A DNA stretch of 64,000 bases. Origin: Nocardiopsis gilva YIM 90087. Lineage in GTDB: Bacteria > Actinomycetota > Actinomycetes > Streptosporangiales > Streptosporangiaceae. Each line of letters begins with the position of its first letter. The first letter of the stretch is position 1. Both the position numbers and the translations under genes were made by a program. Below, in pieces: positions 1 to 64,000 of this stretch. Under the pieces are notes generated by a model that made no database searches, had not been told where the DNA came from, and saw only the letters and a program-made list of their open reading frames with translations. The stretch is taken from positions 1,550,001-1,614,000 of the forward strand of contig NZ_CP022753.1 in NCBI RefSeq assembly GCF_002263495.1. Reading direction: 5' to 3'.

Positions 1-121
1 TGCGCTCCGAGACGCCGATCGTGTCGGAGACGGTCCGCCATGAAGCACGGGGCGAGGCCAGCAGGGCCGCGACGATCCGCCGATCGGTGTCGTCCAAGCG
101 GTGGCGCATGATCAGCATCAT
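1..121 (-). CDS. Lrp/AsnC-family transcriptional regulator, N-terminal fragment
   Basis: The minus strand from 121 down to the window edge encodes about 40 residues with the typical start of Lrp/AsnC regulators: LDDTDRRIVAALLASPRASW followed by a TVSDTIGVSER recognition-helix segment. Several ATGs are possible starts (121, 118, 109). Such regulators bind a metabolite through a C-terminal RAM domain, which would lie outside the window. It diverges from the amidohydrolase at 289, so local control of that gene is plausible but inferred from position only. The gene is cut by the window edge. Confidence 0.75.
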   Translation of the reverse strand, partial: MMLIMRHRLDDTDRRIVAALLASPRASWRTVSDTIGVSER

Positions 122-288
122 AGGCGGCATATCTGTCGTGTTTTCTGCAGTAAAGCCGGTGTTTCTGGCGGGTGATCCGGGTGAGCCGGAGGCTTGCCGT
201 GACGTACGCGGCCCCGGGAAGCGGGCCTCGTGTCACGGGAGCGTGACGCGAAGTCCGCGGGCCGATCCCAGAGGGAACGGAGGCTCGG

Positions 289-1926
289 ATGAACAGGGAA
301 GCGACGGCCGATCTCGTGGTGCGCGCGGGCACGGTGCACACCATGGCCGCAGCGGAACGACCGGTGACCGCGCTGGCGGTGCGCCGGGGGGAGATCGTGG
401 CCGTGGCCGCGCCGGAGAATGCACAGGATCTGCTGGAGACCTGGAGCGGGCCGGGCACGACGGTGCTCGACGACCCGGGGCTCGTCGTACTCCCCGCCAT
501 CGTCGACACCCACAACCATCTGATGCTGGCCGCACGCAACAGCCTGGGCGCGCCCGTATCACTGGCCCAGGACATCCCCCGGTTTCTCGAACTGATCCGC
601 GAGCGGGCGGCCCACACGCCTTCGGGCCAGTGGATCATCACCGGCGCCGACTGGCACGAACTGCATCTGGCCGAACGCCGGATGCCCACCGCCGAGGAAC
701 TGGACCGGGCCACCACCGACCACCCCGTCCTGGTGCTGCGCGGTGGCCACAACGGGGTGCTCAACTCCGCCGGGCTGCGCTTGGCGGGCATCGGCCCCGA
801 CACCCCCGACGTTCAGGGCGGCTACATTGCCCGGGACGCCGCAGGGCGCCCGACCGGCCGGGTCCAGGACGCCGCCCTCGAACTCGCCCAGAAGGCGCTG
901 CCCGCGCTGCCCGCCGGGGCGCTAGCCACGGGCCTGGCCCACGCGTCCACCGAGTACGCGGCGCACGGAATCGGCAGCGTGCGCGATCCCGCCGTCACCC
1001 CGCAGGAATGGCACACCTATGTGCGGGCCCAGGCCGACGGGCGGCTGTCGGTCCGCAGCCACGCCATGATCCTGTCCACTCCGGCGTCCATCTTCGCCGC
1101 CGGATCGATGGGCGCCTACCTCGACGCTCTGGAAGCCCAGGGCATCACGCCCGATGCCGGCCAGGGCCGACTGCGCCTGTGGGGCCTCAAGTTCATCCTC
1201 GACGGCGGCGTCGAGGCGGCCGCGCTGGAACGTCCCTACGCTGACCGGCCCGGCTACCACGGGGACCTGATGTGGGACCGTGACGACCTCGCCCAGTGCT
1301 TGGCTGTCTGCGTCCGGCGGGGCTGGCCCGTCGGTACGCACGCCTTCGGCGACCGCGCTGTCGCCGTGCTGCTCGACGCCATCCGCGACGTGGTCGGGCA
1401 ACACGGTCCGATACCCCCGGGTGCGCTGGTGATCGAACACGGTGGCCTGATCGGCGGCGACCAGATCGCCGACGCGGTCGACCTGGGTGTACATATAACC
1501 GTCCAGCATGCCCTGTCGGACGGGCTCGGCCCGGCTCTGCTCGCTTCTTTCGGCCCTGATCGGACGGCCGCATTGTGGCCACTGCGGGAACTGGTCGACT
1601 CCGGCGCCTGGATCAGCGCGGGCACCGACCACCCCATCGGCCCGCTCGACCCCCTGCGCTGTGTGCACGGCATGACCACCCGGCACACCCCGACAGGGGT
1701 GCGCGGGCCGGAGCACGCCATCGACCGCGCCGAGGCACTGCGCCTCTACACCAGCTCCGGGGCACGGTTGCTCGGCCACGCGGCCACCGGCACCCTCGTC
1801 CCCGGCGCACCGGCCGACATGGTCGCTTACCGGGCGGACCCCTTCACCTGTCCCGCGGACGACCTGCTCCGCCTCGCACCCGAGATCACCGCCGTCGGTG
1901 GCGAGGTCGTGTACCGGAGAGCGTGA
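289..1926 (+). CDS. amidohydrolase family 3 protein (YtcJ-like)
   Basis: A 545-residue metal-dependent hydrolase of the amidohydrolase superfamily, subgroup YtcJ / N-substituted formamide deformylase. Visible marks are an N-terminal beta segment (ADLVVRAGTVHTM), the metal-binding VDTHNHL motif near residue 72, KFILDGGVEAA near 305, GTHAFGDRAV near 350, VIEHGGLI near 385, SAGTDHPIGPLDPL near 445 and a C-terminal GAPADMVAYRADPF. The motifs look intact and the length is normal for the family. The substrate cannot be told from sequence. The start is the ATG at 289 behind a GGAGG-like site. It diverges from an AsnC-type regulator. Confidence 0.85.
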   Translation: MNREATADLVVRAGTVHTMAAAERPVTALAVRRGEIVAVAAPENAQDLLETWSGPGTTVLDDPGLVVLPAIVDTHNHLMLAARNSLGAPVSLAQDIPRFLELIRERAAHTPSGQWIITGADWHELHLAERRMPTAEELDRATTDHPVLVLRGGHNGVLNSAGLRLAGIGPDTPDVQGGYIARDAAGRPTGRVQDAALELAQKALPALPAGALATGLAHASTEYAAHGIGSVRDPAVTPQEWHTYVRAQADGRLSVRSHAMILSTPASIFAAGSMGAYLDALEAQGITPDAGQGRLRLWGLKFILDGGVEAAALERPYADRPGYHGDLMWDRDDLAQCLAVCVRRGWPVGTHAFGDRAVAVLLDAIRDVVGQHGPIPPGALVIEHGGLIGGDQIADAVDLGVHITVQHALSDGLGPALLASFGPDRTAALWPLRELVDSGAWISAGTDHPIGPLDPLRCVHGMTTRHTPTGVRGPEHAIDRAEALRLYTSSGARLLGHAATGTLVPGAPADMVAYRADPFTCPADDLLRLAPEITAVGGEVVYRRA

Positions 1927-2045
1927 AGGCCGCTGGGTCGCTGACGGGCGCCGGGCCTCGCCGCGGTACGCCGAGGCTGGTGGAGGAAGGGCGTTCAGAT
2001 CTGAGAGCGCGCTCGTGGCTGCCATCAGCCGAGACTCAATGCCAT

Positions 2046-2065
2046 TACAGTACAAACGTACAGTA
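2046..2065. promoter_or_regulatory. AGTAC-type palindromic operator candidate, copy 1
   Basis: The sequence AGTAC-AAA-CGTACAGT sits in an AT-richer patch; read as GTAC-N4-GTAC it matches the second copy at 2247-2262. The arms and 4-base spacer resemble TetR-family operators. No matching regulator gene lies next to it, so the protein is unknown. Confidence 0.4.
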
Positions 2066-2246
2066 AAGTATTGCAGGGCTCCTCTTCCTTCTGGTTGGGT
2101 GCTCGACGGGAGTGGCAAATGGGCCTACGCCGTCATGGGCTGAGGTTTTTGGGGTGTGGCTGTCTGTGACTCGGTGTCTGATCAGTGCGGGGGAGGAGAG
2201 TGATCGATGCTCCTTGTGCTCTTGAGTCTCGGGCGATCGATATATA

Positions 2247-2262
2247 CAGTACGAATGTACTA
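2247..2262. promoter_or_regulatory. AGTAC-type palindromic operator candidate, copy 2
   Basis: AGTAC-GAAT-GTACT is a perfect palindrome with a 4-base spacer, preceded by ACAG-like sequence as in copy 1. It overlaps an AT-rich TATATACAG run that could be a promoter for the VOC gene about 135 bases downstream. Confidence 0.45.
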
Positions 2263-2344
2263 AATGAGGGTGGGCGGCAGTCCCTGCTCCTCGGTCTGGG
2301 CGTCCTTCCTCGCTCCTCGCTGAGGCTCTGCCGAAGTTGCAACG

Positions 2345-2369
2345 ACCCCGACGGCTACGTCGTCGGGGT
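2345..2369 (+). promoter_or_regulatory. leader hairpin before the VOC gene
   Basis: ACCCCGACG and CGTCGGGGT form a perfect 9-bp stem around a 7-base loop, ending about 10 bases before the AAGGAG ribosome binding site at 2380-2385. It could be an attenuator, a terminator of upstream transcription, or a stabilising leader stem. There is no U-tract. Confidence 0.45.
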
Positions 2370-2396
2370 TACGCAGAAAAAGGAGTGGTGAGCGAC

Positions 2397-2831
2397 ATGG
2401 CAAGTACGACGGATAGGACCGACACCCAAGCCGTGTCCGCGAAGGCGCCGGTCGCGCGGGTCGCCTCGTACGCTTTCGGGGGCCACGACGGCAGAGCACT
2501 CGCCGAGTTCTACGCCGCCGCCCTGGGGTGGGAGGTGACCCAGGAGTTCCCCGACGAGAACGGTGTGCCGGTCGCCTTCATCGTCACCGACGGCACCACC
2601 ATCTACACCTTCTACACCGCCCGTGACTTCCGGGCACCCAACTGGCCCGAGGATGAGCTGCCGTTCCACCTGGACCTGATGTTCGATGACGTCGCGGCGG
2701 GGGAGAAGCGCTTGCTGGATCTGGGCGCCACGAGGCCCGACCACCAGCCCGGCGGGGAGCACTGGACGGTTCTGCTCGATCCGTCCGGCCAGCCGTTCTG
2801 TATCAGCCCCGCCACCAACTGGCAGTGGTAG
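2397..2831 (+). CDS. VOC (glyoxalase/bleomycin-resistance fold) family protein
   Basis: A 144-residue protein of the vicinal oxygen chelate superfamily. Family marks are SYAFGGHDGRALAEFYAAALGWEV near the start (the usual first beta-alpha unit), a central LPFHLDLMFDDVAAGEKRLLDLGAT repeat unit, and the C-terminal WTVLLDPSGQPFCIS strand pattern. Actinobacterial members of this length are mostly uncharacterised and form single-domain dimers. The start is taken as ATG 2397, 11 bases after AGGAG; a GTG at 2388 lies too close to that site. The hairpin and AGTAC palindrome upstream suggest repressor control. Confidence 0.85.
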   Translation: MASTTDRTDTQAVSAKAPVARVASYAFGGHDGRALAEFYAAALGWEVTQEFPDENGVPVAFIVTDGTTIYTFYTARDFRAPNWPEDELPFHLDLMFDDVAAGEKRLLDLGATRPDHQPGGEHWTVLLDPSGQPFCISPATNWQW

Positions 2832-3245
2832 CAGCTTCGCACGCAGGGCGGCCGAACGTGGAGCGCCGTGCCTGACCGCCTCCCGTTGCAGCGCCCTTAA
2901 CACGCCGAGCAGCATCAGAGGCCGTGGCGGCGGTGGGTAGGCACCCCTGGCCGAAAAACTCGTTGCGTCATATCGCGCCAACGGGTTCAATCAGCGGGCC
3001 GGTCCGCGCACAGCGCGGTCCGGATACATGTTCGCCGACACGGAAGTGAGTGTTGTCTTATGCGCGGTAAGCGGTGGTGTACACCCCGGCCGGCTTCGAG
3101 CGCCGTCGTCCTCCAGGAGGGCCCGAACGCCTGAGCCGGTGATGATGCCGGGGAAGGGCACCCCGGTACGGGCCCTTCGCGAGGGCGGGATGCGGCGCTC
3201 GGTTCCGACCACCGCCGGATTTCTCTCGCAAGGAGCCACCACTCC
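2832..3245. other. 414-base gap without a recognised gene
   Basis: Neither strand shows a frame with family similarity. A short stem CCGCGC-ACA-GCGCGG lies at 3004-3018 and could end transcription of the VOC gene. The last 20 bases carry the AAGGAG site used by the RNHCP gene. Confidence 0.5.
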
Positions 3246-3629
3246 GTGTCCAGACGACGCGACGAGCGCGCACGACCGCGCTCCGGGCGGAACGCCGACG
3301 CGTTCCGCTGCCTGCACTGCCGCCTCGACGTGCCGATGAGCGCGCCGGGAACACGGCATCGCAACCACTGCCCGAACTGTCTGTACAGCAGGCATGTCGA
3401 CCGAGACATCCCAGGCGACCGCGCCGCCGAGTGCGGCGCCCGGATGGAGCCGATCGCGATCTCGGTGCGCGGTGACGGCGAATGGGTGATCATCCACCGC
3501 TGCACCGCCTGCGACGAACTCGGTGCGAACCGCACCGCGGGCGACGACAATCCGCTGATGCTGGTGCGCATGGCCACCCGTCCCCTGGCGGCACCGCCGT
3601 TCCCCCTGGAGCGGCTCGCCGCGCTGTAG
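3246..3629 (+). CDS. RNHCP domain-containing protein
   Basis: A 127-residue protein carrying the RNHCP signature (RHRNHCPNCLYSRHVD, about residues 38-53) and two further cysteine pairs: FRCLHCRLD before it and HRCTACDELGANRTAGDDN after it. The CxxC pairs predict zinc binding. RNHCP proteins are common in actinobacteria and some other bacteria; their function is not established, though the fold suggests nucleic-acid or ribosome-associated roles. The start is GTG 3246 after AAGGAG with normal spacing. It is followed closely by a strong terminator-like hairpin and appears to be a single-gene unit. Confidence 0.85.
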   Translation: MSRRRDERARPRSGRNADAFRCLHCRLDVPMSAPGTRHRNHCPNCLYSRHVDRDIPGDRAAECGARMEPIAISVRGDGEWVIIHRCTACDELGANRTAGDDNPLMLVRMATRPLAAPPFPLERLAAL

Positions 3630-3653
3630 CGGGTCCCGCGCCATCTTGCCCAT

Positions 3654-3687
3654 GGCCGCCCGGGAACGATTCCGATCCCGGGCGGCC
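3654..3687 (+). terminator. stem-loop after the RNHCP gene
   Basis: GGCCGCCCGGGA and TCCCGGGCGGCC form a perfect 12-bp stem with a 10-base loop, 24 bases after the stop codon. No U-tract follows, which is usual for actinobacterial terminators. Confidence 0.7.
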
Positions 3688-3841
3688 GGTTCGATAGGGC
3701 ACGACCGGCAGCCGTGACCGGGGGATCGGCGGTTGCGCCATGGTGATTGAGATTCCGGCGCCGAACCGGCCCCCGGCGATCCGCCGTCCACCGACGTCCA
3801 GGCAACGCCTTGGGGAGCCGGTGGATGGCCGTCAGCTTCTC

Positions 3842-4507
3842 CTACGCGCCTGCCGCGGCGCGCTGCTGCTCGGGCTCGCCGCTCGCGGGGGCGGCTGCGG
3901 CGGCGGTCGTCGCCTTCCGGCGTCGGACATAGCGGACGGTCCACACCGCCAGCAGCGCGATCGTGATCGCCGTCAGGGCCGTCGACAGCCCGGCCATCAC
4001 GTCGACCGGAAGGGCGAAGACCAGAGGCAGCCGGACTACCGCCTCGGCGAGCAGCCCCGACCCCCACACCAGGGTCAGCCGCACGAAGGTGGAGCGGAAC
4101 CCCGGGTCCGTCGCCCACAGCGCGTCCCACTCGGCCAACCGTCGCGGGTCGCCGGCGTTCATGCGGCGGGCGAACGTGTAGACGAGCGGTCGCCCGACCG
4201 CGCACGAGCCGAGGAACCCAGCCGCGACGGTGGCGGTGACCAGCGAGTCCCGCACCAGCATCATCCGGGCGTCCGCGGTGATCAGTCCGAGCGCCAGCGC
4301 GCCCACGAAGACCGCGGCCATGAGCAGGGAGAAACCGTCGAACCGGCGCTGCCGGACGGCGACGGCGAGCAAACGGAGCACGGCCGCGACCGCACCGGCC
4401 GCCAGCGCGATGAACGCGTCGAAGCCGAGCAGGCGGGCGGCGTAGAAGGCGGCGACAGGCAACCCGACGTCCCACATCAGCCCGGTGGCAAGGGCGCGCG
4501 GATTCAC
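3842..4507 (-). CDS. VC0807-like multi-pass membrane protein
   Basis: About 221 residues with five or six hydrophobic segments (for example GLPVAAFYAARLLGFDAFIA, LLMAAVFVGALALGLI, TVAAGFLGSCAVGR, LPLVFALPVDVMAGL, ITIALLAVWTVRYV) and an Arg/Lys-rich tail. The pattern and the WDALWATDPGFRSTFVRLT stretch match the VC0807-type family of intracellular-septation-A-like membrane proteins, whose job is unknown. The start is taken as GTG 4507 (NPRALATGLMWDVGLP follows); an upstream ATG at 4636 would run through the divergent PadR promoter and adds an unlikely Cys/His-rich leader. It is probably a target of the divergent PadR regulator. Confidence 0.75.
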   Translation of the reverse strand: MNPRALATGLMWDVGLPVAAFYAARLLGFDAFIALAAGAVAAVLRLLAVAVRQRRFDGFSLLMAAVFVGALALGLITADARMMLVRDSLVTATVAAGFLGSCAVGRPLVYTFARRMNAGDPRRLAEWDALWATDPGFRSTFVRLTLVWGSGLLAEAVVRLPLVFALPVDVMAGLSTALTAITIALLAVWTVRYVRRRKATTAAAAAPASGEPEQQRAAAGA

Positions 4508-4614
4508 CGGTCGCCTCGCCGGGTCGAAGGGGTAGCAGGGGCGAGGTCTGTCGTGTCGAGCACACGGGTGGACGCGGGGTCCGAGAAGGCGGCGAACATG
4601 AGCGTCAACATGAC

Positions 4615-4653
4615 ATGTCCAGATTGTACATGTCAATCTCGTACATGTACTTT
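4615..4653 (+). promoter_or_regulatory. PadR promoter with two overlapping ATGT-N9-ACAT operators
   Basis: Two copies of ATGT-N9-ACAT lie at 4615-4631 and 4630-4646, overlapping by two bases. They cover a good promoter: TTGTAC (4624-4629), 18-base spacer, TACTTT (4648-4653). PadR regulators usually bind ATGT-N8-ACAT-like palindromes, so autoregulation and control of the divergent membrane gene are likely. The -10 box ends 6 bases before ATG 4660, which predicts a leaderless mRNA. Confidence 0.65.
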
Positions 4654-4659
4654 GGTGTC

Positions 4660-5181
4660 ATGTCACTGCGGTACGCGCTGCTCGGGATGCTGGCCTACGA
4701 ACCGTCGAGCGGTTACGAGCTGAAGAAGATGTTCGAGGGCGAGCTGGGGGAGTACGCCTGGCACGCCCCGCACACCCGCATCTACCCCGAGCTGGCACGG
4801 TTGGCCGACGAAGGGTTGATCGAGGTGGCCGAAGAGGGGGCCCGGGGGAGGCGCACCTACGCGGCCACCGAGGCCGGTCGCGCCGAGCTGCGCCGTTGGC
4901 TGTTCACACCGCTGGAGGAGGGCCGGGCGCGCAACGTGCATGTGCTGCGCCTGTTCCTGCTCTCGGCGCTGGAGCCGGAGGACACACGGCGGCTGCTTCG
5001 TTCGTACGCGGACGACAGTGAGCACGAGGCGGACAAACTGGCCGCGGTCGCTGCCGACCTCGACGCCGAGACGCCCGCTGGCGAGCGTCCGCCGTTCGGT
5101 CGGATGGCCGCCGAGTTCGGGCTGCGCATGCACCGCGCCCGACGCGATTGGGCGCGGTGGGCGCTGGAGCGGATGGGCTGA
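4660..5181 (+). CDS. PadR family transcriptional regulator
   Basis: A 173-residue PadR protein. The N-terminal winged helix is clear (LRYALLGMLAYEPSSGYELK, then TRIYPELARLADEGLIEV and the wing RRTYAATEAGRAELRRWL), followed by the C-terminal Vir_act_alpha_C helical part (residues about 90-173, with HRARRDWARWALERM at the end). The start is ATG 4660; the upstream frame to 4615 runs through the promoter and operators. PadR proteins are ligand- or stress-responsive repressors that usually control themselves and a neighbouring gene, here the divergent membrane protein. The gene ends in a hairpin that overlaps its stop codon. Confidence 0.9.
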   Translation: MSLRYALLGMLAYEPSSGYELKKMFEGELGEYAWHAPHTRIYPELARLADEGLIEVAEEGARGRRTYAATEAGRAELRRWLFTPLEEGRARNVHVLRLFLLSALEPEDTRRLLRSYADDSEHEADKLAAVAADLDAETPAGERPPFGRMAAEFGLRMHRARRDWARWALERMG

Positions 5182-5210
5182 CCCGGCGGCGGGTCGGGCG
5201 GCCGCCGGGT
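5181..5210 (+). terminator. stem-loop at the PadR stop codon
   Basis: ACCCGGCGG and CCGCCGGGT form a perfect 9-bp stem with a 12-base loop, starting at the last base of the TGA stop. Confidence 0.6.
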
Positions 5211-6088
5211 GCCTCGGCTCGGTGGCGATGCCGCGCACCCGAGACCCCGAATCCGGACCCGTGCGACGACGCCTCCACGCTCATGACATCGGACGGATTG
5301 AGTGGAGGAGCGTCCCACGGGAATCGCCGCTATCGCTGCCAGGATGACCCCGAGCGCATGCCAGGCAGTGATGACGATGACATCGGCGGATTCACCGACG
5401 CGCCGAGTGGCCCCGCCCCACTGGCCAGTCTCGATAACTACTGGGAGGGCGGGTCCTACGCAGGGACGTGCCGACCACCGGGAGACGGCGGCGAATGCCA
5501 CAATGCCCACGGGGTCAATGCGTTGAGGGCCTTCTCCACGGCCACACGACCCTCTGTGGCGTCATCTCCGGAAAGGTATTCGTCGGGAGCGTAGCGTTCG
5601 CTCATCTCGGCGCGTGTTTGCGCGTCCTCGGCACAGCTCTATCGCCTTCACTGACCTTCTCGACACGTTAGTTCCGAGAAGGCTCGGTATGTCGTTGCTT
5701 GGGTGGCCGTATCTATTTCGAGGCGCTGATGTATGACGCACTCTGGGCTTGCTCAAAGAAGGGATGCGCGGAGGGGTCCTAAGCGCACGTCCTTGTCGGT
5801 TCCCTCCACAGCCTCGTATAGGAATGCGAGCGATGCTTGAAGCGGTGAGTTCTGACGTGATCCTGTGATAGCGAAGGTCTGTCGGCCGACGCCGAGCACC
5901 ACCGATGGCCATCGGCGTGCTCCGCGGACAGTTGCTCACGTGACCGGGGTAGTTTGCCTGCCGCGACCGGATGGCGTGGTACGAACGCGAGCTGCGTCGG
6001 CGCTGCGGACTCCGCTCCGGGCCGACGAACGCTACATTTGCCGATGATCTGCAATGACACCTGCACACCCCTACTGAAGGGCTATGGC
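5211..6088. other. 878-base gap of lower GC, no recognised gene
   Basis: No frame on either strand has family similarity or the third-position GC bias seen in neighbouring genes. From about 5550 to 6060 the sequence is visibly richer in A and T than its surroundings. A hydrophobic minus-strand stretch around 5390-5500 (VIVITAWHALGVILAAIAA) could be a decayed membrane gene. The last 15 bases hold the GAAGGG ribosome binding site for the next gene. Confidence 0.45.
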
Positions 6089-6454
6089 ATGTCGACGAAC
6101 ATCCAGACGGTCGAGACCTACCTGGACGGCTTTCGGAAGAACGACCACGCGCAGATCCTCTCCTGCCTGACCGATGACATCGAGTGGACCGTCTTCGGTG
6201 CCTTTCGTCTGAAGGGCAAGGAGGCCTACGCCGCGGCGATCGAGGGGCCTGGCTTTGTCGGCCCTCCCCAGCTTGAGGTCGTGCGCATGGTCGAGCAGGG
6301 CGATGTCGTCATGGCGGAGCTCACGGGTTCGGTGCGGCGCGACACGGGTGAGGTGATGCGGATGTCGATGGCCGAGGTGTTCGTCATGCGGGACGGCAAG
6401 ATCTCTGAACGCCGCGCCTGGGTGATCGAGCTCAAGGAGAACGATTTCCGCTGA
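6089..6454 (+). CDS. SnoaL-like / NTF2-fold protein
   Basis: A 121-residue protein with the SnoaL-like cone fold pattern: TVETYLDGFRKNDHAQILSC helix, LTDDIEWTVFG strand, LKGKEAYAAAI, then GDVVMAELTGSVRRDTGEV and MAEVFVMRDGKISERRAWVI strands. Such proteins include small isomerases, cyclases and many of unknown role. The start is ATG 6089 behind GAAGGG. It stands alone between two non-coding stretches and no neighbour hints at a substrate. Confidence 0.8.
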   Translation: MSTNIQTVETYLDGFRKNDHAQILSCLTDDIEWTVFGAFRLKGKEAYAAAIEGPGFVGPPQLEVVRMVEQGDVVMAELTGSVRRDTGEVMRMSMAEVFVMRDGKISERRAWVIELKENDFR

Positions 6455-6944
6455 GCGAACGCTGATACCGGAGCGAGCGGAGGTGACCGCCCCGCGCAGG
6501 CTCGGGGTAAGTCGGCGGGACCACGCCGACGCGTGCGGGAGTCCCTTCCGACGCGGCAGGGTCCTGCATGATCTATGCGGGGGTATTGACCGGGACTGAC
6601 CAGAGGCAGAAACATTTAGTTAGCCACCGGGTGCGAATGGTAATAAGACCAGGAGAAGCAATAACCCGATTCTGCGAGGGGGCACCGCAGAGTATCGGCT
6701 CACGCTGGACGCAATAGCCGAGCGAGATCCGTCTCCGGGATAGACCATCACGATCGGAGCGCGACAACGAGTTCGACGGCGTACCGAGCCCGTCGAGCAC
6801 CGCCACACCCGTGAAGTTCCTGACCGGCCTGGAGGGGATCGCCCGCACCAGGCCGTCCGCGGACACCGGACTGCTGGCGCGCCGGGTTGATTCGTCTGCG
6901 ACTCCACGACGCTGGAGCCGCGACCTCAATGGGAGGGGAGTTCC
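6455..6944. other. 490-base gap before lsr2
   Basis: A terminator-like stem GTCGGCG-N6-CGCCGAC lies at 6511-6530, 57 bases after the upstream stop. The part from 6595 to 6690 is lower in GC. The minus strand at about 6770-6900 has a short protein-like stretch without recognised homology. A GGGAGGGGAG site precedes the Lsr2 start. Confidence 0.45.
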
Positions 6945-7280
6945 ATGGCACAAAAGGTCCAGGTCCTGCTGGTCGACGATATCGACGGAGGTGAAGCCGA
7001 CGAGACGGTGTCGTTCGCGCTCGACGGCAAGAACTACCAGATCGACCTGTCCGACCGTAATGCGCAGAAACTGCGGAAGTCACTGGCGGAGTTCGTCAAA
7101 GCCGGCCGCAAAGCCGGCAGCCGAGCCGGTGGACGCGGCAAGGCCCGTAAGGCCCGCCCGGCAGCTAGCGAGGACACTGCCGAGATTCGCGCATGGGCCA
7201 AGAAGAAGGGCTACGACATCAGCGAACGAGGCCGCATTCCGGCCGAGATTCGCGAGGCTTACCAAAAAGCCGCGCGGTGA
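6945..7280 (+). CDS. lsr2: Lsr2 family nucleoid-associated protein
   Basis: A 111-residue Lsr2 protein, the actinobacterial H-NS-like silencer that bridges AT-rich DNA. The N-terminal dimerisation domain is clear (MAQKVQVLLVDDIDGGEADE, then TVSFALDGKNYQIDLSDRNA and LRKSLAEFV). A basic linker of KAGRKAGSRAGGRGKARK type leads to the C-terminal DNA-binding domain, AEIRAWAKKKGYDISERGRI, with the AT-hook-like RGR and the closing IPAEIREAY helix. The length is normal. Actinomycetes often carry two or more paralogues; this copy sits among lower-GC non-coding DNA, so it may be an accessory one. A perfect hairpin follows. Confidence 0.95.
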   Translation: MAQKVQVLLVDDIDGGEADETVSFALDGKNYQIDLSDRNAQKLRKSLAEFVKAGRKAGSRAGGRGKARKARPAASEDTAEIRAWAKKKGYDISERGRIPAEIREAYQKAAR

Positions 7281-7296
7281 ACGCGCACAGAGCAGG

Positions 7297-7334
7297 GGTA
7301 ACGGTCACTGAGCGATGGCGAGGTGACCGTTACC
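7297..7334 (+). terminator. 12-bp perfect stem-loop after lsr2
   Basis: GGTAACGGTCAC and GTGACCGTTACC form a perfect stem with a 14-base loop, 17 bases after the lsr2 stop. Confidence 0.75.
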
Positions 7335-7640
7335 GCATGCGGGCGATGGACGGGAGGGGCTGAACCGGCCGGGGGCGGATCGCCAGGACGCGGGACGGGC
7401 GCTGATCTCGGTGCCCTATCCCGCAGGCGTCAGCTCATGGACGTCGTGGTGCAGGTCTGGTTGCACGAGGTCATGCCGCATCCACGCCGAACGTGATCTC
7501 TGTTGTCGCGATGTAGCCCCTGAGTCACAGCTTCCCGAGCTTCCTACGTGTTCTATGCAGGCCTTGCTGTAGTGGGCTGAACATCCCATGATTGGGTGTT
7601 AGTTTCCGGAATCAGTCGAACGCAGAGAGCGAGGCTTGGC
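7335..7640. other. 306-base gap, nothing recognised
   Basis: No gene or clear regulatory site is visible. GC content drops between about 7490 and 7630, just before the next short gene. Confidence 0.4.
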
Positions 7641-7817
7641 GTGCGCCCCTCAACACACCTGGTGTTCGGTGCGGTCACCGCGACGGTGGCCGCGTCCATC
7701 TCCACCATCGATCTTCCCTACTACGCCATTGCGGCAACCGGAACCTTGATCGTCGTCCTGGCCATCTGGCTCACACTGACGATCCGCGGCGTCCGGGCCA
7801 CCACACCACAACGCTGA
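7641..7817 (+). CDS. small membrane protein, 58 residues
   Basis: A short frame from GTG 7641 encodes VRPSTHLVFGAVTATVAASI then a polar turn and YYAIAATGTLIVVLAIWLTL, i.e. two hydrophobic segments with a basic tail (TIRGVRATTPQR). The codon third positions are GC-rich as in real genes here, and GAGCGAGG lies upstream. No family is recognised. A longer form from 7596 is possible but starts in lower-GC sequence. Confidence 0.45.
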   Translation: MRPSTHLVFGAVTATVAASISTIDLPYYAIAATGTLIVVLAIWLTLTIRGVRATTPQR

Positions 7818-7877
7818 TCCCGCTTCACACGACTACCAGTACGACCCCCGTGAAGTTCTCACAGACCCGCACAGCCC

Positions 7878-8311
7878 ATGTTCTGGTCGACGCCCCCATG
7901 GTCGCTGCTGTGGTTGGCCGGACGGGACGTGTTCCACCCGTGGGGCGCGATCAGCCGGGCGGCGGGTTGCCAACGGCGGAGCGCCCTCCTGCTGCGCGCG
8001 ACGCTGGAGGTGTACCTCGCCCCATCGCGGACGACGTGACCCCGCCCGGGTTCGCCCCACTCGGATGCCGGGATGGGGTGGAGAGCCGACCGGACGCGTG
8101 GGTGCTGCTGTTCCTGCATGATGTCGAGGCGGTTGAGGAGCACGCGACGAAGCACGGTCTCGACATCGCCGGCCCGGCGACTCAGCGGGCGTTCCTCGAC
8201 ACGATGGCCGAGGACGACCCTCGCGTCGTGCGTGGCCACCCGGTCGCAACGAACCGTGCTGGTGCACGTCGGGGCGTAAGTACAAGAACTCTGGTGCTCA
8301 CAGTGTCATAG
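7878..8311 (+). pseudogene. unrecognised gene, probably frameshifted near 8030
   Basis: From ATG 7878 one frame is rich in G/C at third codon positions (STPPWSLLWLAGRDVFHPWG, then SALLLRATLEVYLAP) but stops at 8039. A second frame, open from GTG 8036, continues with the same bias (RPDAWVLLFLHDVEAVEEHA, later AFLDTMAEDDPRVV) to 8311. The two frames overlap by GTGA, so they could also be two coupled small genes, but a one-base loss in a G/C-rich run explains both halves better. The last 15 codons look degenerate. No family is recognised. Confidence 0.35.
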
Positions 8312-8331
8312 GGGCCTGTCACGATGCGTGC

Positions 8332-8922
8332 ATGGAGACCAGTCACGAATCGCAGCGGGTTGACGCTTCCTGGGACCGCATTGCGGCATGGCTCCGCCGC
8401 CATGTGCCCGAGGCAGCGGCGCAGCTCGGGCCGCCAGCAGCGGAATCGGAGCTGGCCGAGGCGGAGTCCGCCGTAGGACGGCCGCTTCCCGCTGACCTGA
8501 CGGCCTGGTGGCGACGTAGCTGCGGCATGACAGGTGCGCCCTTGGTCGAGTTGGTGCCGCTGTTCACCCCCTTCAGCATTGAGGCCGCCTTGGAGTGCAG
8601 GAACTCGCTCCTGAGGATCTGTGGGGGTGATGGCACGGATTCGGCGGACCTCGCGGGAACACCTGCCTGGGACTGGCACGCGGCGTGGTTGCCAATCGCC
8701 TATGACGGGGGCGGCTGGTACCTCTTCTGCGACCTTCGCCCCGGGCCGATGAGTGGATGCGTGACCAGATGGATGCGGGAGGATGCGGCCCTGCATGGCC
8801 CGGAGTGGGAGAGCGTGGGGGCGATGCTCGCCGATGCGGCCGCATCGATGGATCGGGGCATCGCCAGCAATGACTGGCGGGCCCAAGTGGACGAGGACGG
8901 GGGATTGACCTGGGAGCCATGA
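8332..8922 (+). CDS. SMI1/KNR4 (SUKH) family protein
   Basis: A 196-residue protein of the SMI1/KNR4 group: SWDRIAAWLRRHVPEAAAQL, then PPAAESELAEAESAVGRPLP (the typical start, an acidic helix followed by LPxDL), WWRRSCGM, and WLPIAYDGGGWYLFCDLRPG. In bacteria the SUKH superfamily contains many immunity proteins of polymorphic toxin systems as well as housekeeping regulators. No toxin gene is seen beside it, so it may be an orphan immunity-type gene. The start is ATG 8332; its ribosome binding site is weak. Confidence 0.8.
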   Translation: METSHESQRVDASWDRIAAWLRRHVPEAAAQLGPPAAESELAEAESAVGRPLPADLTAWWRRSCGMTGAPLVELVPLFTPFSIEAALECRNSLLRICGGDGTDSADLAGTPAWDWHAAWLPIAYDGGGWYLFCDLRPGPMSGCVTRWMREDAALHGPEWESVGAMLADAAASMDRGIASNDWRAQVDEDGGLTWEP

Positions 8923-9033
8923 GTCTGCACCCCGCCCCCCAATTCCTCTGGAATGTCATCTAGGCAGAAGTTGCGTGCTCGCCGTACGCCCGGAAGAGCG
9001 CATCGTCTGGACTGGAGCTTCAGACGGCAATGC

Positions 9034-9608
9034 CTATGACGACTTGCGGGCCGTCTCTGACGGCGCACGGGCATCGCCGACGTGGGAGGGAGCAGGTTCC
9101 GGCGCCTTGCTGGAGCTCAGCCGTTCCAGATCGCGGGCCAGGTGGGGGCGGGGGAGGCGGCGGGTGCGGAGGAGGCGTGTGATGTCCGCGCGGTTGTCGT
9201 GCGACAGCTGGATGTGGAAGTAGTTGATCTGCTCCAGGACCGCGAACGTCCACAGCCCGGCGCCGGGCCACACGTGCGTCCATGGGTCACCGGCGGCGAA
9301 TCCGGCGCCGATGACTGTGGCGCCCCCGGCGAGAAGGACGACGTTGGCGGTGCGCAGGTGCCGGAAGGCCGCGAGGCTCGCGGGAAGGTGCTGGCCCATC
9401 GCAGGTGCCGGTACTTGATCCACCAGTAGGCGCCGCCCTCGATGAGGATCAGCGCGAGGAGCGCGAACGCCGTGAGGTTGGCCGCGGACGCGGGCATGTG
9501 CCACAGCCAGGCAATGGCAGGGAAGAGCACGAGAGCGTTGAGCCACTCGAGCAGAGCCAGTGTGCGCATCCGGCGGATGGTGGGGGAGGAGCGGAGCGGG
9601 GTAGACAT
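9034..9608 (-). pseudogene. four-segment membrane protein gene, frameshifted near 9394
   Basis: From ATG 9608 the first frame encodes two hydrophobic segments (LEWLNALVLFPAIAWLWHM and LTAFALLALILIEGGAYWW) up to IKYRHLRW. The remainder, starting QHLPASLAAFRHLRTANVV and continuing with VLLAGGATVIGAGFAAGD, WTFAVLEQINYFHIQLSHDN and a basic tail, lies in the next frame and stops at 9034. One missing G or C in the run at 9391-9397 restores a continuous protein of about 190 residues. The family is a hypothetical actinobacterial membrane protein. It may be a true pseudogene or an assembly error. Confidence 0.7.
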
Positions 9609-9664
9609 GGCTGGGTCCTCGTCGCGCGGCGGTGGGGTGGGGGAGTTGGAAAGCTGGCCGCCGG

Positions 9665-10186
9665 TCAGGGTGGGGTGCTGGAGCGGATCAGTTCGACCAG
9701 CTCCGGCCAGGTGTCGGCGCGGATGGCCCAGGGCGGGATCTCGGCCGGGGGACGGTGGTGGCCCAGTCCGCCGGTGAACAGGTAACGGTGGGGCACGGTG
9801 GTGAGGTGCTCCAGTACGTCGAGCCGGTCGTCGACGAAGTGGGTGACCCCCAGCCGTGCGCACACCGGTGCCTTGTCGGGGCGTTCCGGGACGAAGTGCA
9901 GGTGCGCCGCGGGGATGCCGGTGCGGTCGGCGAAGTCCTGTCTGGCCAGCCAATCCCGGGTGCGGTGGGCGGTCTCGAGCTTGGCCTTGGACACGATGTA
10001 CACCCGCCCCGCGAAGGGCTTGCTCGCCAGTTCCGCGAGGGCGTCGAAGGCGCCGTCCACGGCCGGGGTCTCCATCGGTCGATCGCCGAAGAACGAGGTG
10101 TCCTGGCCATCGGCCACGCGGTCGATGATCACCCCGCCCACATCCACGCCGAGGACAGGGAGTGCTCCGTCCCCTCTTTCAGCCAT
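9665..10186 (-). CDS. HAD-like protein
   Basis: A 173-residue haloacid-dehalogenase-fold protein. It shows motif I as LGVDVGGVIIDRV, a central VYIVSKAKLETAHRTRDWL (motif II Ser in VSK) and the C-terminal RPDKAPVCARLGVTHFVDDR with the Lys and the DD acidic pair of motifs III/IV. The second Asp of motif I is replaced by Gly (DVG), as in several HAD subgroups, so phosphatase activity is uncertain. The start is ATG 10186; upstream frame extends without coding character. It lies downstream of, and 56 bases from, the frameshifted membrane gene and diverges from the EF-G-domain-IV-like gene. Confidence 0.75.
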   Translation of the reverse strand: MAERGDGALPVLGVDVGGVIIDRVADGQDTSFFGDRPMETPAVDGAFDALAELASKPFAGRVYIVSKAKLETAHRTRDWLARQDFADRTGIPAAHLHFVPERPDKAPVCARLGVTHFVDDRLDVLEHLTTVPHRYLFTGGLGHHRPPAEIPPWAIRADTWPELVELIRSSTPP

Positions 10187-10325
10187 GCGGTTTCCGTCAC
10201 CTGGTTTCTGTCCGGTTGCCACTTGGAAGCGTAAGGGCCGTTGGCGGCTACGATCATCGCACCTGCGGCGGGTTGAGGGCAGGGGCTGCCGAGCGGCCGT
10301 GATCCGTGAGTGAGAGCGAGATTTC

Positions 10326-11237
10326 ATGCGCACTGACCGGAACCAACGTCCGCCTGTCCTCCCTCGCTCGGTCACCGGAGCTCGTGTGCGCCACAGCGCG
10401 CGGGTCGGTGACGGTTGGATGCACATCACGCTCGGAATCGACTTCGAGCCGCTGTCCGACGACGTGGCCGACGACTTCGAGTTTGCGGTGGAGCTGGCTG
10501 AGTCGGAGCGAGTGCTGCCTCCGGCGTCGATCCAGACGTTGGGTCAGGAACTCGACGACGAGTGGGAGAAGGAAGGCACAGGCCGGCCGGTGTTCCGTGC
10601 GCGAGCGGTGGTGCGGCGCGCCGAGTGGCACCTGGCCGGGGTGGAGGACGACTCCGTCGCGGTAGCCGAGCTCGACCGCGTTCTCGGGCACGCCGCCTGC
10701 TGGGTCGTCGGCGAGGTGCGGTGGGCTCTGGCCGAGGAGCGGGATCCGCGACCGGTCGGACGCGATGTGCTCGGACGTCCGCCCGCGTTGCCTCGCGATG
10801 TTTCCGGCGTCTACGTACGTCACGTCAGGGTGAGCTGTCCTCCCCAGTGCGCTGTCGTGTGGGCTGACTTCATGCCGCTTCCGGATGACGGCGCCGGGGA
10901 CTTCGCGTTCGTCAACGACGCTCCCGCCGTGTGCCGGCATCCTGGCGAGCCCTTGCCAGCCGAGTTCGCCTCGGCGTTCGGTGATGGTGTCCGCGAAGCG
11001 TTGGAAGTACACGGAAGCGGTCGGCCACTCTTCGCCGCTCGTGCGGTGCTGCGCGATGCTGTTTGGCACGAGCTCGACTCCACGGCTCACGCCTTTCGCG
11101 TGGCTGGGTGGCTGGCAGCCATCGAGGTGAGGCGCTGCATCCTCGAAGATCGCGAACCGCGACCGGCCGGGAGCGGGCTGCGGAAAGACGCTTCCATCCC
11201 GCCGATGCCGAGGACGAGGACACTGTCGACATCCTGA
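10326..11237 (+). CDS. protein of two tandem EF-G domain-IV-like modules, no GTPase
   Basis: A 303-residue protein built of two similar halves, about residues 15-145 and 157-275. The second half follows elongation factor G domain IV closely: VRHVRVSCPPQCAVVWADFM, FAFVNDAPAVCRHPGEPLPA, FASAFGDGVREAL, then GRPLFAARAVLRDAVWHELD and STAHAFRVAGWLAA, which corresponds to the GYPVVD...L..G.YH..DSSELAFK.A part of EF-G. The first half repeats this with IDFEPLSDD, GRPVFRARAVVRRAEWHL and VLGHAACWVVGEV. No P-loop, G2-G4 motifs or other EF-G domains are present. In EF-G this domain mimics the tRNA anticodon arm. The function here is unknown; a ribosome-directed role is an inference. Start ATG 10326. Confidence 0.75.
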   Translation: MRTDRNQRPPVLPRSVTGARVRHSARVGDGWMHITLGIDFEPLSDDVADDFEFAVELAESERVLPPASIQTLGQELDDEWEKEGTGRPVFRARAVVRRAEWHLAGVEDDSVAVAELDRVLGHAACWVVGEVRWALAEERDPRPVGRDVLGRPPALPRDVSGVYVRHVRVSCPPQCAVVWADFMPLPDDGAGDFAFVNDAPAVCRHPGEPLPAEFASAFGDGVREALEVHGSGRPLFAARAVLRDAVWHELDSTAHAFRVAGWLAAIEVRRCILEDREPRPAGSGLRKDASIPPMPRTRTLSTS

Positions 11238-11593
11238 TCCGTGAGCATCGCGTGGGCGCGAGTGACTACTCGAGGTGCCTGGGGGTTGAGTTCCGGGATC
11301 GTGCCGGTCGCGGAGATCTCGCCGGTCATCCGCGAGCGAAGGAGGGGGATGGCGCCGGGGCTACTCCTCTCAGCCGTCCACGGAGAGCGGGTCCGGATGC
11401 CGCTCCCCCTCCAGCGCGTCGTGTGGTCGGATGCGTGCTGTGCGCATCCGACCGGGGCTGAGTCTTGCGTATCCCGCCCCGCATAGTCAACACTGAATCG
11501 TCTGTAGTAAACAGTTTGTCGATCATGTGCGATTCGTGGTTGCAGGCGGGAGAGGAGGCGTGGTCCGTGATCGCAGCATCTACGCTCTGCACT
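11238..11593. other. 356-base gap before a TetR gene
   Basis: No gene is recognised. The DNA is GC-rich to about 11470; then an AT-richer stretch at 11480-11535 contains CTGT-AGTAA-ACAG (about 11499-11511), a possible small operator in the promoter of the TetR gene. Confidence 0.4.
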
Positions 11594-12250
11594 ATGACCC
11601 CGCCTGAATCTCCGCGCCTCCGGCGCAGCCAGAGCGCCGAGGACAGTGCCGCTCGGCGTGTACGTCGCCAGCTTCAGCTGCAGCAGAGCCTGGACGACCT
11701 CCTCCGGCACAAGTCGTTCCGCGACATCTCGGTCACCGAGGTCGCCGCTGGCGCTGGCATCAGCCACTCCAGCGTCTACACCTATTACGGCGACCGTGAT
11801 GCCAAGACAGAGATCCTTCGCGACGCCATGGACGCGCGGTTCGCCGCTCTCATGGCCCGTGTTGACCTGCGGTTCGGGCGGATGGAGAACTTCGAGGAGT
11901 ACATCGGGCGACTCCTCGACGACATCATCGGCTTCTGGGAGGAGTCCGGCGGGCTGCTCGGGGCGGCGATGGCGACGTCCTTCGAGGCGAAGAACGCGGA
12001 GCCGGAGTGGTGGGCCGGGCACATGGCCCCCTGGGAAGACGCTCTGTGCGAAGCGGTCGAGGAGGCCCGGTTCGCCGACCTGCTGCCGAAGGACGCGGGT
12101 CCGGCCCGGCCGCTCGTCCAGATGATCCTGGGCATGGTCTTCAAGCGGTGCCACGACGTACTGACCGCCCCGCACACCGACGAGGACCGCTCTGAGCTAC
12201 GCGAGCTGCTGCAGATCGCTGTTCTGCGGATCCTCGGCAAGGCATGCTGA
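11594..12250 (+). CDS. TetR/AcrR family regulator
   Basis: A 218-residue TetR protein. The DNA-binding domain is RQLQLQQSLDDLLRHKSFRD, then ISVTEVAAGAGISHSSVYTYYGDRDAKTEILRDAM (helix-turn-helix about residues 45-80). The rest is the helical ligand domain (YIGRLLDDIIGFWEESGGLL, LVQMILGMVFKRCHDVL). The start is ATG 11594 (TPPESPRLRRSQSAEDSAAR follows); longer frames reach into the promoter. No clear target gene is next to it; the crotonase-cupin gene begins 420 bases downstream on the same strand. Confidence 0.85.
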   Translation: MTPPESPRLRRSQSAEDSAARRVRRQLQLQQSLDDLLRHKSFRDISVTEVAAGAGISHSSVYTYYGDRDAKTEILRDAMDARFAALMARVDLRFGRMENFEEYIGRLLDDIIGFWEESGGLLGAAMATSFEAKNAEPEWWAGHMAPWEDALCEAVEEARFADLLPKDAGPARPLVQMILGMVFKRCHDVLTAPHTDEDRSELRELLQIAVLRILGKAC

Positions 12251-12669
12251 TCCCGGGCCCGCGGGTCCACGGCAGGGGAGGGTGAAGGCCGCCCGTGACC
12301 GCGTCGCGGCGGGGACCGGTGGCCTTTCTCCCTCCCTCCCCCTGTTCGGTAAGGACGTGATGATGGTTTTGGAGCCCCCCGGCCACCGCGTGCCACTGGC
12401 CTCACGTGATTCGCCGGAGTTGATGACCTGGGTCTGGGCGACGCCCCACGGGGTAGGGGCAGGGGCCGGGAGATGGTGACCGCGGCTGGGGCCCGGCCGA
12501 TTCGGCCGTGGGAAGGCCGCGTCCACGCGCCCGATGCGACGGCTGTGTGGCGCGGCGCGGCAACCGTTCCCTCGTTCCTCACCGACGTGGCCGTGCGCAG
12601 GCCGTTCCCGGGTGAGGGCCACGGCGGACACCCCACCCCGCCACGGGACGGTGTAGGCCGGATCCGCCG
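12251..12669. other. 419-base gap, no recognised gene
   Basis: The stretch is GC-rich and contains GGGCCCGCGGGTCC-type short palindromes just after the TetR stop that may end transcription. Nothing else could be supported. Confidence 0.4.
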
Positions 12670-14187
12670 ATGATGGCCCCGTACGCCTCGCCGTCGTCCT
12701 GTCCGCTGCGCTGGCACATCGACTTCACCGGGGTCGTCACCCTCGTCCTCGACCAGCACGGCACCACCGCCAACCTCCTCACCGACGGCCTCGTCGACGC
12801 CCTCGCCGATGCGGCCGAGCACCTCCACCGCGACAGGCAGGACATCACCGGCGTCCTCCTCACCTCGGCCAAGCCGACGTTCATGCTGGGCACCGCCTCC
12901 GACACGCTGGACCACCTCGCCCATGACCCCCACGACCGCAGCGCCACCCTGGGCGTCCTCCGCACGACCCTGCGCCGCCTGGAGCGGCTCGGTTTCCCGG
13001 TCGTCGCGGCGATCGGCGGCAGCGCGCTGGGCGCCGGGTTCGAACTCGCGCTCGCCTGCCACCACCGCATCCTCCTCGAAGACGACGGATGCCGCGTCGG
13101 GCTCCCCGACGCCGACGCGGGCCTCCTGCCCCTCGCCGGTGGTGTCTCCCGCTCCGTCCACCGGTGGGGCTCGGCGCCCGCACTGGCCAACCTCCTGAAC
13201 GACGACGCCGTCTACGCGCCGCGGCGGGCACGCGCGCTCGGCCTCGTCGACGAGCTCGCTCCCGATACCGACGCCATGCTGCGGCAGGCCGAGGCCTGGA
13301 TCGCGGCCCACCCGGCGCCCGTACAACCCTGGGACCGCATCGGCCACCGCATGCCGCCCGGCCCCGCCCACACCCGTCCGGTCGCGTCCGCCGACGTCTC
13401 CTCCGCACGGGCGACGCTCATCTCCACGGCCTACCGCGTCGCCGCCATGGCCGGGATCGACGCCGCGCTCGCCATCGAGCAGAAGGAGTTCGGGGCCCTC
13501 CTCGCCGAAACCACCACGTTTCGGATCCGGAATCGGCCCGCCGCACCCGATCGCCGCGGCGACGATGCCGCCGATGCTTCCGACGCCGCTCCCGAGATCC
13601 TCCGTGGCCACCGATCGCGCGGCACCTGCCCCACCTGCCGGCAGGCGCGAATGGACCCGCTGCCCATCCCCGCCCCGGCGCGCCTCCTCATCGCGGGCCG
13701 TAGCGGCGACGGCCGCTCCTTCGACATCTCCGAGGCCTCCCCGTCCCGGGTGGCGGGCGAGCCCGGGGCGGTCGACGACTTCTGGTGCACGGGCCCGCAG
13801 GAGCCCGGTGTGCCCGCCGCGGCCGACGCGGTGGGACCGCCCCAGGGCGGCAGCATCTTCCGCATGTTCTATGTGCAGCCCGACCGGGTGTGGCAGGGCG
13901 GTGACGGCGATCAGGGAGAGGAGGACGTGCGAACGCGCGACGTCCTGCGCATCCTGGGGCACAACGCGATCGGCGGCGGCACGGCCGACGCCGACGCGCT
14001 CGGGGGTGCGGGCTCCACCACGGGCTACTTCATCGTCCTGTCGGGCACCGTGGTCTGCGTGCTGGGCGACGACGAGGTGGAGCTGGGGCCCGGAGACGTC
14101 GTCGTCCAGGACAGAACCGGCCATGCCTGGTCCAACCGAACCGACGAACTGGCGGTGATCGGTGTGGTCCTGGTGAGCGGCCAGTGA
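12670..14187 (+). CDS. crotonase (enoyl-CoA hydratase/isomerase) fused to a cupin domain
   Basis: A 505-residue protein. Residues about 15-285 are a crotonase-fold domain most like the hydratase part of fatty-oxidation complexes: ITGVLLTSAKPTFMLG, FPVVAAIGGSALGAGFELAL, CHHRI, and VGLPDADAGLLPLAGGVSRS. The first catalytic Glu position (GFELA) is kept; the second, normally GLPE, is Asp (GLPD). Residues about 335-505 are a complete small cupin protein (ARLLIAGRSGDGRSFDIS to TTGYFIVLSGTVVCVL, VELGPGDVVVQDRTGHAW). A linker with CPTCRQ joins them. An in-frame ATG at 13651 could start the cupin alone. The fusion is unusual; an ancient or artificial loss of a stop is possible. Confidence 0.75.
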   Translation: MMAPYASPSSCPLRWHIDFTGVVTLVLDQHGTTANLLTDGLVDALADAAEHLHRDRQDITGVLLTSAKPTFMLGTASDTLDHLAHDPHDRSATLGVLRTTLRRLERLGFPVVAAIGGSALGAGFELALACHHRILLEDDGCRVGLPDADAGLLPLAGGVSRSVHRWGSAPALANLLNDDAVYAPRRARALGLVDELAPDTDAMLRQAEAWIAAHPAPVQPWDRIGHRMPPGPAHTRPVASADVSSARATLISTAYRVAAMAGIDAALAIEQKEFGALLAETTTFRIRNRPAAPDRRGDDAADASDAAPEILRGHRSRGTCPTCRQARMDPLPIPAPARLLIAGRSGDGRSFDISEASPSRVAGEPGAVDDFWCTGPQEPGVPAAADAVGPPQGGSIFRMFYVQPDRVWQGGDGDQGEEDVRTRDVLRILGHNAIGGGTADADALGGAGSTTGYFIVLSGTVVCVLGDDEVELGPGDVVVQDRTGHAWSNRTDELAVIGVVLVSGQ

Positions 14188-14390
14188 CCACCCCGCGCCG
14201 CCGCGGCGGTTGGCTGCTCTCCGTGCCGATGGTGACGTCCTAGGTCACTGGGGGTAGCGCGATGTGGGAGGGGTGCAGGCACCACTCTTCACGTTCCGAC
14301 GCCACCACTCAGGGTGGGGAAACCTCCTACCCCGCACTGGCATGCCTGGCATATGGCCTGGTGAGTCGCCTGATCAATAGATTCGGTGGC

Positions 14391-15707
14391 ATGAGCACAA
14401 GCGCGGTGAGCAGCCCCTCAACACCGACCACTCCGCAGCGACGGATCCTCGACCTCGATGCGTTGCGTAGCTTCGCGCTCTTCGGCATCTTGATCGTCAA
14501 CATCGGCTACTTCGCCTCGGGCTACGCCTTCCACGAGGTGCAGGACCCCGCGTTCCCCTCCCTGATCGACAAGGGAGTGCACTGGTTCGTGGCGATGTTC
14601 TTCGAGACGAAGTTCTACCTGCTCTTCTCGTTCCTGTTCGGCTACAGCTTCACGCTGCAGCTCCACTCCGCCGAACGAAAGGGCGTCGACTTCAAGTGGC
14701 GCTTCCTGCGCCGCCTCGGCGGGCTGTTCGTCATCGGCGCCCTGCACGCCGTGCTCCTCTTCCAGGGCGACATCCTGACCACCTACGCCCTCCTCGGCCT
14801 CATCCTCCTGGCCATGCACCGCGTGCAGGCACGCACCGCGCTGATCACGGCCGCGGTGCTGGTCGGGCTCGTGGTCATCCAGTTCCGCTGGCTGTCGCTC
14901 AGCGGCATGGCGAACTTCGACGCCGATGCCGCGCTCGCCGCCGGCGCCCAGACCACCGCCGCACTGGCCGGAAACCCCCTGACCGTGATCGCGGAGCACG
15001 TGCAGGCCCTCCCGCACATGGCCGTCGCGCTGGTCGCAATGCAGGGGCCGGTCGCGCTGGCCGCCTTCCTCGTGGGCCTGGCCGCCGGTCGCCACCGGGC
15101 GCTGGCCGACGTGAGCGTCCACGACCGCACTCTGCGCCTCATCCAGTGGATCGGTTTCCCCGTCGGCCTCATCGGTTCCCTGATGCTCGCCGACATGGGG
15201 GGCACCAGCGACCTCTACGCGCTGTCCATGGTCATCCTCACCGGCCCGTGCCTGGCGGCCGCCTACGCCGCCACCCTCCTCCGGGTCTTCCAGAGCGAGC
15301 GCGGCCAGCGACTCGCCGCGGCGCTCGCCCCGGCCGGGCGCATGGCGCTGTCCAACTACCTCGGCCAGTCCCTGATCTGCGGGATCATCTTCACCGGACT
15401 CGGCTTCGGCCTGGTCGGCCAGATCGCGCCGCGCTACGTCATGCTGATCGCGGTCGCGATCTACCTGGTGCAGCTGTGGGCGAGCGCCCGGTGGATGGCC
15501 ACGCACACCTACGGCCCCGTCGAGTGGGTCCTGCGGGCGGTGACCAACCTTGAGCGCCCGACCTGGCGCATCGCGGACACGAAGGCCGGGACGCCCGCGA
15601 GCATGACGACCACGGTTCCTCTCGCCCGCCCCGCCGGCCCGGCCGACGGCGCCGTGAACGGCGCGGGCGCCTCCGCCCCGGACCAGGAGGGCTACTGCAG
15701 GGTCTGA
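14391..15707 (+). CDS. DUF418 family membrane protein
   Basis: A 438-residue multi-pass protein with the family start RILDLDALRSFALFGILIVN and the signature FFETKFYLLFSFLFGYSF. About ten hydrophobic segments follow, then RMALSNYLGQSLICGIIFTG and YGPVEWVLRAVTNLERPTW, the typical C-terminal DUF418 end, plus a disordered tail of about 45 residues. DUF418 proteins are related to acyltransferase-like membrane proteins and their substrates are unknown. The start is ATG 14391; the frame upstream has no coding character. It is alone on its strand and convergent with the glycosyltransferase cluster. Confidence 0.85.
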   Translation: MSTSAVSSPSTPTTPQRRILDLDALRSFALFGILIVNIGYFASGYAFHEVQDPAFPSLIDKGVHWFVAMFFETKFYLLFSFLFGYSFTLQLHSAERKGVDFKWRFLRRLGGLFVIGALHAVLLFQGDILTTYALLGLILLAMHRVQARTALITAAVLVGLVVIQFRWLSLSGMANFDADAALAAGAQTTAALAGNPLTVIAEHVQALPHMAVALVAMQGPVALAAFLVGLAAGRHRALADVSVHDRTLRLIQWIGFPVGLIGSLMLADMGGTSDLYALSMVILTGPCLAAAYAATLLRVFQSERGQRLAAALAPAGRMALSNYLGQSLICGIIFTGLGFGLVGQIAPRYVMLIAVAIYLVQLWASARWMATHTYGPVEWVLRAVTNLERPTWRIADTKAGTPASMTTTVPLARPAGPADGAVNGAGASAPDQEGYCRV

Positions 15708-15907
15708 CCGACGGGTGCGGCGCCCGCTCGGACGAGGACGCGAGCGAGTGCGCCGCCGACCCCGCGCGTTGTGCACGGGCCCCTGCGGACGACGGGCCGG
15801 ACCCATGAGGTCGCCGTCGCACCGCGGGGGCCTTTCTGTCATTGGACGGCGCGGGGCCGATGCCGCTGGCCGTTGCCCACGGCGGCCCCCTCCCTTGCCG
15901 TGGCCGA

Positions 15908-17713
15908 TCAGCCGGACCGCAGACTGCCGTAGAGGTCGCGGTAGGTCTCAGCGATTCTTGGCCAGGTCCGGTGTGCCGCGACCTCCGCCCGGCCCGCCTC
16001 CGCCAGGGTGCGGCGCAGCTCCGCGTCTCCCTGCACGCGGTCCAGCGCCTTGGCCAGCGTTTCGGCGTCTCCCGGCGGCACCATCACGCCCGCCTCGCCC
16101 CCGGCGAGCAGCTCCCGGAGGGCCGGAAGGTCGCTGGCCACCACGGGTCGCCCCAGGGCCATCGCCTCCACCGGCTCCAGCGGGGTCGTCAGGCGGCAGG
16201 CTCGCATGTCCTGCCTCGGCACGGCGAAAACGTCGAGTGCGGCGTGCGCGCGCCTGGCGTCCTCCGGACCGATCCGCCCGGGCAGCACGCACGTGTCCTC
16301 CAGCCCCAACTCCTCGACAAGCGAGAGCAGACGTGGCCGCGCCGTACCGTCCCCGACCAGCAGCACCCGCACCGCGACCCCCATGTCACGCAGGAGCGCC
16401 GCCGCCTCGATCAGCATGTCGAAGCCCTCGTCAGGGGCGATGCTGGAGACAGCCCCCACGACGAACTCCTCCGGCCCGATGCCGTATTCGCGTCGGAAGC
16501 CCGCGCCGTCGGGAGCGGCATCCAGCAGCGCCGGATCCACCGGGTGCGGGGCCAGCACGACGCGCTCCGGGGCCACACCCCGCGCGACGATCTCCTCCCG
16601 TATGGTCTGTGACGGCGCCACCACCGCGTCCGCCGCGCGCATGACCTCCGACTCGCGCTGGACGACCAGCCGGTGGTGCTCGCTGCCCTCGGCCCCCGGC
16701 TCGGCAGTCGACAGCGATGCCTCCTCCAGGAACCCGCGCACCTCGTAGACGACGGGAACCCCCAGCCGCGCGCCGACGTCCAGCGCCACCGACCCGCTGC
16801 GGTGGTCAGCGGCGGCATGCAGGGCGGCCGGGCGCAGCCTGCGGGCGACGTCGGCCGCCTCACGCGCCGACTCTTCGATCCGGGGGCCGAGTCCCTCGCG
16901 GAACTCCGTACCCGGGCTCAGCCGGTGATAGGGGATGCCGTCCACCAGCACCCGCTCGGCCGTGTCGACGCCGCCGCGGGGCCAGCCCCCGAATGCCGTC
17001 ACGTGCGGGTCCAGACCGGCGTCGCGCTGCGCTGTGGCGATGCGGTGAGTGCGCACCGTGTACCCCGTCTCGGCGTGCGGAAGCGCGTTGGAGACCAGGT
17101 GCAGCACCCGCCCTGGCACCCAGTCGATGGTAGAGGCCTCGAATTCGGGTCGGACGGGCAAGGGACCCAACGCGGCGCGCTCCCCGAGCAGGTGGCGATA
17201 CAGCTGCCCGCAGAACCGGTGCGCGTCGGCGTAGAGCGCGACCTCGGCCAGCGCGTCGCTGATCCGTCCCTCCTCGAACAGCCTCTGACCGCTGCGGTAC
17301 GCGAGCGCGCCGCGCAGCGGGGCCTCGTACCGGGCGGGCAGCCGCGAGAGCCGACTCAGCACCGCCTCGCTCAGCCGCGGCTCCTTCACCGCGCTCAGCA
17401 CCGCGGCGAGCCTGTAGAGGAAGCGCCGCCCCCGTGGCGTCCGCTCACTGGCCCTGGCGGTCAGGTAGGGAACCAGCTTCCGCGCGCCCTCCGCCCGCTC
17501 CTGGGCCGCCAGCAGCAGGACGGCGACGGCGGGAAGCCGCGGTCGGGAACGGTCCCACGGGCCCCAGGCGAGGCGCAGCAGTACATTCGTGACGCGGTGC
17601 GGCAACCACCGGGCGAAGCGATAGGAGTGCCGCACCAGCACGTCGTAGGCATCGGCGGCACGGGCGCAGGCGCGTGCCGTCAGGATGCCGGCGCACGGGG
17701 CTACCTTCACCAT
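15908..17713 (-). CDS. GT4 family glycosyltransferase with N-terminal helical extension
   Basis: About 601 residues. The first 190 are basic and helical with no recognised domain. The rest is a GT-B fold GT4 enzyme: GRVLHLVSNALPHAETGYTV (acceptor half), VPVVYEVRGFLEEA, VAPSQTIREEIVARGV, EFVVGAVSSIAPDEGFDMLI, RVLLVGDGTARPRLLSLVEE, and the donor-binding EPVEAMALGRPVVASDLPAL with the E-x7-like acidic pattern. GT4 enzymes transfer sugars from nucleotide-sugars with retention. ATG 17713 starts 6 bases beyond the TGA of the upstream GT2 gene, with GGAGGG inside the end of that gene, so translation is coupled. It is the last gene of the cluster. Confidence 0.85.
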   Translation of the reverse strand: MVKVAPCAGILTARACARAADAYDVLVRHSYRFARWLPHRVTNVLLRLAWGPWDRSRPRLPAVAVLLLAAQERAEGARKLVPYLTARASERTPRGRRFLYRLAAVLSAVKEPRLSEAVLSRLSRLPARYEAPLRGALAYRSGQRLFEEGRISDALAEVALYADAHRFCGQLYRHLLGERAALGPLPVRPEFEASTIDWVPGRVLHLVSNALPHAETGYTVRTHRIATAQRDAGLDPHVTAFGGWPRGGVDTAERVLVDGIPYHRLSPGTEFREGLGPRIEESAREAADVARRLRPAALHAAADHRSGSVALDVGARLGVPVVYEVRGFLEEASLSTAEPGAEGSEHHRLVVQRESEVMRAADAVVAPSQTIREEIVARGVAPERVVLAPHPVDPALLDAAPDGAGFRREYGIGPEEFVVGAVSSIAPDEGFDMLIEAAALLRDMGVAVRVLLVGDGTARPRLLSLVEELGLEDTCVLPGRIGPEDARRAHAALDVFAVPRQDMRACRLTTPLEPVEAMALGRPVVASDLPALRELLAGGEAGVMVPPGDAETLAKALDRVQGDAELRRTLAEAGRAEVAAHRTWPRIAETYRDLYGSLRSG

Positions 17714-17718
17714 CTTGA

Positions 17719-19392
17719 TCACCCTCCGGACAGGACACGGCGCCAGAACCCGGATGTGGGGGCCCCGCGCAGCCAGCGCAACCGCCGCTCGAGCCGGTCG
17801 GCACGGGCGCGCTCCCGCTCCGCCAGTCGCTGGGCCGCTTCCACCTGACCGCTGCACGCGGGACACGTGGGTGGCTCTGCCGGGTTCCGCTTCTTCTTGG
17901 GGGGATCACCGGCGAACACTCTGGACCCGTCCACCCAGCGGACCCCGTAGATCTCGTCCACGACCTCGTCGATGTCGTCCGCCGTGGCGCCGAGATGGTA
18001 CGCGCGGGCGAAGGCGGCGGTGCGCTCCAGGCGGGGATGGGCCGCACCCTTCGAGGTGCGCCGTGACCGGGTGCGCCGCGACAGGACGCAGACCAGCCCC
18101 GCCCCATCCTTCTCGGCGATGTCGATCAGTGTGCTCAACGTCTGGCGCGTGGGTCTGCTGTCGGCGGGAAGCGTCAGTCGGAACGGCACGGATACGTCCC
18201 GGTTCGGCGGCGCGTCGCTGAGGCGGATCCGGCTGTCGAGGCGGTAGGTCTCCCGCAGCAGGCGCAGGTCGATCCGCGGGTCGTCGAGCGGCGCGCGGCA
18301 CGAGGCCGCGTCCAGTGTTGCCCACGGTCCCACGAGCACGATGCGTATGTCGTTCTTCTCCCCGGCGAGCAGGCCGTCCACTGTGTCGCAGACCCGCTCC
18401 CAGGGGTGGCCGTCGACGCTGATGACCACGTCGACGTAGGGCACCTGCCACTGCCGGCCCGGGATATTCCGGCGCAGATGGGAGTCGGGGACGCGATGAG
18501 CGACGTAGGGCGTTCGGTAACGGGTGCCCTCCTCACGCCGCGCCCGCATCTGGGGTTGGCCGAGGTGCCAGCCGCTGGAGTCGAGGTCGGGGACGAAGAC
18601 AGCTCCGGCCTGCGCGAGGCGGTACCCCAGTTCGACGTCCTCGCCGAGAACCAGCGTGGCATCCATGCCGCCGACGGCGTTGAACAGGTCGCGGCGCATC
18701 GAACACGTGGCTCCCGTGAACACCTGGTACGCCCGGTGCCCCGCGGACCGCAGCGTGTCGGTGCGGTCGAGGATCTTCTCGATCCACAGCTCCCCGCCCA
18801 TGTCGCGCTTGAACAGCTCGGCGGCGCGTCCGTGCCGCACCGCTTCGTAGATGTGCTGCGGCGCGAGCTTTCCGGGCGCATGGTTCACGAACCGCTTGTG
18901 GCCGAGGACCCCGAGGTAGTCCGCGAGGTGGTGCCAGCGGAGCTGCGACTCCACGTGATCGCGGTAGACCAGCATGTCGGAGTCCAGGCGGAGGACGACT
19001 TCCCCGTCCGAGGCCGCCACGCCCGCGTTGACCGCGTGACTCGGACCCCACACCCCTGAGTTCGGGCGGACGATCCGGGTGGTGGTCGGCCGGATCTCCG
19101 GTAGGGAGAGCGGGGGATCGGTGCCGTCGTCGACGACCACGGCCTCCAGCAGGTGCGGCGGGTAGGTCTGGGCGGCGAGGGCGGCGAGCACCAGGCCCAG
19201 CTTCTCGGCGTTGCCGTACGCCGGAACGACCACGGAGACGCACAGCCTCGGTGTCCAGTCGCCGATGGCCGGAGGCTGCAGCGCGGAGTAGTCGTTGCGG
19301 CGGATTCGGGCTTGGTAGCGGGCGGGATCTGCCGCGTCACCGCTCCCTGTACCGCCTCCTGGCTCAGGCGATGCCTTGTCGACGACCGTCAC
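17719..19392 (-). CDS. GT2 family glycosyltransferase with CxxC-coiled-coil tail
   Basis: A 557-residue enzyme. The GT-A domain (about 48-290) shows LCVSVVVPAYGNAEKLGLVL, EAVVVDDGTDPP, the DxD-type LRLDSDM, FTGATCSMRRDLFNAVGGMD and LGEDVELGYRLAQAG, as in chondroitin-polymerase-like GT2 enzymes. A middle region repeats a weak nucleotide-sugar-like fold (VDVVISVDGHPWERVCDTVD). The C-terminus has CPACSGQVEAAQRLAERERA, a CxxC followed by a coiled coil. The start is GTG 19392 after GGGGGAG, 29 bases inside the end of the preceding GT2 gene. Acceptor and sugar are unknown. Confidence 0.85.
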   Translation of the reverse strand: MTVVDKASPEPGGGTGSGDAADPARYQARIRRNDYSALQPPAIGDWTPRLCVSVVVPAYGNAEKLGLVLAALAAQTYPPHLLEAVVVDDGTDPPLSLPEIRPTTTRIVRPNSGVWGPSHAVNAGVAASDGEVVLRLDSDMLVYRDHVESQLRWHHLADYLGVLGHKRFVNHAPGKLAPQHIYEAVRHGRAAELFKRDMGGELWIEKILDRTDTLRSAGHRAYQVFTGATCSMRRDLFNAVGGMDATLVLGEDVELGYRLAQAGAVFVPDLDSSGWHLGQPQMRARREEGTRYRTPYVAHRVPDSHLRRNIPGRQWQVPYVDVVISVDGHPWERVCDTVDGLLAGEKNDIRIVLVGPWATLDAASCRAPLDDPRIDLRLLRETYRLDSRIRLSDAPPNRDVSVPFRLTLPADSRPTRQTLSTLIDIAEKDGAGLVCVLSRRTRSRRTSKGAAHPRLERTAAFARAYHLGATADDIDEVVDEIYGVRWVDGSRVFAGDPPKKKRNPAEPPTCPACSGQVEAAQRLAERERARADRLERRLRWLRGAPTSGFWRRVLSGG

Positions 19393-21409
19393 AGTCTCCC
19401 CCGATCTTCTGTGCTGGGACGGTGCCCGCTTCCCACGGTGCGAGGAACGGCTGCTCGCACTCCAGGAGCGAGCTGGGCCGCCACCCGTACCACTGCCGAC
19501 TGCCGGAGCGCAGGTAGCAGGCGGTGCCCTCGGTCCATAAGTGGCCTGATGACTCGCTGCGCCGCGTCACGTAGCCGAGTCCGTGCGTGGCGTAGATCCG
19601 GCCTCCGGAGCGCACCACGTTGAGGAGGAGCTGGGAATCTTCGGAGGCGGCGATCGGTCGGAACGCGACGAGGTCTTCCACGACCGCGCGGTCCATGCTG
19701 ATCGTGCCGCCCGATACGAAGGAGGTGGGCCGCTCGGACGTGGTCGCGAGGCGGATCGTCTGGTGGAAGTCGACCAGATAGACGTATTCGTCGGAGCACC
19801 CGAACACGTCGGCGCCGGAGTAGTCGCGGGCCAGGAGCAGGTCGGCGAGGTGGTCCGGCGAATACCAGTCGTCATCGTCCATCTTGGCGATGACGCTCCC
19901 GCTCGCCCTGGCCGCCAGCTGGTTGAGCAGGACACCGAAACGGGTGTCGGAGTCGGCGGCGTGGACGGTCAGCTCTCGTCCGGTGGCGCGGAAGGCGGAG
20001 ACCGCCGCACGCACCTCGGGGAGATCGGGGTCGCACCCGTGCAGGCCGAGGACCACTTCGAGGTCGACGCCGCGCTGGCGCGCGATCTGGTGCAGGGCGA
20101 AGCCCAGCATGCCGGGGCGACGGGTGCACAGGATGACGGAGACCGTTGGGGCCGGAGGAGCGGGGAAGCCGAGGCGGGCGCCGATGCGCCGCCACCGCGC
20201 CGCGGAGCCGTGCGTGCGCAGTGCGGCGCGGCGCAGCCGCACGCTGTGCTCCTCGCGGGTGAGCGGGTCGGCGAGGTCGTCGGCGGTGACCGAGGTGAGG
20301 AGCGTCCGAAGCTCCTCGCCCAGGCATCGGCCCCAGCGGGGCACCGGACCGCTGAACACGGGCACGCCTCCGGCCGCCAGCCCGGCGACCGCTCGGACCG
20401 CTGCCAGCGGCCCGCTGTGCTGACGCCATTCGACGCGCACGCCGCGCAGGTGGCGGAGACGGGCGAGGTCGACGTCGGTGATGGTTCCGGAGTCGGGAAC
20501 GCGGAGGAGTTCGGTCCTGCCGATGACGACAGCCCAGCGGTCCGGCCGCGGTACCAGGACCGCGACGCGTTCGCTGGTCGTCTGCCGGAAGCCCATCGGG
20601 TTCACGACGCGCTCGTCGATCGGCGGCACGTCGTCGACCTCCAACGCGCCGGGCCGCAGTTCGCGGATGCGTCTGCCGTCCCCGGCCTGGCCGAACCTCG
20701 CCCAGGACAGCGCGGCGATGCCGGTCCGGTCGACGCGATCGATGCGGTCGTCGGTCCAGTAGGGCGGTTGGCCGTTGTGGGTGCACAGCGCGGTGTCCGC
20801 GATGGGCGCTACCCCGCGCAGCGGCACCGGCCCGCGCGCGCTCACGCGGACCGCCGTGGGGTCGCCCGGTCGCCACAGCGACGCGTCCGGGCCGCTGAGG
20901 GCCACCAGAGGCGAGGCCGTTGACTGCCGTCGGCCGCCGCCGATCGATCGCGCCACGGCCAGGACCGCCTCCCGCACAGCTACCGCTTCCAGGAACCGGA
21001 ACTCGCAGCTCCACGCGTCGTCGGCGTGACGGCGGGCCTGCAGGTCATGGAGGTCGGCCCATTGGTCGATCCCGGGCGCGGTCGGCAGGGGAGGCGTGCG
21101 GGACTCCGGCACGGCGGCGATCCCGAGGAGGATGTGCGCCGAGGGCGGCAGCGCCTCAGTAAGCACGAGGGCACGGCGCAGATCCGTGGGGGTCGCCGCG
21201 ACGAGTGCGGCCAACCCGATGGGCGAGGGCGGGTCGCGGAGGGCATCGGGGCCCTCCGGAAGGTCGCCGTCCAGGTCGACCACGCGGCAGTCGGCGGGTG
21301 GCGTTCCGGTCGGGAGCTGGTCACGTGCGGCATCACCGCCGATGTGGCACAGGAGCGCGCGCTCGCGCCCGGACAGCTCCAGCGCCGTGCGCAGCAGGTC
21401 GTGGATCAC
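19364..21409 (-). CDS. large GT2-type glycosyltransferase with N-terminal region of unknown fold
   Basis: About 681 residues. Residues 422-681 are a GT-A domain: TVSVILCTRRPGMLGFALHQ, DTRFGVLLNQLAARASGSVI, AKMDDDDWYSPDHLADLLLA (DxD-like DDDD near 511), GGTISMDRAVVEDL and ASEDSQLLLNVVRSGGRIYA. The 420 residues before it match no family I can name; parts such as RVAVLVPRPDRWAVVIGRTE and GPLAAVRAVAGLAAGGVPVF look like a degenerate GT-B-like unit. GTG 21409 overlaps the TGA of the upstream methyltransferase (GTGA), so the two are translationally coupled. The enzyme probably adds a sugar to the same glycan as its neighbours. Confidence 0.8.
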   Translation of the reverse strand: MIHDLLRTALELSGRERALLCHIGGDAARDQLPTGTPPADCRVVDLDGDLPEGPDALRDPPSPIGLAALVAATPTDLRRALVLTEALPPSAHILLGIAAVPESRTPPLPTAPGIDQWADLHDLQARRHADDAWSCEFRFLEAVAVREAVLAVARSIGGGRRQSTASPLVALSGPDASLWRPGDPTAVRVSARGPVPLRGVAPIADTALCTHNGQPPYWTDDRIDRVDRTGIAALSWARFGQAGDGRRIRELRPGALEVDDVPPIDERVVNPMGFRQTTSERVAVLVPRPDRWAVVIGRTELLRVPDSGTITDVDLARLRHLRGVRVEWRQHSGPLAAVRAVAGLAAGGVPVFSGPVPRWGRCLGEELRTLLTSVTADDLADPLTREEHSVRLRRAALRTHGSAARWRRIGARLGFPAPPAPTVSVILCTRRPGMLGFALHQIARQRGVDLEVVLGLHGCDPDLPEVRAAVSAFRATGRELTVHAADSDTRFGVLLNQLAARASGSVIAKMDDDDWYSPDHLADLLLARDYSGADVFGCSDEYVYLVDFHQTIRLATTSERPTSFVSGGTISMDRAVVEDLVAFRPIAASEDSQLLLNVVRSGGRIYATHGLGYVTRRSESSGHLWTEGTACYLRSGSRQWYGWRPSSLLECEQPFLAPWEAGTVPAQKIGGDCDGRRQGIA

Positions 21410-22533
21410 GCCGTTTCCTGTTTCCAGGTGAAGACGTGGACGCTGTCGGCCTCCCCGGGGAGGCTTTCGCGCTGGAGGACGGGGTCCTCGGCCATCCAGT
21501 GGTCGCCCGCGGCCTCGTCGTCGGCGGGGTCGGTGTCGTCGTCCAGGACGATGAGAGCCGATGGCGAGCACAGCGGGAAGAGGACGGGGCCGGCCGGGTA
21601 GTGCGCCCGCGCCCCCGCGTCGGTCGGCGGCCCGTCGACGAACAGCATGTCGATGCCGGAGAGGTCGCGAACGGCCTCCCGGTCGTACCAGCGCCAGGCC
21701 GGGGCGTCGGCGTCACCGGGGGCGTCGCGGTCGTCGCCGTCGTCTCGCTGCCATTCGGTCAGCGGCGCGAAGCGCACCTCGACGATGTCGTCCAAGCCGT
21801 GCGCGGCCACCATGTCCCGGGCCAGCCGCGCGTAGCGCTCGTCGTGTTCGAGCGTCACGAGCCTTCCGGTACCTGTCCGGCGCAGCGTCTCGCCCAGCCA
21901 GATACTGCTGGTCCCGCTCCCGCACTCGACGACCAGTCCGGGCTGCCGCTCCAGGACGGCGAGGGCGACGAATCGCTGGACGTCGGGCGAGGTCGCCCAG
22001 CCGCGCGGTGTCGGCACCTTCGGGCTGAACCGCGCCGCGGCACCCGATTTCTGGACATCCTCCTGCATCGTTCCACCGGAGCCGGAGTTGTCCTGGCGGG
22101 GGATGCTGTCGGAGGTACTTGGGAAATGCCCGAACTGATGTGCTTGCGGTGTGTCGGCGGCTCCCGAGCGTATATGGTCCAGATTTCCGTGGATTTCCCG
22201 GACGGCCGTGCGCACGCGGTCGAACGATCCGGCGAGTTCGGCGCGCGTGCCCTCGATAATCTCGGCGAACTCCACGCGGTGTTCGCCGAACGCCTCGGAC
22301 ATACTCCGCGTGTTCTGGTCGAGGGTTCGGCTCAATCGGAGTATCTGGTGCGTTACACGGCGCACGAGGAGGGCGAGAATGCCGAGCACGAGCCCGACCG
22401 TGCCGAGGGCGGCGAGCCCGAGCGCCGCCGCCCATCCCAGAGCGTCGGCCGTGCGCAGGGTGGCGAGTAGCCCGATGCCGCCAACCGCGCCGACCACCAG
22501 CAGAGTCAGGAGCCGAGCCCGCGGCAGCGGCAT
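21406..22533 (-). CDS. membrane-anchored class I SAM-dependent methyltransferase
   Basis: A 375-residue protein. Two hydrophobic segments lie at about 7-27 and 33-57 (LLTLLVVGAVGGIGLLATL, LGLAALGTVGLVLGILALLV), followed by a coiled region (about 60-150). The methyltransferase domain begins near 175: motif I is LVVECGSGTSSIWLGETL, then GRLVTLEHDERYARLARDM, IDMLFVDGPP and ALIVLDDD, as in the methyltransferase-24 group. A glycan or lipid-linked sugar acceptor at the membrane is inferred from the cluster. ATG 22533 follows GGGGG. It is the first gene of the four-gene minus-strand unit, with divergent TPR genes across a 270-base promoter region. Confidence 0.8.
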   Translation of the reverse strand: MPLPRARLLTLLVVGAVGGIGLLATLRTADALGWAAALGLAALGTVGLVLGILALLVRRVTHQILRLSRTLDQNTRSMSEAFGEHRVEFAEIIEGTRAELAGSFDRVRTAVREIHGNLDHIRSGAADTPQAHQFGHFPSTSDSIPRQDNSGSGGTMQEDVQKSGAAARFSPKVPTPRGWATSPDVQRFVALAVLERQPGLVVECGSGTSSIWLGETLRRTGTGRLVTLEHDERYARLARDMVAAHGLDDIVEVRFAPLTEWQRDDGDDRDAPGDADAPAWRWYDREAVRDLSGIDMLFVDGPPTDAGARAHYPAGPVLFPLCSPSALIVLDDDTDPADDEAAGDHWMAEDPVLQRESLPGEADSVHVFTWKQETA

Positions 22534-22802
22534 GGTGGAACCCCCGTGATCGAAGAAAATCGCTGTGTCGGAATGCCCGAAACCGATGTTTGCCGAATGG
22601 GCGCTGCGGCGGCGGAACTCAGCAATGATTCCCGCTGCGCTCCGATATCGAATCGGAGCTGAATCGACAGCGCCAATCGGCAGCATGCTAACCGGAGTGG
22701 ACCTCGGTTAACAGGAAACACGCCCGGTGCCTACTCGCACGTCAATGATTGATGTCCCGGAATGCCGACATTGACGCTTCCGCGTCCTCTACCGTGGTGA
22801 TC

Positions 22803-23390
22803 ATGACTTCGACCAACCCCTCCGCCGAAGTAAAATCGAGCATTATAGGACCCGAGGGACTTCCCGCGCGTATCGCCGAATTGGAACTCGATGGGAAAAC
22901 CGAGCGGGAACTGCGCGACCACCCGGAGGAGCGCGGCGAGATCCTGCTCGACGCCGCGGCCGTGCTGCAGAGCGACGGCGAGTTGAGCCGGGCACTCGCC
23001 GTGTTCCAGTACCTCATCGAGGAGGCGGTGGATCGGGAGGACGCCCAGTACGCCACGGTCGGCAAGATCGACGTACTCCTGGAGCAGGGAAACGAGGCCG
23101 CTGCCGACGCGGAGCTGCAGGATCTGTGGTCCCACGGGCCGATGGAGGGTCCCGCGGTCCTGTTGGGCGAGCTCCTCGAAGGCAACGGGCGCCTGGAGGA
23201 GGCTCTGACCTGGTTCGACTTCGCCTGCCGTGTCCACCTGCACGGCAGTGTCAAGCACCTGGGGGATGTGGACCTCGCCTACGTGCCGGAACTGGTCGGA
23301 CGTGCGAGGGTGCGGGGCGCCCTCGGCCGCGCGGCGGATGAGTTCGACGTTCTGGTCGGCACCAATCGGGAAAATGGGCCGAGCGACTAA
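22803..23390 (+). CDS. tetratricopeptide-like protein, short paralogue
   Basis: About 195 residues of helical repeats: GEILLDAAAVLQSDGELSRA, VFQYLIEEAVD, VGKIDVLLEQGNEAAADAEL, LGELLEGNGRLEEALTWFDF. It resembles the middle of the protein at 23625 (AMAELELLERCAPTV, LGSLWAADGDLERALHWYTC), so the two are probably diverged paralogues; this one lacks the C-terminal cysteine cluster. ATG 22803 is chosen; an upstream ATG at 22749 is possible but its leader is of lower coding quality. It diverges from the methyltransferase-glycosyltransferase unit and may help assemble or regulate it. Confidence 0.7.
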   Translation: MTSTNPSAEVKSSIIGPEGLPARIAELELDGKTERELRDHPEERGEILLDAAAVLQSDGELSRALAVFQYLIEEAVDREDAQYATVGKIDVLLEQGNEAAADAELQDLWSHGPMEGPAVLLGELLEGNGRLEEALTWFDFACRVHLHGSVKHLGDVDLAYVPELVGRARVRGALGRAADEFDVLVGTNRENGPSD

Positions 23391-23624
23391 AGCGTCCCCG
23401 CGCCTCCCCCGCCTGCGGCCCCTCGTCGGGATACGCGGACGACGGCGCAAAGGCGTGGCACCGCACGGAACTGCTGCGGCCCGGCCCCCACATGGCGGTC
23501 CTCCGGCTCGGCAGCCGTAGGGAAGGGCCGCGGAAGGACGTGGAAGCCGATGCCCGGTGGTACAGAGGCGACGAATGCACGGAAAAGCCGGATGCGGCGG
23601 GGATCTGCGCACTATATTCGCCGC

Positions 23625-24551
23625 ATGTATAAGGGTTCCGATTTCGGCCGCTGGCAGCGGGATGAGGATCGGATCGCCGTGGCGCGGCGAATGGCGTGGC
23701 GCGACGGCAGGTCGACCATCCCTGGGCTGCTGCAGTTCCGGTCCGCCTCGCGCAGCGCGGGCGTGGCGGACCCCGAGGCGAGCACGCTGGAGTTTTGCGA
23801 CCACCTCATTCGGGAGGGCGACCGCCAGGTCTCACTGAGTGCCCGGTACTTCAAGGTGATGCTCCTGCGCGAGCAGGGCGAGCCCGAGCGGGCCATGGCC
23901 GAGCTGGAGCTGCTCGAGCGCTGCGCCCCCACGGTGCACACCGCCGAGCAGCTCGGCTCGCTGTGGGCCGCCGATGGCGACCTCGAACGCGCGCTGCACT
24001 GGTACACCTGCGCCCTCACCCTCGAACGCCCCTCCGACGGCGCGGAGCTGCGCGACCGGCGGCAGGCGGGGAGGAACCGCACGGCGCTGCGGACGACCCT
24101 CGGGCTGCCCCCGGACGACCTCGACTTCCGCATGTTCCAAGAGGACCTCGAAGCCGAGACGCGCTGCCTGCGGGAGCATCCCGACGTCGGCGAACCCGTG
24201 CTGACCCCCTTCTTCCCCCGGAGCGAGGTCGAGCGCGCGGCGGCCGCGGACGCGCTTCCACCCGGCGTCGATTCCGAGATGTACTACCAGCGCAACGAGA
24301 TCATCTGGCAGATCGCCGCCGAGACGCACGGGGTGTGGCGCCGCCGGTTGATCCCGGTGACGGTCGAGGACGCCGAGGTGGTGAAGAGACTTCCCTCGGG
24401 GAGAGACGATCAGCCGGGCACGCGCGAGTATTACCTGCGCGACCAGGGCGAACGCGAGGGGGCGCAGGCCTGGCCGCCCAACGATCCCGCTCCCTGCTGG
24501 TGCATGTCGGGCCTGTCCTACGCGTGCTGCTGCGGTCGCCCGCGGCGCTGA
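23625..24551 (+). CDS. TPR-like protein with C-terminal SEC-C-like cysteine cluster
   Basis: About 308 residues. The N-terminal half has helical repeats (RYFKVMLLREQGEPERAMAE, LGSLWAADGDLERALHWYTC). The C-terminus, APCWCMSGLSYACCCGRP, matches the SEC-C zinc motif pattern CxC-x8-CC. SEC-C motifs bind zinc and mediate protein contacts, as in SecA. ATG 23625 lies 6 bases after TATATT (23613-23618), which suggests a leaderless or very short 5' end. It follows its shorter paralogue by 234 bases. The role is unknown. Confidence 0.75.
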   Translation: MYKGSDFGRWQRDEDRIAVARRMAWRDGRSTIPGLLQFRSASRSAGVADPEASTLEFCDHLIREGDRQVSLSARYFKVMLLREQGEPERAMAELELLERCAPTVHTAEQLGSLWAADGDLERALHWYTCALTLERPSDGAELRDRRQAGRNRTALRTTLGLPPDDLDFRMFQEDLEAETRCLREHPDVGEPVLTPFFPRSEVERAAAADALPPGVDSEMYYQRNEIIWQIAAETHGVWRRRLIPVTVEDAEVVKRLPSGRDDQPGTREYYLRDQGEREGAQAWPPNDPAPCWCMSGLSYACCCGRPRR

Positions 24552-24656
24552 TCAGGTGAGCCAGTGGTGCCGCCGATGCCGAAGCGCGGGCGAGGGTCAG
24601 GAACCCGGCACAGCCAGAGCCGCCCGACGGCCGTCTTCCGGGCCGTTCGCCCGTCG

Positions 24657-24665
24657 TTATCCACA
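24657..24665 (+). other. DnaA-box-like sequence TTATCCACA
   Basis: A perfect TTATCCACA lies 53 bases before the AbiEi-like gene. A single box is not evidence for an origin; this word is also found upstream of some actinobacterial mobile genes and may overlap the promoter. Confidence 0.3.
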
Positions 24666-24717
24666 GCTCGTGGAATCGTCCTGGAGATCGGCAGAGCGTC
24701 CACCCACGCTGGGCTCC

Positions 24718-25515
24718 ATGACCTCTCTCAACGCTCTCACCCGAACCGAGCGCACGTCTGTCCCCTCAACCCCCGCAACGAACCACTCACTCGCCGACGA
24801 CTCCACACTGGTCGGGCTTGTCGCCGCCCAGACCAGGCTCGCCCGAATCGCGGCCCAGCAGTGCGGATGTGTGACCACCGAGCAGGTGTACCGGTCGGGC
24901 CTCGGCCGGCGGCGGCTCGTCATCATGCTCGAAGAGGGCCACCTGATCCGCCGCTATGTCGGCGTGTACCAGGTGACGATGCCCCTCGCGCAGGTCGCGG
25001 GCGACCCGCGCCTGGCCGTTCCCGGCCTGGCGCGAGAGGTCATGGCGGCGCAGCTCGCGCTCGGCCGGTACTCCTGCGCCTATCTGGACACCGCGGCGCG
25101 GCTGCACGGCCTGCGCGGACCCCTGCGGTGGGAAGATTCGGTGGACATGGCCACCCGGCCCAGGAGCCGCGCTCGGCGCCCAACGCCGCCGCTGCGCGTC
25201 CACTACCGGTGGGTCGGGGCGAAGGACCTCGTCGTCAAGGGGCCGTTGCGCCTGACCACGGTGCGCCGTACTCTCGCCGATCTCTCCACGACGGCTCCGC
25301 GCGAGGAGTTCGTGTCCATGGTCGAGGCCGCGCGGCGCGGGGATCTGATCAGCGCGGCGGACGCGTCCCGGTTCCTGCACCTGCCGGACATAGCCGAGCG
25401 GGGCGCGGCGCTGGGCCGCACCCCGCTCGATCAGTCCTCACCGGCGAGCGGTGGTGATAGGGAGGATCCGTCCTACCCGACGGGGGTGATCCGGCCCGAG
25501 CCGCCCTCCGGGTAG
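24718..25515 (+). CDS. AbiEi-type antitoxin-domain protein
   Basis: About 265 residues. The N-terminal winged-helix is of the type IV antitoxin AbiEi kind (RIAAQQCGCVTTEQVYRSGL, then RRRLVIMLEEGHLIRRYVGV followed by YQV). The middle part (AAQLALGRYSCAYLDTAARL, WVGAKDLVVKGPLRLTTVRR, TLADL) follows the actinobacterial AbiEi-like family that often has no partner. No AbiEii nucleotidyltransferase toxin is adjacent. The start is ATG 24718; upstream frame lacks coding character. Its last 43 bases overlap the 3' end of the convergent 5'-nucleotidase gene. Confidence 0.75.
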   Translation: MTSLNALTRTERTSVPSTPATNHSLADDSTLVGLVAAQTRLARIAAQQCGCVTTEQVYRSGLGRRRLVIMLEEGHLIRRYVGVYQVTMPLAQVAGDPRLAVPGLAREVMAAQLALGRYSCAYLDTAARLHGLRGPLRWEDSVDMATRPRSRARRPTPPLRVHYRWVGAKDLVVKGPLRLTTVRRTLADLSTTAPREEFVSMVEAARRGDLISAADASRFLHLPDIAERGAALGRTPLDQSSPASGGDREDPSYPTGVIRPEPPSG

Positions 25516-27329
25516 TCAGCGGCGGTCACTTGGCCGCCGAGGTCCTTGGTGAGGTAGTCGAACAGTGCGGTCTGGTAGTTCGCTCCCACCACGGTGTAGT
25601 CGGCACCGCGGAACGGCCACTGGTCGCCGCCGCGCGCGGAGAAGTCGATGGTGGCCACGGTGATCGGCGGACCGTCCACGACCTCGCCGTCGGAGACGAT
25701 GACGGTGCCATCGTGCAGGACGAGGTCGCGCACCCGCTCGCCCCCCTGCAGGACATTGCCGTCGTCGTCCACCTGCTGTGCGGTCCGTGCGGCGTCATAG
25801 GTGAAGTCCATCCCGGCGACCTGGGCGAACCGGCCGTCGGCGGCGGGCATCGAGGAGACGCCGTTCTCCAGCAGCTCCTTGATCTGCGCGCGCGGGAGGT
25901 CGGGGACGACCACCACCTGGTTGGGGAAGGGGGCGATCGTGTAGGTGTCGAGCTCGGAGACCTTTCCGGGGCCGATCACCGAGTTGTTCCTGATCCCGCC
26001 GCCGTTCTGCAGCGCGATCTGCGGCTCGGGCACGCCGTACGTGGCGGCGTTGGCCCGACCGGTGGCGAGCAGCGCGTCGGCCAGCAGGTTGCCGAGGTTG
26101 GTCTCTCCGGTCCGCACGCCCGGGTCGCGCCGCCCGTCCAGGCCGACGTCGGTGGTCGCGGCTGTGCTCTCGGCCAGCCCCGCCACGTAGTCTTCGACCG
26201 GCTTATGGACCTCGCTGTACACGTCCGGATCCGGCTCGACGGCGTCGTCACCGACACCGGAGACACGCACCGGGGCCGAGCGGTCGGCCGCCGACGTGAC
26301 CTTGCCCTGCTTATCGAAATTCACGACCAGTCGACCGACGTACTTGTAGTCCGACCCGGCCGTCACGATCGGCACCTCGGTTCCGGTGGAGTCCGCCACC
26401 CAGAGCGGGTACTCCAGCGGCTCACCCGTCTCCGGGTCGTTGGGAACGACATCGTCCGGCACCAGCGGGGTGCCCTCGGAGGCCTGGGTCTCGTGACCGC
26501 CCCCGGCGACCATGACGTCGACGTCGCGCAGCTTTCGGGCGAGCTTCTTGTCCTCGCCGATGCCCTGCAGGTGGGAGATGACGATGATCTTGTCGATGCC
26601 CTGCGTGGTGAGGGCATCGACCTCGTCCTGGACCGCGCCGCGCACATCGGTGTCGACCACGGCGTTGCGCGGGCTGGAGATGGAGGGGAGAAGCGGGGTG
26701 ATCGCGCCGACGATTCCGATCCGCTCGCCGCGCTGCTTGACGACGGTGCTCGGAGCGATCCGGCCCTTCTCCTCCAGCTCGGCCAGACCCGGCTCGCCGG
26801 AGACGTCCATGTTGGACACCAGGAACGGGGCATCTCCCGGGGTCGCCTCGATGAACTCCGCGTAGGTGTCCGGGCCGAGGTCGAACTCGTGGTTGCCCAT
26901 GGAGATCGCGTCGTAGTCGGCGTAGCCGGCGGCGAGCGCGTCGTAGAAGGGAGCGTCCTCCTGCTGGCTGGCCGCGAACTGCGGACCGGAGAGGAACACG
27001 TCACCGGACGAGACCGTGACGACCCCGCGCCGCCGCGCCTCGCCGGGCAGCGCGGCCCTGGGGCTGCGCTCTTCGTCGCGCAGTTGGTGCAGCAGAGAGG
27101 TGAACCGGGCCGCACCGCCGTAGTCGGCGTCGGCCGGGGCACCGAGCAGCTTCGACTCGCCGTCGTTGGAGTGCAGGACGGTCAGGGTGTAGTCGGCCCT
27201 GCCGCGCTCACTTCCGCCGTGGCCCCGCCCCGGAACAGCGCCGGCCGGCGCCACCGATGCGGCAACAAGAGTGGATGCGATCAATAGCGCGCCCGAGGCA
27301 CGCATCAGTGGACGGGAACGTCTCGACAT
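25473..27329 (-). CDS. secreted bifunctional UDP-sugar hydrolase/5'-nucleotidase family enzyme
   Basis: A 618-residue secreted metallophosphatase. A Sec signal peptide covers about residues 1-31 (basic start, then GALLIASTLVAASVAPAGA). The calcineurin-like domain has LTVLHSNDGESKLLGAPAD, SSGDVFLSGP, ISMGNHEFDLG, IVISHLQG and VAGGGHET, the metal ligands of 5'-nucleotidases; HSND replaces the more common HTND. The C-terminal domain has ETNLGNLLADAL, ALQNGGGIRNNSV and SARGGDQWPF for nucleotide binding. It should hydrolyse extracellular nucleotides or related phosphates. ATG 27329 follows GAGAGGA. It is a single gene converging on the AbiEi-like gene. Confidence 0.9.
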   Translation of the reverse strand: MSRRSRPLMRASGALLIASTLVAASVAPAGAVPGRGHGGSERGRADYTLTVLHSNDGESKLLGAPADADYGGAARFTSLLHQLRDEERSPRAALPGEARRRGVVTVSSGDVFLSGPQFAASQQEDAPFYDALAAGYADYDAISMGNHEFDLGPDTYAEFIEATPGDAPFLVSNMDVSGEPGLAELEEKGRIAPSTVVKQRGERIGIVGAITPLLPSISSPRNAVVDTDVRGAVQDEVDALTTQGIDKIIVISHLQGIGEDKKLARKLRDVDVMVAGGGHETQASEGTPLVPDDVVPNDPETGEPLEYPLWVADSTGTEVPIVTAGSDYKYVGRLVVNFDKQGKVTSAADRSAPVRVSGVGDDAVEPDPDVYSEVHKPVEDYVAGLAESTAATTDVGLDGRRDPGVRTGETNLGNLLADALLATGRANAATYGVPEPQIALQNGGGIRNNSVIGPGKVSELDTYTIAPFPNQVVVVPDLPRAQIKELLENGVSSMPAADGRFAQVAGMDFTYDAARTAQQVDDDGNVLQGGERVRDLVLHDGTVIVSDGEVVDGPPITVATIDFSARGGDQWPFRGADYTVVGANYQTALFDYLTKDLGGQVTAADYPEGGSGRITPVG

Positions 27330-27512
27330 GCACGGTTCCTCTCCGGCGGTGGGGGACAGAGGTGGGGCGAAATCGGACAGACACGGACGGGCTCAACCGT
27401 CGAACCCGGGAGGATCATACGGCCCTGGTGTTACGGGATGTGTGACAGTGGTCGACTGAGCGCTGACGCGTTCGTCAGGAATGTTCGTGCATGTCCATAT
27501 GGAGGAATTCGA

Positions 27513-28088
27513 GTGTCCTACCCGGAAGATCAGCCGTCGCGTAAGCAGCCGGGACGTCCGAATCACGCTCTAGAACCGAAGAAAATGCCCGGAACCCTGA
27601 TCGCCGCCCGGATCATGATGTTCATCTTGGGAGGAATCGGTCTCGTACTCGCAGGATCGTCCGCTGTCCTCCTGTGGGGAGCGTCAGCGTCATGGGGAGG
27701 GCGACACGGTTTCTTCTTTCCCCCGCTGTTCTTCCTGGTGCTCTTCCTGGTCACCGTCACCTATGCGGTGACCTGTATCGGCCTCGCGGCGCTGATGGGA
27801 AGAAGGAGGTCACGCTCCCTCTGGATACTGCTCGTGATCCTTCACGGGGGTGTCGCGCTGCTGTTCCTCTGGGGCTGGGCGGGCGGTGAAGGGGCACCCA
27901 GCCTCGCGTTCTTCCCTGTGATGATGGTGTACGGCGTCATCGAACAGAGGTTGGGGCTGCCCTACTTCTTTCCATGGGAGTGGGTGAACGCTGTCGGGGC
28001 GCCCCTGCTCTTCGTGCTTCTCACGGTGGTGGTGCTCGGCCTTTTGTTCGTAAAGCCTTCCCGCGTCTACTACCGCGGTGGCGACTAA
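27513..28088 (+). CDS. four-segment membrane protein of unknown function
   Basis: A 191-residue protein with a Pro/Lys-rich cytoplasmic start (YPEDQPSRKQPGRPNHALEP), then hydrophobic segments ARIMMFILGGIGLVLAGSSA, FLVLFLVTVTYAVTCIGLAA, LWILLVILHGGVALLFLWGW and LLFVLLTVVVLGLLFVKPSR. No family is recognised with confidence. GTG 27513 follows GGAGGAATTCGA, a very good ribosome binding site, which decides the start. It is followed by a 20-base palindrome. Confidence 0.75.
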   Translation: MSYPEDQPSRKQPGRPNHALEPKKMPGTLIAARIMMFILGGIGLVLAGSSAVLLWGASASWGGRHGFFFPPLFFLVLFLVTVTYAVTCIGLAALMGRRRSRSLWILLVILHGGVALLFLWGWAGGEGAPSLAFFPVMMVYGVIEQRLGLPYFFPWEWVNAVGAPLLFVLLTVVVLGLLFVKPSRVYYRGGD

Positions 28089-28092
28089 CCGT

Positions 28093-28112
28093 CGTGGCCG
28101 CATGCGGCCACG
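28093..28112 (+). terminator. 20-base palindrome after the membrane protein gene
   Basis: GTGGCCGC and GCGGCCAC flank AT and extend by one pair, 4 bases after the stop codon. As RNA it forms an 8-bp stem with a CATG loop and could end transcription in both directions. Confidence 0.6.
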
Positions 28113-28158
28113 TGATATCCCAACCAACGGCGCAGCCCGGATACCGGACCCGCTGTCG

Positions 28159-28506
28159 TCAGGCCAGGTGTTCGATGAACAGGGCGGCCTCGGTCTCGGT
28201 CATGCCGGTCTCGGTGGCGACCAGCCGGACGGCGTCGGCGATGCGGTCTTCGCCTCGCAGGCGCCGGACCCGGTCGGCCAGGCTCATGCCCGGGGCGGGA
28301 GAGCCCGGCACATGGCGGCCTTCGCGCAGCGCGTCGGCGATCGATTTCGCCTCGGACAAGCCCATCCCCGTGTGCTCCCGGAGCACCTTGATCGCGTGGA
28401 TCTGTTTGCCGCGGCGGACCAGCTCACGAGCCTGAGCGACCGCGTCTTCGGTGAGCGGCAGCATGTCTCGCGGGGACTTCGATGAGCGTCCGAACAGTCC
28501 GGCCAT
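28159..28506 (-). CDS. stand-alone ribosomal L7/L12 C-terminal-domain-like protein
   Basis: A 115-residue protein. Residues about 20-60 (AVAQARELVRRGKQIHAIKV, then LREHTGMGLSEAKSIADAL) match the bL12 C-terminal domain, keeping the IxAIKxxRxxTGxGLxEAK core. A second similar half follows: ADRVRRLRGEDRIADAVRLV, then ATETGMTETEAALFIEHL. In bL12 this surface recruits elongation factors. There is no bL12 N-terminal dimerisation domain. Small proteins of this kind occur in actinobacteria without known function. ATG 28506 is chosen; the ribosome binding site is poor. Confidence 0.8.
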   Translation of the reverse strand: MAGLFGRSSKSPRDMLPLTEDAVAQARELVRRGKQIHAIKVLREHTGMGLSEAKSIADALREGRHVPGSPAPGMSLADRVRRLRGEDRIADAVRLVATETGMTETEAALFIEHLA

Positions 28507-28721
28507 GACCACCACCACTAGAAAAGAAGGAAGGGAGAGGGGGATTCTCCCTACTGCGTCGCAGCTTTGACGGCGGAGCCTAACGCATATTCGCGGTACG
28601 GGCATGCCGCGACGCGGCGGGCCGGCGACCCCGCCAGGAATCGGGTGCTGCGCTGGGATGTCATCGGCAGGTGCAACGATGACCGTATCGATGATGATCG
28701 CCGACGAGATGGGGGAACCCG

Positions 28722-29135
28722 GTGACTCCCGAGCAGTTCATCGACATCGCGCTCTGGTTTCCGGAGGCCGTGGAGACCGAGCCGTTCGTGCCGGGCGTCC
28801 CGGTCTACAAGGTCGCGGGCAAGATGTTCGCCCTGCTCATGGACGAAGGCGGGGGCAAGCCGGCCACGGTCAACCTCAAGTGCGACCCCGTCCTGGCGCT
28901 CGAACTCCGCGCCGAATTCCCCGGAGTCACGCCCGGCTATCACATGAACAAGCGGCACTGGAATTCCGTCGTGCTGGACGGCTCGGTCCCGGACGACGAG
29001 GTCGTGGAAATGGTGCGGCACTCCTACGTGCGGGTCGTCAGCGGCCTCCGTCGCGCCGACCGGGACCGTCTGCTCGCGGTCCTGGGGGACGATTCTCCAC
29101 CGATTCCCACTGGTGGAGGGGCGGCGGCTCCCTGA
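28722..29135 (+). CDS. MmcQ/YjbR family protein
   Basis: A 137-residue CyaY-like-fold protein of the MmcQ/YjbR family: TPEQFIDIALWFPEAVETEP, YKVAGKMFALLMDEGGGKPA, VNLKCDPVLALELRAEFPGV, and GYHMNKRHWNSVVLDGSVPD, which is the family signature. They are predicted double-wing DNA-binding proteins without a proven role. The start is GTG 28722 after GGGGGA. It stands alone, 27 bases before the end of the convergent AraC gene. Confidence 0.9.
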   Translation: MTPEQFIDIALWFPEAVETEPFVPGVPVYKVAGKMFALLMDEGGGKPATVNLKCDPVLALELRAEFPGVTPGYHMNKRHWNSVVLDGSVPDDEVVEMVRHSYVRVVSGLRRADRDRLLAVLGDDSPPIPTGGGAAAP

Positions 29136-29166
29136 GACGCTGGACGCGGACGCTGGAACGACCGCC

Positions 29167-30051
29167 TCACCGGTCCGAGCGAGCGGCGCGCAGCGTGCTC
29201 GGCGTGATGCCGAGCTGACGGCGCATGGTGCGCGTCAGGTGGCTCTGGTCGGCGAAGCCGGTGGCCTCGGCGATGTGCGCGATGGGATCGTCGGTCGACT
29301 GCAGGGCGCGGCGTGCCCGGTCCAGCCGTAGCCGCAGCACGTACTGGTGCGGCGACTGCCCGGTGGAGACGCGGAAGGCGCGGGTGAAGTGCGACGCGCT
29401 CAGCCCCGCCACGCTGGCGAGGTCCTCCAGGCGTAGGCGTTCCTGGAGGTTGGCTTCGATGTAGTCCTCCACCCGCGCCATCCTCCGTGGGGACAGTCCG
29501 CCGACCCGCTGCGGGCTGACCGGCCGCTCCGACGACATCCGGAGCACGTGGGCGGCCACGGCTTGGACCAGCGCCTGGGCGTAGAGCGTGTCAGCCGGTT
29601 CGGCCTGCTCGTATTCAGCGACCAGCCGTTCGACCATCATCGCCAGCAGCGGATCACTGAGGTGGAAGTGGGGGACGAGCTCGAATACCCGCCTGGCCCC
29701 GCCCTGCTCGGCCAAGCGTTCGAGCCACGTGGGGTCCAGCGCGACCAGCATCAGCTCGACGTCCTCCTCCCATCGGGGCCGCGATGCCCACCCCGCCGGG
29801 TTGATCAGTGCCTGGCCGCGGTGGAACCGTTCGCGGCACGCTCGGCCGTCGGCGGACCAGCGCAGATGCGTCGACGTACCGGCATGCACGACCAGGACGT
29901 GGGATGCCGGGCCGACCGGTGGCGGCACCGTTGCCGCCTTCCCCGCCGCGCGCTCGACATCGCGTTCGACCACCGCGTGCCCCAGCTCCGCTCCGCTGCC
30001 GGAGAGGTGGACCAGATGAGGCTTGATCAGCGAACCCGACATAACCCCCAT
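29167..30051 (-). CDS. AraC family transcriptional regulator
   Basis: About 294 residues. An N-terminal cupin-like sensor (HVLVVHAGTSTHLRWSADGR, FHRGQALINPAGWASRPRWE) precedes a C-terminal pair of helix-turn-helices: ARVEDYIEANLQERLRLEDL, ASVAGLSASHFTRAFRVSTG, QSPHQYVLRLRLDRARRAL and IAEATGFADQSHLTRTMRRQ. ATG 30051 has AGG upstream with fair spacing; ATG 30042 is an alternative whose GGGGG is too close. It diverges from the SDR gene at 30224, its likely target. Confidence 0.85.
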   Translation of the reverse strand: MGVMSGSLIKPHLVHLSGSGAELGHAVVERDVERAAGKAATVPPPVGPASHVLVVHAGTSTHLRWSADGRACRERFHRGQALINPAGWASRPRWEEDVELMLVALDPTWLERLAEQGGARRVFELVPHFHLSDPLLAMMVERLVAEYEQAEPADTLYAQALVQAVAAHVLRMSSERPVSPQRVGGLSPRRMARVEDYIEANLQERLRLEDLASVAGLSASHFTRAFRVSTGQSPHQYVLRLRLDRARRALQSTDDPIAHIAEATGFADQSHLTRTMRRQLGITPSTLRAARSDR

Positions 30052-30223
30052 TGTGACCTGGTCCGCTTTCGGAGCCAACGGTCGCGGCCGACTCTTTACG
30101 CCTCACCGCCGCCACAGTTGGGGGTCGGATCGTTCTACAACAGCCTGGATATTCAAGATTCTCCCGCCGACGCGGTTCCAGGATGTTCCGTGCACACCGT
30201 GCATACCGCGCAAAGGAGCCAGC

Positions 30224-30980
30224 ATGAGCACGAACCACTCCCTGTCGGGGAAGACGGTCCTGGTCGGTGGCGGAGCGAAGAACCTCGGCGGGCTCATCAG
30301 CCGGACCGTGGCGGGGGACGGCGCCAACGTCGTCGTCCACTACCACTCCGACGGCGCCGCCTCCGACGCGCAGGCGACCGTCGACGCGGTCAAGGCGGCG
30401 GGGGCCAAGGCCCTCGCGGTCCAGGGCGACCTGACCCGCGTCGAGGACGTCGAGCGCCTGTTCACCACCGCCAAGGAACAGTTCGGCGGAATCGACGTCG
30501 CGGTGAACACCGCCGGCATGGTGCTGCGCAAGCCCATCGTGGACACCACCGAAGACGAGTACGACCGGATGGCGGACGTCAACGCCAAAGCCGCGTACTT
30601 CTTCATCCGCGAGGCCGGGCGGCACCTGAACGACGACGGCAAGCTCATCACGATCGTGACCGCGCTGCTCGCCGCCTTCACCGACGGCTACTCCACCTAC
30701 GCCGGAGGCAAGGCACCGGTCGAACACTTCGCCCGGGCCGCCGCCAAGGAGTTCGCTCCCCGGGGCATCTCCGTCAACAACATCGCCCGGGCCGATGGAC
30801 ACCCCGTTCTTCTATGGGCAGGAGACGCCCGAGCGGGTGGAGTTCCACAAATCCCAGGCCCTGCGTAACCAGCTCACCCAGATCGAGGACATCGTCCCGC
30901 TGGTGCGCTTCCTGGCCACGGACGGCTGGTGGATCACCGGTCAGACCATCTTCGCCAACGGCGGCTACACCACCCGATAA
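30224..30980 (+). pseudogene. short-chain dehydrogenase/reductase, frameshifted near 30790
   Basis: From ATG 30224 (behind AAAGGAG) the frame encodes a normal SDR: KTVLVGGGAKNLGGLI (cofactor loop), VNTAGMVLRKPIV, TIVTALLAAFTDGYSTYAGGK (TxxxYxxxK-type active site, Thr in place of the usual Ser start), ISVNNIA. The usual NNIAPGPMDTPF continues only in another frame, open to 30980 with FLATDGWWITGQTIFANGGY at its end. Two missing Cs in the runs at 30786-30796 account exactly for this. With them restored the protein is about 252 residues, normal length. Either decay or an assembly error. Confidence 0.8.
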
Positions 30981-31089
30981 CCGCAGCGGGCCCGGTGCGA
31001 ACGCTCACAGAAGGGGGACCGCACCGGGTCCCGAACGCCCTCGCACGGCAGCGCGCGGGGGGAGTCGCCATATCGGCGGACGTGCCGCC

Positions 31090-32166
31090 TCAGCGCGGTG
31101 ACCACCAGTGCTCGCGGGGCGGCTGAGGCAGCCGGACCGCGACGTCGGTCCACTGTTCGGCGAGAACGCTGCGCACCGTCGCGGTTCTGTCGCCTGCGGC
31201 GCCGACGTTGTTCCGGTTGCGCTGGTGGCCACCGCCTGAAACGTCCTCCCGTGCGAGGAGGATGCGCAGGAGCTCGGCGGAGTCGGGCCGGTCGTCGGGG
31301 TCCTTCGCCATCGCGATGGGGACGAGTTCGTCGAGCCCGGGAGGGAGCCGGTCCAGGTCGGGGTCCTCATGCAGGACGCGCCGGGCGAGTTCGCGCGGGT
31401 GCCCGTGCCCGAACGGGTCGTGCGCCGCCGCCGCGAACGCGATCAGTCCGCCCCACAGGAAGACGTCGGACCGGTCGGTGACGGGCTGGCCCCGGTACTG
31501 CTCCGGACTGATCCAGCCGGGTGTGCCGACCTTGTCGCGCGGCACGCCGCTCCCCGCCTCCGGGCCGGGCAAGGCATCGGGAGAGGGCAGCCGCAGGGCG
31601 CGAAACGCCCGGCGCATGCGGCGGACCCGGACCCAGCGCGTCGCGTCCGCTGCGGTGGACGGGCGGGCGATGCCGAAGTCGAGCACCTTCGGCCCGCTGG
31701 GCGCCATGATGATGTTGCTCGGCTTGAGGTCGCGGTGCACGACCCCCGCCGAATGGATCGCGCGCAGCGCGTCGGCGATGCCGACGGCGAGGGCACGCAC
31801 CATGCCGGGGCGCAGCGGGCCGTGCCGTTCGACGTGGTGGCGCACGGTGGGCCCCGGCGCGTATTCGGTGGCTAGCCAGGGGCGATCCGTCTCCACATCG
31901 GCGCTGATGAACCGGGCCACGCACGGGCTGTTCACCCGTGCCAGCAGCCGGGCCTCGTGCGCGAACTGCTCGCGGAACCGCACGTCGGCGGCGTGCTCCG
32001 CGTGTACCACCTTGATGGCGAGGTACCCCTTCCCCCCGCTGGCCGTGCCCGCGTAGACGGTCCCCATCCCGCCCGCACCGATGCGCCCGACCAGCCGGTA
32101 GCCGCCGACCTCATCCGGGTCGTCCGGCAGCAGTCGTTCGAGCCGCCGAACACCGCGGGCCTTCAT
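31090..32166 (-). CDS. soluble Ser/Thr protein kinase with long activation segment
   Basis: A 358-residue Hanks-type kinase. It shows the P-loop VGRIGAGGMGTVYAG (near 28-42), catalytic Lys in LAIKVV, HRDLKPSNI (near 144), DFGIARPS (near 162) and GTPGWISPEQ (near 214). About 50 residues separate DFG from GTP, some 30 more than usual, and the insert is Arg-rich (WVRVRRMRRAFRALRLPS). There is no membrane segment or extracellular domain; the protein ends about 70 residues after the kinase lobe. ATG 32166 follows GGGAGAGG. The substrate is unknown. Confidence 0.9.
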   Translation of the reverse strand: MKARGVRRLERLLPDDPDEVGGYRLVGRIGAGGMGTVYAGTASGGKGYLAIKVVHAEHAADVRFREQFAHEARLLARVNSPCVARFISADVETDRPWLATEYAPGPTVRHHVERHGPLRPGMVRALAVGIADALRAIHSAGVVHRDLKPSNIIMAPSGPKVLDFGIARPSTAADATRWVRVRRMRRAFRALRLPSPDALPGPEAGSGVPRDKVGTPGWISPEQYRGQPVTDRSDVFLWGGLIAFAAAAHDPFGHGHPRELARRVLHEDPDLDRLPPGLDELVPIAMAKDPDDRPDSAELLRILLAREDVSGGGHQRNRNNVGAAGDRTATVRSVLAEQWTDVAVRLPQPPREHWWSPR

Positions 32167-32416
32167 CGCCTCTCCCGCGCACCGCTCGCGGCACGGGAGG
32201 CCTTGTGCGGACGGCGTACGCACGTCGACGTCGCCGAAGAGGCGCGAGGGGTGCCGCGCCGCTGGAGCGTGACCACGGAAGACCATCCAGTGCAATGGGG
32301 GATGCCTCGGTGCATGGATTCTACGGCGCGATCGCTGTCAGCGGGGCGGCTGTCGCAGAGTGCCCGACCCGCGAGCGAGCCGGGCACACCTCGTCACCTG
32401 CCGGTGATCAGGGACG

Positions 32417-33925
32417 TCAGCCGAAGATCGTGCGTAGTGCGGGAACGCGGCGCACGATGAGGACGTCGATCGCGAGGACGATCACCATGCTGATTCCGGC
32501 CAGTGGGAAGAGCACGCCCAAGGCGGCCATGATGGCCAGAACGCCGAAGGCGGTGCGCCGGTCGGTCGGGCGTGAGGGGGCACCGAGGCGCCCCGTTGGG
32601 CGGCGGCGCCACCACATCCAGGCGCCCGACACGACCAGCGTGATGACGGCGACGCAGGCGCCCAGCATCAGGAGGAGGTTGACGGTGCCGAATCGGCGTC
32701 CCTCGTGGATGGCGATGCCCTCCGACACGCCCTTGGCGATCACGCCGTACTCCGCCCAGCCGAAGGAGGCGACGACCTCGCCCGAGTACTGGTCGACGTG
32801 GACCGTCTGTTCGTCGGCCGGGTCGCGGCGGGGTTTGGCCGTCACGGTGTAGACGCCGTTGTCGTCCTGCGGCGGCAGGACCGAGTAGCCGCATGACGAG
32901 GCGGGGCAGTCGGTGACGTCGCGCGTCGCCGCGAGCGCCGTCTCCATGGGCACCGCTTCGGCGTCGTTGCCGGAGGAGGTCGGCACCTTCTTCTCCTGTG
33001 CGGCCCAGGGGACGTCGGCGTCGGGGTGGTGTTCCTGCGGATCCTTGCCGCTGGACGCCGCCTGCCCGCCGTGTTCGCCGTGCTTGTGGGAGGGCTCCGA
33101 CTGGTCGGTGAAGTCGGCGGGGTTCGGCTTGGTGGAGCCGGTCCACCCCTGGACGGCGCGCAGGTTCTCACCCCATACCCCGGACCAGGGGAGTCCGGTC
33201 AGCACGAGCAGCACGATCACCGCGCCGGAGACGACGCCGGTGAGCGCGTGCACTCGGCGCGTCGACAACCGTCGACCGCGCGTGGAGGAGTTTCCCCGAC
33301 TCGTCGACTGGGCGGCCGACCGTTTCCGCGTCGGGCTCCGCCACCACAGGTACGTGCCGGTGGCGACGAGAATCAGCGCCCAGCACGCGGCGGTCTCGAC
33401 GACCCGGTCGCCGACCGCCCCGGCCATGAGCGATCCGTGGATATCGCGCACCGCCCGCATCAGGGTCGCGCTGTCATCGACCGACCCGACGACCTGTGCG
33501 GTCGCGGGATCGACGTAGACCGACATTCCCGGTGTGAAGCCGCCCGCGTCCGCCTCCTTGAGGATGACGCGGGTGGAGCGGTCTGCCGCGGCGGGCGGGA
33601 TCACCGAGTCGAGCGCGAGCTCGGGATGGGCGGCGTGGGCGGCGTCGACCTGCTCGGAGAGTGGGGCCGAGTCGCTGACCGGAGCATCCAAGGTGCGCAG
33701 GTCCGCGTACCGCCATTCCTCGTAGGGCTGCTTGAAGAGGTAGATCGCTCCGGTGATCGCGAGCACGAGCAGCACCGGAGCGACAAAGAGGCCGGCATAG
33801 AAATGCCAGCGCCAGATGGTCCGGTAGCGCTGCTGGCTCCGTGCCGGCTTCGGGCGTGGCGCGGTCGGCGAACTCGGGGGCGGAGCGTTCGGGGGTGGCG
33901 CGGGTGTGTTGGTGGGGGACGCCAT
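32417..33925 (-). CDS. PepSY-domain membrane protein (PiuB-like)
   Basis: A 502-residue member of the PepSY-associated TM family. It has the start RTIWRWHFYAGLFVAPVLLV with LAITGAIYLFKQPYEEW, then WALILVATGTYLWWR, VHALTGVVSGAVIVLLVLTG and TVNLLLMLGACVAVITLVVS, plus two periplasmic PepSY parts (residues about 75-150 and 330-400, the latter ending TVHVDQYSGEVVASFGWAEY). A His-rich HKHGEHGG...EHHPD loop lies near 270-300. Such proteins are tied to iron or siderophore reduction and to copper handling. ATG 33925 follows AAGGAA. The His-rich membrane gene upstream (34129-34743) probably belongs with it. Confidence 0.85.
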   Translation of the reverse strand: MASPTNTPAPPPNAPPPSSPTAPRPKPARSQQRYRTIWRWHFYAGLFVAPVLLVLAITGAIYLFKQPYEEWRYADLRTLDAPVSDSAPLSEQVDAAHAAHPELALDSVIPPAAADRSTRVILKEADAGGFTPGMSVYVDPATAQVVGSVDDSATLMRAVRDIHGSLMAGAVGDRVVETAACWALILVATGTYLWWRSPTRKRSAAQSTSRGNSSTRGRRLSTRRVHALTGVVSGAVIVLLVLTGLPWSGVWGENLRAVQGWTGSTKPNPADFTDQSEPSHKHGEHGGQAASSGKDPQEHHPDADVPWAAQEKKVPTSSGNDAEAVPMETALAATRDVTDCPASSCGYSVLPPQDDNGVYTVTAKPRRDPADEQTVHVDQYSGEVVASFGWAEYGVIAKGVSEGIAIHEGRRFGTVNLLLMLGACVAVITLVVSGAWMWWRRRPTGRLGAPSRPTDRRTAFGVLAIMAALGVLFPLAGISMVIVLAIDVLIVRRVPALRTIFG

Positions 33926-34128
33926 GAGACGCGTTCCTTACGTGTTCGGGCACGCGGCGATACCCGCTCGATCTCGGGCGTGCGGCATCGCGTGCGGTCC
34001 CGGCCGCGTTAGCGCGGTCGGCCGGGGAGAGAAAAGCGGGAAATGGTGACGCCGACGCCGCAGGACAGGACCGCAGCGGGCGTTGACGGGTGGGAGAAGC
34101 GAACGACGGGGACGCGGCCGGATGGCGC

Positions 34129-34743
34129 TCAGCGCGTCATGACCGCCGGTCCGCTGTGGAACACGAAGGCACAGCCGGGCGGCCCCCTGCGCCGGACGGT
34201 CCGGGCGAGCAGCTGCTCGACGGGGCGCGGCTTGTCAGGGCGGCGGCGGAGTCGCGGGTGCGGGGGAACGGTGAGTGGGCGCGGCGCGGCCAACAGCAGG
34301 GGAAGGTGGGCGCCGAGCAGGCGGAGCAGTTCGGCGAGATCGGACTCGCCGCGCTCGAGCCACCATGCCGTCAGCAGGGCGGTGAACACGTGCACCAGCA
34401 GCATGGCCATGCCCGAGCTGCCACCCATGGTGTGGTGCATGCCCCCGGCCGCCGCGTCGGCCGTCGCCGTGGTCATGCCTGAGGGGGTAACCGCCGCCGC
34501 ACTGAAGAGGTGGTGCAGTCCGAACTGGGTGACGAAGGCGGCGGCCATGATCGGGGCCAGCCCGCGCTGAGCGCCCGCGAGCGTGTAGCCGCCCGCGCCG
34601 ACCAGCAGGACGGCTAGGCCGAGAGCTCCCCAGCCGACGGGCGCCCCGCCCGCGGAACAGTGCAGACCGGCCGAGATCGCCACGCACACTGCGGCGAAGA
34701 GTCCGGCGCGCAGGGCCCGGAAGAGCGGCTGGTCCAGTTGCAC
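34129..34743 (-). CDS. His/Met-rich membrane protein next to PepSY gene
   Basis: A 204-residue protein with hydrophobic segments LRAGLFAAVCVAISAGLHCS, LGLAVLLVGAGGYTLAGAQ, APIMAAAFVTQFGLHHLFSA and AMLLVHVFTALLTAWWLERG, and a Met/His loop GGMHHTMGGSSGMAM. That loop and the PepSY neighbour suggest metal, possibly copper, handling; this is inference. The start is GTG 34743; CATAAT lies 7 bases upstream on the minus strand, so the message may be leaderless. The basic tail of about 55 residues is unstructured. Confidence 0.7.
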   Translation of the reverse strand: MQLDQPLFRALRAGLFAAVCVAISAGLHCSAGGAPVGWGALGLAVLLVGAGGYTLAGAQRGLAPIMAAAFVTQFGLHHLFSAAAVTPSGMTTATADAAAGGMHHTMGGSSGMAMLLVHVFTALLTAWWLERGESDLAELLRLLGAHLPLLLAAPRPLTVPPHPRLRRRPDKPRPVEQLLARTVRRRGPPGCAFVFHSGPAVMTR

Positions 34744-34966
34744 GGGGCCGATTATGCACTGACGTGCGCAGACCCAGGAAGGGGGGTAGTGGAAGTGTGC
34801 GCAGCCGCGGAGCGGCGGGGGATGGAATGCGGGGAAGTGAGGACAGGAACGCGATCGTGACGAGGGCCGTCGAGCGATTCGTGAGCCCCTGGACCACGGG
34901 GAGCGACGAGCGCCGTCTCATGCACCCGAGCCGACCGCGGTGGTGCAGCCGACCGGGTGCGGGGCG

Positions 34967-35530
34967 TCAGGCGGTGGCAGGGGAAGGGGCGAAGAGGCCG
35001 TTTCTTCCGCGTGCCGGGGATCGTATGGGGTGGCTCCTCGCCGTGGACTGTCGCTGCAGCCAGTGGCGGAGCGGGGTCAGGGCGAGCGGTGGGGGGAAGT
35101 TACCGTTGCCGTTCCCGTTGCGTGAGCCGTGGGTGAGTTCGAAGAACACGGTATGGCTGCGGGCGCGCCGATAGTCGCCGCATCGGGTCGAGAGCGCGGC
35201 GACGATGCCGAGGCCGCGCCCGCTCTCGTCATGAGGACGCGCAGAGGAGGCGACCGGCGGGTCCGACAGGGTCGGTTCGTCGGTGACCTCGATGCGCAGT
35301 CGGCTTGTGCTGAAGCGGGCGAACACGGAGAAGTATCCGCCGGGTCGGCCGGAGGCCGTGTGCTGTGCCGCGTTGGTGGCGAGTTCTGAGAGGAGAAGAT
35401 ACGCCGTCTCGGCGGTTTCCGCGGGGACCTTGGCGCCGCAGGTCTCGTGGTCCAACAGATCTTTGAGCCAATGGCGGGCCCGGGCCGCGCTCTCCGCCCG
35501 ACCGGGGAACGTGCGCGCGAACGCTCGCAT
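34967..35530 (-). CDS. RsbW-like ATP-binding protein (HATPase_c_2)
   Basis: A 187-residue protein of the anti-sigma/histidine-kinase-like ATPase group common in actinomycetes. Visible boxes are the N box LLLSELATNAAQHTASGRPG, the IEVTDEP strand and the G box DESGRGLGIVAALSTRCG. An Arg/Pro-rich tail follows. In the family such kinases phosphorylate anti-anti-sigma factors or bind sigma factors, but no such partner is encoded nearby. ATG 35530 follows GGGGAG. Confidence 0.8.
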   Translation of the reverse strand: MRAFARTFPGRAESAARARHWLKDLLDHETCGAKVPAETAETAYLLLSELATNAAQHTASGRPGGYFSVFARFSTSRLRIEVTDEPTLSDPPVASSARPHDESGRGLGIVAALSTRCGDYRRARSHTVFFELTHGSRNGNGNGNFPPPLALTPLRHWLQRQSTARSHPIRSPARGRNGLFAPSPATA

Positions 35531-36108
35531 ATTCAGCACACTCCCCGCGGGTTGGTGTGCGATGCCTCGGAGGCGGGAGTGGCCCATCGTCTATGAGATG
35601 CCCGAGGGTTTCTCCGTTCCCGCCCCGGCGTTCTTTTCGTGCGCGGGACGCCGACTTCCATGAACATTCCTCACCTGGCCTTCCACAGGTCAGTGTCGGG
35701 ACCGAGACCGGTGCGCACGCACCGGGTCAGGGTCGAGATTCGTGCCGGGCGGTAAGATCACCCGGGCAAGGTCGTCCTTACAAGGCGTTCCCATCTAACG
35801 TCCCACCTTAGAGAAGCTAATTCCAGAGAATTCTCTCAGGTTTGCCGATGCTGGTTCTGGAGTCGGCGGCGGTCGCATTGTGTGTCATGTGGTCGTGCTT
35901 GGGTGGATGGGGCGGTGGAAGATTTCCGTGGGTATGATTCTCTATCCGTTCCGTGAATGCGGCAGCTGGATTTGTGAGTGTCGATTTCCATGATTCACGT
36001 TTGTGAGGTGAGTGGCGTGGCTCCGGCGCGGCGACCGCGCGAAGGGCCCTCCGGAGGCGTGTTCGTGACCTCTTCCGGCCGCGTCGGCGATGTGCCACGG
36101 CCCCGGCG
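35531..36108. other. 578-base gap with lower-GC core
   Basis: No gene is recognised. The part from about 35740 to 36010 is lower in GC and may hold promoters for a gene that has since decayed (the remnant at 36109-36477). A possible start-like GTG lies near 36016. Confidence 0.4.
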
Positions 36109-36477
36109 GGACGCCGGATCCGCAACCAGTGGGCCTTCGCGCTGCTGGACGACGAGCGGTTCGACGAAGGCCCGTAGGGCAAGGTGCTGCTCGCCAAGGG
36201 GCGCGCGCTCACGGCGCCGCGGAACCGGGATGAGGCGAGGCGGATGCTGGAGGAGGCCCTGCGCCTGTTCCAGGAGCCGGGCGCCCGCTTCCAGGAAGCG
36301 CAGGCGCTGGAGGACCTGGGCCACCGCCGAATCGGCGGGAGCGGAGGCCACGGCGCGGCTGCACGCGGCCCTGCGGCTCTACGAGGAGATCCACACCACC
36401 TCGGCCGCGGAGCGCGTGCGGAAGACGCTGGGGCCGGGGGCTGAGGACGACGGAACGGGGCCGCCGCGGGCCGTGTG
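36109..36477 (+). pseudogene. C-terminal remnant of a TPR-containing (LuxR/AfsR-type) regulator
   Basis: One frame reads RIRNQWAFALLDDERFDEGP, a TAG stop at 36175-36177, then GKVLLAKGRALTAPRNRDEA followed by RRMLEEALRLFQEPGARFQE and AQALEDLGH. After about 36330 the same repeat pattern continues in another frame: GAEATARLHAALRLYEEIHT then AERVRKTL. This is the usual helical-repeat tail of large LuxR/SARP regulators. An in-frame stop, a frameshift and the absent N-terminus show it is a dead fragment. Confidence 0.7.
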
Positions 36478-36557
36478 ATCGCCGAGCGAGAGCGGGGTGC
36501 TCGGCACCGGGACCCGGCGATCACCAAACACCCCGGCGTGCGGCGTGGCCCGTCCGA

Positions 36558-37385
36558 CTACAGAACCGGACCGGAGCTGTGTGGCAGTGTCGGCACGTCC
36601 TCCGAATGGTGGGTGTCCGCGTGTGTGCTGTTGAGGAGCTGCGACACCGTCACCATGGTGTAGCCCCGTGCGGCAAGCCCGTCGATGATCTCGGGAACCG
36701 CCTCGATCGTGGTGTTGTGGATGTCGTGCATGAGCACGACCGCGCTGGGCTTGGCGTCGGCGAGGACCCGCCTCTCGATGGTCTCGGCGTCGTGGTCCTT
36801 CCAGTCCTCACTGTCGACGTTCCACAGGACCTGGGTCATCCCGAATTCCTCAATCACCCCTTTGACGGTCGCGTTGGTCTCACCGTAGGGCGGACGCATC
36901 AATGTGGGCGTGAAACCGATTTCGCGCCGGATCTGCTTGTTGACTTCGGAGATTTCCGCGCGGATCTCGTTTTTGCTCAGCTTGGTGAGGTCCGGGTGGT
37001 TCGCGCTGTGGTTGGCGACCTCGTGTCCCCGAGAGTTCACCAGGCGAACGGTCGCCGGACGCCGCTCGATCTGCCGCCCGACCATGAAGAAGGTGGAGCG
37101 CACGCCGCGTTGGTCGAGGATGTCGAGTAGGTCGGCGGTCCGAGGCGCGGGTCCGTCATCGAAGGTCAGTGCGATGCACTTGGTCCCCGAGGACGAGCAG
37201 TCGGGAGCGGCCCCGCGGGGCGCCGCTGCGGTGGGTGTGGCGGCGGCTGAGCCGGCGCCGAGCATCAGCATCAGCGACGCGAACAGCGCGACCGAGCTCA
37301 TCCGGCGCGTGCGTGTGCTGCGCGGCTTCGGGGCGGTCTCGGCGGTCGAACGGGAGGGGATTCGGCGCAAGCGTGATCCGTGCAT
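36558..37385 (-). CDS. secreted polysaccharide deacetylase (NodB domain)
   Basis: A 275-residue secreted carbohydrate esterase family 4 enzyme. A signal peptide (basic start, then VALFASLMLMLGAGSAAA) is followed by the NodB domain with all motifs: ALTFDDGPAP (catalytic Asp and metal Asp), NHSANHPDL (metal His pair), MRPPYGETN, WNVDSEDWKD and VVLMHDIHN. It should remove N-acetyl groups from peptidoglycan or other amino-sugar polymers outside the cell. ATG 37385 lies 7 bases after AGAAGG; a GTG at 37388 is too near that site. Confidence 0.9.
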   Translation of the reverse strand: MHGSRLRRIPSRSTAETAPKPRSTRTRRMSSVALFASLMLMLGAGSAAATPTAAAPRGAAPDCSSSGTKCIALTFDDGPAPRTADLLDILDQRGVRSTFFMVGRQIERRPATVRLVNSRGHEVANHSANHPDLTKLSKNEIRAEISEVNKQIRREIGFTPTLMRPPYGETNATVKGVIEEFGMTQVLWNVDSEDWKDHDAETIERRVLADAKPSAVVLMHDIHNTTIEAVPEIIDGLAARGYTMVTVSQLLNSTHADTHHSEDVPTLPHSSGPVL

Positions 37386-37833
37386 CACAAAGCCTTCTGA
37401 TCTCGCGGAGACAACGACGCCAAGTATCGTTTCCGGAACGCGTGGCTAAGAACCCTCCGATTCGTTGGCCTCTTTATTCCTCAGCTTATTGGAAGTGACG
37501 ATTGCGGACGTTTCTGGCTGAATGCGAATTCCGGAACATGGGCCCCGGCCGTACCGCTGATTGTGGTCATCAGATCACTGGACGCGTGGATGGTCCGCAT
37601 GTGCGCACAGTGAATTCAACCGTCACCGATGCGGCCGCCGAGATACGCGGCGGCGAAAGTTCGGTGAGTTCTGTTCGCCATCCGCTACGCGTTCGGTGAC
37701 CCAGTCGCAGACGGTCCTGAAACCCCGACATATCGGAGAGCCTCTAGCTGCGACCCTCCATCGGGGGGCATCGCGGGTCGAACCTCCCTCGTCCGCCCCG
37801 CGATGCCGTTGATCCGCTCCGGCCAGCTCCGGA
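37386..37833. other. 448-base gap, promoter region of the deacetylase
   Basis: No gene is recognised. The stretch 37430-37530 is lower in GC and should hold the promoter of the minus-strand deacetylase gene. Nothing else can be supported. Confidence 0.4.
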
Positions 37834-38310
37834 TCAGGCGTCGGCCGGCAGTACTGGCGGCTCTCCGGACGTCCACGTCACATGGAGAGACATCCGTTGG
37901 AACCGCCACCCCTCGGCGGTGCGCACCACATCGGCGTCGAAGTGGCCACCGGACGTGAAGAGCCGTTCGCTCTCCTCCGCCCCGCCCTGCGATGCGAGCA
38001 CATGCGTATTGATCGAGTTCCACCGCACCCTCGCGACATCGCCGTCGAGGTCGATGATGTGGTTCATCCCCACGTGCTGCGTGCGCTCGAACATGACCAG
38101 GAGCTTGCGCATGGACTCCAGGTGTCCGGCGATCCCCACGTGCTCACCCATCGGATCCTCGGAGCGGATGTCCTCGGTAAACATCGACCGAGCCCACCCC
38201 GCGTCGAACCTCCTGTCGTCAAGCGAGGCCAGCCACCGATCGACAAGGCTCGTGATGTCCGCGCGATCCGTGAGCGCGCGCAGCTGATTGCTCATCCTCT
38301 GCTGTTCCAT
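37834..38310 (-). CDS. SnoaL-like nuclear transport factor 2 family protein
   Basis: About 158 residues with the SnoaL_4 type pattern: TSLVDRWLASLDDRRFDAGW, MFTEDIRSEDPMG, HVGMNHIIDLDGDVARVRWN, SERLFTSGGHFDADVVRTAE and WRFQRMSLHVTWTSG. Such proteins act as ring-hydroxylating dioxygenase small-subunit-like or isomerase folds; the reaction is unknown here. ATG 38310 is chosen; a TTG at 38331 is in frame but overlaps a likely operator. It lies between the deacetylase and the DUF3427 helicase, all on the minus strand. Confidence 0.75.
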   Translation of the reverse strand: MEQQRMSNQLRALTDRADITSLVDRWLASLDDRRFDAGWARSMFTEDIRSEDPMGEHVGIAGHLESMRKLLVMFERTQHVGMNHIIDLDGDVARVRWNSINTHVLASQGGAEESERLFTSGGHFDADVVRTAEGWRFQRMSLHVTWTSGEPPVLPADA

Positions 38311-38327
38311 GCCAACAGCTTGGAACC

Positions 38328-38341
38328 TCAACTTTTGTTGA
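38328..38341 (-). promoter_or_regulatory. inverted repeat in the SnoaL-like gene promoter
   Basis: TCAAC-TTTT-GTTGA is a perfect 5-bp inverted repeat just inside a TTGACA-like -35 box on the minus strand (38347-38342). The placement between -35 and start resembles a MerR-type or SoxR-type operator. No such regulator is adjacent. Confidence 0.35.
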
Positions 38342-38393
38342 TGTCAACCCGTCCTGTGCGCTGTGCCCCACCGATGGCAAGAGCAGGGAACTC

Positions 38394-41300
38394 TTATGAG
38401 GCGGCGATGGCCGCGTAGTTCCACACGTCCGCGGGAAGCGGGTACGTGAGCTTCCATGTGATACCCATCGGGTTGTCACCCTCGTGCTTGATATAGGTGG
38501 CAGGACCAAGCAGCATCCACGGTTGGGCTCCACCGATGTCGTTGCTGTTGAACTGTCGGATGAAGAGCAGCACCTGCGACCCTTCCCGCCGGTGGTTTTG
38601 GTAGCGCAGACCGGTCTCCGTTGTGCTGGAGGTGGAGTTCTGCGATTCCCAGTGGAACAACGTCTCGCTCAGCGCAACGTCCTTATAGCGCGTTTGTGGC
38701 GAGAAGTCTTTCTCGTCCTTTTCCGACGTGATCAGCAAGGCATCGGTCTTGATCTCTGGGCACCACTTCACCCCCTCCCGGAAGTTGCTGGGGTAGTAGA
38801 CGCCGATTTTGGCCTGGCCCAGCGCTGCCACGATCTCCGAGCGGTTATAGGAGGCGTGCACGGCCAGGGGGAGTGAAGCGATCCCGTTGAGGAGTGGGTG
38901 TGGAACGTGCTCGGCATGGTTGAGGCCATAGTCGAGCACTTGCCGCAGCTCGCGCCGGACATCGGGGTGACGCTGAAGCTCGTCGAACCCCTCCTGGTAG
39001 TGGACGAAGCTGTTCTTCCGGTCCCAAAGAGAGAAGTAGAGCATCCGGGCATACGCCTGTCCCTGCCCATCCAGCTCCTCGTAACGCGGCGCGTCGTCGG
39101 CCAGCATCATGCGGTAGTGGTCCCGCCGCAGCGGATCATCGACATGCAGGAGCGAAGCGACGCGGCCCAGAAGTTCCTTCTCTCCGCTCGGCGCGGTCGC
39201 TGGGAGCAGTCCGGCACGGCGCAGGATTCCTGTCCACGAGTTCTTCGCCCGGTAGATCTGCTCGATGCTCCTGCCGCTCTCGTGCAGGTACTCGGCAAGG
39301 TCGCTTGTTCCGTACGCCCTCACCTCGTGGGCCAGTGCCCTGACGTTGACGCCGATCTGTGCCTTGATGTTGTTGAGGATGGTGTCCTTGGCCTTGCGTT
39401 CCAGCAGGATCTGGCATCCCGCGGGCAGCCGCGGAAAGTCGGCTTCCACACTCTCCTGCAGGCGTCGGCGGGACTGGCCGGTAAGCGCGTGGAACTGTTC
39501 CTCGAAGCGGAATTCCGCGCGGTGCTGCCCGATGAAGTCGAGGACGGTGAGCACAGGCTTGTTCGCTGTTCGGCGCAGTCCGCGACCGAGCTGCTGCAGG
39601 AACACAGTGGCGCTGGACGTGGGCCTGAGCAGCAGGAGCGTGTCGACATCTGGGATGTCCACCCCCTCGTTCAGCAGGTCGACCGAGAAGATGACCTGGA
39701 GCTCTCCGTCCTTCAGCTTGGCAAGGGCCTCCCGCCGAGTGGTGACGTCCGTCGCGGCCGAGAGAGCCGTTGCCGCGAGCCCGGCTTCCCGGAAACACCG
39801 CGCCATGTATTCGGCGTGAGCGATGGAGACACAGAAGCCGAGCGCGCGCATCGAACCGGGATCGGTGACCTTCTCCCTGACCGCCGTGAGGATCAGGCGT
39901 GCGCGCGCGTCGTTCCCAGTGAACAGCGACTCAAGTTCGTCAGTGTCATATCCGCCGCGCTTCCACGTCACAGCGGTCAGGTCGGTGTTGTCGCTGATCC
40001 CGAAGTAGTGGAACGGGCTCAGAAGCTCGTTCTCCAGCGCTTCCCACAGGCGTAGCTCAGCGGTGATGCGTCCGTCGAAGTACAGGTCGTGGATCTTGGT
40101 GCCGTCAGTGCGCTCGGGCGTCGCAGTCAGCCCAAGGAGCTCCTTCGGCTTGAAATAGTCGACGACGCGCCGGTACGTCTTGGCGGCACCATGGTGAAAC
40201 TCGTCGATGACGATCACGTCGAAATGGTCAGGCGAGAAGCTTTCCAGACGCTTCGTCTTCTCCAGCGACTGCACGCTCGCGAAGACATGCGTGCGCTCGG
40301 TGGGTGACACGCCGCCAGCCAGGATCTCGCCGAGGTCGTGGTCGTTGAGGACGTCCTGGTAGGTCCGCATGGACTGAACCAGGATCTCCTGCCGGTGGGC
40401 GATGAACAGGAGCTTGAGGTCCCGGCTGTAAAGCTCACGGAGTCGTTTGTAGTCAAGCCCGGCCATCACCGTCTTCCCGGTCCCTGTTGCCGCCACGAGG
40501 AGGTTGCGGTAGTGCCCGTGGACGGTGCGTGCCGTTTCCAGGCGCTCCAGCATGTCGCGCTGGTGCGGGTATGGCCGCACATTGAGTCCCGAGAGCTGGA
40601 CCTGCCGTCCACTGCCCATCCCGGTCCCGCCCGCTGCGGCCAGCGCTTCGTCGAGGCGCGCCGCGTCGTGATCCGGGTCGTAGTCGTCGAAGGTGGGCGA
40701 CTCCCAGTAGGCGTCGAAGGTCAGCTCGAACTTCTTCATGACGTCGGGGGTGGCCCGCGTGGACAGGCGGACGTTCCACTCCAGGCCGTCGAGCAGAGCT
40801 GGCTTGGACAGGTTGGAGCTTCCGACGTAGGCCGTGTCGTATCCGGTGTTCCGGCGGAAGAGCCACGCCTTGGCGTGCAGCCGGGTGGAGAGCTGCTCGT
40901 AGTTGATCTTGACCTCGGCGCCGAATCTGCGCACCAGCCGGTCCAAGGCGCGTCGCTCAGTGGCCCCAATGTAGGTCGTCGTCAATACACGGATGGGAAC
41001 GCCCCGCTCGTGCGCCATCGCCAGAGGCTCCTCCAGGAGGCGGAGGCCCGACCACTTGACGAAGGCGCACAGGAGGTCGATCCGGTCCGCTGTCGTGATC
41101 TCCTGACGGAGCTCGGGACCCAGGCGAGGGTCCTCCGGCATGTTGGTGATGAGCGCGGTCTCGGTCAGCGGGGTCGCGGGTCGGTGGGCGTAGATCCCCA
41201 GTTCCTTCCCACGGCTGAGCGCGGCCAGGCGCATCGGCGTCGTCTCGTCATCACTGGGATCGATGTCGGGTTCTACGGGGTCTTCGGCACCGTCAGGTTT

Positions 41301-41549
41301 GGCGAGGGAGGACAGGATCCGGTTGGTAACCGTGACCTGCTGGTCCGGGGAAAGCGTGGACAGGCGACGGCGCACCTGATCGGCGACGTGGTCGGCCAGG
41401 ACATGAGGGGAAGACTCCTTCCCAACTGGTAGCCGGCCGACGGCCCACCCGTCGCTCTGTAATTTGTCGAGCCTGGCGTTCAGTTCCTTCGTGATGAGCT
41501 CTTCATAGAGTCCTTCCATTGGGCTGTCGTTCTGGTCCGGGTTTTGCAC
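38394..41549 (-). CDS. PLD-SF2 helicase-DUF3427 protein
   Basis: A 1051-residue multi-domain protein. Residues about 100-280 are a phospholipase-D-like nuclease domain with one HxK motif (RLHAKAWLFRRN, then YVGSSNLSKPALLDGLEWN). About 320-720 is an SF2 helicase: YPHQRDMLERLE, ATGTGKTVMAG, VIVIDEFHHGAAKTYRR, LGLTATPERTD, and QQLGRGLRRT. The remainder, with YARMLYFSLWDRKNSF, REGVKWCPEIKTDALLIT and LFHWESQNSTSS, is the DUF3427 domain. These proteins are widespread in variable genome regions and look like stand-alone DNA-restriction or repair machines; activity is unproven. GTG 41549 is chosen; ATG 41519 is possible. It diverges from recD2. Confidence 0.9.
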   Translation of the reverse strand: MQNPDQNDSPMEGLYEELITKELNARLDKLQSDGWAVGRLPVGKESSPHVLADHVADQVRRRLSTLSPDQQVTVTNRILSSLAKPDGAEDPVEPDIDPSDDETTPMRLAALSRGKELGIYAHRPATPLTETALITNMPEDPRLGPELRQEITTADRIDLLCAFVKWSGLRLLEEPLAMAHERGVPIRVLTTTYIGATERRALDRLVRRFGAEVKINYEQLSTRLHAKAWLFRRNTGYDTAYVGSSNLSKPALLDGLEWNVRLSTRATPDVMKKFELTFDAYWESPTFDDYDPDHDAARLDEALAAAGGTGMGSGRQVQLSGLNVRPYPHQRDMLERLETARTVHGHYRNLLVAATGTGKTVMAGLDYKRLRELYSRDLKLLFIAHRQEILVQSMRTYQDVLNDHDLGEILAGGVSPTERTHVFASVQSLEKTKRLESFSPDHFDVIVIDEFHHGAAKTYRRVVDYFKPKELLGLTATPERTDGTKIHDLYFDGRITAELRLWEALENELLSPFHYFGISDNTDLTAVTWKRGGYDTDELESLFTGNDARARLILTAVREKVTDPGSMRALGFCVSIAHAEYMARCFREAGLAATALSAATDVTTRREALAKLKDGELQVIFSVDLLNEGVDIPDVDTLLLLRPTSSATVFLQQLGRGLRRTANKPVLTVLDFIGQHRAEFRFEEQFHALTGQSRRRLQESVEADFPRLPAGCQILLERKAKDTILNNIKAQIGVNVRALAHEVRAYGTSDLAEYLHESGRSIEQIYRAKNSWTGILRRAGLLPATAPSGEKELLGRVASLLHVDDPLRRDHYRMMLADDAPRYEELDGQGQAYARMLYFSLWDRKNSFVHYQEGFDELQRHPDVRRELRQVLDYGLNHAEHVPHPLLNGIASLPLAVHASYNRSEIVAALGQAKIGVYYPSNFREGVKWCPEIKTDALLITSEKDEKDFSPQTRYKDVALSETLFHWESQNSTSSTTETGLRYQNHRREGSQVLLFIRQFNSNDIGGAQPWMLLGPATYIKHEGDNPMGITWKLTYPLPADVWNYAAIAAS

Positions 41550-41782
41550 AGGCTGCTCACTCTCGTTATTGATTCATCTCTATTTAGCAGCTTGTGCGGA
41601 CATGAATATCGTTGAATTCTGAATGACTCTGGGAAGGTACGAGCTGCGCTGACGACGGCTGGCCGTGCTTGGGCTGAGGAACCGCCGCGGCCTCAGCGCT
41701 CCTGTGCTGTGGACGCCAGACTCCGGGCGTCGGCGGTTCCCGGCATGATGGGTGGTGGAGCCGAGTTGTGGGAGGGGTCTTC

Positions 41783-44110
41783 GTGGCCGATGGGCGATCC
41801 GGGCAGGGGCAGGGGAGCCAGCAGCCGTTTCGGCCGGCGGTGCTCGAAGGTGTGCTGGAGCGCATCACCTACGCCAATGAGGAGACCGGCTACACCGTCG
41901 CCAAGATCGACAACGGGCGGGGCAACGGCGGCGAGCTGACCACGGTGGTTGGGGCGCTGCTGGGGGCGCAGCCCGGGGAGTCGTTGCGGTTGGAGGGGCG
42001 GTGGGGGTCGCATCCGCAGTATGGGCGGCAGTTCATGGTCGAGAACTACACGACCGTCCTGCCGGCCACCGTGCAGGGGGTGCGCCGTTACCTCGGGTCC
42101 GGGCTGATCAAGGGCATCGGTCCCCGTCTGGCGGAGAAGATCGTCGACTACTTCGGGGTCGAGGCCCTGGACGTCATCGAGCAGACTCCCGAACGGCTCA
42201 TCGAGGTGCCCAAGCTCGGGCCCAAGCGCACGAAGCTCATCGCGGAGGCGTGGGAGGAGCAGAAGGCCATCAAGGAGGTCATGGTCTTCCTCCAGGGCAT
42301 CGATGTCTCCACGTCGCTCGCCGTGCGGATCTACAAGAAGTACGGCGACGCCTCCATCAGCGTGGTCCGCAATGAGCCCTACAAGCTGGCCACCGATGTG
42401 TGGGGCATCGGTTTCAAGACCGCCGACACCATCGCCCGGGCCGTCGGTATCCCGCACGACAGTCCGCAGCGGGTCATGGCCGGGATTCAGTTCACGCTCT
42501 CGGAGTCGACGTCCGACGGCCACTGTTTCCTTCCCGAAGATCGGCTGATCTCGGACGCCGTGAAGATTCTGCAGGTCGACGCCGGTCTGGTGATCGAGTG
42601 CCTGGGGGAGTTGGTGGTCGAGGAAGGGGTGGTCAAGGAGAAGGTGCCCGGACCCGAAGGCGAGGCGATCAACGCCATCTACCTCGTGCCCTTCCAACGG
42701 GCCGAGGTCGGGCTCGCCGCCCAGTTGCGCACGCTGCTGGAGCACCCGACTGATCGGATGGGTTGTTTCCAGGATGTCGACTGGGGCAAGGCGCTGTCCT
42801 GGCTGAAATCCCAGACCGGGGCCGACCTCGCGGCCGAGCAGGAGGAAGCGGTGAAGCTTGCGCTGACCAGCAAGGTCGCGGTGCTCACCGGTGGACCGGG
42901 CTGCGGCAAGTCCTTCACGGTCGACTCCATCATCCGGCTGGCCGCGGCCAAACGGGCCAAGATCATCCTTGCCGCGCCCACCGGCCGGGCCGCCAAGCGG
43001 ATGACCGAGCTGACGGGGCATGAGGCGTCCACGGTGCACCGGCTCCTGGAGCTCAAACCCGGGGGCGACGCCTCCTACGACAAGGACCGGCCGCTGGACT
43101 GCGATCTGCTGGTCGTCGACGAGGCGTCGATGCTCGACCTCCTCCTGGCCAACAAGCTGGTGAAGGCGGTGCCACCCGGCGCCCACCTGCTGCTGGTGGG
43201 CGACGTCGACCAGCTCCCGTCCGTGGGGGCGGGTCAGGTGCTGCGCGACCTCCTGGCCACGGAACAGGGGGAGCAGGGGGTACGCGAGGGGAACGGTGAT
43301 GATGGCGACGGTGGCGACAGCGGGGGCGTCGAGGCTCCGATTCCGAACGTCCGGCTGACCAAGGTCTTCCGCCAGGCGCAGCAGTCGGGTGTGGTGACCA
43401 ACGCCCACCGGGTGAACCGGGGCAAGCCGCCGGAACTACGCGGCATGACCGACTTCTTCCTGTTCTCCTGTGACGACACCGAACTCACCGCCGAGCTGAC
43501 GGTCGACGTTGTCGCCCACCGGATTCCGCGCAAGTTCGGCTTCGACCCGCGGCGCGATGTCCAGGTGCTGACCCCCATGCACCGCGGCCCGGCCGGGGCG
43601 GGCAACCTCAACACGGTGCTGCAGAGCGCGCTCACACCGTCGCGCGAAGGCGTGGCCGAGCGACGGTTCGGCGGGCGGATCTTCCGAGTCGGCGACAAGG
43701 TCACGCAGATCCGCAACAACTACGAGAAGGGCGCGAACGGCGTCTTCAACGGGACCCTCGGCGTCATCACCGCCATCAACACCGATGAGCAGGAGCTCAC
43801 CGTGCGCACCGATGAGGACGAGGAGATCGGTTACGACTTCGCCGAGCTCGACGAGCTCGCGCACGCCTACGCGGTGACGGTGCACCGGTCGCAGGGGAGC
43901 GAGTACCCGGCCGTGGTCATCCCCGTGACGACGAGCGCCTGGATGATGCTGCAGCGCAACCTGCTCTACACCGCGATCACCCGGGCGAAGAAGCTGGTGG
44001 TCCTGGTCGGTTCCCGCAAGGCCATCGCGCAGGCGGTCCGTAATGCCTCGGCGGGGCGGAGATATACGGCGCTGGCGTACCGATTGTCCGCACGGGGGCT
44101 TCAGTCATGA
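41783..44110 (+). CDS. recD2: RecD2-like SF1B DNA helicase
   Basis: About 775 residues, normal for RecD2. An N-terminal OB-like part (ERITYANEETGYTVAKID) and helix-hairpin-helix repeats (IKGIGPRLAEKIVDYFG, PKLGPKRTKLIAEAW, WGIGFKTADTIARAVG) precede the helicase core: Walker A LTGGPGCGKSFT (near 371), LAAPTGRAAKRMTEL, VVDEASMLDL, LLVGDVDQLPSVGAG, and the C-terminal YAVTVHRSQGSEYPAVVIP and YTAITRAKKLVVLVG. RecD2 unwinds DNA 5' to 3' and acts in repair outside RecBCD. GTG 41783 follows GGAGGGG with good spacing, which decides between it and GTG 41768. It diverges from the DUF3427 helicase. Confidence 0.9.
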   Translation: MADGRSGQGQGSQQPFRPAVLEGVLERITYANEETGYTVAKIDNGRGNGGELTTVVGALLGAQPGESLRLEGRWGSHPQYGRQFMVENYTTVLPATVQGVRRYLGSGLIKGIGPRLAEKIVDYFGVEALDVIEQTPERLIEVPKLGPKRTKLIAEAWEEQKAIKEVMVFLQGIDVSTSLAVRIYKKYGDASISVVRNEPYKLATDVWGIGFKTADTIARAVGIPHDSPQRVMAGIQFTLSESTSDGHCFLPEDRLISDAVKILQVDAGLVIECLGELVVEEGVVKEKVPGPEGEAINAIYLVPFQRAEVGLAAQLRTLLEHPTDRMGCFQDVDWGKALSWLKSQTGADLAAEQEEAVKLALTSKVAVLTGGPGCGKSFTVDSIIRLAAAKRAKIILAAPTGRAAKRMTELTGHEASTVHRLLELKPGGDASYDKDRPLDCDLLVVDEASMLDLLLANKLVKAVPPGAHLLLVGDVDQLPSVGAGQVLRDLLATEQGEQGVREGNGDDGDGGDSGGVEAPIPNVRLTKVFRQAQQSGVVTNAHRVNRGKPPELRGMTDFFLFSCDDTELTAELTVDVVAHRIPRKFGFDPRRDVQVLTPMHRGPAGAGNLNTVLQSALTPSREGVAERRFGGRIFRVGDKVTQIRNNYEKGANGVFNGTLGVITAINTDEQELTVRTDEDEEIGYDFAELDELAHAYAVTVHRSQGSEYPAVVIPVTTSAWMMLQRNLLYTAITRAKKLVVLVGSRKAIAQAVRNASAGRRYTALAYRLSARGLQS

Positions 44111-44390
44111 AAAGGGTGAAAAGGATAAACGTCACTTGGTCAGTTTTCAACTATGCGTGAGTTCGGGTCATATCTGACTTTTCGGACTGATCGCTGTCCG
44201 ATTGACTGGAAATTTCACACAAATTCGTAGGCCTGGACAAATGAATTTCGGGCCTAGGTCGTTTACCGTGGAGGCGACGGCCGCGCGGAGCCGCGCCCCC
44301 CTCTCCGGTAGCGCGTTGCCGTCCGGCGTAACGGCGCTCGCCCCTCTCCTGGGCGCCGATCGCGCCAGGGTCGGGACCGCCGTCCCCCTG

Positions 44391-44416
44391 GCGAGGCGGT
44401 TCGATAACCGCCTCGC
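44391..44416. repeat. perfect 11-bp hairpin with CGAT loop
   Basis: GCGAGGCGGTT and AACCGCCTCGC pair perfectly around a 4-base CGAT loop. It lies 280 bases after recD2, too far for a simple terminator of that gene, so it may belong to a small RNA. Confidence 0.55.
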
Positions 44417-44552
44417 GGAGATGTCGCGGATAAAGAGCGACGGCGGTTCCCGGCCCGTTCCGGGGCTGTTCCCCACTGCTCATCCCGTGTTTTTCGAGTT
44501 TCCGCCCCAAGGTCGCCCATGGGTGAATAGGCTCCGGTTATGCGGCTGATAC

Positions 44553-44569
44553 CGGCGGGCGGCCCGCCG
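44553..44569. repeat. 8-bp inverted repeat
   Basis: CGGCGGGC and GCCCGCCG flank a single G; as RNA it makes a 7-bp stem with a 3-base loop. Confidence 0.4.
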
Positions 44570-44712
44570 TAGCAGCAGCCTCACGGACCCCAATTCTCGT
44601 CGACATGTCATTTACGGGTTTACTGCGGAGCTTCGACGTCGGGCGCCGCGGTGGGACGAGCCACCCTGGACGCTGACGCTCTTTCCACTCCCCCCGGAGA
44701 GCGTCGGCCCCT

Positions 44713-44747
44713 CCTCGGGCGCCGACCTACGGCGGTCGGCGCCGAGG
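44713..44747 (-). terminator. 14-bp stem-loop after the 105-residue gene
   Basis: CCTCGGGCGCCGACC and GGTCGGCGCCGAGG pair with one bulged G around a TACGGC loop. It lies 67 bases past the stop of the minus-strand gene at 44814-45131 and is its probable terminator. Confidence 0.6.
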
Positions 44748-44813
44748 TCCTCGGGACGCGCGGCATCGCGTGTCCGGCTGTGCCGGTAGTGGAGCGGGGC
44801 GATCGCGGTAGGT

Positions 44814-45131
44814 TCAGTCGGCCGGTCTCGTCCGGTGGAGGACGACCTTGGCGCAGGTCGCGGCCAGCCCGGACGCCTCGCTGCCGAAGCAGAAGTCCAG
44901 GCGCAGCGAGTCGGGGTCATGGTCGGCCCGGATATCGGTTACCTCGGCGCCGGACCAGGCGGTAGATGTCTCATCGAAGAAGCTGAAGTCGGTGACGCCT
45001 TCGAGCACCAGGGTGTATCCGACGGGCGGTGTCAGATTGGTGGACCGTAACGCCAGAGTGACCGTGTGCCCCGGGGCATCGACCCAGATGCCTTCCATAG
45101 AGGACCCCTTCAGACCGTGCAGAGCCGACAT
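44814..45131 (-). CDS. hypothetical protein, 105 residues
   Basis: A 105-residue soluble protein: MEGIWVDAPGHTVTLALRST, TPPVGYTLVLEGVTDFSFFD, ADHDPDSLRLDFCFGSEASG, CAKVVLHRTRPAD. The alternating strands suggest a small beta-rich fold similar in outline to immunity-type proteins, but no family is recognised. ATG 45131 follows GGAGGG with good spacing, so the start is firm. It diverges from the small gene at 45548 across a 416-base region. Confidence 0.75.
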   Translation of the reverse strand: MSALHGLKGSSMEGIWVDAPGHTVTLALRSTNLTPPVGYTLVLEGVTDFSFFDETSTAWSGAEVTDIRADHDPDSLRLDFCFGSEASGLAATCAKVVLHRTRPAD

Positions 45132-45547
45132 GTGCGCACCCTCCTGCGTCGCGGCGGCGTCCTCAGGTGACCTGCTTCGTGAGGTGCCCCATTGGGTGTG
45201 ATCCCACACCGTTGAGGCCGGTTCCGGGCAGATTTTCCGGCGGGGTGCTCTCGGGAGACGTGTTGTCATGGCCCCAACACGGTTCGGCGAAGTGTCCGAA
45301 ACGCGAGACCAGTGCCACATGGGGCAGCGTGATCCCAGGTAGGGGTGGCCCCGATCTGCTCCTGCTCGCGCAGTGTGGCCGAAAGTTGACCGATGTGATC
45401 GTTTAGTGATCCAAACGATCTGGCTTGTTTATGGGTGTCCCAAACGGGGTTATAAGCGACGCCAGCGGCGGGCTGCGACCCGTCCCATCCCCCACGCATC
45501 GACCATGCGGGCGGCGGCGCCCGCGACGGACGCGGAAAGGCACGCTT
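45132..45547. other. 416-base divergent intergenic region
   Basis: No gene is recognised. It contains the GATCGTTT inverted repeat at 45397-45420 and, at 45451-45456, a TATAAG box that could be the -10 of the gene at 45548. Confidence 0.45.
45397..45420. promoter_or_regulatory. 8-bp inverted repeat, operator candidate
   Basis: GATCGTTT-N8-AAACGATC is perfect and lies in an AT-richer stretch just after a TTGACC box (45386-45391), upstream of the gene at 45548. Confidence 0.45.
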
Positions 45548-45841
45548 GTGGGCACCCTCTCCTGGATCAACGGCTCTTCCCCCGCCACCCCCGCCCAGGC
45601 CATCGACCAGCTGCGGGGCTACCTCGCCGCAGAGACGATGGAACGCCTCTACGCGGGGGACCGGGGGGCGGTGGCGTCGCTGTCGATCCGCACCGGGCTC
45701 ACCGTCTGGTGCATGGGCGGACTCTTCCGCTGGTGCGACGACCTGGGCGCGCAGCAGACACACACCGCGGCCGACCCCGAGGGCGCGGCGCGCCGGATCG
45801 TCGCCCTTAGCGAGCCGCGGACGGTGCGCTCGGCGGCCTGA
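45548..45841 (+). CDS. hypothetical protein, 97 residues
   Basis: A 97-residue soluble protein: GTLSWINGSSPATPAQAIDQ, LRGYLAAETMERLYAGDRGA, VASLSIRTGLTVWCMGGLFR, WCDDLGAQQTHTAADPEGAA. Two Cys and three Trp are notable. No family is recognised. GTG 45548 follows GGAAAGG with good spacing. The third codon positions are strongly GC-biased, which supports a real gene. Confidence 0.65.
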   Translation: MGTLSWINGSSPATPAQAIDQLRGYLAAETMERLYAGDRGAVASLSIRTGLTVWCMGGLFRWCDDLGAQQTHTAADPEGAARRIVALSEPRTVRSAA

Positions 45842-45945
45842 ACAGGGTCCGGACGGCGGGCGCGACCGGCTCCGCGCCGAATTCGTCGGCGCGGTTCGAG
45901 CCCGCGGGGTTCACGTCGCCCCCTCCACCGCTAACGTTGGGCCCC

Positions 45946-46356
45946 GTGACAGAGACTCAGATCATCGTCGGCGCGGCCATCATCCGCGATGGCGCCCTCC
46001 TGGCCGCCCAGCGTTCCCAACCCGAGGAGCTGTTCGGACGCTGGGAGCTCCCGGGCGGCAAGGTCGACCCCGGCGAGGAAGAGCTCGACGCGCTTGTCCG
46101 CGAGTGCCGCGAGGAGCTGGGCGTCGAGATCCGTCCGATCGAGCGCATCAACTACGAGGTGACCTTCCCGCCGCGCGGGGACGGCTCCGAGGCGATCCTG
46201 CGCGTGTGGACCGCCGAACTCATCGGCGATGCGGAACCGGTGGCCCTCGAACACCTCGCTCTGCGCTGGCTCAAGTCCGACGTCCTCGCCGACATCGACT
46301 GGCTCCCGGCCGACGTCCCCTTCCTCGACGCGATCCGCCCGCACCTGCGCCCCTGA
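45946..46356 (+). CDS. Nudix hydrolase (MutT/CTP-pyrophosphohydrolase type)
   Basis: A 136-residue Nudix protein with the full box GGKVDPGEEELDALVRECRE, then ELGVEI, and the MutT-like start QIIVGAAIIRDGALLAAQRS. The closing HLALRWLKSDVLADIDWLPA is typical of (deoxy)nucleoside triphosphate pyrophosphohydrolases that clean the nucleotide pool. GTG 45946 has no ribosome binding site but TAACGT ends 8 bases upstream, so a leaderless message is likely. It converges on the siderophore-binding gene. Confidence 0.88.
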   Translation: MTETQIIVGAAIIRDGALLAAQRSQPEELFGRWELPGGKVDPGEEELDALVRECREELGVEIRPIERINYEVTFPPRGDGSEAILRVWTAELIGDAEPVALEHLALRWLKSDVLADIDWLPADVPFLDAIRPHLRP

Positions 46357-46361
46357 CGCCC

Positions 46362-46387
46362 GTGCCGGCGCGGTGGGGCCGCGGCAC
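46362..46387. terminator. stem-loop between convergent genes
   Basis: GTGCCG and CGGCAC, with further internal pairing, lie 6 bases after the Nudix stop and 19 bases after the stop of the convergent lipoprotein gene. Confidence 0.4.
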
Positions 46388-46405
46388 CCGGTCATGGTCG
46401 GCTGG

Positions 46406-47458
46406 TCAGGCTTCGCCCTTGGCAGCCTTCGACAGCTGGGGGATGATGTCGTCCATGGCCCAGCGCAGGCTCAGCGGGTTGGGCGTGGAGATCGCCATGC
46501 TGAGCCGGGCGGAGTCGAAGGGGGCGTAGCCGCCGTCGGCGACCGCGTCGACCTTCTGGAAGACCTTGTTGTCGTCCAGGTCGCGCCGCTCCTCCTCGGT
46601 GTTGAACCACATCACCAGGACATCGGCGTCGATACTGTCGGCGTCCTCCAGGCTCAACAGGCCGTAGAACTGGCCGTCGTCCACCGACAGGGCGGAGTCG
46701 TGGAAGCCCGCCGGGGTGAAGCCGAGCTGCCGCATCAGCTCGAAGCGTCCGTCGCCCTCGGTGTAGAACGCCAGGCTGTTGCTGTCGGGCATGGGAGACC
46801 CGATGGCGAACGTGGTGTCGGCGAACTCCGGATGGTCGGCGGTCAGGTCCGCGACGTAGTCGTTGGTCGCGTCGACGATCTCCTGGGCCTCGTCCTTCCG
46901 CCCGACCGCTTCGCCGATGGTGAGCGTCTGCTCCTGCCACTCGGTCGTCCACGGTTGGTCGAGGTAGGGGATGGTCGGCGCGATCTCGGAGAGCTGCTCG
47001 TACTCGCTCTCCTGCATGCCCGACTGCACACCGAGGATCAGGTCGGGGGCGAAGTTGGCGACCTGCTCGGCGGAGATGCCGTCGTCGGTGGGGAACAGCT
47101 CGGGCTTGTCGGCGCCCAGCTCCTCGATCTTCTCCAGGTCCCAGGGGAGGTAGCCGTCCTCGTCGCCGTACGTCGATTCGGCCATGCCGACGGGGACGAT
47201 GCCGAGTTCCAGCAGCGTGGCCTCGTCCGACCACCCGACGGTGACGATCCGCTCGGGCTCCTTGTCGATCTCGGTCGACCCGAAGGCGTGCTCGATGGTC
47301 ACCGGTGTCCAGTCGCCGTCGGCCGAGGCGTCGTCCAACGAGTCGGCGCCAGTTCCGCACCCGGTGGCGATCAGGGCGGTGGCGGCCGCCGCGGCGGCGA
47401 TGACCGGGAGCTTCGCGGTGCGGTCGTGCAGGCGGGTCCGGGTGGACGTCGTTGGCAT
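46406..47458 (-). CDS. siderophore (Fe3+) ABC transporter substrate-binding lipoprotein
   Basis: A 350-residue FepB/FhuD-type lipoprotein. The signal ends in the lipobox LIATGC, so Cys near residue 34 is lipidated. The binding domain begins VTIEHAFGSTEIDKEPERIV with TVGWSDEATLLELGIVPVGM, and has FAPDLILGVQSGMQESEYEQ and LADADVLVMWF-like strands; the C-terminus is NPLSLRWAMDDIIPQL. It should bind a ferric siderophore outside the membrane and hand it to a permease. No permease or ATPase gene is adjacent, so it is an orphan component. ATG 47458 follows GAGAGG. An iron-box-like site lies upstream. Confidence 0.88.
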   Translation of the reverse strand: MPTTSTRTRLHDRTAKLPVIAAAAAATALIATGCGTGADSLDDASADGDWTPVTIEHAFGSTEIDKEPERIVTVGWSDEATLLELGIVPVGMAESTYGDEDGYLPWDLEKIEELGADKPELFPTDDGISAEQVANFAPDLILGVQSGMQESEYEQLSEIAPTIPYLDQPWTTEWQEQTLTIGEAVGRKDEAQEIVDATNDYVADLTADHPEFADTTFAIGSPMPDSNSLAFYTEGDGRFELMRQLGFTPAGFHDSALSVDDGQFYGLLSLEDADSIDADVLVMWFNTEEERRDLDDNKVFQKVDAVADGGYAPFDSARLSMAISTPNPLSLRWAMDDIIPQLSKAAKGEA

Positions 47459-47557
47459 GGGGATGGGACCTCTCAGCCGGGAGATGGGGTCGGGGCCGCA
47501 CAGGGACGAGCGGGGCCGTTGGCGTGCGCTGAGGCGACACCCACCCGTCGGCACCTA

Positions 47558-47577
47558 GTGAGGCATGCCTATCCTAA
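47558..47577 (-). promoter_or_regulatory. iron-box-like (DmdR/IdeR) operator
   Basis: On the minus strand the bases read TTAGGATAGGCATGCCTCAC, an imperfect match to the actinobacterial iron box TTAGGTTAGGCTAACCTAA with an AGGCATGCCT palindrome at its centre. It lies about 100 bases before the siderophore-binding gene, so iron repression is likely. Confidence 0.6.
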
Positions 47578-47809
47578 ATCCGTCTTGGGGTGGTGTGGAA
47601 GTTTTGTGAGTGCGACGGTGTTACACCGCTCGGCAGAGCCCCGCATCGACCGCGCATGGCCGCGCACAACCGCGCAAACCGCGGGCGGCGCCCTGCGGAT
47701 ACCCCTGCTGACCAGCTCGTTTCCCAAGCTGTCCGGTATCCCGGCATAAACTGATGGACGGCCGCGGGAGTCGCGGTTCTTCCCACCACATGAGATTCGA
47801 GACTTTCGC

Positions 47810-49696
47810 ATGTCCAGCGCCACGCACGCTGAAGGTTCCGCTCGCCGGACTGACCTTCGCAACGTCGCCATCGTCGCCCACGTCGACCATGGCAAGACCA
47901 CCCTCGTCGACGCGATGCTCTGGCAGTCGGGAGCCTTTCGAGCCAACCAGGATGTCGATGACCGGGTCATGGACTCCAACGACCTGGAGCGCGAGAAGGG
48001 CATCACCATTCTCGCCAAGAACACCGCCGTCCACTACACGACGCCCGAGGGCGAGGACGTCGTGATCAACATCATCGACACCCCCGGCCACGCCGACTTC
48101 GGCGGTGAGGTCGAACGCGGCCTGTCCATGGTCGACGGTGTCGTCCTGCTGGTCGACGCGAGCGAGGGCCCCCTGCCGCAGACCCGCTTCGTCCTGCGCA
48201 AGGCCCTGGCCGCCAAGCTCCCGGTGATCCTGGTCATCAACAAGGTGGACCGGCCCGACAGCCGCATCCCCGAGGTCGTCGACGACACCTACGAGCTCTT
48301 CATGGACCTCGACGCCGACGAGTCCCAGATCGACTTCCCGATCGTCTACGCCTGCGCGCTGGACGGGAAGGCGTCCCTGGAGCGCCCGGCGAACGGTGCC
48401 GCCCCGGACAACGACGACCTGACGCCGCTGTTCCGCACCATCCTCGACACCATCCCGGCCCCCGAGTACCAGCCGGGCGCCCCGCTGCAGGCGCACGTCA
48501 CCAACCTCGACGCCTCGCCGTTCCTCGGCCGCCTCGCGCTGTGCCGCGTGCGCCAGGGCGAGATCAGCAAGGGCCAGCAGGTCGCCTGGATCCGTGGTGA
48601 CGGTGAGTCCCAGCAGGTCAAGATCACCGAACTGCTGATGACCGAGGCCCTGGAGCGCAAGTCCGCCGAGAAGGCCGGGCCGGGCGACATCATCGCCATC
48701 GCGGGTATCCCCGACATCATGATCGGCGAGACCCTCGCCGACCCCGAGGACCCCCGCCCCCTCCCGCGGATCACGGTGGACGAACCCGCGATCTCGATGA
48801 CGATCGGCATCAACACCTCGCCGCTCGTCGGCAAGGTCAAGGGCGCCAAGGTCACCGCGCGCCTGGTCAAGGACCGGCTGGACCGCGAGCTCATCGGTAA
48901 CGTCAGCATGCGCGTCCTGCCCACCGAGCGCCCGGACGCCTGGGAGGTGCAGGGCCGCGGCGAGCTCGCGCTCGCGATCCTCGTCGAGCAGATGCGCCGT
49001 GAGGGATACGAGATCACCGTGGGCAAGCCGCAGGTGGTCACGCGGCAGATCGACGGCAAGCTGCACGAGCCCGTCGAGCGGCTGACCGTGGACGCGCCCG
49101 AGGACTACCTGGGCACCATCACCCAGCTGCTCAGCGTCCGCAAGGGCCGCATGGAGCAGATGACCAACCACGGCACCGGGTGGGTCCGGATGGACTGGCT
49201 GGTCCCCTCGCGCGGGCTCATCGGCTTCCGCACCGAGTTCCTCACCGAGACGCGCGGCACCGGTATCGCTCACCACGTCTTCGAGGGCTTCGAGCCGTGG
49301 TTCGGCGACCTGCGCACCCGCCAGAACGGTGTGCTGGTGGCCGACCGCGCCGGGCAGGCCGTGTCGTTCGCCATGTTCAACCTGCAGGAGCGCGGCACCC
49401 TCTTCGTGGAGCCCGGCACCGAGGTGTACGAGGGCATGGTCGTCGGCGAGAACTCCCGCTCCGACGACATGGACGTCAACATCACCAAGGAGAAGAAGCT
49501 CACCAACATGCGCTCCTCCACCGGTGACGAGCTGGTGCGCCTGGTCCCGCCGCGCAAGCTCTCCCTGGAGCAGGCGCTGGAGTTCTGCCGCGAGGACGAG
49601 TGCGTCGAGGTCACGCCCGACGCCGTGCGCATCCGCAAGGTCACCCTCGACCACAAGGAGCGCGGCCGGATCACCGCGAACAAGAAGCGCGGCTAG
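47810..49696 (+). CDS. typA: ribosome-associated GTPase TypA/BipA
   Basis: A 628-residue translational GTPase. G motifs are AHVDHGKTT (near 23), the switch [28 protein letters not shown] (near 93) and NKVDRPD (near 144). Domain II follows, and the BipA-specific C-terminus shows [50 protein letters not shown] and [14 protein letters not shown]. TypA binds 70S ribosomes and helps assembly and stress or cold growth. Length is normal and all motifs are intact. ATG 47810 is chosen. A very strong terminator follows. Confidence 0.97.
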
Positions 49697-49736
49697 CGCG
49701 CGAAGCCTCCTGCCCCGGGGCGGGGGATGTTCGTCG

Positions 49737-49772
49737 AAGGCCCGCCGGGGGACGACCCCCGGTGGGCCTTTT
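49737..49772 (+). terminator. Rho-independent terminator of typA
   Basis: AAGGCCCGCCGGGGG and CCCCCGGTGGGCCTT form a 15-bp stem (one G-U) with an ACGA loop, followed by TTTTC. It starts 40 bases after the typA stop. Confidence 0.9.
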
Positions 49773-49836
49773 CGCTGTGCTGGGCCGCCGCCGAGCGCGG
49801 GCTCGCCCGCCCGATCACGTCAGAACAGGCCGCAGC

Positions 49837-50777
49837 TCAACCCGAACGTGGTGGCGGAGATCGGGCGAGGAGCACCCCGGCGGCCGTCGTGAGCGCGATC
49901 GCCGTGACGGCGGCGATGAGCGCGCGGGTCGTGTGGACCCGCCCGGGCGGGGCGGAGCAGGCGGCGGACGCGTTCGACCACGACACCGCCGCCGGCGGCG
50001 AGGGCGGCCGTTCCCGGGCCGGGCCATAGCGGCGATCGCCCGCGCGACCACGCGGCGGTCGCGACCGCGCGCGGCCTGGTCGTCGGCGGCCCACTCCGCC
50101 AGCTCGGCGGCGAGCGGCGCGGCCCTCCGCAGCAGCGGGACACCAGGGAAGGCGGCGTCGAGGGTGCGGAGCCAGCCGAGCAGGAGATGGTGGCGTCCGC
50201 GCAGGTGGGCGCGTTCGTGCGCGATGACGGCGGCGAGTTCGTCGGCGTCCAGGGTGTCCAGCGCCCCCTGGGTGAGCACGACGCGCGCCCCGGGGCCGCC
50301 CACGCAGTAGGCGGAGGTCTGATCGGTGGGTAGCAGCCACACGCGGGTGCCCTGCAGTCTGCGGCGGCGCCCGACCGTGCCCAGCATGGCCCGGTGCCGC
50401 GCGCTCCACCGCCATCCCCGGTATCCGCGGGTCAGCGCGTACCAGCCCAGACGCCCCAGTGCGGCCGCGGGGACGGCGAGCGCGATGAGGGCCGGGAGGT
50501 TCGGCTCGGCGGGGCTGCCGAACACCGCGCAGACCGTCGCGACGCACAGCTCGATCAGGGCGGCCAGGCCGACGCCGCCGGTCACCTGGACGAGCAGTAA
50601 CAGGCCGGCCGAGACGACGGCGGCGCCCCAGGAGGTGGCCAGCGCCGTCACCGCGTGCAGTCCGACGCCGGGCGCGCGCGTGGCGGCGCGGTGCAGCCGG
50701 GACAGCAGGTGCGGGCCGGCCAGACCGAGCAGGAGCGTGTAGCAGGCCGTGAGCAGCAGGGCGACGGCCGGGGTCAC
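49837..50777 (-). pseudogene. M56 family metalloprotease (BlaR1-like, no sensor), 3' end frameshifted
   Basis: GTG 50777 starts a membrane protease: TPAVALLLTACYTLLLGLAG, then GAAVVSAGLLLLVQVTGGVG and LAALIELCVATVCAVFGSPA segments, a cytoplasmic RHRAMLGTVGRRRRLQGTRV and the zinc motif VIAHERAHLRGRHHLLLGWL (HExxH). After MARPG the expected GTAALAAGGGVVVERVRRLL continues in a second frame and PGRVHTTRALIAAVTAIALT in a third, ending at 49837. Two small indels in G/C runs (about 50011-50025 and 49941-49960) explain this. M56 proteases cleave BlaI-type repressors. GTGA overlap couples it to blaI. Confidence 0.8.
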
Positions 50778-51184
50778 GGTCGGTCTCCGCCGCGACCGAC
50801 GTCGCGGTCCTCCCCGCTGTCCGTGCGGCTCTCCTCGCCTTCCTCGGCCAGCAGGTCGCGCAGCATCCGCGCCTCCTCGTCGCTCATCGCGTCCACGAAG
50901 CGCAGCAGTGTGGTGCGGGTGCCGCCGCTCTCGTGCAGCGCCTCGTGCATGACCCGCGCCGCGTAGTCGGTGCGGCCGACCGCCGCCCGGTAGAACCACA
51001 CCCGGCCGATCCGCTCGCGCCGCAGCCACCCCTTGTCGTAGAGCTTCTGCAGCACGGTGGAGATCGTCGTGTAGGCCAGGCCGCGGTGCTCCAGCGCCTC
51101 GGTGACGGTGCGGACCGTGACCGGTTCTGCGGCGTCCCAGACGACGTCCATCACGGCCCGTTCCAGAGGGCCGAATTCACCCAT
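50774..51184 (-). CDS. BlaI/MecI/CopY family repressor
   Basis: A 136-residue BlaI-type winged-helix repressor: GPLERAVMDVVWDAAEPVTV, RTVTEALEHRGLAYTTISTV, LQKLYDKGWLRRERIGRVWF and the dimer part HEALHESGGTRTTLLRFVDA. An acidic tail follows. Such repressors bind CTACxxxxGTAG-like dyads and are cleaved by an M56 protease when a signal is sensed. The start is ATG 51184, one base after the stop of the upstream membrane gene; its stop overlaps the M56 start. The operators at 51708-51741 are its likely targets. Confidence 0.92.
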   Translation of the reverse strand: MGEFGPLERAVMDVVWDAAEPVTVRTVTEALEHRGLAYTTISTVLQKLYDKGWLRRERIGRVWFYRAAVGRTDYAARVMHEALHESGGTRTTLLRFVDAMSDEEARMLRDLLAEEGEESRTDSGEDRDVGRGGDRP

Positions 51185-51185
51185 G

Positions 51186-51644
51186 TCAGGCCTTTCGCGT
51201 AGGGGACGGGCAGGACGCGGCGGTGCGCAGCCGGGTGCGCAGGGCCCAGCCGAGCAGTACCAGTCCCGCGGCGGCGAGCAGCGGCTGCAGGGGAGCGAAC
51301 CAGGTCAGGGCGCCTGACGCGCCGACCGCGAGCAGTACCAATTTATTGCAGACAGGGCACCCGATCGCGAACCAGGACAGCAGCCCGCCGCCCAGGGAGG
51401 TGCGGGTGCCGCGCTCGGCTGTGGCGGCGGTGCCGCCCTCACCACGGGGGGTAACGTAGGTGGCCAGCAGGAGCCCGCTGAGGAGGGCGGACGCGATCCA
51501 GACGGGGTAGTTCCACCACTCCGGCGCGATCATGCGGCTGAACAGCGGGTTGGGGATCAGTGCGGTCATGACCCCCAGGAGTGCCGCGGTCGCCGCGGCC
51601 CCGATGGCCGCCGCCCACCATCTGCGTGCGCCCCACTCCCGCAT
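51186..51644 (-). CDS. membrane protein with CPVC thiol motif
   Basis: A 152-residue protein with four hydrophobic segments: WWAAAIGAAATAALLGVMTA, WIASALLSGLLLATYV, LLSWFAIGCPVCNKLVLLAV and LQPLLAAAGLVLLGWALRTR. The CPVC pair at the membrane surface resembles thiol-disulfide active sites. No family name is certain; similar small proteins occur beside DsbA/CcdA genes in actinobacteria. ATG 51644 follows AGAGGG. It heads the unit with blaI and the M56 gene and diverges from the dsbA-like gene. Confidence 0.75.
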   Translation of the reverse strand: MREWGARRWWAAAIGAAATAALLGVMTALIPNPLFSRMIAPEWWNYPVWIASALLSGLLLATYVTPRGEGGTAATAERGTRTSLGGGLLSWFAIGCPVCNKLVLLAVGASGALTWFAPLQPLLAAAGLVLLGWALRTRLRTAASCPSPTRKA

Positions 51645-51707
51645 GTGATCCCTCTTTCTTTTCTCCGGTGGTGTCCCGTCCCCGGGCCGCGCGCCGGGAT
51701 GGTTCTT

Positions 51708-51741
51708 CTATGCTGCGTAGAAATACTACTATGCGCGATAG
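51708..51741. promoter_or_regulatory. two BlaI-like operators in the divergent promoter
   Basis: CTATGCTGCGTAG (51708-51720) and CTATGCGCGATAG (51729-51741) are near-identical dyads 21 bases apart, about two DNA turns. They match the CTA-N7-TAG form of actinobacterial BlaI boxes and lie between the minus-strand CPVC-blaI-M56 unit and the plus-strand dsbA-ccdA unit, so both are probably repressed together. Confidence 0.7.
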
Positions 51742-51772
51742 AAAAACGTCCCGTGTGATGGAGGAGCGACGT

Positions 51773-52501
51773 ATGCCCAGCTCAACAAGGAAAACCGGGC
51801 GGTGGACCCCGTGGGCGCCGTTCCTCATCGGTGCCGCGATCCTGGTGGCGATCGCGGGATACGCCATCGTCGCCTCCGGCAGCGAGGCCGACGACCAAGC
51901 CGCGCCGCAGTCCGCCCCGGTCTCCTCCGACATCCGCGCGATGGGCGAAGAACTGGCGCGCCGCGACGCCGACGACCCCATGGCACTGGGCGACACCGAC
52001 GCGCCGGTCGTCCTCATCGCCTACTCGGACTACAACTGCCCGTTCTGCGGGCGCTGGGTCCGGGAGATCCAGCCCGAGCTGATGCACTACGTCGACGACG
52101 GCCAGCTGCGCATCGAATGGCGCGAGTTCCCCTACCTCAGCGACGACTCCACGACCGCCGCGCGGGCCGCGCACGCCGCCGGTGCCCAGGGCAAGTTCTG
52201 GGAGTTCCACGACGCCTACTACGGCAAGGACGAGAAGTTCGAGGGCGAGGCGCTCCAGAACGAGCTCGACGCGATCGCCGACGACATCGGCCTGGACAAG
52301 AAGCGCTTCGACGAGGACCGCGAGAGCGACGAGACCGCCCAGGCCGTGCAGCGCGACTTCGACGAGGGCGTCGGGATCGGCGTCAACGGCACCCCCGCGT
52401 TCCTGGTCAACGGGCAGCCCGTGATGGGCGCTCAGCCGCTGCCGGTGTTCAACCAGGCCATCGACACCGCCCTCGCCGACGCGAAGAAGGGGGACAAGTG
52501 A
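51773..52501 (+). CDS. membrane-anchored DsbA-like thiol-disulfide oxidoreductase
   Basis: A 242-residue protein with an N-terminal anchor (WAPFLIGAAILVAIAGYAIV) and an extracellular thioredoxin-fold domain of the DsbA/DSBA_oxidored group. The active site is SDYNCPFCGRWVREIQPE (CPFC), the cis-Pro loop NGTPAFLVNG, and LALGDTDAPVVLIA-type start. It should form or reshuffle disulfides in secreted proteins. ATG 51773 follows GGAGGAG. Its stop overlaps the GTG of ccdA. The two BlaI-like boxes lie just upstream. Confidence 0.9.
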   Translation: MPSSTRKTGRWTPWAPFLIGAAILVAIAGYAIVASGSEADDQAAPQSAPVSSDIRAMGEELARRDADDPMALGDTDAPVVLIAYSDYNCPFCGRWVREIQPELMHYVDDGQLRIEWREFPYLSDDSTTAARAAHAAGAQGKFWEFHDAYYGKDEKFEGEALQNELDAIADDIGLDKKRFDEDRESDETAQAVQRDFDEGVGIGVNGTPAFLVNGQPVMGAQPLPVFNQAIDTALADAKKGDK

Positions 52502-53379
52502 CCGACATCGGCTTCGCGGCGGCGCTCGCGGGCGGCGTTCTCGCCCTGCTGAGCCCCTGCAGCGCGCTGCTCCTGCCCTCGTTCTTCGGCTACGCTTTCC
52601 GCAGCCCCCGGCGGCTCCTCGCCCGGACCGCCCTGTTCTACGTCGGCCTGTGCGTGACGCTGGTGCCCCTGGGGGCCGGATCCTCGGCGGTCAGCCAGCT
52701 CTTCTACGGCCAGCGCGACCTGCTCATCACCATCGCCGGATGGCTGATCATCGCCTTCGGCGTCGCCCAGATCGTCGGGCTCGGGATCTCCCTCGGGTTC
52801 TTGGAGCGCCTGGAAGGCCGCTTCTCCGGGCGAACGGACGCCGTGTCGGTGTTCGCGCTCGGCGCGGTCTACGGACTCGCGGGCTTCTGCTCCGGCCCGA
52901 TCCTCGGCGCCGTCCTCACGGTCGCCGCCACCGGCGGTGCGGTGCGTGGTGCCCTGCTCCTGGCCGTCTACGCGCTGGGCATGGCGCTCCCCCTGTTCGT
53001 CCTGGCACTGCTGTGGGACCGCTTCGACCTGGGCCGCAAGGGGTGGCTGCGCGGCCGACTCGTGCAACTCGGCCCGGTCCGGCTGCACACCACCAGCACC
53101 GCCTCCGGCCTGCTGTTCATCCTCATCGGCGCGCTGTTCCTCCGCTACGACGGCACGGCGTCCCTCTTCGGCGGCGCGCTCTTCGAGGACCTCGGCTACC
53201 GTGCGCAGGACTGGCTCGCCCGGCTCAGCGGATCCGGGGCCGACCTGGTGCTGTTCGGCGCGGTGGGGCTCGCGCTGGTCGGCGCGGGCGCCTGGCGGTG
53301 GTACCGCGAACGGCGGGCACCCCGGACCACCGACGAGGACACGTCCGCTGCGGCGTCGGAGCAGGAGTCCGCCCGATGA
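52498..53379 (+). CDS. CcdA-type thiol:disulfide membrane transporter
   Basis: A 293-residue CcdA/DsbD-core protein with six hydrophobic segments. Conserved cysteines are in LLSPCSALLLPSFFGYAF and YGLAGFCSGPILGAVLTVAA, the pair that carries reducing power across the membrane. An extra C-terminal hydrophobic segment (DLVLFGAVGLALVGAGAWRW) and acidic tail follow. It should keep the DsbA-like partner or another extracytoplasmic thiol protein reduced. GTG 52498 overlaps the previous TGA and its own TGA overlaps the next ATG, so the three genes are translationally coupled. Confidence 0.9.
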   Translation: MTDIGFAAALAGGVLALLSPCSALLLPSFFGYAFRSPRRLLARTALFYVGLCVTLVPLGAGSSAVSQLFYGQRDLLITIAGWLIIAFGVAQIVGLGISLGFLERLEGRFSGRTDAVSVFALGAVYGLAGFCSGPILGAVLTVAATGGAVRGALLLAVYALGMALPLFVLALLWDRFDLGRKGWLRGRLVQLGPVRLHTTSTASGLLFILIGALFLRYDGTASLFGGALFEDLGYRAQDWLARLSGSGADLVLFGAVGLALVGAGAWRWYRERRAPRTTDEDTSAAASEQESAR

Positions 53380-54656
53380 CGCGGCACCATCGGCGGGCAC
53401 GGGCCACGGCTCTCGGCGCCGCCGGGTGCGCGGCCCTCGTCGCGCTGTCGTCCTGCACGGCAGGCGGCGGGGAATCGGGGGAGGAGCAGGCCGCCGGGCC
53501 GGCCGAAGAGGTCACGCCGCTCGGCGATCCCGCGGAGAAGCTCAGCGGCGTCGACCGCCGGGGCGTCCCGCCGCCGCTCGACGCCGACGCGCTCGCGCAG
53601 CTGCCCGTGGACGGCCCACCCACGGCCGTCGGCGAGGGGTTCATCGGAACCGTCCTGCCCACAGAGGAGGACCCCGAACTGACCTTCGTCCTCACCGACG
53701 CCGACGGCACCTCCCGGTGGAGCCGCTCCGTCAACCCCTCCTGCACCAGCTTCACGGTCTCGCGCACGGACGGCCGTGACATCGTCGTGCTGCTGGACAA
53801 CGACTTCGATCCGGTGCGAAACGGCGCCGACCCGGCGACCGAGGCCAGCGGCTACGACGCGGTGACCGGCGAGCGGCTGTGGGGACCTGTGGACGTACCG
53901 GGGGCGGTGATCGGACCCGGGCTGGTGTTCGGGGACATGCCCGGCACCGTGGTCAGCGACGACGCCGGAGCCAAGGTGGCGCTCTCGCCCGCCGACGGGT
54001 CGGTCGCGGCCGATGAGACCGACGGCGTGGTGATCGACCACGAGCACAACGGGGTGCTCCTGGCCGAGGAGGGCGGTGAGCTCCGGGCGCGCGACACCGT
54101 GGCCGACCGGGACCTGTGGAGCGGTAGCGACCTGCACCCGCCGAAGGGAGCCCGGGGAGGCGAGGTCGACTACGCGCGGGCCGTGGAGGGCGATGGCGCA
54201 CAGGTCCTCCTGTCCTGGACACCGAGGGGCGGTGGAGACCGCTCCGTCACCACCGTGAACGACCTGCGCACCGGGACGACGCTGGCGGTGCTCCCGGACG
54301 AGATCTCCGAACCGCGCGCCCTCGCCGACCCTGTGACGGGGGTCCTGGTCGCGACGTCGGTGGCCGACGCGGACGGCTTCGTCGCCGCCTACGACGGGGA
54401 GACGGGCGAGGAGCTGTGGCGGGACGCCGCGGCCGACTACGCGCCTCGGAGCCTGCTCGGCGGGATGCTGTTCGGGGCACGGCCGGACGGCGCGGAGAAG
54501 GTGGTGCTCTCGGCGGCCGAGGGGACCACAGCGGGGCAGGGCACCTGGCCCTTCCCGATCGCGGCCACACCGTCGGGCGCGACCGCCTTCGCCCTGCCGG
54601 ACGCCGAATGCGACAAGGCGGACGGCGCCTGCGTCGCGGTCGGCACGCCCGGCTGA
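53376..54656 (+). CDS. PQQ-like beta-propeller lipoprotein
   Basis: A 426-residue lipoprotein: signal GAAGCAALVALSSCTAG with lipobox ALSSC (Cys near 27), a Glu/Ala-rich linker, then repeated blades of the GYDAVTGERLWGPVDVPGAV and AYDGETGEELWRDAAADYAP type, as in PQQ-like propellers. No metal or cofactor motif is clear. ATG 53376 overlaps the ccdA stop (ATGA). In this unit it may be a folding client or partner of the thiol system; that is inference from position. A CDKADGAC pair sits near the end. Confidence 0.85.
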   Translation: MTRHHRRARATALGAAGCAALVALSSCTAGGGESGEEQAAGPAEEVTPLGDPAEKLSGVDRRGVPPPLDADALAQLPVDGPPTAVGEGFIGTVLPTEEDPELTFVLTDADGTSRWSRSVNPSCTSFTVSRTDGRDIVVLLDNDFDPVRNGADPATEASGYDAVTGERLWGPVDVPGAVIGPGLVFGDMPGTVVSDDAGAKVALSPADGSVAADETDGVVIDHEHNGVLLAEEGGELRARDTVADRDLWSGSDLHPPKGARGGEVDYARAVEGDGAQVLLSWTPRGGGDRSVTTVNDLRTGTTLAVLPDEISEPRALADPVTGVLVATSVADADGFVAAYDGETGEELWRDAAADYAPRSLLGGMLFGARPDGAEKVVLSAAEGTTAGQGTWPFPIAATPSGATAFALPDAECDKADGACVAVGTPG

Positions 54657-54757
54657 GCGGCGGCAGAACGTGTTCGGCCGGAGCCGTCCGGCGTCAGTCC
54701 CGGTGGACGCGAGCGGGACGGCACTCGCCGAACACCCTGGCCACCGGGGCGCAGGGG

Positions 54758-55282
54758 TCACCGCCCCGGTGGCCGCCGGGGCACGAGCCGGAACACCCGG
54801 GGCTCGCGCCCGGCCCGCGTGGCATAGGAGTCGTAGGGCCACATCGCGTTGAGCTTCCCCCAGACGTCGGCCTTCTCCTCGGCGGAGAGCAGGACGCCGG
54901 TCACAGGGATCTCCCGGCCCTTGTAATTGACCACGGCCTCGGGTGTCGTGAGGAGGTTCCCGGTCCAGGCGGGATGTTTCTCGCGGCCGAAGTTGCTGCC
55001 GACGACGAGGAAGGCGCCGGTCTCCCGCTCGGGGAGGCAGGCCACGGGGGTGGGGCGGGGCTCGCCGCTCTTCTGCCCGGTCGTGGTCAGCATCAGGCTG
55101 GGGACCGCCCAGCGCGCGATCTGCACCCGGCCCCCGGTGCGGCGGGCGAGGAAGCGGTCGAGCCGGGGCAGGACCCGGGGTGCGATCCGGGCGAACAGGG
55201 CGCTCGCCGCCATCCGCTGGATCAGCGGAAGGAGTGCGCGGCCGAACGACGACGGGCCGGAGCGGCGGGAGAGCGGCGCCAT
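54758..55282 (-). CDS. deazaflavin-dependent nitroreductase-like protein (DUF385)
   Basis: A 174-residue protein of the split-barrel F420-binding family that includes mycobacterial Ddn. Marks are ARWAVPSLMLTTTGQKSGEP, RPTPVACLPERETGAFLVVG, SNFGREKHPAWTGNLLTTPE and VVNYKGREIPVTGVLLSAEE with KADVWGKLNAMWPYDSYATR. Members reduce quinones or nitro compounds with F420H2. ATG 55282 follows AAAGGA. It diverges from the TIGR03086 gene. Confidence 0.9.
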   Translation of the reverse strand: MAPLSRRSGPSSFGRALLPLIQRMAASALFARIAPRVLPRLDRFLARRTGGRVQIARWAVPSLMLTTTGQKSGEPRPTPVACLPERETGAFLVVGSNFGREKHPAWTGNLLTTPEAVVNYKGREIPVTGVLLSAEEKADVWGKLNAMWPYDSYATRAGREPRVFRLVPRRPPGR

Positions 55283-55454
55283 GGGCGGGTCCTTTCCCCG
55301 GGAAAATCGGCGGACTCCCCGCAACCTACGGCGGTCCGCGGTGCGGGCCAAGGGTGGCATCGACGCTGTGGACGGGCGGAGATCAGGGGGTGCGGCGGGG
55401 CGGTCGCTGGCGTACTGTGGGCGCACTTCGTACGTGTGATCGATTGGGGTGGCC

Positions 55455-56027
55455 ATGGTCTCCGAAAACACGGTGTACAGCGCGCTCGACTTCACGGCCG
55501 GGAAGATCAGGGGCATCGGCGATGTTCCGCTGACGGCCTCCACCCCCTGCACCGAGTGGAATCTGGGACAGGTGCTCAACCACATGATCAACGCCCTGGA
55601 CCTGATGGGCCGCGGCCTGGCGGGCGAGGGGATCGACAGGGCCTCCCTCGATCCGGAGGCCACGGCCGCCACACCGATCAGCGGCGCCCCGGAGGCCGCC
55701 TTCGCCGCGGCGGCGGCCCGGGCACGCACGGTCTTCGCCGACCCGGGTATCTGGGACCGCGAACTCACCGGAGCCTTCTCCGGAGACTGCGCGCGCGACG
55801 TCGCCGGGGTGGTGGTCGGCGACGTCACGGCGCACGGCTGGGACATCGCGCGCGCGACCGGTCAGGACGAGACCGTTCCCGAGCCGCTGGTGGACGAGGC
55901 CTACGCGTTCGCCCGCGGGTTCCTGCGGCCCGAATTGCGGGGTGCGCTGTTCGGGCCGGAAGTCCAGCTTGGGCCAGATGCGACGAAAACCCGGCAACTC
56001 ATGGCATTCCTCGGACGGCAGCCCTAG
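55455..56027 (+). CDS. TIGR03086 family protein (DinB/mycothiol-transferase fold)
   Basis: A 190-residue protein with the TIGR03086 pattern: TPCTEWNLGQVLNHMINALD (His metal-ligand helix), GIWDRELTGAFSGDCARDVA, VVVGDVTAHGWDIARATGQD (second His) and LVDEAYAFARGFLRPELRGA. These proteins share the fold of mycothiol-dependent maleylpyruvate isomerase and DinB and bind a metal. ATG 55455 is chosen; GTG 55449 is possible. It lies 73 bases before an FAD monooxygenase on the same strand and may act with it. Confidence 0.88.
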   Translation: MVSENTVYSALDFTAGKIRGIGDVPLTASTPCTEWNLGQVLNHMINALDLMGRGLAGEGIDRASLDPEATAATPISGAPEAAFAAAAARARTVFADPGIWDRELTGAFSGDCARDVAGVVVGDVTAHGWDIARATGQDETVPEPLVDEAYAFARGFLRPELRGALFGPEVQLGPDATKTRQLMAFLGRQP

Positions 56028-56100
56028 CCTGAGGGAGCAAAGGCCCGCGGATTCCCGCCCCGGGGGTCGCCCCTATGCGTGTCCGAAGAAGGACGACTTC

Positions 56101-57273
56101 ATGGCAGAGCCGCACGCCGTCATCGTCGGTGGTGGTATCGGCGGGTTGACCGCCGCCCTTGCCCTCGACCGCCGCGGATGGGCCGTGACCGTGTGCGAAC
56201 GGGCACCGGTCTTCGACCCGCCCGATGTCGGGCTGGCCCTGCCCCCCAACGGGCTGCGCGCCCTCGACGCGCTCAGCGCGGGCGACGATGTCCGCAAGCG
56301 CTCCGCCGTCCACGACGTCGCCTCGATCCGGCGCAAGGACGGCCGGTGGATCCTGCGCACCGGGGTGGAGGAGACGCGTCGGCGCTTCGGCGACGCGGTG
56401 TGCGTGCTCCGCAATGTCGACCTCGCCGACGTCCTGCTGGAGCGGCTGCCCGGCTCGGTGCTGCACACCGCCACCACGGTCACCAACGTCGAACCCGGCG
56501 ACACCCGGCGCCCGGCGCGGGTGCTGACGGACGTCGGGGAGCTGAGTGCCGACCTCGTGGTGGTGGCCGACGGTGCCCGCTCGACCGTGCGTCCCGAACT
56601 GTTCCTGGAGCACCCCGGCGCGGTGTACGCGGGGTTCACCTGCTGGCGCGCCATCGTGCCCCGGCCGCCGGACTACCCGCTGGAGTACGGCGAGAGCTGG
56701 GGAAAGGGCGGCGTCGCCGGTGTCCTCCCGCTGAGCGGCGACGAGGTCTACTGCTACGCCACCGGCAACGTCCCCGCCGGTGGGAGTGCCCAGGACGAGA
56801 GGTCCGAGCTCATCCGGCGCATGGACGACTGGCACCCGCCGCTGGCCGAGCTGTTCGAAGCCGCCCGGCCCGAGGCGGTCACGCGCATGGATGTCTGGCA
56901 TATCGACACCCCGCTGCCGGCCCTGCACAAGGGGCGGGTCGCGCTGCTCGGCGATGCCGCGCACGCCATGACGCCCAACCTGGTGCAGGGCGCCTGCCAG
57001 GCGATCGAGGACGCGGTCGTGCTGGCCCACCACATCGACGGGTCCGTCGCCTATCTTCCGACGGCGCTGCGCTCCTACACCGACGCCCGGCTGTCCCGCA
57101 CCAGCGCGCTGGTGCAGAGATCCGCGCAGCTGGCCGAGGCCGTGCAGAACGACTCCCCCGTGGTCACCACCCTCCGCGACACCGCCGCGGGCGTCGTCGG
57201 CCGCCTCGCCCCCACTCTCCTGGCCCGCTACACCCGCCCCATCGACGACTGGCAGCCGCCCGCGGGGATGTGA
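56101..57273 (+). CDS. class A FAD-dependent monooxygenase, copy 1
   Basis: A 390-residue flavoprotein hydroxylase of the salicylate-hydroxylase-like group. It has the dinucleotide motif AVIVGGGIGGLTAALALDRR, the DG motif ADLVVVADGARSTVR and the GD motif RVALLGDAAHAMTPNLVQGA. It should hydroxylate an aromatic or polyketide-like substrate with NAD(P)H and oxygen; the substrate is unknown. It is a paralogue of the gene at 58030 (shared WHIDTPLP/WWLRTPLP, GACQAIED). The start is ATG 56101. Confidence 0.9.
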   Translation: MAEPHAVIVGGGIGGLTAALALDRRGWAVTVCERAPVFDPPDVGLALPPNGLRALDALSAGDDVRKRSAVHDVASIRRKDGRWILRTGVEETRRRFGDAVCVLRNVDLADVLLERLPGSVLHTATTVTNVEPGDTRRPARVLTDVGELSADLVVVADGARSTVRPELFLEHPGAVYAGFTCWRAIVPRPPDYPLEYGESWGKGGVAGVLPLSGDEVYCYATGNVPAGGSAQDERSELIRRMDDWHPPLAELFEAARPEAVTRMDVWHIDTPLPALHKGRVALLGDAAHAMTPNLVQGACQAIEDAVVLAHHIDGSVAYLPTALRSYTDARLSRTSALVQRSAQLAEAVQNDSPVVTTLRDTAAGVVGRLAPTLLARYTRPIDDWQPPAGM

Positions 57274-57308
57274 GGCCGCCGCCTGCCTGCCGTCGAACGG
57301 CGCGGGCG

Positions 57309-57935
57309 TCAGCGCGTGCCGTCGGCCACCGAGGTGTCGGCGGGGGCGAGGAGGGCCCGGAGGAATTCCGCGGCATCGGTGCGGAGCTCGTCGTGGGACG
57401 GCGGACGGGCGGCGCCGGAGCCCGCCAGCGAGTCGAAGACCATCCCCTCGGACCAGGCGATGAGCGCCCGGGCGTGGCGTTGCGGGTCGGGTGAGCCGAG
57501 GCCGCGGAGGACGGCGGTGGCCAGGGTCTGGAACCGGCGGCCGAGTCCGTCGTAGACCGCACGCAGCTCCGGGCGACGGTTGGCCTCCAGCGCCAGCTCG
57601 AAGCGGGCGAGGCTGCGCTCGGTGTCCTCGTGGATCGTGGTGTGCAGATAGTCGGCGATGAGCCGGGCCATCGTGTCGAGTCCGCCGCTCGTGAGGGACG
57701 CCGGGACGCCGAGCGCCACCGGGTCCGTGAGCGCGGCCCCCTCGTCGGCGAGGTGGAGGAGGGCGATCTCGATCAGCCGCGCGCGGGTGCGGGCGTGGTA
57801 GGAGGTCGACCCGGGCGGGAGCCCCGCCGCCTCGTCCACCGCGCGGTGGGTGAGCCCCCGCAGGCCCCGGGAGGCGATGAGGTGGACGGCGGTGCGTGCG
57901 ATGAGGTCCACGCGCTGGCTGCTTGATTCCGGCAC
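57309..57935 (-). CDS. TetR family regulator between two monooxygenases
   Basis: A 208-residue TetR protein: RVDLIARTAVHLIASRGLRG, LTHRAVDEAAGLPPGSTSYH as helix-turn-helix, then a helical C-terminal domain (TMARLIADYLHTTIHEDTER, YDGLGRRFQTLATAVLRGLG). GTG 57935 starts it; the ribosome binding site is poor. It diverges from the second monooxygenase with two perfect operators between, and it converges on the first, so it probably represses itself and copy 2. Confidence 0.88.
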   Translation of the reverse strand: MPESSSQRVDLIARTAVHLIASRGLRGLTHRAVDEAAGLPPGSTSYHARTRARLIEIALLHLADEGAALTDPVALGVPASLTSGGLDTMARLIADYLHTTIHEDTERSLARFELALEANRRPELRAVYDGLGRRFQTLATAVLRGLGSPDPQRHARALIAWSEGMVFDSLAGSGAARPPSHDELRTDAAEFLRALLAPADTSVADGTR

Positions 57936-57954
57936 CCTCGAATCCTAGATCGTC

Positions 57955-57989
57955 TCTACAGGTGTAGATTGCCGTTACTACAAATGTAG
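57955..57989. promoter_or_regulatory. two TetR operators CTACA-N2-TGTAG
   Basis: CTACA-GG-TGTAG (57956-57967) and CTACA-AA-TGTAG (57978-57989) are perfect dyads 22 bases apart, two DNA turns, centred between the tetR start (57935) and the monooxygenase start (58030). Confidence 0.8.
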
Positions 57990-58029
57990 AGCCACGTCGG
58001 CGGCGTGGTCGCCGGGAAAGGAGAGCGGC

Positions 58030-59202
58030 ATGGTGGGACGACGACGGGCCGTGGTCATCGGGGCCGGGATCGGCGGGCTGACCGCCGCGCGCGCACTCGT
58101 GGACGCCGGTTGGGACGTGACCGTCCTGGAGCGCGCGCCCGTGGTGGGGCCGGTGGGTTCCGGCATCGGCATCGGACCGAACGCGCTGCGCGGACTCGAC
58201 CTGCTCGGCGACGGCGACGCCATCCGCGCGCGGTCGGCGGCGCAGACCGGCGGCTTCCGGCGGTGGGACGGCCGCTGGCTGGTCCGCACCGACATGGACG
58301 CCGTGATGGAGCGGTTCGGCGACATCATCGTCATCCTGCGCCGCGCGGAAGTGATCGACGTGCTGCTGCGGCGCCTCCCGGACGGTGTCCTGCGCACCTC
58401 CACCGCGGCCGCGGAGGTTGACCCCGGCGACGCGCGGCGCCCGGCGCGGGTGCGCACCGAGGCGGGGGAGGAGGTCGAGGCGGACCTCGTCGTGGCGGCC
58501 GACGGCGTCAACTCGCGGGTGCGGCACGCACTGTTCCCGGCGCACCCCGGGCCGGTCTTCGCCTACCCCTGCTGGTGGGTTATCGCCCCGATGCCCGAGG
58601 GCGCGGTGCTGGGGACCGAGAGCTGGGGCGTGGGCACGGTGGCGGGGGTGTACCCGCTGGCCGACGGGGGCGTCTACGCCTACTTCACCGACAACGGCGA
58701 GCCCGGTCAAAGCGAGGAGGACGAGCGGGCTGGGCTGCTGCGCCGGTTCGGGGCCTGGCACGACCCGATCCCCCAGGTCATCGCCACGGCGGAGCACGTC
58801 ATTCGCAACGATGTGTGGTGGCTGCGCACGCCGCTGCCGGCGTTCCACTCCGGGCGGGTGGCGCTGCTGGGCGATGCCGCGCACGCGATGGCGCCCAACA
58901 TGGGGCAGGGGGCCTGCCAGGCGATCGAGGACGGCGTGACCCTGGCGCACCTGGTGGCCACCTCGGCCGACATCGGCGCCGGGCTGGCCGAGTACACGCG
59001 CCAACGGCTGCCCCGCACCGACCGGATTGTGCAGCGCTCCGGCCGCATCGGCGGATTCCTGTCCTCGGAGTCGCGCGTGCTGGCGGCCGGGCGCAACGCC
59101 CTGGTCAGCGTGTTCGCGCGCCTTGCGCCGGGCGGGTTCCTCCGCACGTTGGACGAGGGCTTCGACTGGAGGCCGCCGCGGCTGAACGAGCCGACACGCT
59201 GA
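58030..59202 (+). CDS. class A FAD-dependent monooxygenase, copy 2
   Basis: A 390-residue paralogue of the gene at 56101. Motifs are AVVIGAGIGGLTAARALVDA, SGIGIGPNALRGLDLLGDGD, ADLVVAADGVNSRVRHALF and RVALLGDAAHAMAPNMGQGA. ATG 58030 follows AAAGGAG. It is directly behind the two TetR operators and is the likely main target. The pair suggests detoxification or tailoring of an aromatic compound sensed by the TetR protein; this is inference. Confidence 0.92.
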   Translation: MVGRRRAVVIGAGIGGLTAARALVDAGWDVTVLERAPVVGPVGSGIGIGPNALRGLDLLGDGDAIRARSAAQTGGFRRWDGRWLVRTDMDAVMERFGDIIVILRRAEVIDVLLRRLPDGVLRTSTAAAEVDPGDARRPARVRTEAGEEVEADLVVAADGVNSRVRHALFPAHPGPVFAYPCWWVIAPMPEGAVLGTESWGVGTVAGVYPLADGGVYAYFTDNGEPGQSEEDERAGLLRRFGAWHDPIPQVIATAEHVIRNDVWWLRTPLPAFHSGRVALLGDAAHAMAPNMGQGACQAIEDGVTLAHLVATSADIGAGLAEYTRQRLPRTDRIVQRSGRIGGFLSSESRVLAAGRNALVSVFARLAPGGFLRTLDEGFDWRPPRLNEPTR

Positions 59203-59225
59203 GCCGGGGTCGCTGGGGGACCGGA

Positions 59226-59250
59226 CCGCCCTGGCCCCTCCACAGGGCGG
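59226..59250. terminator. stem-loop between convergent genes
   Basis: CCGCCCTG and CAGGGCGG pair perfectly around a 9-base loop, between the monooxygenase stop (59202) and the stop of the ATPase gene (59281). Confidence 0.6.
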
Positions 59251-59280
59251 CCCGGTGGCCGTGCGCGGGCGGGGCGACGC

Positions 59281-59787
59281 TCAGCCCGTGAAGATGAAGT
59301 GCTCCAGCCCCCGGGGCACGTCATCGGGGTCGATGCGGAAATCGGCCCAGACACCGAGCCCGAGGTTGAGGCGGGAGTAGGGGAGCACCTGGTAGTAGCC
59401 CCAGTCGATCGCGAAGGCGTTGACCAGGAGGAGGCCGCGCTGTCCTTCGGCGGTCATCCACGCGGCGTCGTCGCGGTCGTGGGGGAGGGTGGGACGGCTC
59501 GTGGTCCAGCCGCCGTCGGCCACTTCCAGCCGCAGCGTGTCGGGCCGGTGCAGCCAGAGGCGGCGCGACACTTCTCCGTCCGGCGCACCAGAAACGGTGT
59601 GGAGCACCGCGTTGGCGTACAGCTCGGAGCAGCACAGCTGCATGGTCCAGATCAGGTCGTCGGGAAATCCTCGCAGGTCATGGCGGATATCCGCGCGTAC
59701 CTGAAAGGCGTGGGCGGGGTCCCCGGGATAAATACGCGGTTCCCACCGGACCGAATGGAACGACGGGGCGGACGACACGACCGACAT
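59281..59787 (-). CDS. RsbW-like ATP-binding protein, second copy
   Basis: About 168 residues of the HATPase_c_2 group: HAFQVRADIRHDLRGFPDDL, MQLCCSELYANAVLHTVSGA (N box), RLEVADGGW and EGQRGLLLVNAFAIDWGYYQ (G box, with RGL in place of GRGL). A short tail follows. No sigma or anti-anti-sigma gene is adjacent. ATG 59787 has GGGGG upstream; ATG 59829 is in frame but the added codons are AT-rich and look untranslated. It precedes the GntR gene on the other side. Confidence 0.75.
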   Translation of the reverse strand: MSVVSSAPSFHSVRWEPRIYPGDPAHAFQVRADIRHDLRGFPDDLIWTMQLCCSELYANAVLHTVSGAPDGEVSRRLWLHRPDTLRLEVADGGWTTSRPTLPHDRDDAAWMTAEGQRGLLLVNAFAIDWGYYQVLPYSRLNLGLGVWADFRIDPDDVPRGLEHFIFTG

Positions 59788-59909
59788 GAGGACCCCCGAG
59801 AGAAGCTGATATGCAACTTCTTCACTCATATACAGGAGTGATGATATAAGGGTGCTCGACTCCGCCGTGGAGAGTCAAGCGGTTTCGGAGAACTGGGCGT
59901 GTCGGTCGC

Positions 59910-60689
59910 TCATTCGTCGGCAGAAATGCGATACTCGAGGACAAATTGACCAGCGGACATGATCGTGTCACATACCTCCACGGTGCGACCGCTCTTGTCC
60001 ACGGCCTCCCGAATGAGCTGGATGACCGGCGACCCCGTGCCCATGGAGAGGGCCGAGGTCTCCTCCTTGGTCGCGATGCGGACGGAGATCTCCTCGACGT
60101 ACTCGGCGAGGTGGTGCCCGCGCTCTTCGAGCCGGGCGTAGATGCCGCCGGGCCCGGGGTTCTCGGCGAACAGCTCCGGCGTCTCCTTGGCGATGTCCCA
60201 CGGAATGTAGGAGGTCGCCTCCTCGGTGGGGGTGCCGTCGCTCAGATAGAGGCGGCGGCGCGCGAGGACCTTCTTGCCGGGTGGCAGGCACAGCCGACGG
60301 GCGATGTCCTCCGGTGCGTCGAGCGACCCGACGAAGCTGACCCTGACCTCGGCCTCGACCCCGGCCTGGTCGGATTCGGCCAGGTAGGCGGCCATGCCCG
60401 CGGCCCGGTGCGATCGGCGGAACCGGTCGGAGGACTTGCGCCGCACCGGCGGACGGCTCCGGACGAACGTCCCCTTGCCGTGGTGCGTCTCGACCAGACC
60501 GATCGCGCGCAGCTCGGTCACGGCCTTGCGGACCGTTCCCTGGGCGACGCCGTAGCGTCGGATCAGTTCGGACTCGCTGGGAACCCGCGCGCCGGCGGGC
60601 AGCGCGCCCGTGTGGATCTGCAGCTTCAGATCCTGGGCGATGCGCAGGTAGCGCGGTCGGCCACCGTCGGTCGTGGTCGACTTGTCCAA
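59910..60689 (-). CDS. GntR family regulator with UTRA domain (KorSA-like)
   Basis: About 259 residues. The winged helix is RYLRIAQDLKLQIHTGALPA, RVPSESELIRRYGVAQGTVR, KAVTELRAIGLVETHHGKGT. The UTRA ligand domain includes LARRRLYLSDGTPTEEATSY, then IPWDIAKETPEL and VIQLIREAVDKSGRTVEVCD. TTG 60689 is chosen as start: a TAATGT -10 box near 60741 puts the transcript start near 60735, and AGG precedes this TTG. It diverges from the Nudix gene, as korSA and pif are neighbours in pSAM2-like elements. Confidence 0.85.
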   Translation of the reverse strand: MDKSTTTDGGRPRYLRIAQDLKLQIHTGALPAGARVPSESELIRRYGVAQGTVRKAVTELRAIGLVETHHGKGTFVRSRPPVRRKSSDRFRRSHRAAGMAAYLAESDQAGVEAEVRVSFVGSLDAPEDIARRLCLPPGKKVLARRRLYLSDGTPTEEATSYIPWDIAKETPELFAENPGPGGIYARLEERGHHLAEYVEEISVRIATKEETSALSMGTGSPVIQLIREAVDKSGRTVEVCDTIMSAGQFVLEYRISADE

Positions 60690-60762
60690 CTCGACACCTG
60701 CTTCCTTGCCGCGGCCTCTCCTGTAGAAGAGCAATCAGACATTACAAGGTGGTTCCACGCCT

Positions 60763-61194
60763 ATGCACTCGGTTTCAGTCGCGGGCGCGATCGTCGATAC
60801 GGACGGCCGAATCCTCGCCATTCAGCGAGCTGACAACGGGCACTGGGAACCTCCGGGCGGCGTGCTCGAACTCGATGAGGACATCGAGGCCGGGGTACGC
60901 CGCGAAATCTTCGAGGAGACCGGACTGAGCGTCCATGTCGATACATTGACCGGTGTCTACAAGAACATCAAGCAGGGCATCGTCGCCCTGGTCTTCCGAT
61001 GCGTACCGAAAACCCGCGAACTGCGCCTCTCCGAGGAGACGACCGCCGTCGAATGGCTGACGCCCGACGAGGTCGCGGGACGTATGTCGCCCGCCTACGC
61101 CTGCCGCCTGCTGGACGCCCTGGACACCGGGCCGCCGCGGGTCCGGGCGCACGACGGACACGATCTCCTCGCCGCCGTCCCCCTGGACCCCTGA
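60763..61194 (+). CDS. Nudix hydrolase paired with GntR regulator (Pif-like)
   Basis: A 143-residue Nudix protein: VAGAIVDTDGRILAIQRADN, the box GGVLELDEDIEAGVRREIFE with ETGLSV, and TAVEWLTPDEVAGRM. In pSAM2 of Streptomyces a Nudix protein (Pif) blocks redundant transfer between cells that carry the element, and its gene sits beside the GntR-type korSA. The arrangement here is the same but no integrase, replicase or transfer gene is present in the window. ATG 60763 is about 74 bases from the GntR start. A 13-bp hairpin follows. Confidence 0.85.
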   Translation: MHSVSVAGAIVDTDGRILAIQRADNGHWEPPGGVLELDEDIEAGVRREIFEETGLSVHVDTLTGVYKNIKQGIVALVFRCVPKTRELRLSEETTAVEWLTPDEVAGRMSPAYACRLLDALDTGPPRVRAHDGHDLLAAVPLDP

Positions 61195-61195
61195 C

Positions 61196-61229
61196 GGATC
61201 CGGCCACCAGGGGCCCGGTGGCCGGATCC
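61196..61229. terminator. 13-bp perfect stem-loop between Nudix and sdhB
   Basis: GGATCCGGCCACC and GGTGGCCGGATCC pair perfectly around an 8-base loop, one base after the Nudix stop and 14 bases past the sdhB stop; it can serve both convergent genes. Confidence 0.85.
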
Positions 61230-61242
61230 CGCACTGCCCCGG

Positions 61243-62067
61243 CTACTGCTCCGGCGCCGACGACGGCTTGCGGGTGTTGGGGGCCATGGGTGTGTCGGCC
61301 CCCTTCCGCAGGCCGATCTTGGAGCCGAGCCAGACCAGCGGGTCGTAGCGACGCCCCGCGACCCGCTCCTTCATCGGGATCAGCGCGTTGTCGGTGATCT
61401 GGATGTTCTCGGGGCAGACCTCCGTGCAGCACTTGGTGATGTTGCAGTAGCCCAGGCCGAACTCGTCCTGGGAGATCATCCGGCGGTCGGCGGTGTCCTC
61501 CGGGTGCATCTCCAGCTCAGAGACCCGCATCAGGAAGCGCGGGCCGGAGAAGTTCTCCTTGTTCTCCTCGTGGTCGCGGATCACGTGGCACACGTTCTGG
61601 CACAGGAAGCACTCGATGCACTTGCGGAACTCCTGCGAGCGCTGCACATCCTCCTGGCCCATCCGGAAGTCGCCCGGCGCGGTCGCCGGGTCCGGGGTGA
61701 ACGAGGGGATCTCGCGGGCCTTGGCGTAGTTGTACGAGACGTCGCACACCAGGTCGCGGATGACGGGAAAGGTCCGCATCGGCATGACCGTGACCGTCTC
61801 GTCGGGTGCGAACGTGCTCATCCGCGCCATACAGGACAGCCGCGGCCGCCCGTTGATCTCCATCGAGCACGAGCCGCACTTGCCCGCCTTGCAGTTCCAC
61901 CGGACCGCCAGGTCCGGCGTCTGGGTCGCCTGCAGCCGGTGCAGCACGTCGAGGACGACTTCGCCCTCGTTGACCTCGACCTCGTAGGTGGTGAGCTCTC
62001 CGTCGCCACCGCCGCGCCAGACGCGGAACGTCCGCGTGGTGCCCTTGCCGGTCGTCTCGGTGGTCAT
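61243..62067 (-). CDS. sdhB: succinate dehydrogenase/fumarate reductase iron-sulfur subunit
   Basis: A 274-residue SdhB. The plant-type [2Fe-2S] ligands are in RWNCKAGKCGSCSMEINGRP and LSC; the ferredoxin-like part has KCIECFLCQNVCH and CNITKCCTEVCPENIQ for the [4Fe-4S] and [3Fe-4S] clusters. It passes electrons from SdhA to the quinone site. The form matches the actinobacterial Sdh1 type. ATG 62067 overlaps the sdhA stop (ATGA). It ends the unit before a bidirectional terminator; no membrane subunit gene follows, so it must lie upstream of sdhA, outside the window, if it is linked. Confidence 0.95.
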   Translation of the reverse strand: MTTETTGKGTTRTFRVWRGGGDGELTTYEVEVNEGEVVLDVLHRLQATQTPDLAVRWNCKAGKCGSCSMEINGRPRLSCMARMSTFAPDETVTVMPMRTFPVIRDLVCDVSYNYAKAREIPSFTPDPATAPGDFRMGQEDVQRSQEFRKCIECFLCQNVCHVIRDHEENKENFSGPRFLMRVSELEMHPEDTADRRMISQDEFGLGYCNITKCCTEVCPENIQITDNALIPMKERVAGRRYDPLVWLGSKIGLRKGADTPMAPNTRKPSSAPEQ

Positions 62068-64000
62068 CCCTGGTCGTCCTCCTTCGCGGTGCCCGACTCC
62101 GCTCCCGGAGCCGCCGTCGGCTCCGGAACTGCCGCCGCCGGTACCGCGGGCAGTTCGTCGTCGGTGAAGTACTTGGCCAGCTCCTCGCGGTCGAAGAGCT
62201 CCAACAGGTCCGGCCGGAGCGCGTCGACCCGCTGGCGGCGCAGGCGCACCCGCCCGTCCTTGGTCAGCGACTCGATCAGGTTGATCCGGCGCCACTCCGG
62301 TGACATCCCCGGGAAGTCGTCGCGGGTGTGCCCGCCGCGCGACTCCTCGCGTTCCAGCGCCGCCCGCGCGATGGCCTCCGCGACCAGCAGCATGCTCCGC
62401 AGGTCCAGGGCCAGGTGCCACCCGGGGTTGTAGACCGAGCCGCCCTCGGCGCCGACGCGCGCCACGCGGTCGCCGAGCTTGTGCAGCGCGTCCAGGGCCT
62501 GCTCGATCTCGGGCCCCCGGCGGATGATGCCGACCAGGGTGTTCATGGTCTGCTGGAGTTCGGAGTGGAGGGCGTAGGGGTTCTCGCCGTCCTCGCGCTC
62601 CAGCGGCGCCAGCACCTGCTCCGCGGCGCGCTCCGCCTGTTCGGGGTCGACGGGCGGGCGCTCGCCGTCCAGCTCGGTGACGTACTCGGCCGCGCCCAGA
62701 CCGGCCCGGCGGCCGAAGACCAGCAGGTCGGACAGGGAGTTGCCGCCCAGCCGGTTGGAGCCGTGCATGCCGCCGGCGACCTCTCCGGCCGCGAACAGCC
62801 CTGGCACCAGCGCCGCGCCGGTCGCGGCGTCGACCTCCACGCCGCCCATCACGTAGTGGCAGGTCGGGCCGACCTCCATGGGTTCGGCGGTGATGTCGAC
62901 GTCGGCCAGCTCCTTGAACTGGTGGTGCATCGACGGCAGCTTGCGCATGATCTGGTCGGCCGGCAGGCGGCTGGCGATGTCCAGGAAGACGCCGCCGTGC
63001 GGGGAGCCCCGCCCCTCCTTGACCTCGGTGTTGATGGCGCGCGCCACCTCGTCGCGGGGCAGCAGCTCCGGGGGCCGCCGGTGGTTCTCGGGGTCGGAGT
63101 ACCAGCCGTCGGCCTCCGCCTCGGTCTCGGCGTACTGCGAGCGGAACACGTCGGGCACGTAGCGGAACATGAACCGCTCGTTCTCGGCGTTGCGCAGCAC
63201 CCCGCCGTCGCCCCGGACGGACTCGGTGACCAGGATGCCCTTGACGGAGGGCGGCCAGACCATCCCCGTGGGGTGGAACTGCACGAACTCCATGTTGACG
63301 AGGCTCGCCCCGCAGCGCAGCGCCAGGGCGTGGCCGTCGCCGGTGTACTCCCAGGAGTTGGAGGTGACCTTGAAGGACTTGCCGATGCCGCCGGTGGCCA
63401 GCACCACGGCCGGGGTCTCGAACAGCACGAGCTCCCCGGTCTCCCGGATGTAGCCCAGCGCCCCGGACAGCCGCTCGCCGTCCTTGATCAGATCGGTGAC
63501 GGTGGTCTCGGCGAACACCTTCAGCATCGCCTCGGGGTCGCCCAGTTCGGCGGCGTCGGCCTGCTGCAGCTGGACCACGCGCTGCTGCAGCGTGCGGATC
63601 ATCTCCAGGCCGGTTCGGTCGCCGACGTGGGCGAGCCGGGCGTACTCGTGGCCGCCGAAGTTGCGCTGGCTGATCCGGCCGTCGGCGGTGCGGTCGAAGA
63701 GCGCCCCCCAGTACTCCAGCTCCAGGATGCGCTCGGGGGCTTCGCGGGCGTGCAGCTCGGCCATGCGGGGGTTGTTCAGGAACTTGCCGCCCCGCATGGT
63801 GTCGCGGAAGTGCACCTGCCAGTTGTCGCCGGGGTTGACGTTGCCGAGCGCGGCCGCCGCCCCGCCCTCGGCCATGACGGTGTGCGCCTTGCCGAACAGG
63901 GACTTGGAGATGATGGCGGTCTTCTTGCCCTGCTCACGTGCTTCGATGGCGGCGCGGAGGCCGGCGCCTCCGGCGCCGATCACCACCACGTCGTAAGTGT
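62064..64000 (-). CDS. sdhA: succinate dehydrogenase/fumarate reductase flavoprotein subunit, N-terminus cut
   Basis: At least 645 residues; the first few lie beyond the window. The FAD motif is YDVVVIGAGGAGLRAAIEAR, then SKSLFGKAHTVMAEGGAAAA (His that links FAD in many SdhA proteins is near this region), FVQFHPTGMVWPPSVKGILV, LLPRDEVARAINTEVKEGRG, GGVEVDAATGAALVPGLFAA and GGMHGSNRLGGNSLSDLLVF. It oxidises succinate or reduces fumarate in the citric acid cycle and respiratory chain. A Pro/Ala-rich tail ends it. It is translationally coupled to sdhB. Confidence 0.95.
   Translation of the reverse strand, partial: TYDVVVIGAGGAGLRAAIEAREQGKKTAIISKSLFGKAHTVMAEGGAAAALGNVNPGDNWQVHFRDTMRGGKFLNNPRMAELHAREAPERILELEYWGALFDRTADGRISQRNFGGHEYARLAHVGDRTGLEMIRTLQQRVVQLQQADAAELGDPEAMLKVFAETTVTDLIKDGERLSGALGYIRETGELVLFETPAVVLATGGIGKSFKVTSNSWEYTGDGHALALRCGASLVNMEFVQFHPTGMVWPPSVKGILVTESVRGDGGVLRNAENERFMFRYVPDVFRSQYAETEAEADGWYSDPENHRRPPELLPRDEVARAINTEVKEGRGSPHGGVFLDIASRLPADQIMRKLPSMHHQFKELADVDITAEPMEVGPTCHYVMGGVEVDAATGAALVPGLFAAGEVAGGMHGSNRLGGNSLSDLLVFGRRAGLGAAEYVTELDGERPPVDPEQAERAAEQVLAPLEREDGENPYALHSELQQTMNTLVGIIRRGPEIEQALDALHKLGDRVARVGAEGGSVYNPGWHLALDLRSMLLVAEAIARAALEREESRGGHTRDDFPGMSPEWRRINLIESLTKDGRVRLRRQRVDALRPDLLELFDREELAKYFTDDELPAVPAAAVPEPTAAPGAESGTAKEDDQG

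Follow-up and report, generated by a model that had tools for sequence, protein, structure and literature searches.

A GTPase-free protein of two tandem EF-G domain-IV modules and its scattered family of actinomycete relatives

The gene described here lies in a stretch of DNA of 64,000 nucleotides, the whole of which was analysed and is called the window. It occupies positions 10326 to 11237 of the + strand, and its open reading frame (ORF) starts with ATG and encodes 303 amino acids that carry the elongation factor G (EF-G) domain-IV motif quoted for it in the original prediction. The ORF, Pfam, a phmmer search of the PDB, a structural model and structure matching together define the whole gene as two EF-G domain-IV modules without a GTPase. 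The N module (residues 1-151, positions 10326 to 10778, + strand) was assigned from the model and from alignment columns, has no Pfam match, and has a predicted domain-IV fold in which the tip motif is largely lost. The C module (residues 152-303, positions 10779 to 11234, + strand) was assigned from Pfam, structure matching and columns, and its tip is kept (Cys171, His248 and Asp251-Ser252). Within the C module, the columns place a strand and tip loop I at residues 159-175 (10800 to 10850, + strand), with a cysteine new to the family at residue 171, and the phmmer alignment and the columns place tip loop II, HELDS, at residues 248-252 (11067 to 11081, + strand). A C-terminal tail, IPPMPRT (residues 291-297, 11196 to 11216, + strand), was defined from alignment A1, in which its PPMP is present in six of seven two-module proteins and 14 of 28 single-module proteins of the host family. 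This proline-rich tail is an addition relative to EF-G domain IV. GC content at codon positions 1, 2 and 3 of the gene is 0.77, 0.52 and 0.77, a coding signature weaker than that of most relatives, and a simple codon-based gene caller passed over the ORF. Six other genomes contain relatives that align with most of the protein at 42-58% identity, which favours the reality of the gene.

The Pfam EFG_IV profile (PF03764) matches residues 173-264 with 2.4e-4 and 21.3 bits in the whole protein and with 5.4e-5 and 23.4 bits in the C half alone, in both cases just below its curated cut-off of 24 bits. When this search was applied to each half, as had been proposed, it matched the C half at that score, below the cut-off, whereas the N half gave no Pfam or NCBIfam match at E up to 10. 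At that limit the Pfam scan of the protein gave EFG_IV and nothing else, and a GTP-binding G domain is absent; EF-G domains II, III and V had no match in Pfam or NCBIfam. The NCBIfam EF-G models align to the protein solely across their domain-IV part, and no unrelated family in Pfam or NCBIfam scored better for both halves. The claim that no G domain and no other part of EF-G is present agrees with these scans. In the PDB, phmmer found 27 sequences, all of them EF-G, the best being 4myt at 1.2e-4. By blastp the N and C halves are homologous (2e-18, 40% identity over 141 columns), and their Smith-Waterman score was 183, compared with a mean of 36, an SD of 5 and a maximum of 71 in 1000 shuffles. 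The C-side sequence used in this comparison also carried the reverse-frame protein P0002 behind it, and the best alignment lay wholly within the C half.

The whole protein was modelled by AlphaFold2 with 35 family sequences (pLDDT 90.8, pTM 0.85). Residues 148-274 of this model superpose on domain IV (residues 485-606) of M. tuberculosis EF-G1 with a Z score of 14.9 and 2.4 A over 119 residues, its best match, and the best 50 structure matches of the whole model were EF-G or EF-G homologues, nearly all over the range of about 148-274. The N half was also modelled alone, from seven N halves (pLDDT 86.0). Its best match was EF-G domain IV, with a Z score of 11.8 and 4.8 A over 122 residues, and some other EF-G entries gave 2.7-3.4 A over 106-117 residues. 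Among the best 50 N-half matches 49 were EF-G-type (Z 9.6-11.8), and one was a spliceosome chain (Z 9.8, tied with the lower EF-G ones), which we take to be the EF-2 relative Snu114. The Foldseek matches listed for the N half were all EF-G. Both halves fit the fold in these superpositions, as had been predicted. On the models both halves are domain IV, the C half also by its EFG_IV match and the N half by its kinship to the C half and its predicted fold; the pTM of 0.85 suggests that the two modules may pack in a fixed arrangement. We regard it as nearly certain that the window protein consists of two EF-G domain-IV modules and no GTPase.

The gene is solitary. Its upstream neighbour, encoded on the opposite strand, is a 158-residue protein without a Pfam match, and its downstream neighbour is a TetR-like regulator (TetR_N 5.8e-4, below the cut-off). 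A sister genome is collinear with the window from about 11336 to at least 19800, at 77-87% identity, and this collinearity ends 99 bases past the gene. The sister genome matches again at 6618-7345 and 7905-8053, with order and orientation conserved. From about 8050 to 11336 no match was found at the corresponding place in the sister genome, which is occupied there by other genes. Within this variable stretch are a SUKH (SMI1/KNR4) gene (8332-8922), a pair of short ORFs and the gene described here. Since the stretch is variable between conserved flanks, the window gene was considered an accessory gene. In the downstream region, one ORF at 12670-14187 encodes a cupin domain C-terminal to an enoyl-CoA hydratase domain, and the sister genome has kept this ORF.

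The host genome is a single contig of 6.14 Mb, and the sole other match to the window protein in it at E up to 0.001 was in an EF-G frame of 755 codons. A family profile gave four matches in this genome, the one listed being the window's C module. The window protein was also searched against one other genome of the host genus, which gave an EF-G match only and no free-standing relative. Across the host family, relatives without a GTPase were found in at least 36 of 297 genomes, the host's own included (best E 5e-206 to 3e-11). The remaining host-family matches listed were full EF-G-like factors in frames of about 650-830 codons, save one short frame (G139, 1e-8), which was left out of the 36. 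At least seven of the 36 genomes, the host's own included, have the two-module form, and the identity of the other six proteins to the window protein is 58% (G011), 52% (G085), 52% (G008), 45% (G045), 44% (G101) and 44% (G073). The other translated members from the host family are single modules of 131-168 residues. The single module is the commoner form of the family, and the window protein is one member of this family and no lone oddity. Two members can occur in one genome: G276 has two singles about 9.5 kb apart (L047, 6063-6410 and 15840-16259), and G085 has one two-module protein and one single (L037 and L071).

Named records with members (14 loci) came from Nocardiopsis species, Murinocardiopsis flavida, Marinactinospora thermotolerans, one organism labelled Glycomyces fuscus and an actinomycete MAG. 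Two singles on linear plasmids are annotated as hypothetical, WP_328743556.1 (Streptomyces caniferus) and WP_185303171.1 (S. finlayi). A member identical to the S. finlayi plasmid single is carried by G704, which belongs with G603, G617 and others to a genus set of 246 genomes that we infer to be Streptomyces. From this set 13 singles in short frames were translated, 12 from the best of the list over the 246 genomes and one from G603; others, e.g. G738 and G510, were not used. G617 encodes a two-module protein of 294 residues (L084) with two EFG_IV stretches (E 4e-18). When 394 genomes across the class were searched, the short frames among the matches listed belonged to the host family or to that of Streptomyces, except for G316 and G512, whose matches start 166 and 352 bases into the contig and may be cut EF-G. 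Alignment A1 contained 37 rows and omitted G079, G214, G139, G247 and the second copies of G232 and G276. The G079 sequence is out of family after about residue 265 and is perhaps a remnant two-module gene, and G214 has a broken frame. L050 and L073 have an arbitrary N-terminus, as no start codon was found. Of the 37 aligned members, 32 had an EFG_IV match with E no higher than 1 (3.5e-12 at best). Five relatives were above the 24-bit cut-off, at 65.8, 32.0, 31.5, 31.4 and 30.0 bits; the plasmid member L033 had no EFG_IV match at E up to 0.1. The family is one of accessory, fast-changing, motor-less EF-G domain-IV proteins scattered in actinomycetes.

The tip columns were compared among three groups: C modules together with singles (51 rows, 50 distinct), domain IV of EF-G (17 rows) and N modules (eight rows). 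In the C and single modules Gln is found at column 168 in 40, His at 248 in 38, Asp at 251 in 46, Ser at 252 in 48, Phe at 257 in all 51 and Gly at 261 in 49, and each of these residues is present in 17 of 17 EF-G rows. The same six residues are found in one, four, one, three, two and one of the eight N modules, respectively, whereas the core columns Asp181, Pro184, Ala260 and Glu267 are each kept in all eight. For example, the window's N module has Arg at column 168 and keeps the His248 column, and it is without Asp251 and Ser252. The N tip of the Streptomyces two-module protein is also weaker, with no Cys and with Arg for His, but its Ser, Phe and Gly are kept. Because the N modules keep the fold without the tip, the conservation of the tip elsewhere points to function rather than structure, and the tip is probably the working part and not a folding need. 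From the columns, then, the two-module protein is one presumed working tip plus one degenerate module. The original prediction of a free double domain IV, which could serve on ribosomes as a decoy, inhibitor or protection factor, was correct as to two tandem modules, but these are not two equal decoys, since the N module lacks most of the tip motif.

The tip is not identical to that of EF-G. The loop-I glycine is replaced by Cys171 in 45 of the 51 C and single modules, and a cysteine is found there in none of the 17 EF-G rows. A second cysteine, Cys271, is present in 39 of the 51. The second tip Gln of EF-G (column 174) is kept in three and lost in 48 of the 51, and Gln168 and His248 are both present in just 31 of the 51 rows. 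The window's own C module has Arg at 168 and His at 248. The phmmer alignment pairs His248 with T. thermophilus EF-G His573, and the E. coli residues at columns 168 and 248 are Q507 and H583 (508 and 584 counting Met). Alone, phmmer aligns loop I of the window protein otherwise, with His166 opposite the tip Gln of T. thermophilus and an insertion of two residues; the loop-I column assignment appears less sure for the window protein itself. Excerpts of two papers describe the E. coli residues: Q507 and H583 are reported to contact the complex of tRNA and mRNA as it is translocated (PMC9307594), and translocation is transiently stalled in the H583K mutant (PMC4490557). The modules are not basic, with a median pI of 6.7 for C modules and 6.2 and 5.3 for two sets of singles.

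In a tree of 76 domain-IV rows, the 17 EF-G rows fall on one side of a long branch (support 100/100, length 1.06). The seven host-family N modules form a single clade (100/99) and can be accounted for by one duplication. In the Streptomyces protein L084 the two modules group with each other (98/91), a hint of a second duplication. In the AU test a single origin was not rejected for all eight N modules (p 0.42) or for the C modules (p 0.13). The N halves change faster than the C halves. The pN/pS values were 0.68-0.92 for N halves versus 0.40-0.62 for C halves (four overlapping pairs) and 0.37-0.56 for singles (eight pairs), values that are unreliable in absolute terms because of strong codon bias.

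Domain IV of EF-G is commonly regarded as the far end of a lever that GTP drives. A tip kept by selection while the lever is gone would let the tip's own action on the ribosome be studied directly, and the N modules would be a ready natural control, having the same fold and little tip. Our best guess, made by inference and held at rather less than even confidence, is that the protein acts through the C-module tip at the 30S A site without GTP and with the N module as a scaffold. The tip of the C module would do the work, as in EF-G, through transient docking at the A site or decoding centre of the 30S subunit, or at an equivalent RNA site; ribosomes emptied or stalled under stress would be an alternative target. 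Translation would in this way be modulated or protected without the power of GTP hydrolysis, and the N module would shape or orient its working partner in the manner of a fused dimer. This reading is favoured because of the fold of both modules and the tip columns of the C modules and singles, including those of Q507 and H583, and the conservation of these columns makes an action at the ribosome plausible. Against it are the loss of the column-174 Gln, the change of the loop-I Gly to Cys, the Arg168 of the window protein, the lack of His248 in 13 of 51 rows and of the pair Gln168 and His248 in all but 31, the modules' lack of basic character, and loci examined that show no conserved translation or antibiotic gene beside the family. 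In addition, EF-G owes much of its grip on the ribosome to domains other than IV. A bolder form, in which a motor-less mimic of the tRNA anticodon arm plugs the decoding site, a new, nearly constant tip Cys beside the conserved His/Asp gates docking through the chemistry of its thiol (oxidation or covalent bonding), one module of the tandem form is a scaffold and the whole is a new class of ribosome factor, would be a long shot. If it acts on ribosomes, the family may point to a hitherto unrecognised means by which actinomycetes, among them many antibiotic makers, tune or shield translation.

The main rival to the A-site reading is that the domain was exapted as a scaffold for a job outside translation, in which the loop-I Cys and the loop-II His/Asp would turn the tip into a novel site for catalysis or sensing. 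We hold this to be somewhat less likely than the A-site reading, and there are reasons on both sides. First, and in its favour, Cys171 and Cys271 are frequent in the family, the former in none of the EF-G rows, and the EF-G rows are set apart by the long, well supported branch. Secondly, and also in its favour, the surroundings show no conserved link to translation in the loci examined. Neighbours were clustered for 41 loci (38 host-family stretches, the window and two plasmid records) and for a second set of 22 loci (20 of the Streptomyces genus and the two plasmid records), and none were common to the family beyond ordinary synteny; the synteny shared was that of seven genomes of one clade, a Nocardiopsis block, and six Streptomyces loci beside one gene. 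Since these clusters are ordinary synteny only, no functional partner follows from the neighbourhood, and no conserved translation or antibiotic gene adjoining the family was seen in the loci examined. The survey of homologues and neighbours that had been called for yielded a family, but no shared neighbour of this kind. Third, and against exaptation, tip loop II is still that of EF-G and was not rebuilt, with D251, S252, F257 and G261 each found in 46-51 of 51 rows. The columns of Q507 and H583 likewise retain their residue in 40 and 38 of the 51, respectively.

A second rival is that the protein is a decoy or immunity factor, in which a mimic of EF-G domain IV binds and neutralises a toxin or factor aimed at EF-G. 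We consider it improbable. SUKH is a class common among toxin-immunity genes, and in five of 11 genomes examined (G000, G174, G209, G232 and G276) a free-standing domain-IV gene has one at a distance of no more than about 3.5 kb, although SUKH matches are few, at one to five per genome. However, four of the five cases share one Nocardiopsis block and are not independent, so the link is a weak lead, and in the part of the neighbours that was scanned no toxin gene was seen beside the family. The genes are scattered, mostly solitary and variable, two of them are on plasmid records, and modules are fused in tandem, all as a decoy might be; yet one tip is lost in every two-module form, which a decoy would not need. 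The existence of such partners is illustrated by FusB-type proteins, which bind EF-G according to an excerpt of PMC3352095. Lastly, a functionless, decaying EF-G fragment is very unlikely, for although the N halves have the higher pN/pS, the window gene has a weak codon signature and the frame of G214 is broken, intact members exist in several genera, the tip and the C-terminal tail are sharply conserved, and pN/pS is 0.37-0.62 in C modules and singles.

The family resembles EF-G domain IV in its fold, in tip loop II with its His and Asp-Ser and, in most relatives, in the tip Gln column. It differs from EF-G in having no G domain and no domains II, III and V, in the Cys that replaces the loop-I Gly and, in the window protein, in the doubled module. 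The family profile also matches actinomycete EF-G paralogues of about 700 residues, presumably FusA2-like; the domain IV of one of them, L087, reaches 5e-25, compared with 7.5e-21 for L100, which groups with the host's own EF-G in the tree. The paralogues are full-length factors, and all 17 EF-G rows, theirs included, are apart from the family. Ribosomal protection proteins of the Tet(M) and OtrA type have an EF-G-like GTPase, whereas the window protein is without their G domain. The FusB-type proteins, as described in the excerpt cited above, are likewise small accessory proteins, with a link to EF-G function, but FusB binds EF-G and the window protein resembles EF-G itself; the Pfam scan gave no FusB-family match to it. 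Domain IV itself is known, and an excerpt of a survey of translational GTPases describes it as part of the EF2 family (PMC4342817); the GTPase-free, free-standing, tandem architecture appears to be new. Among the open-licence papers listed, none by title and the start of the abstract concerns a stand-alone or tandem GTPase-free domain-IV protein, save for one phage label, the 'EFG_IV domain protein' ORF170 of Stenotrophomonas phage vB_SmaM_Ps15, named in PMC9025141. For this 146-residue protein (UMO77321.1, OL702939.1, L180 10862-11302) the label is not supported, since its EFG_IV E is 0.25 and its match to the family profile is unconvincing (probability 1.3%). None of 33 pattern matches in viral contigs and none of 55 in a first contig scan with the window protein were relatives, and phage records gave one unannotated match (0.03). 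A DrmD match of the window protein in PADLOC (0.04), two weak PHROGs matches of another member (0.02 and 0.044) and matches of two members to ribosome modulation factor (best 0.35) were judged to be chance.

Two further observations concern the neighbours of single-module genes. In six Nocardiopsis-type loci (L042, L045, L046, L047, L048 and L051) a conserved, small, cysteine-rich protein ends shortly before the start of the single module. As called, it has 114 residues in L046 and 117 in L047, with MERCDFCELPI..GGC near its start and ATRRCQSCD near its end, and relatives of it were found in three further loci (L055, L057 and L072). In six Streptomyces-genus loci (L136, L138, L139, L142, L143 and L146) the single-module gene follows one common gene in shared synteny, which looks to us like a dimethylarginine dimethylaminohydrolase.
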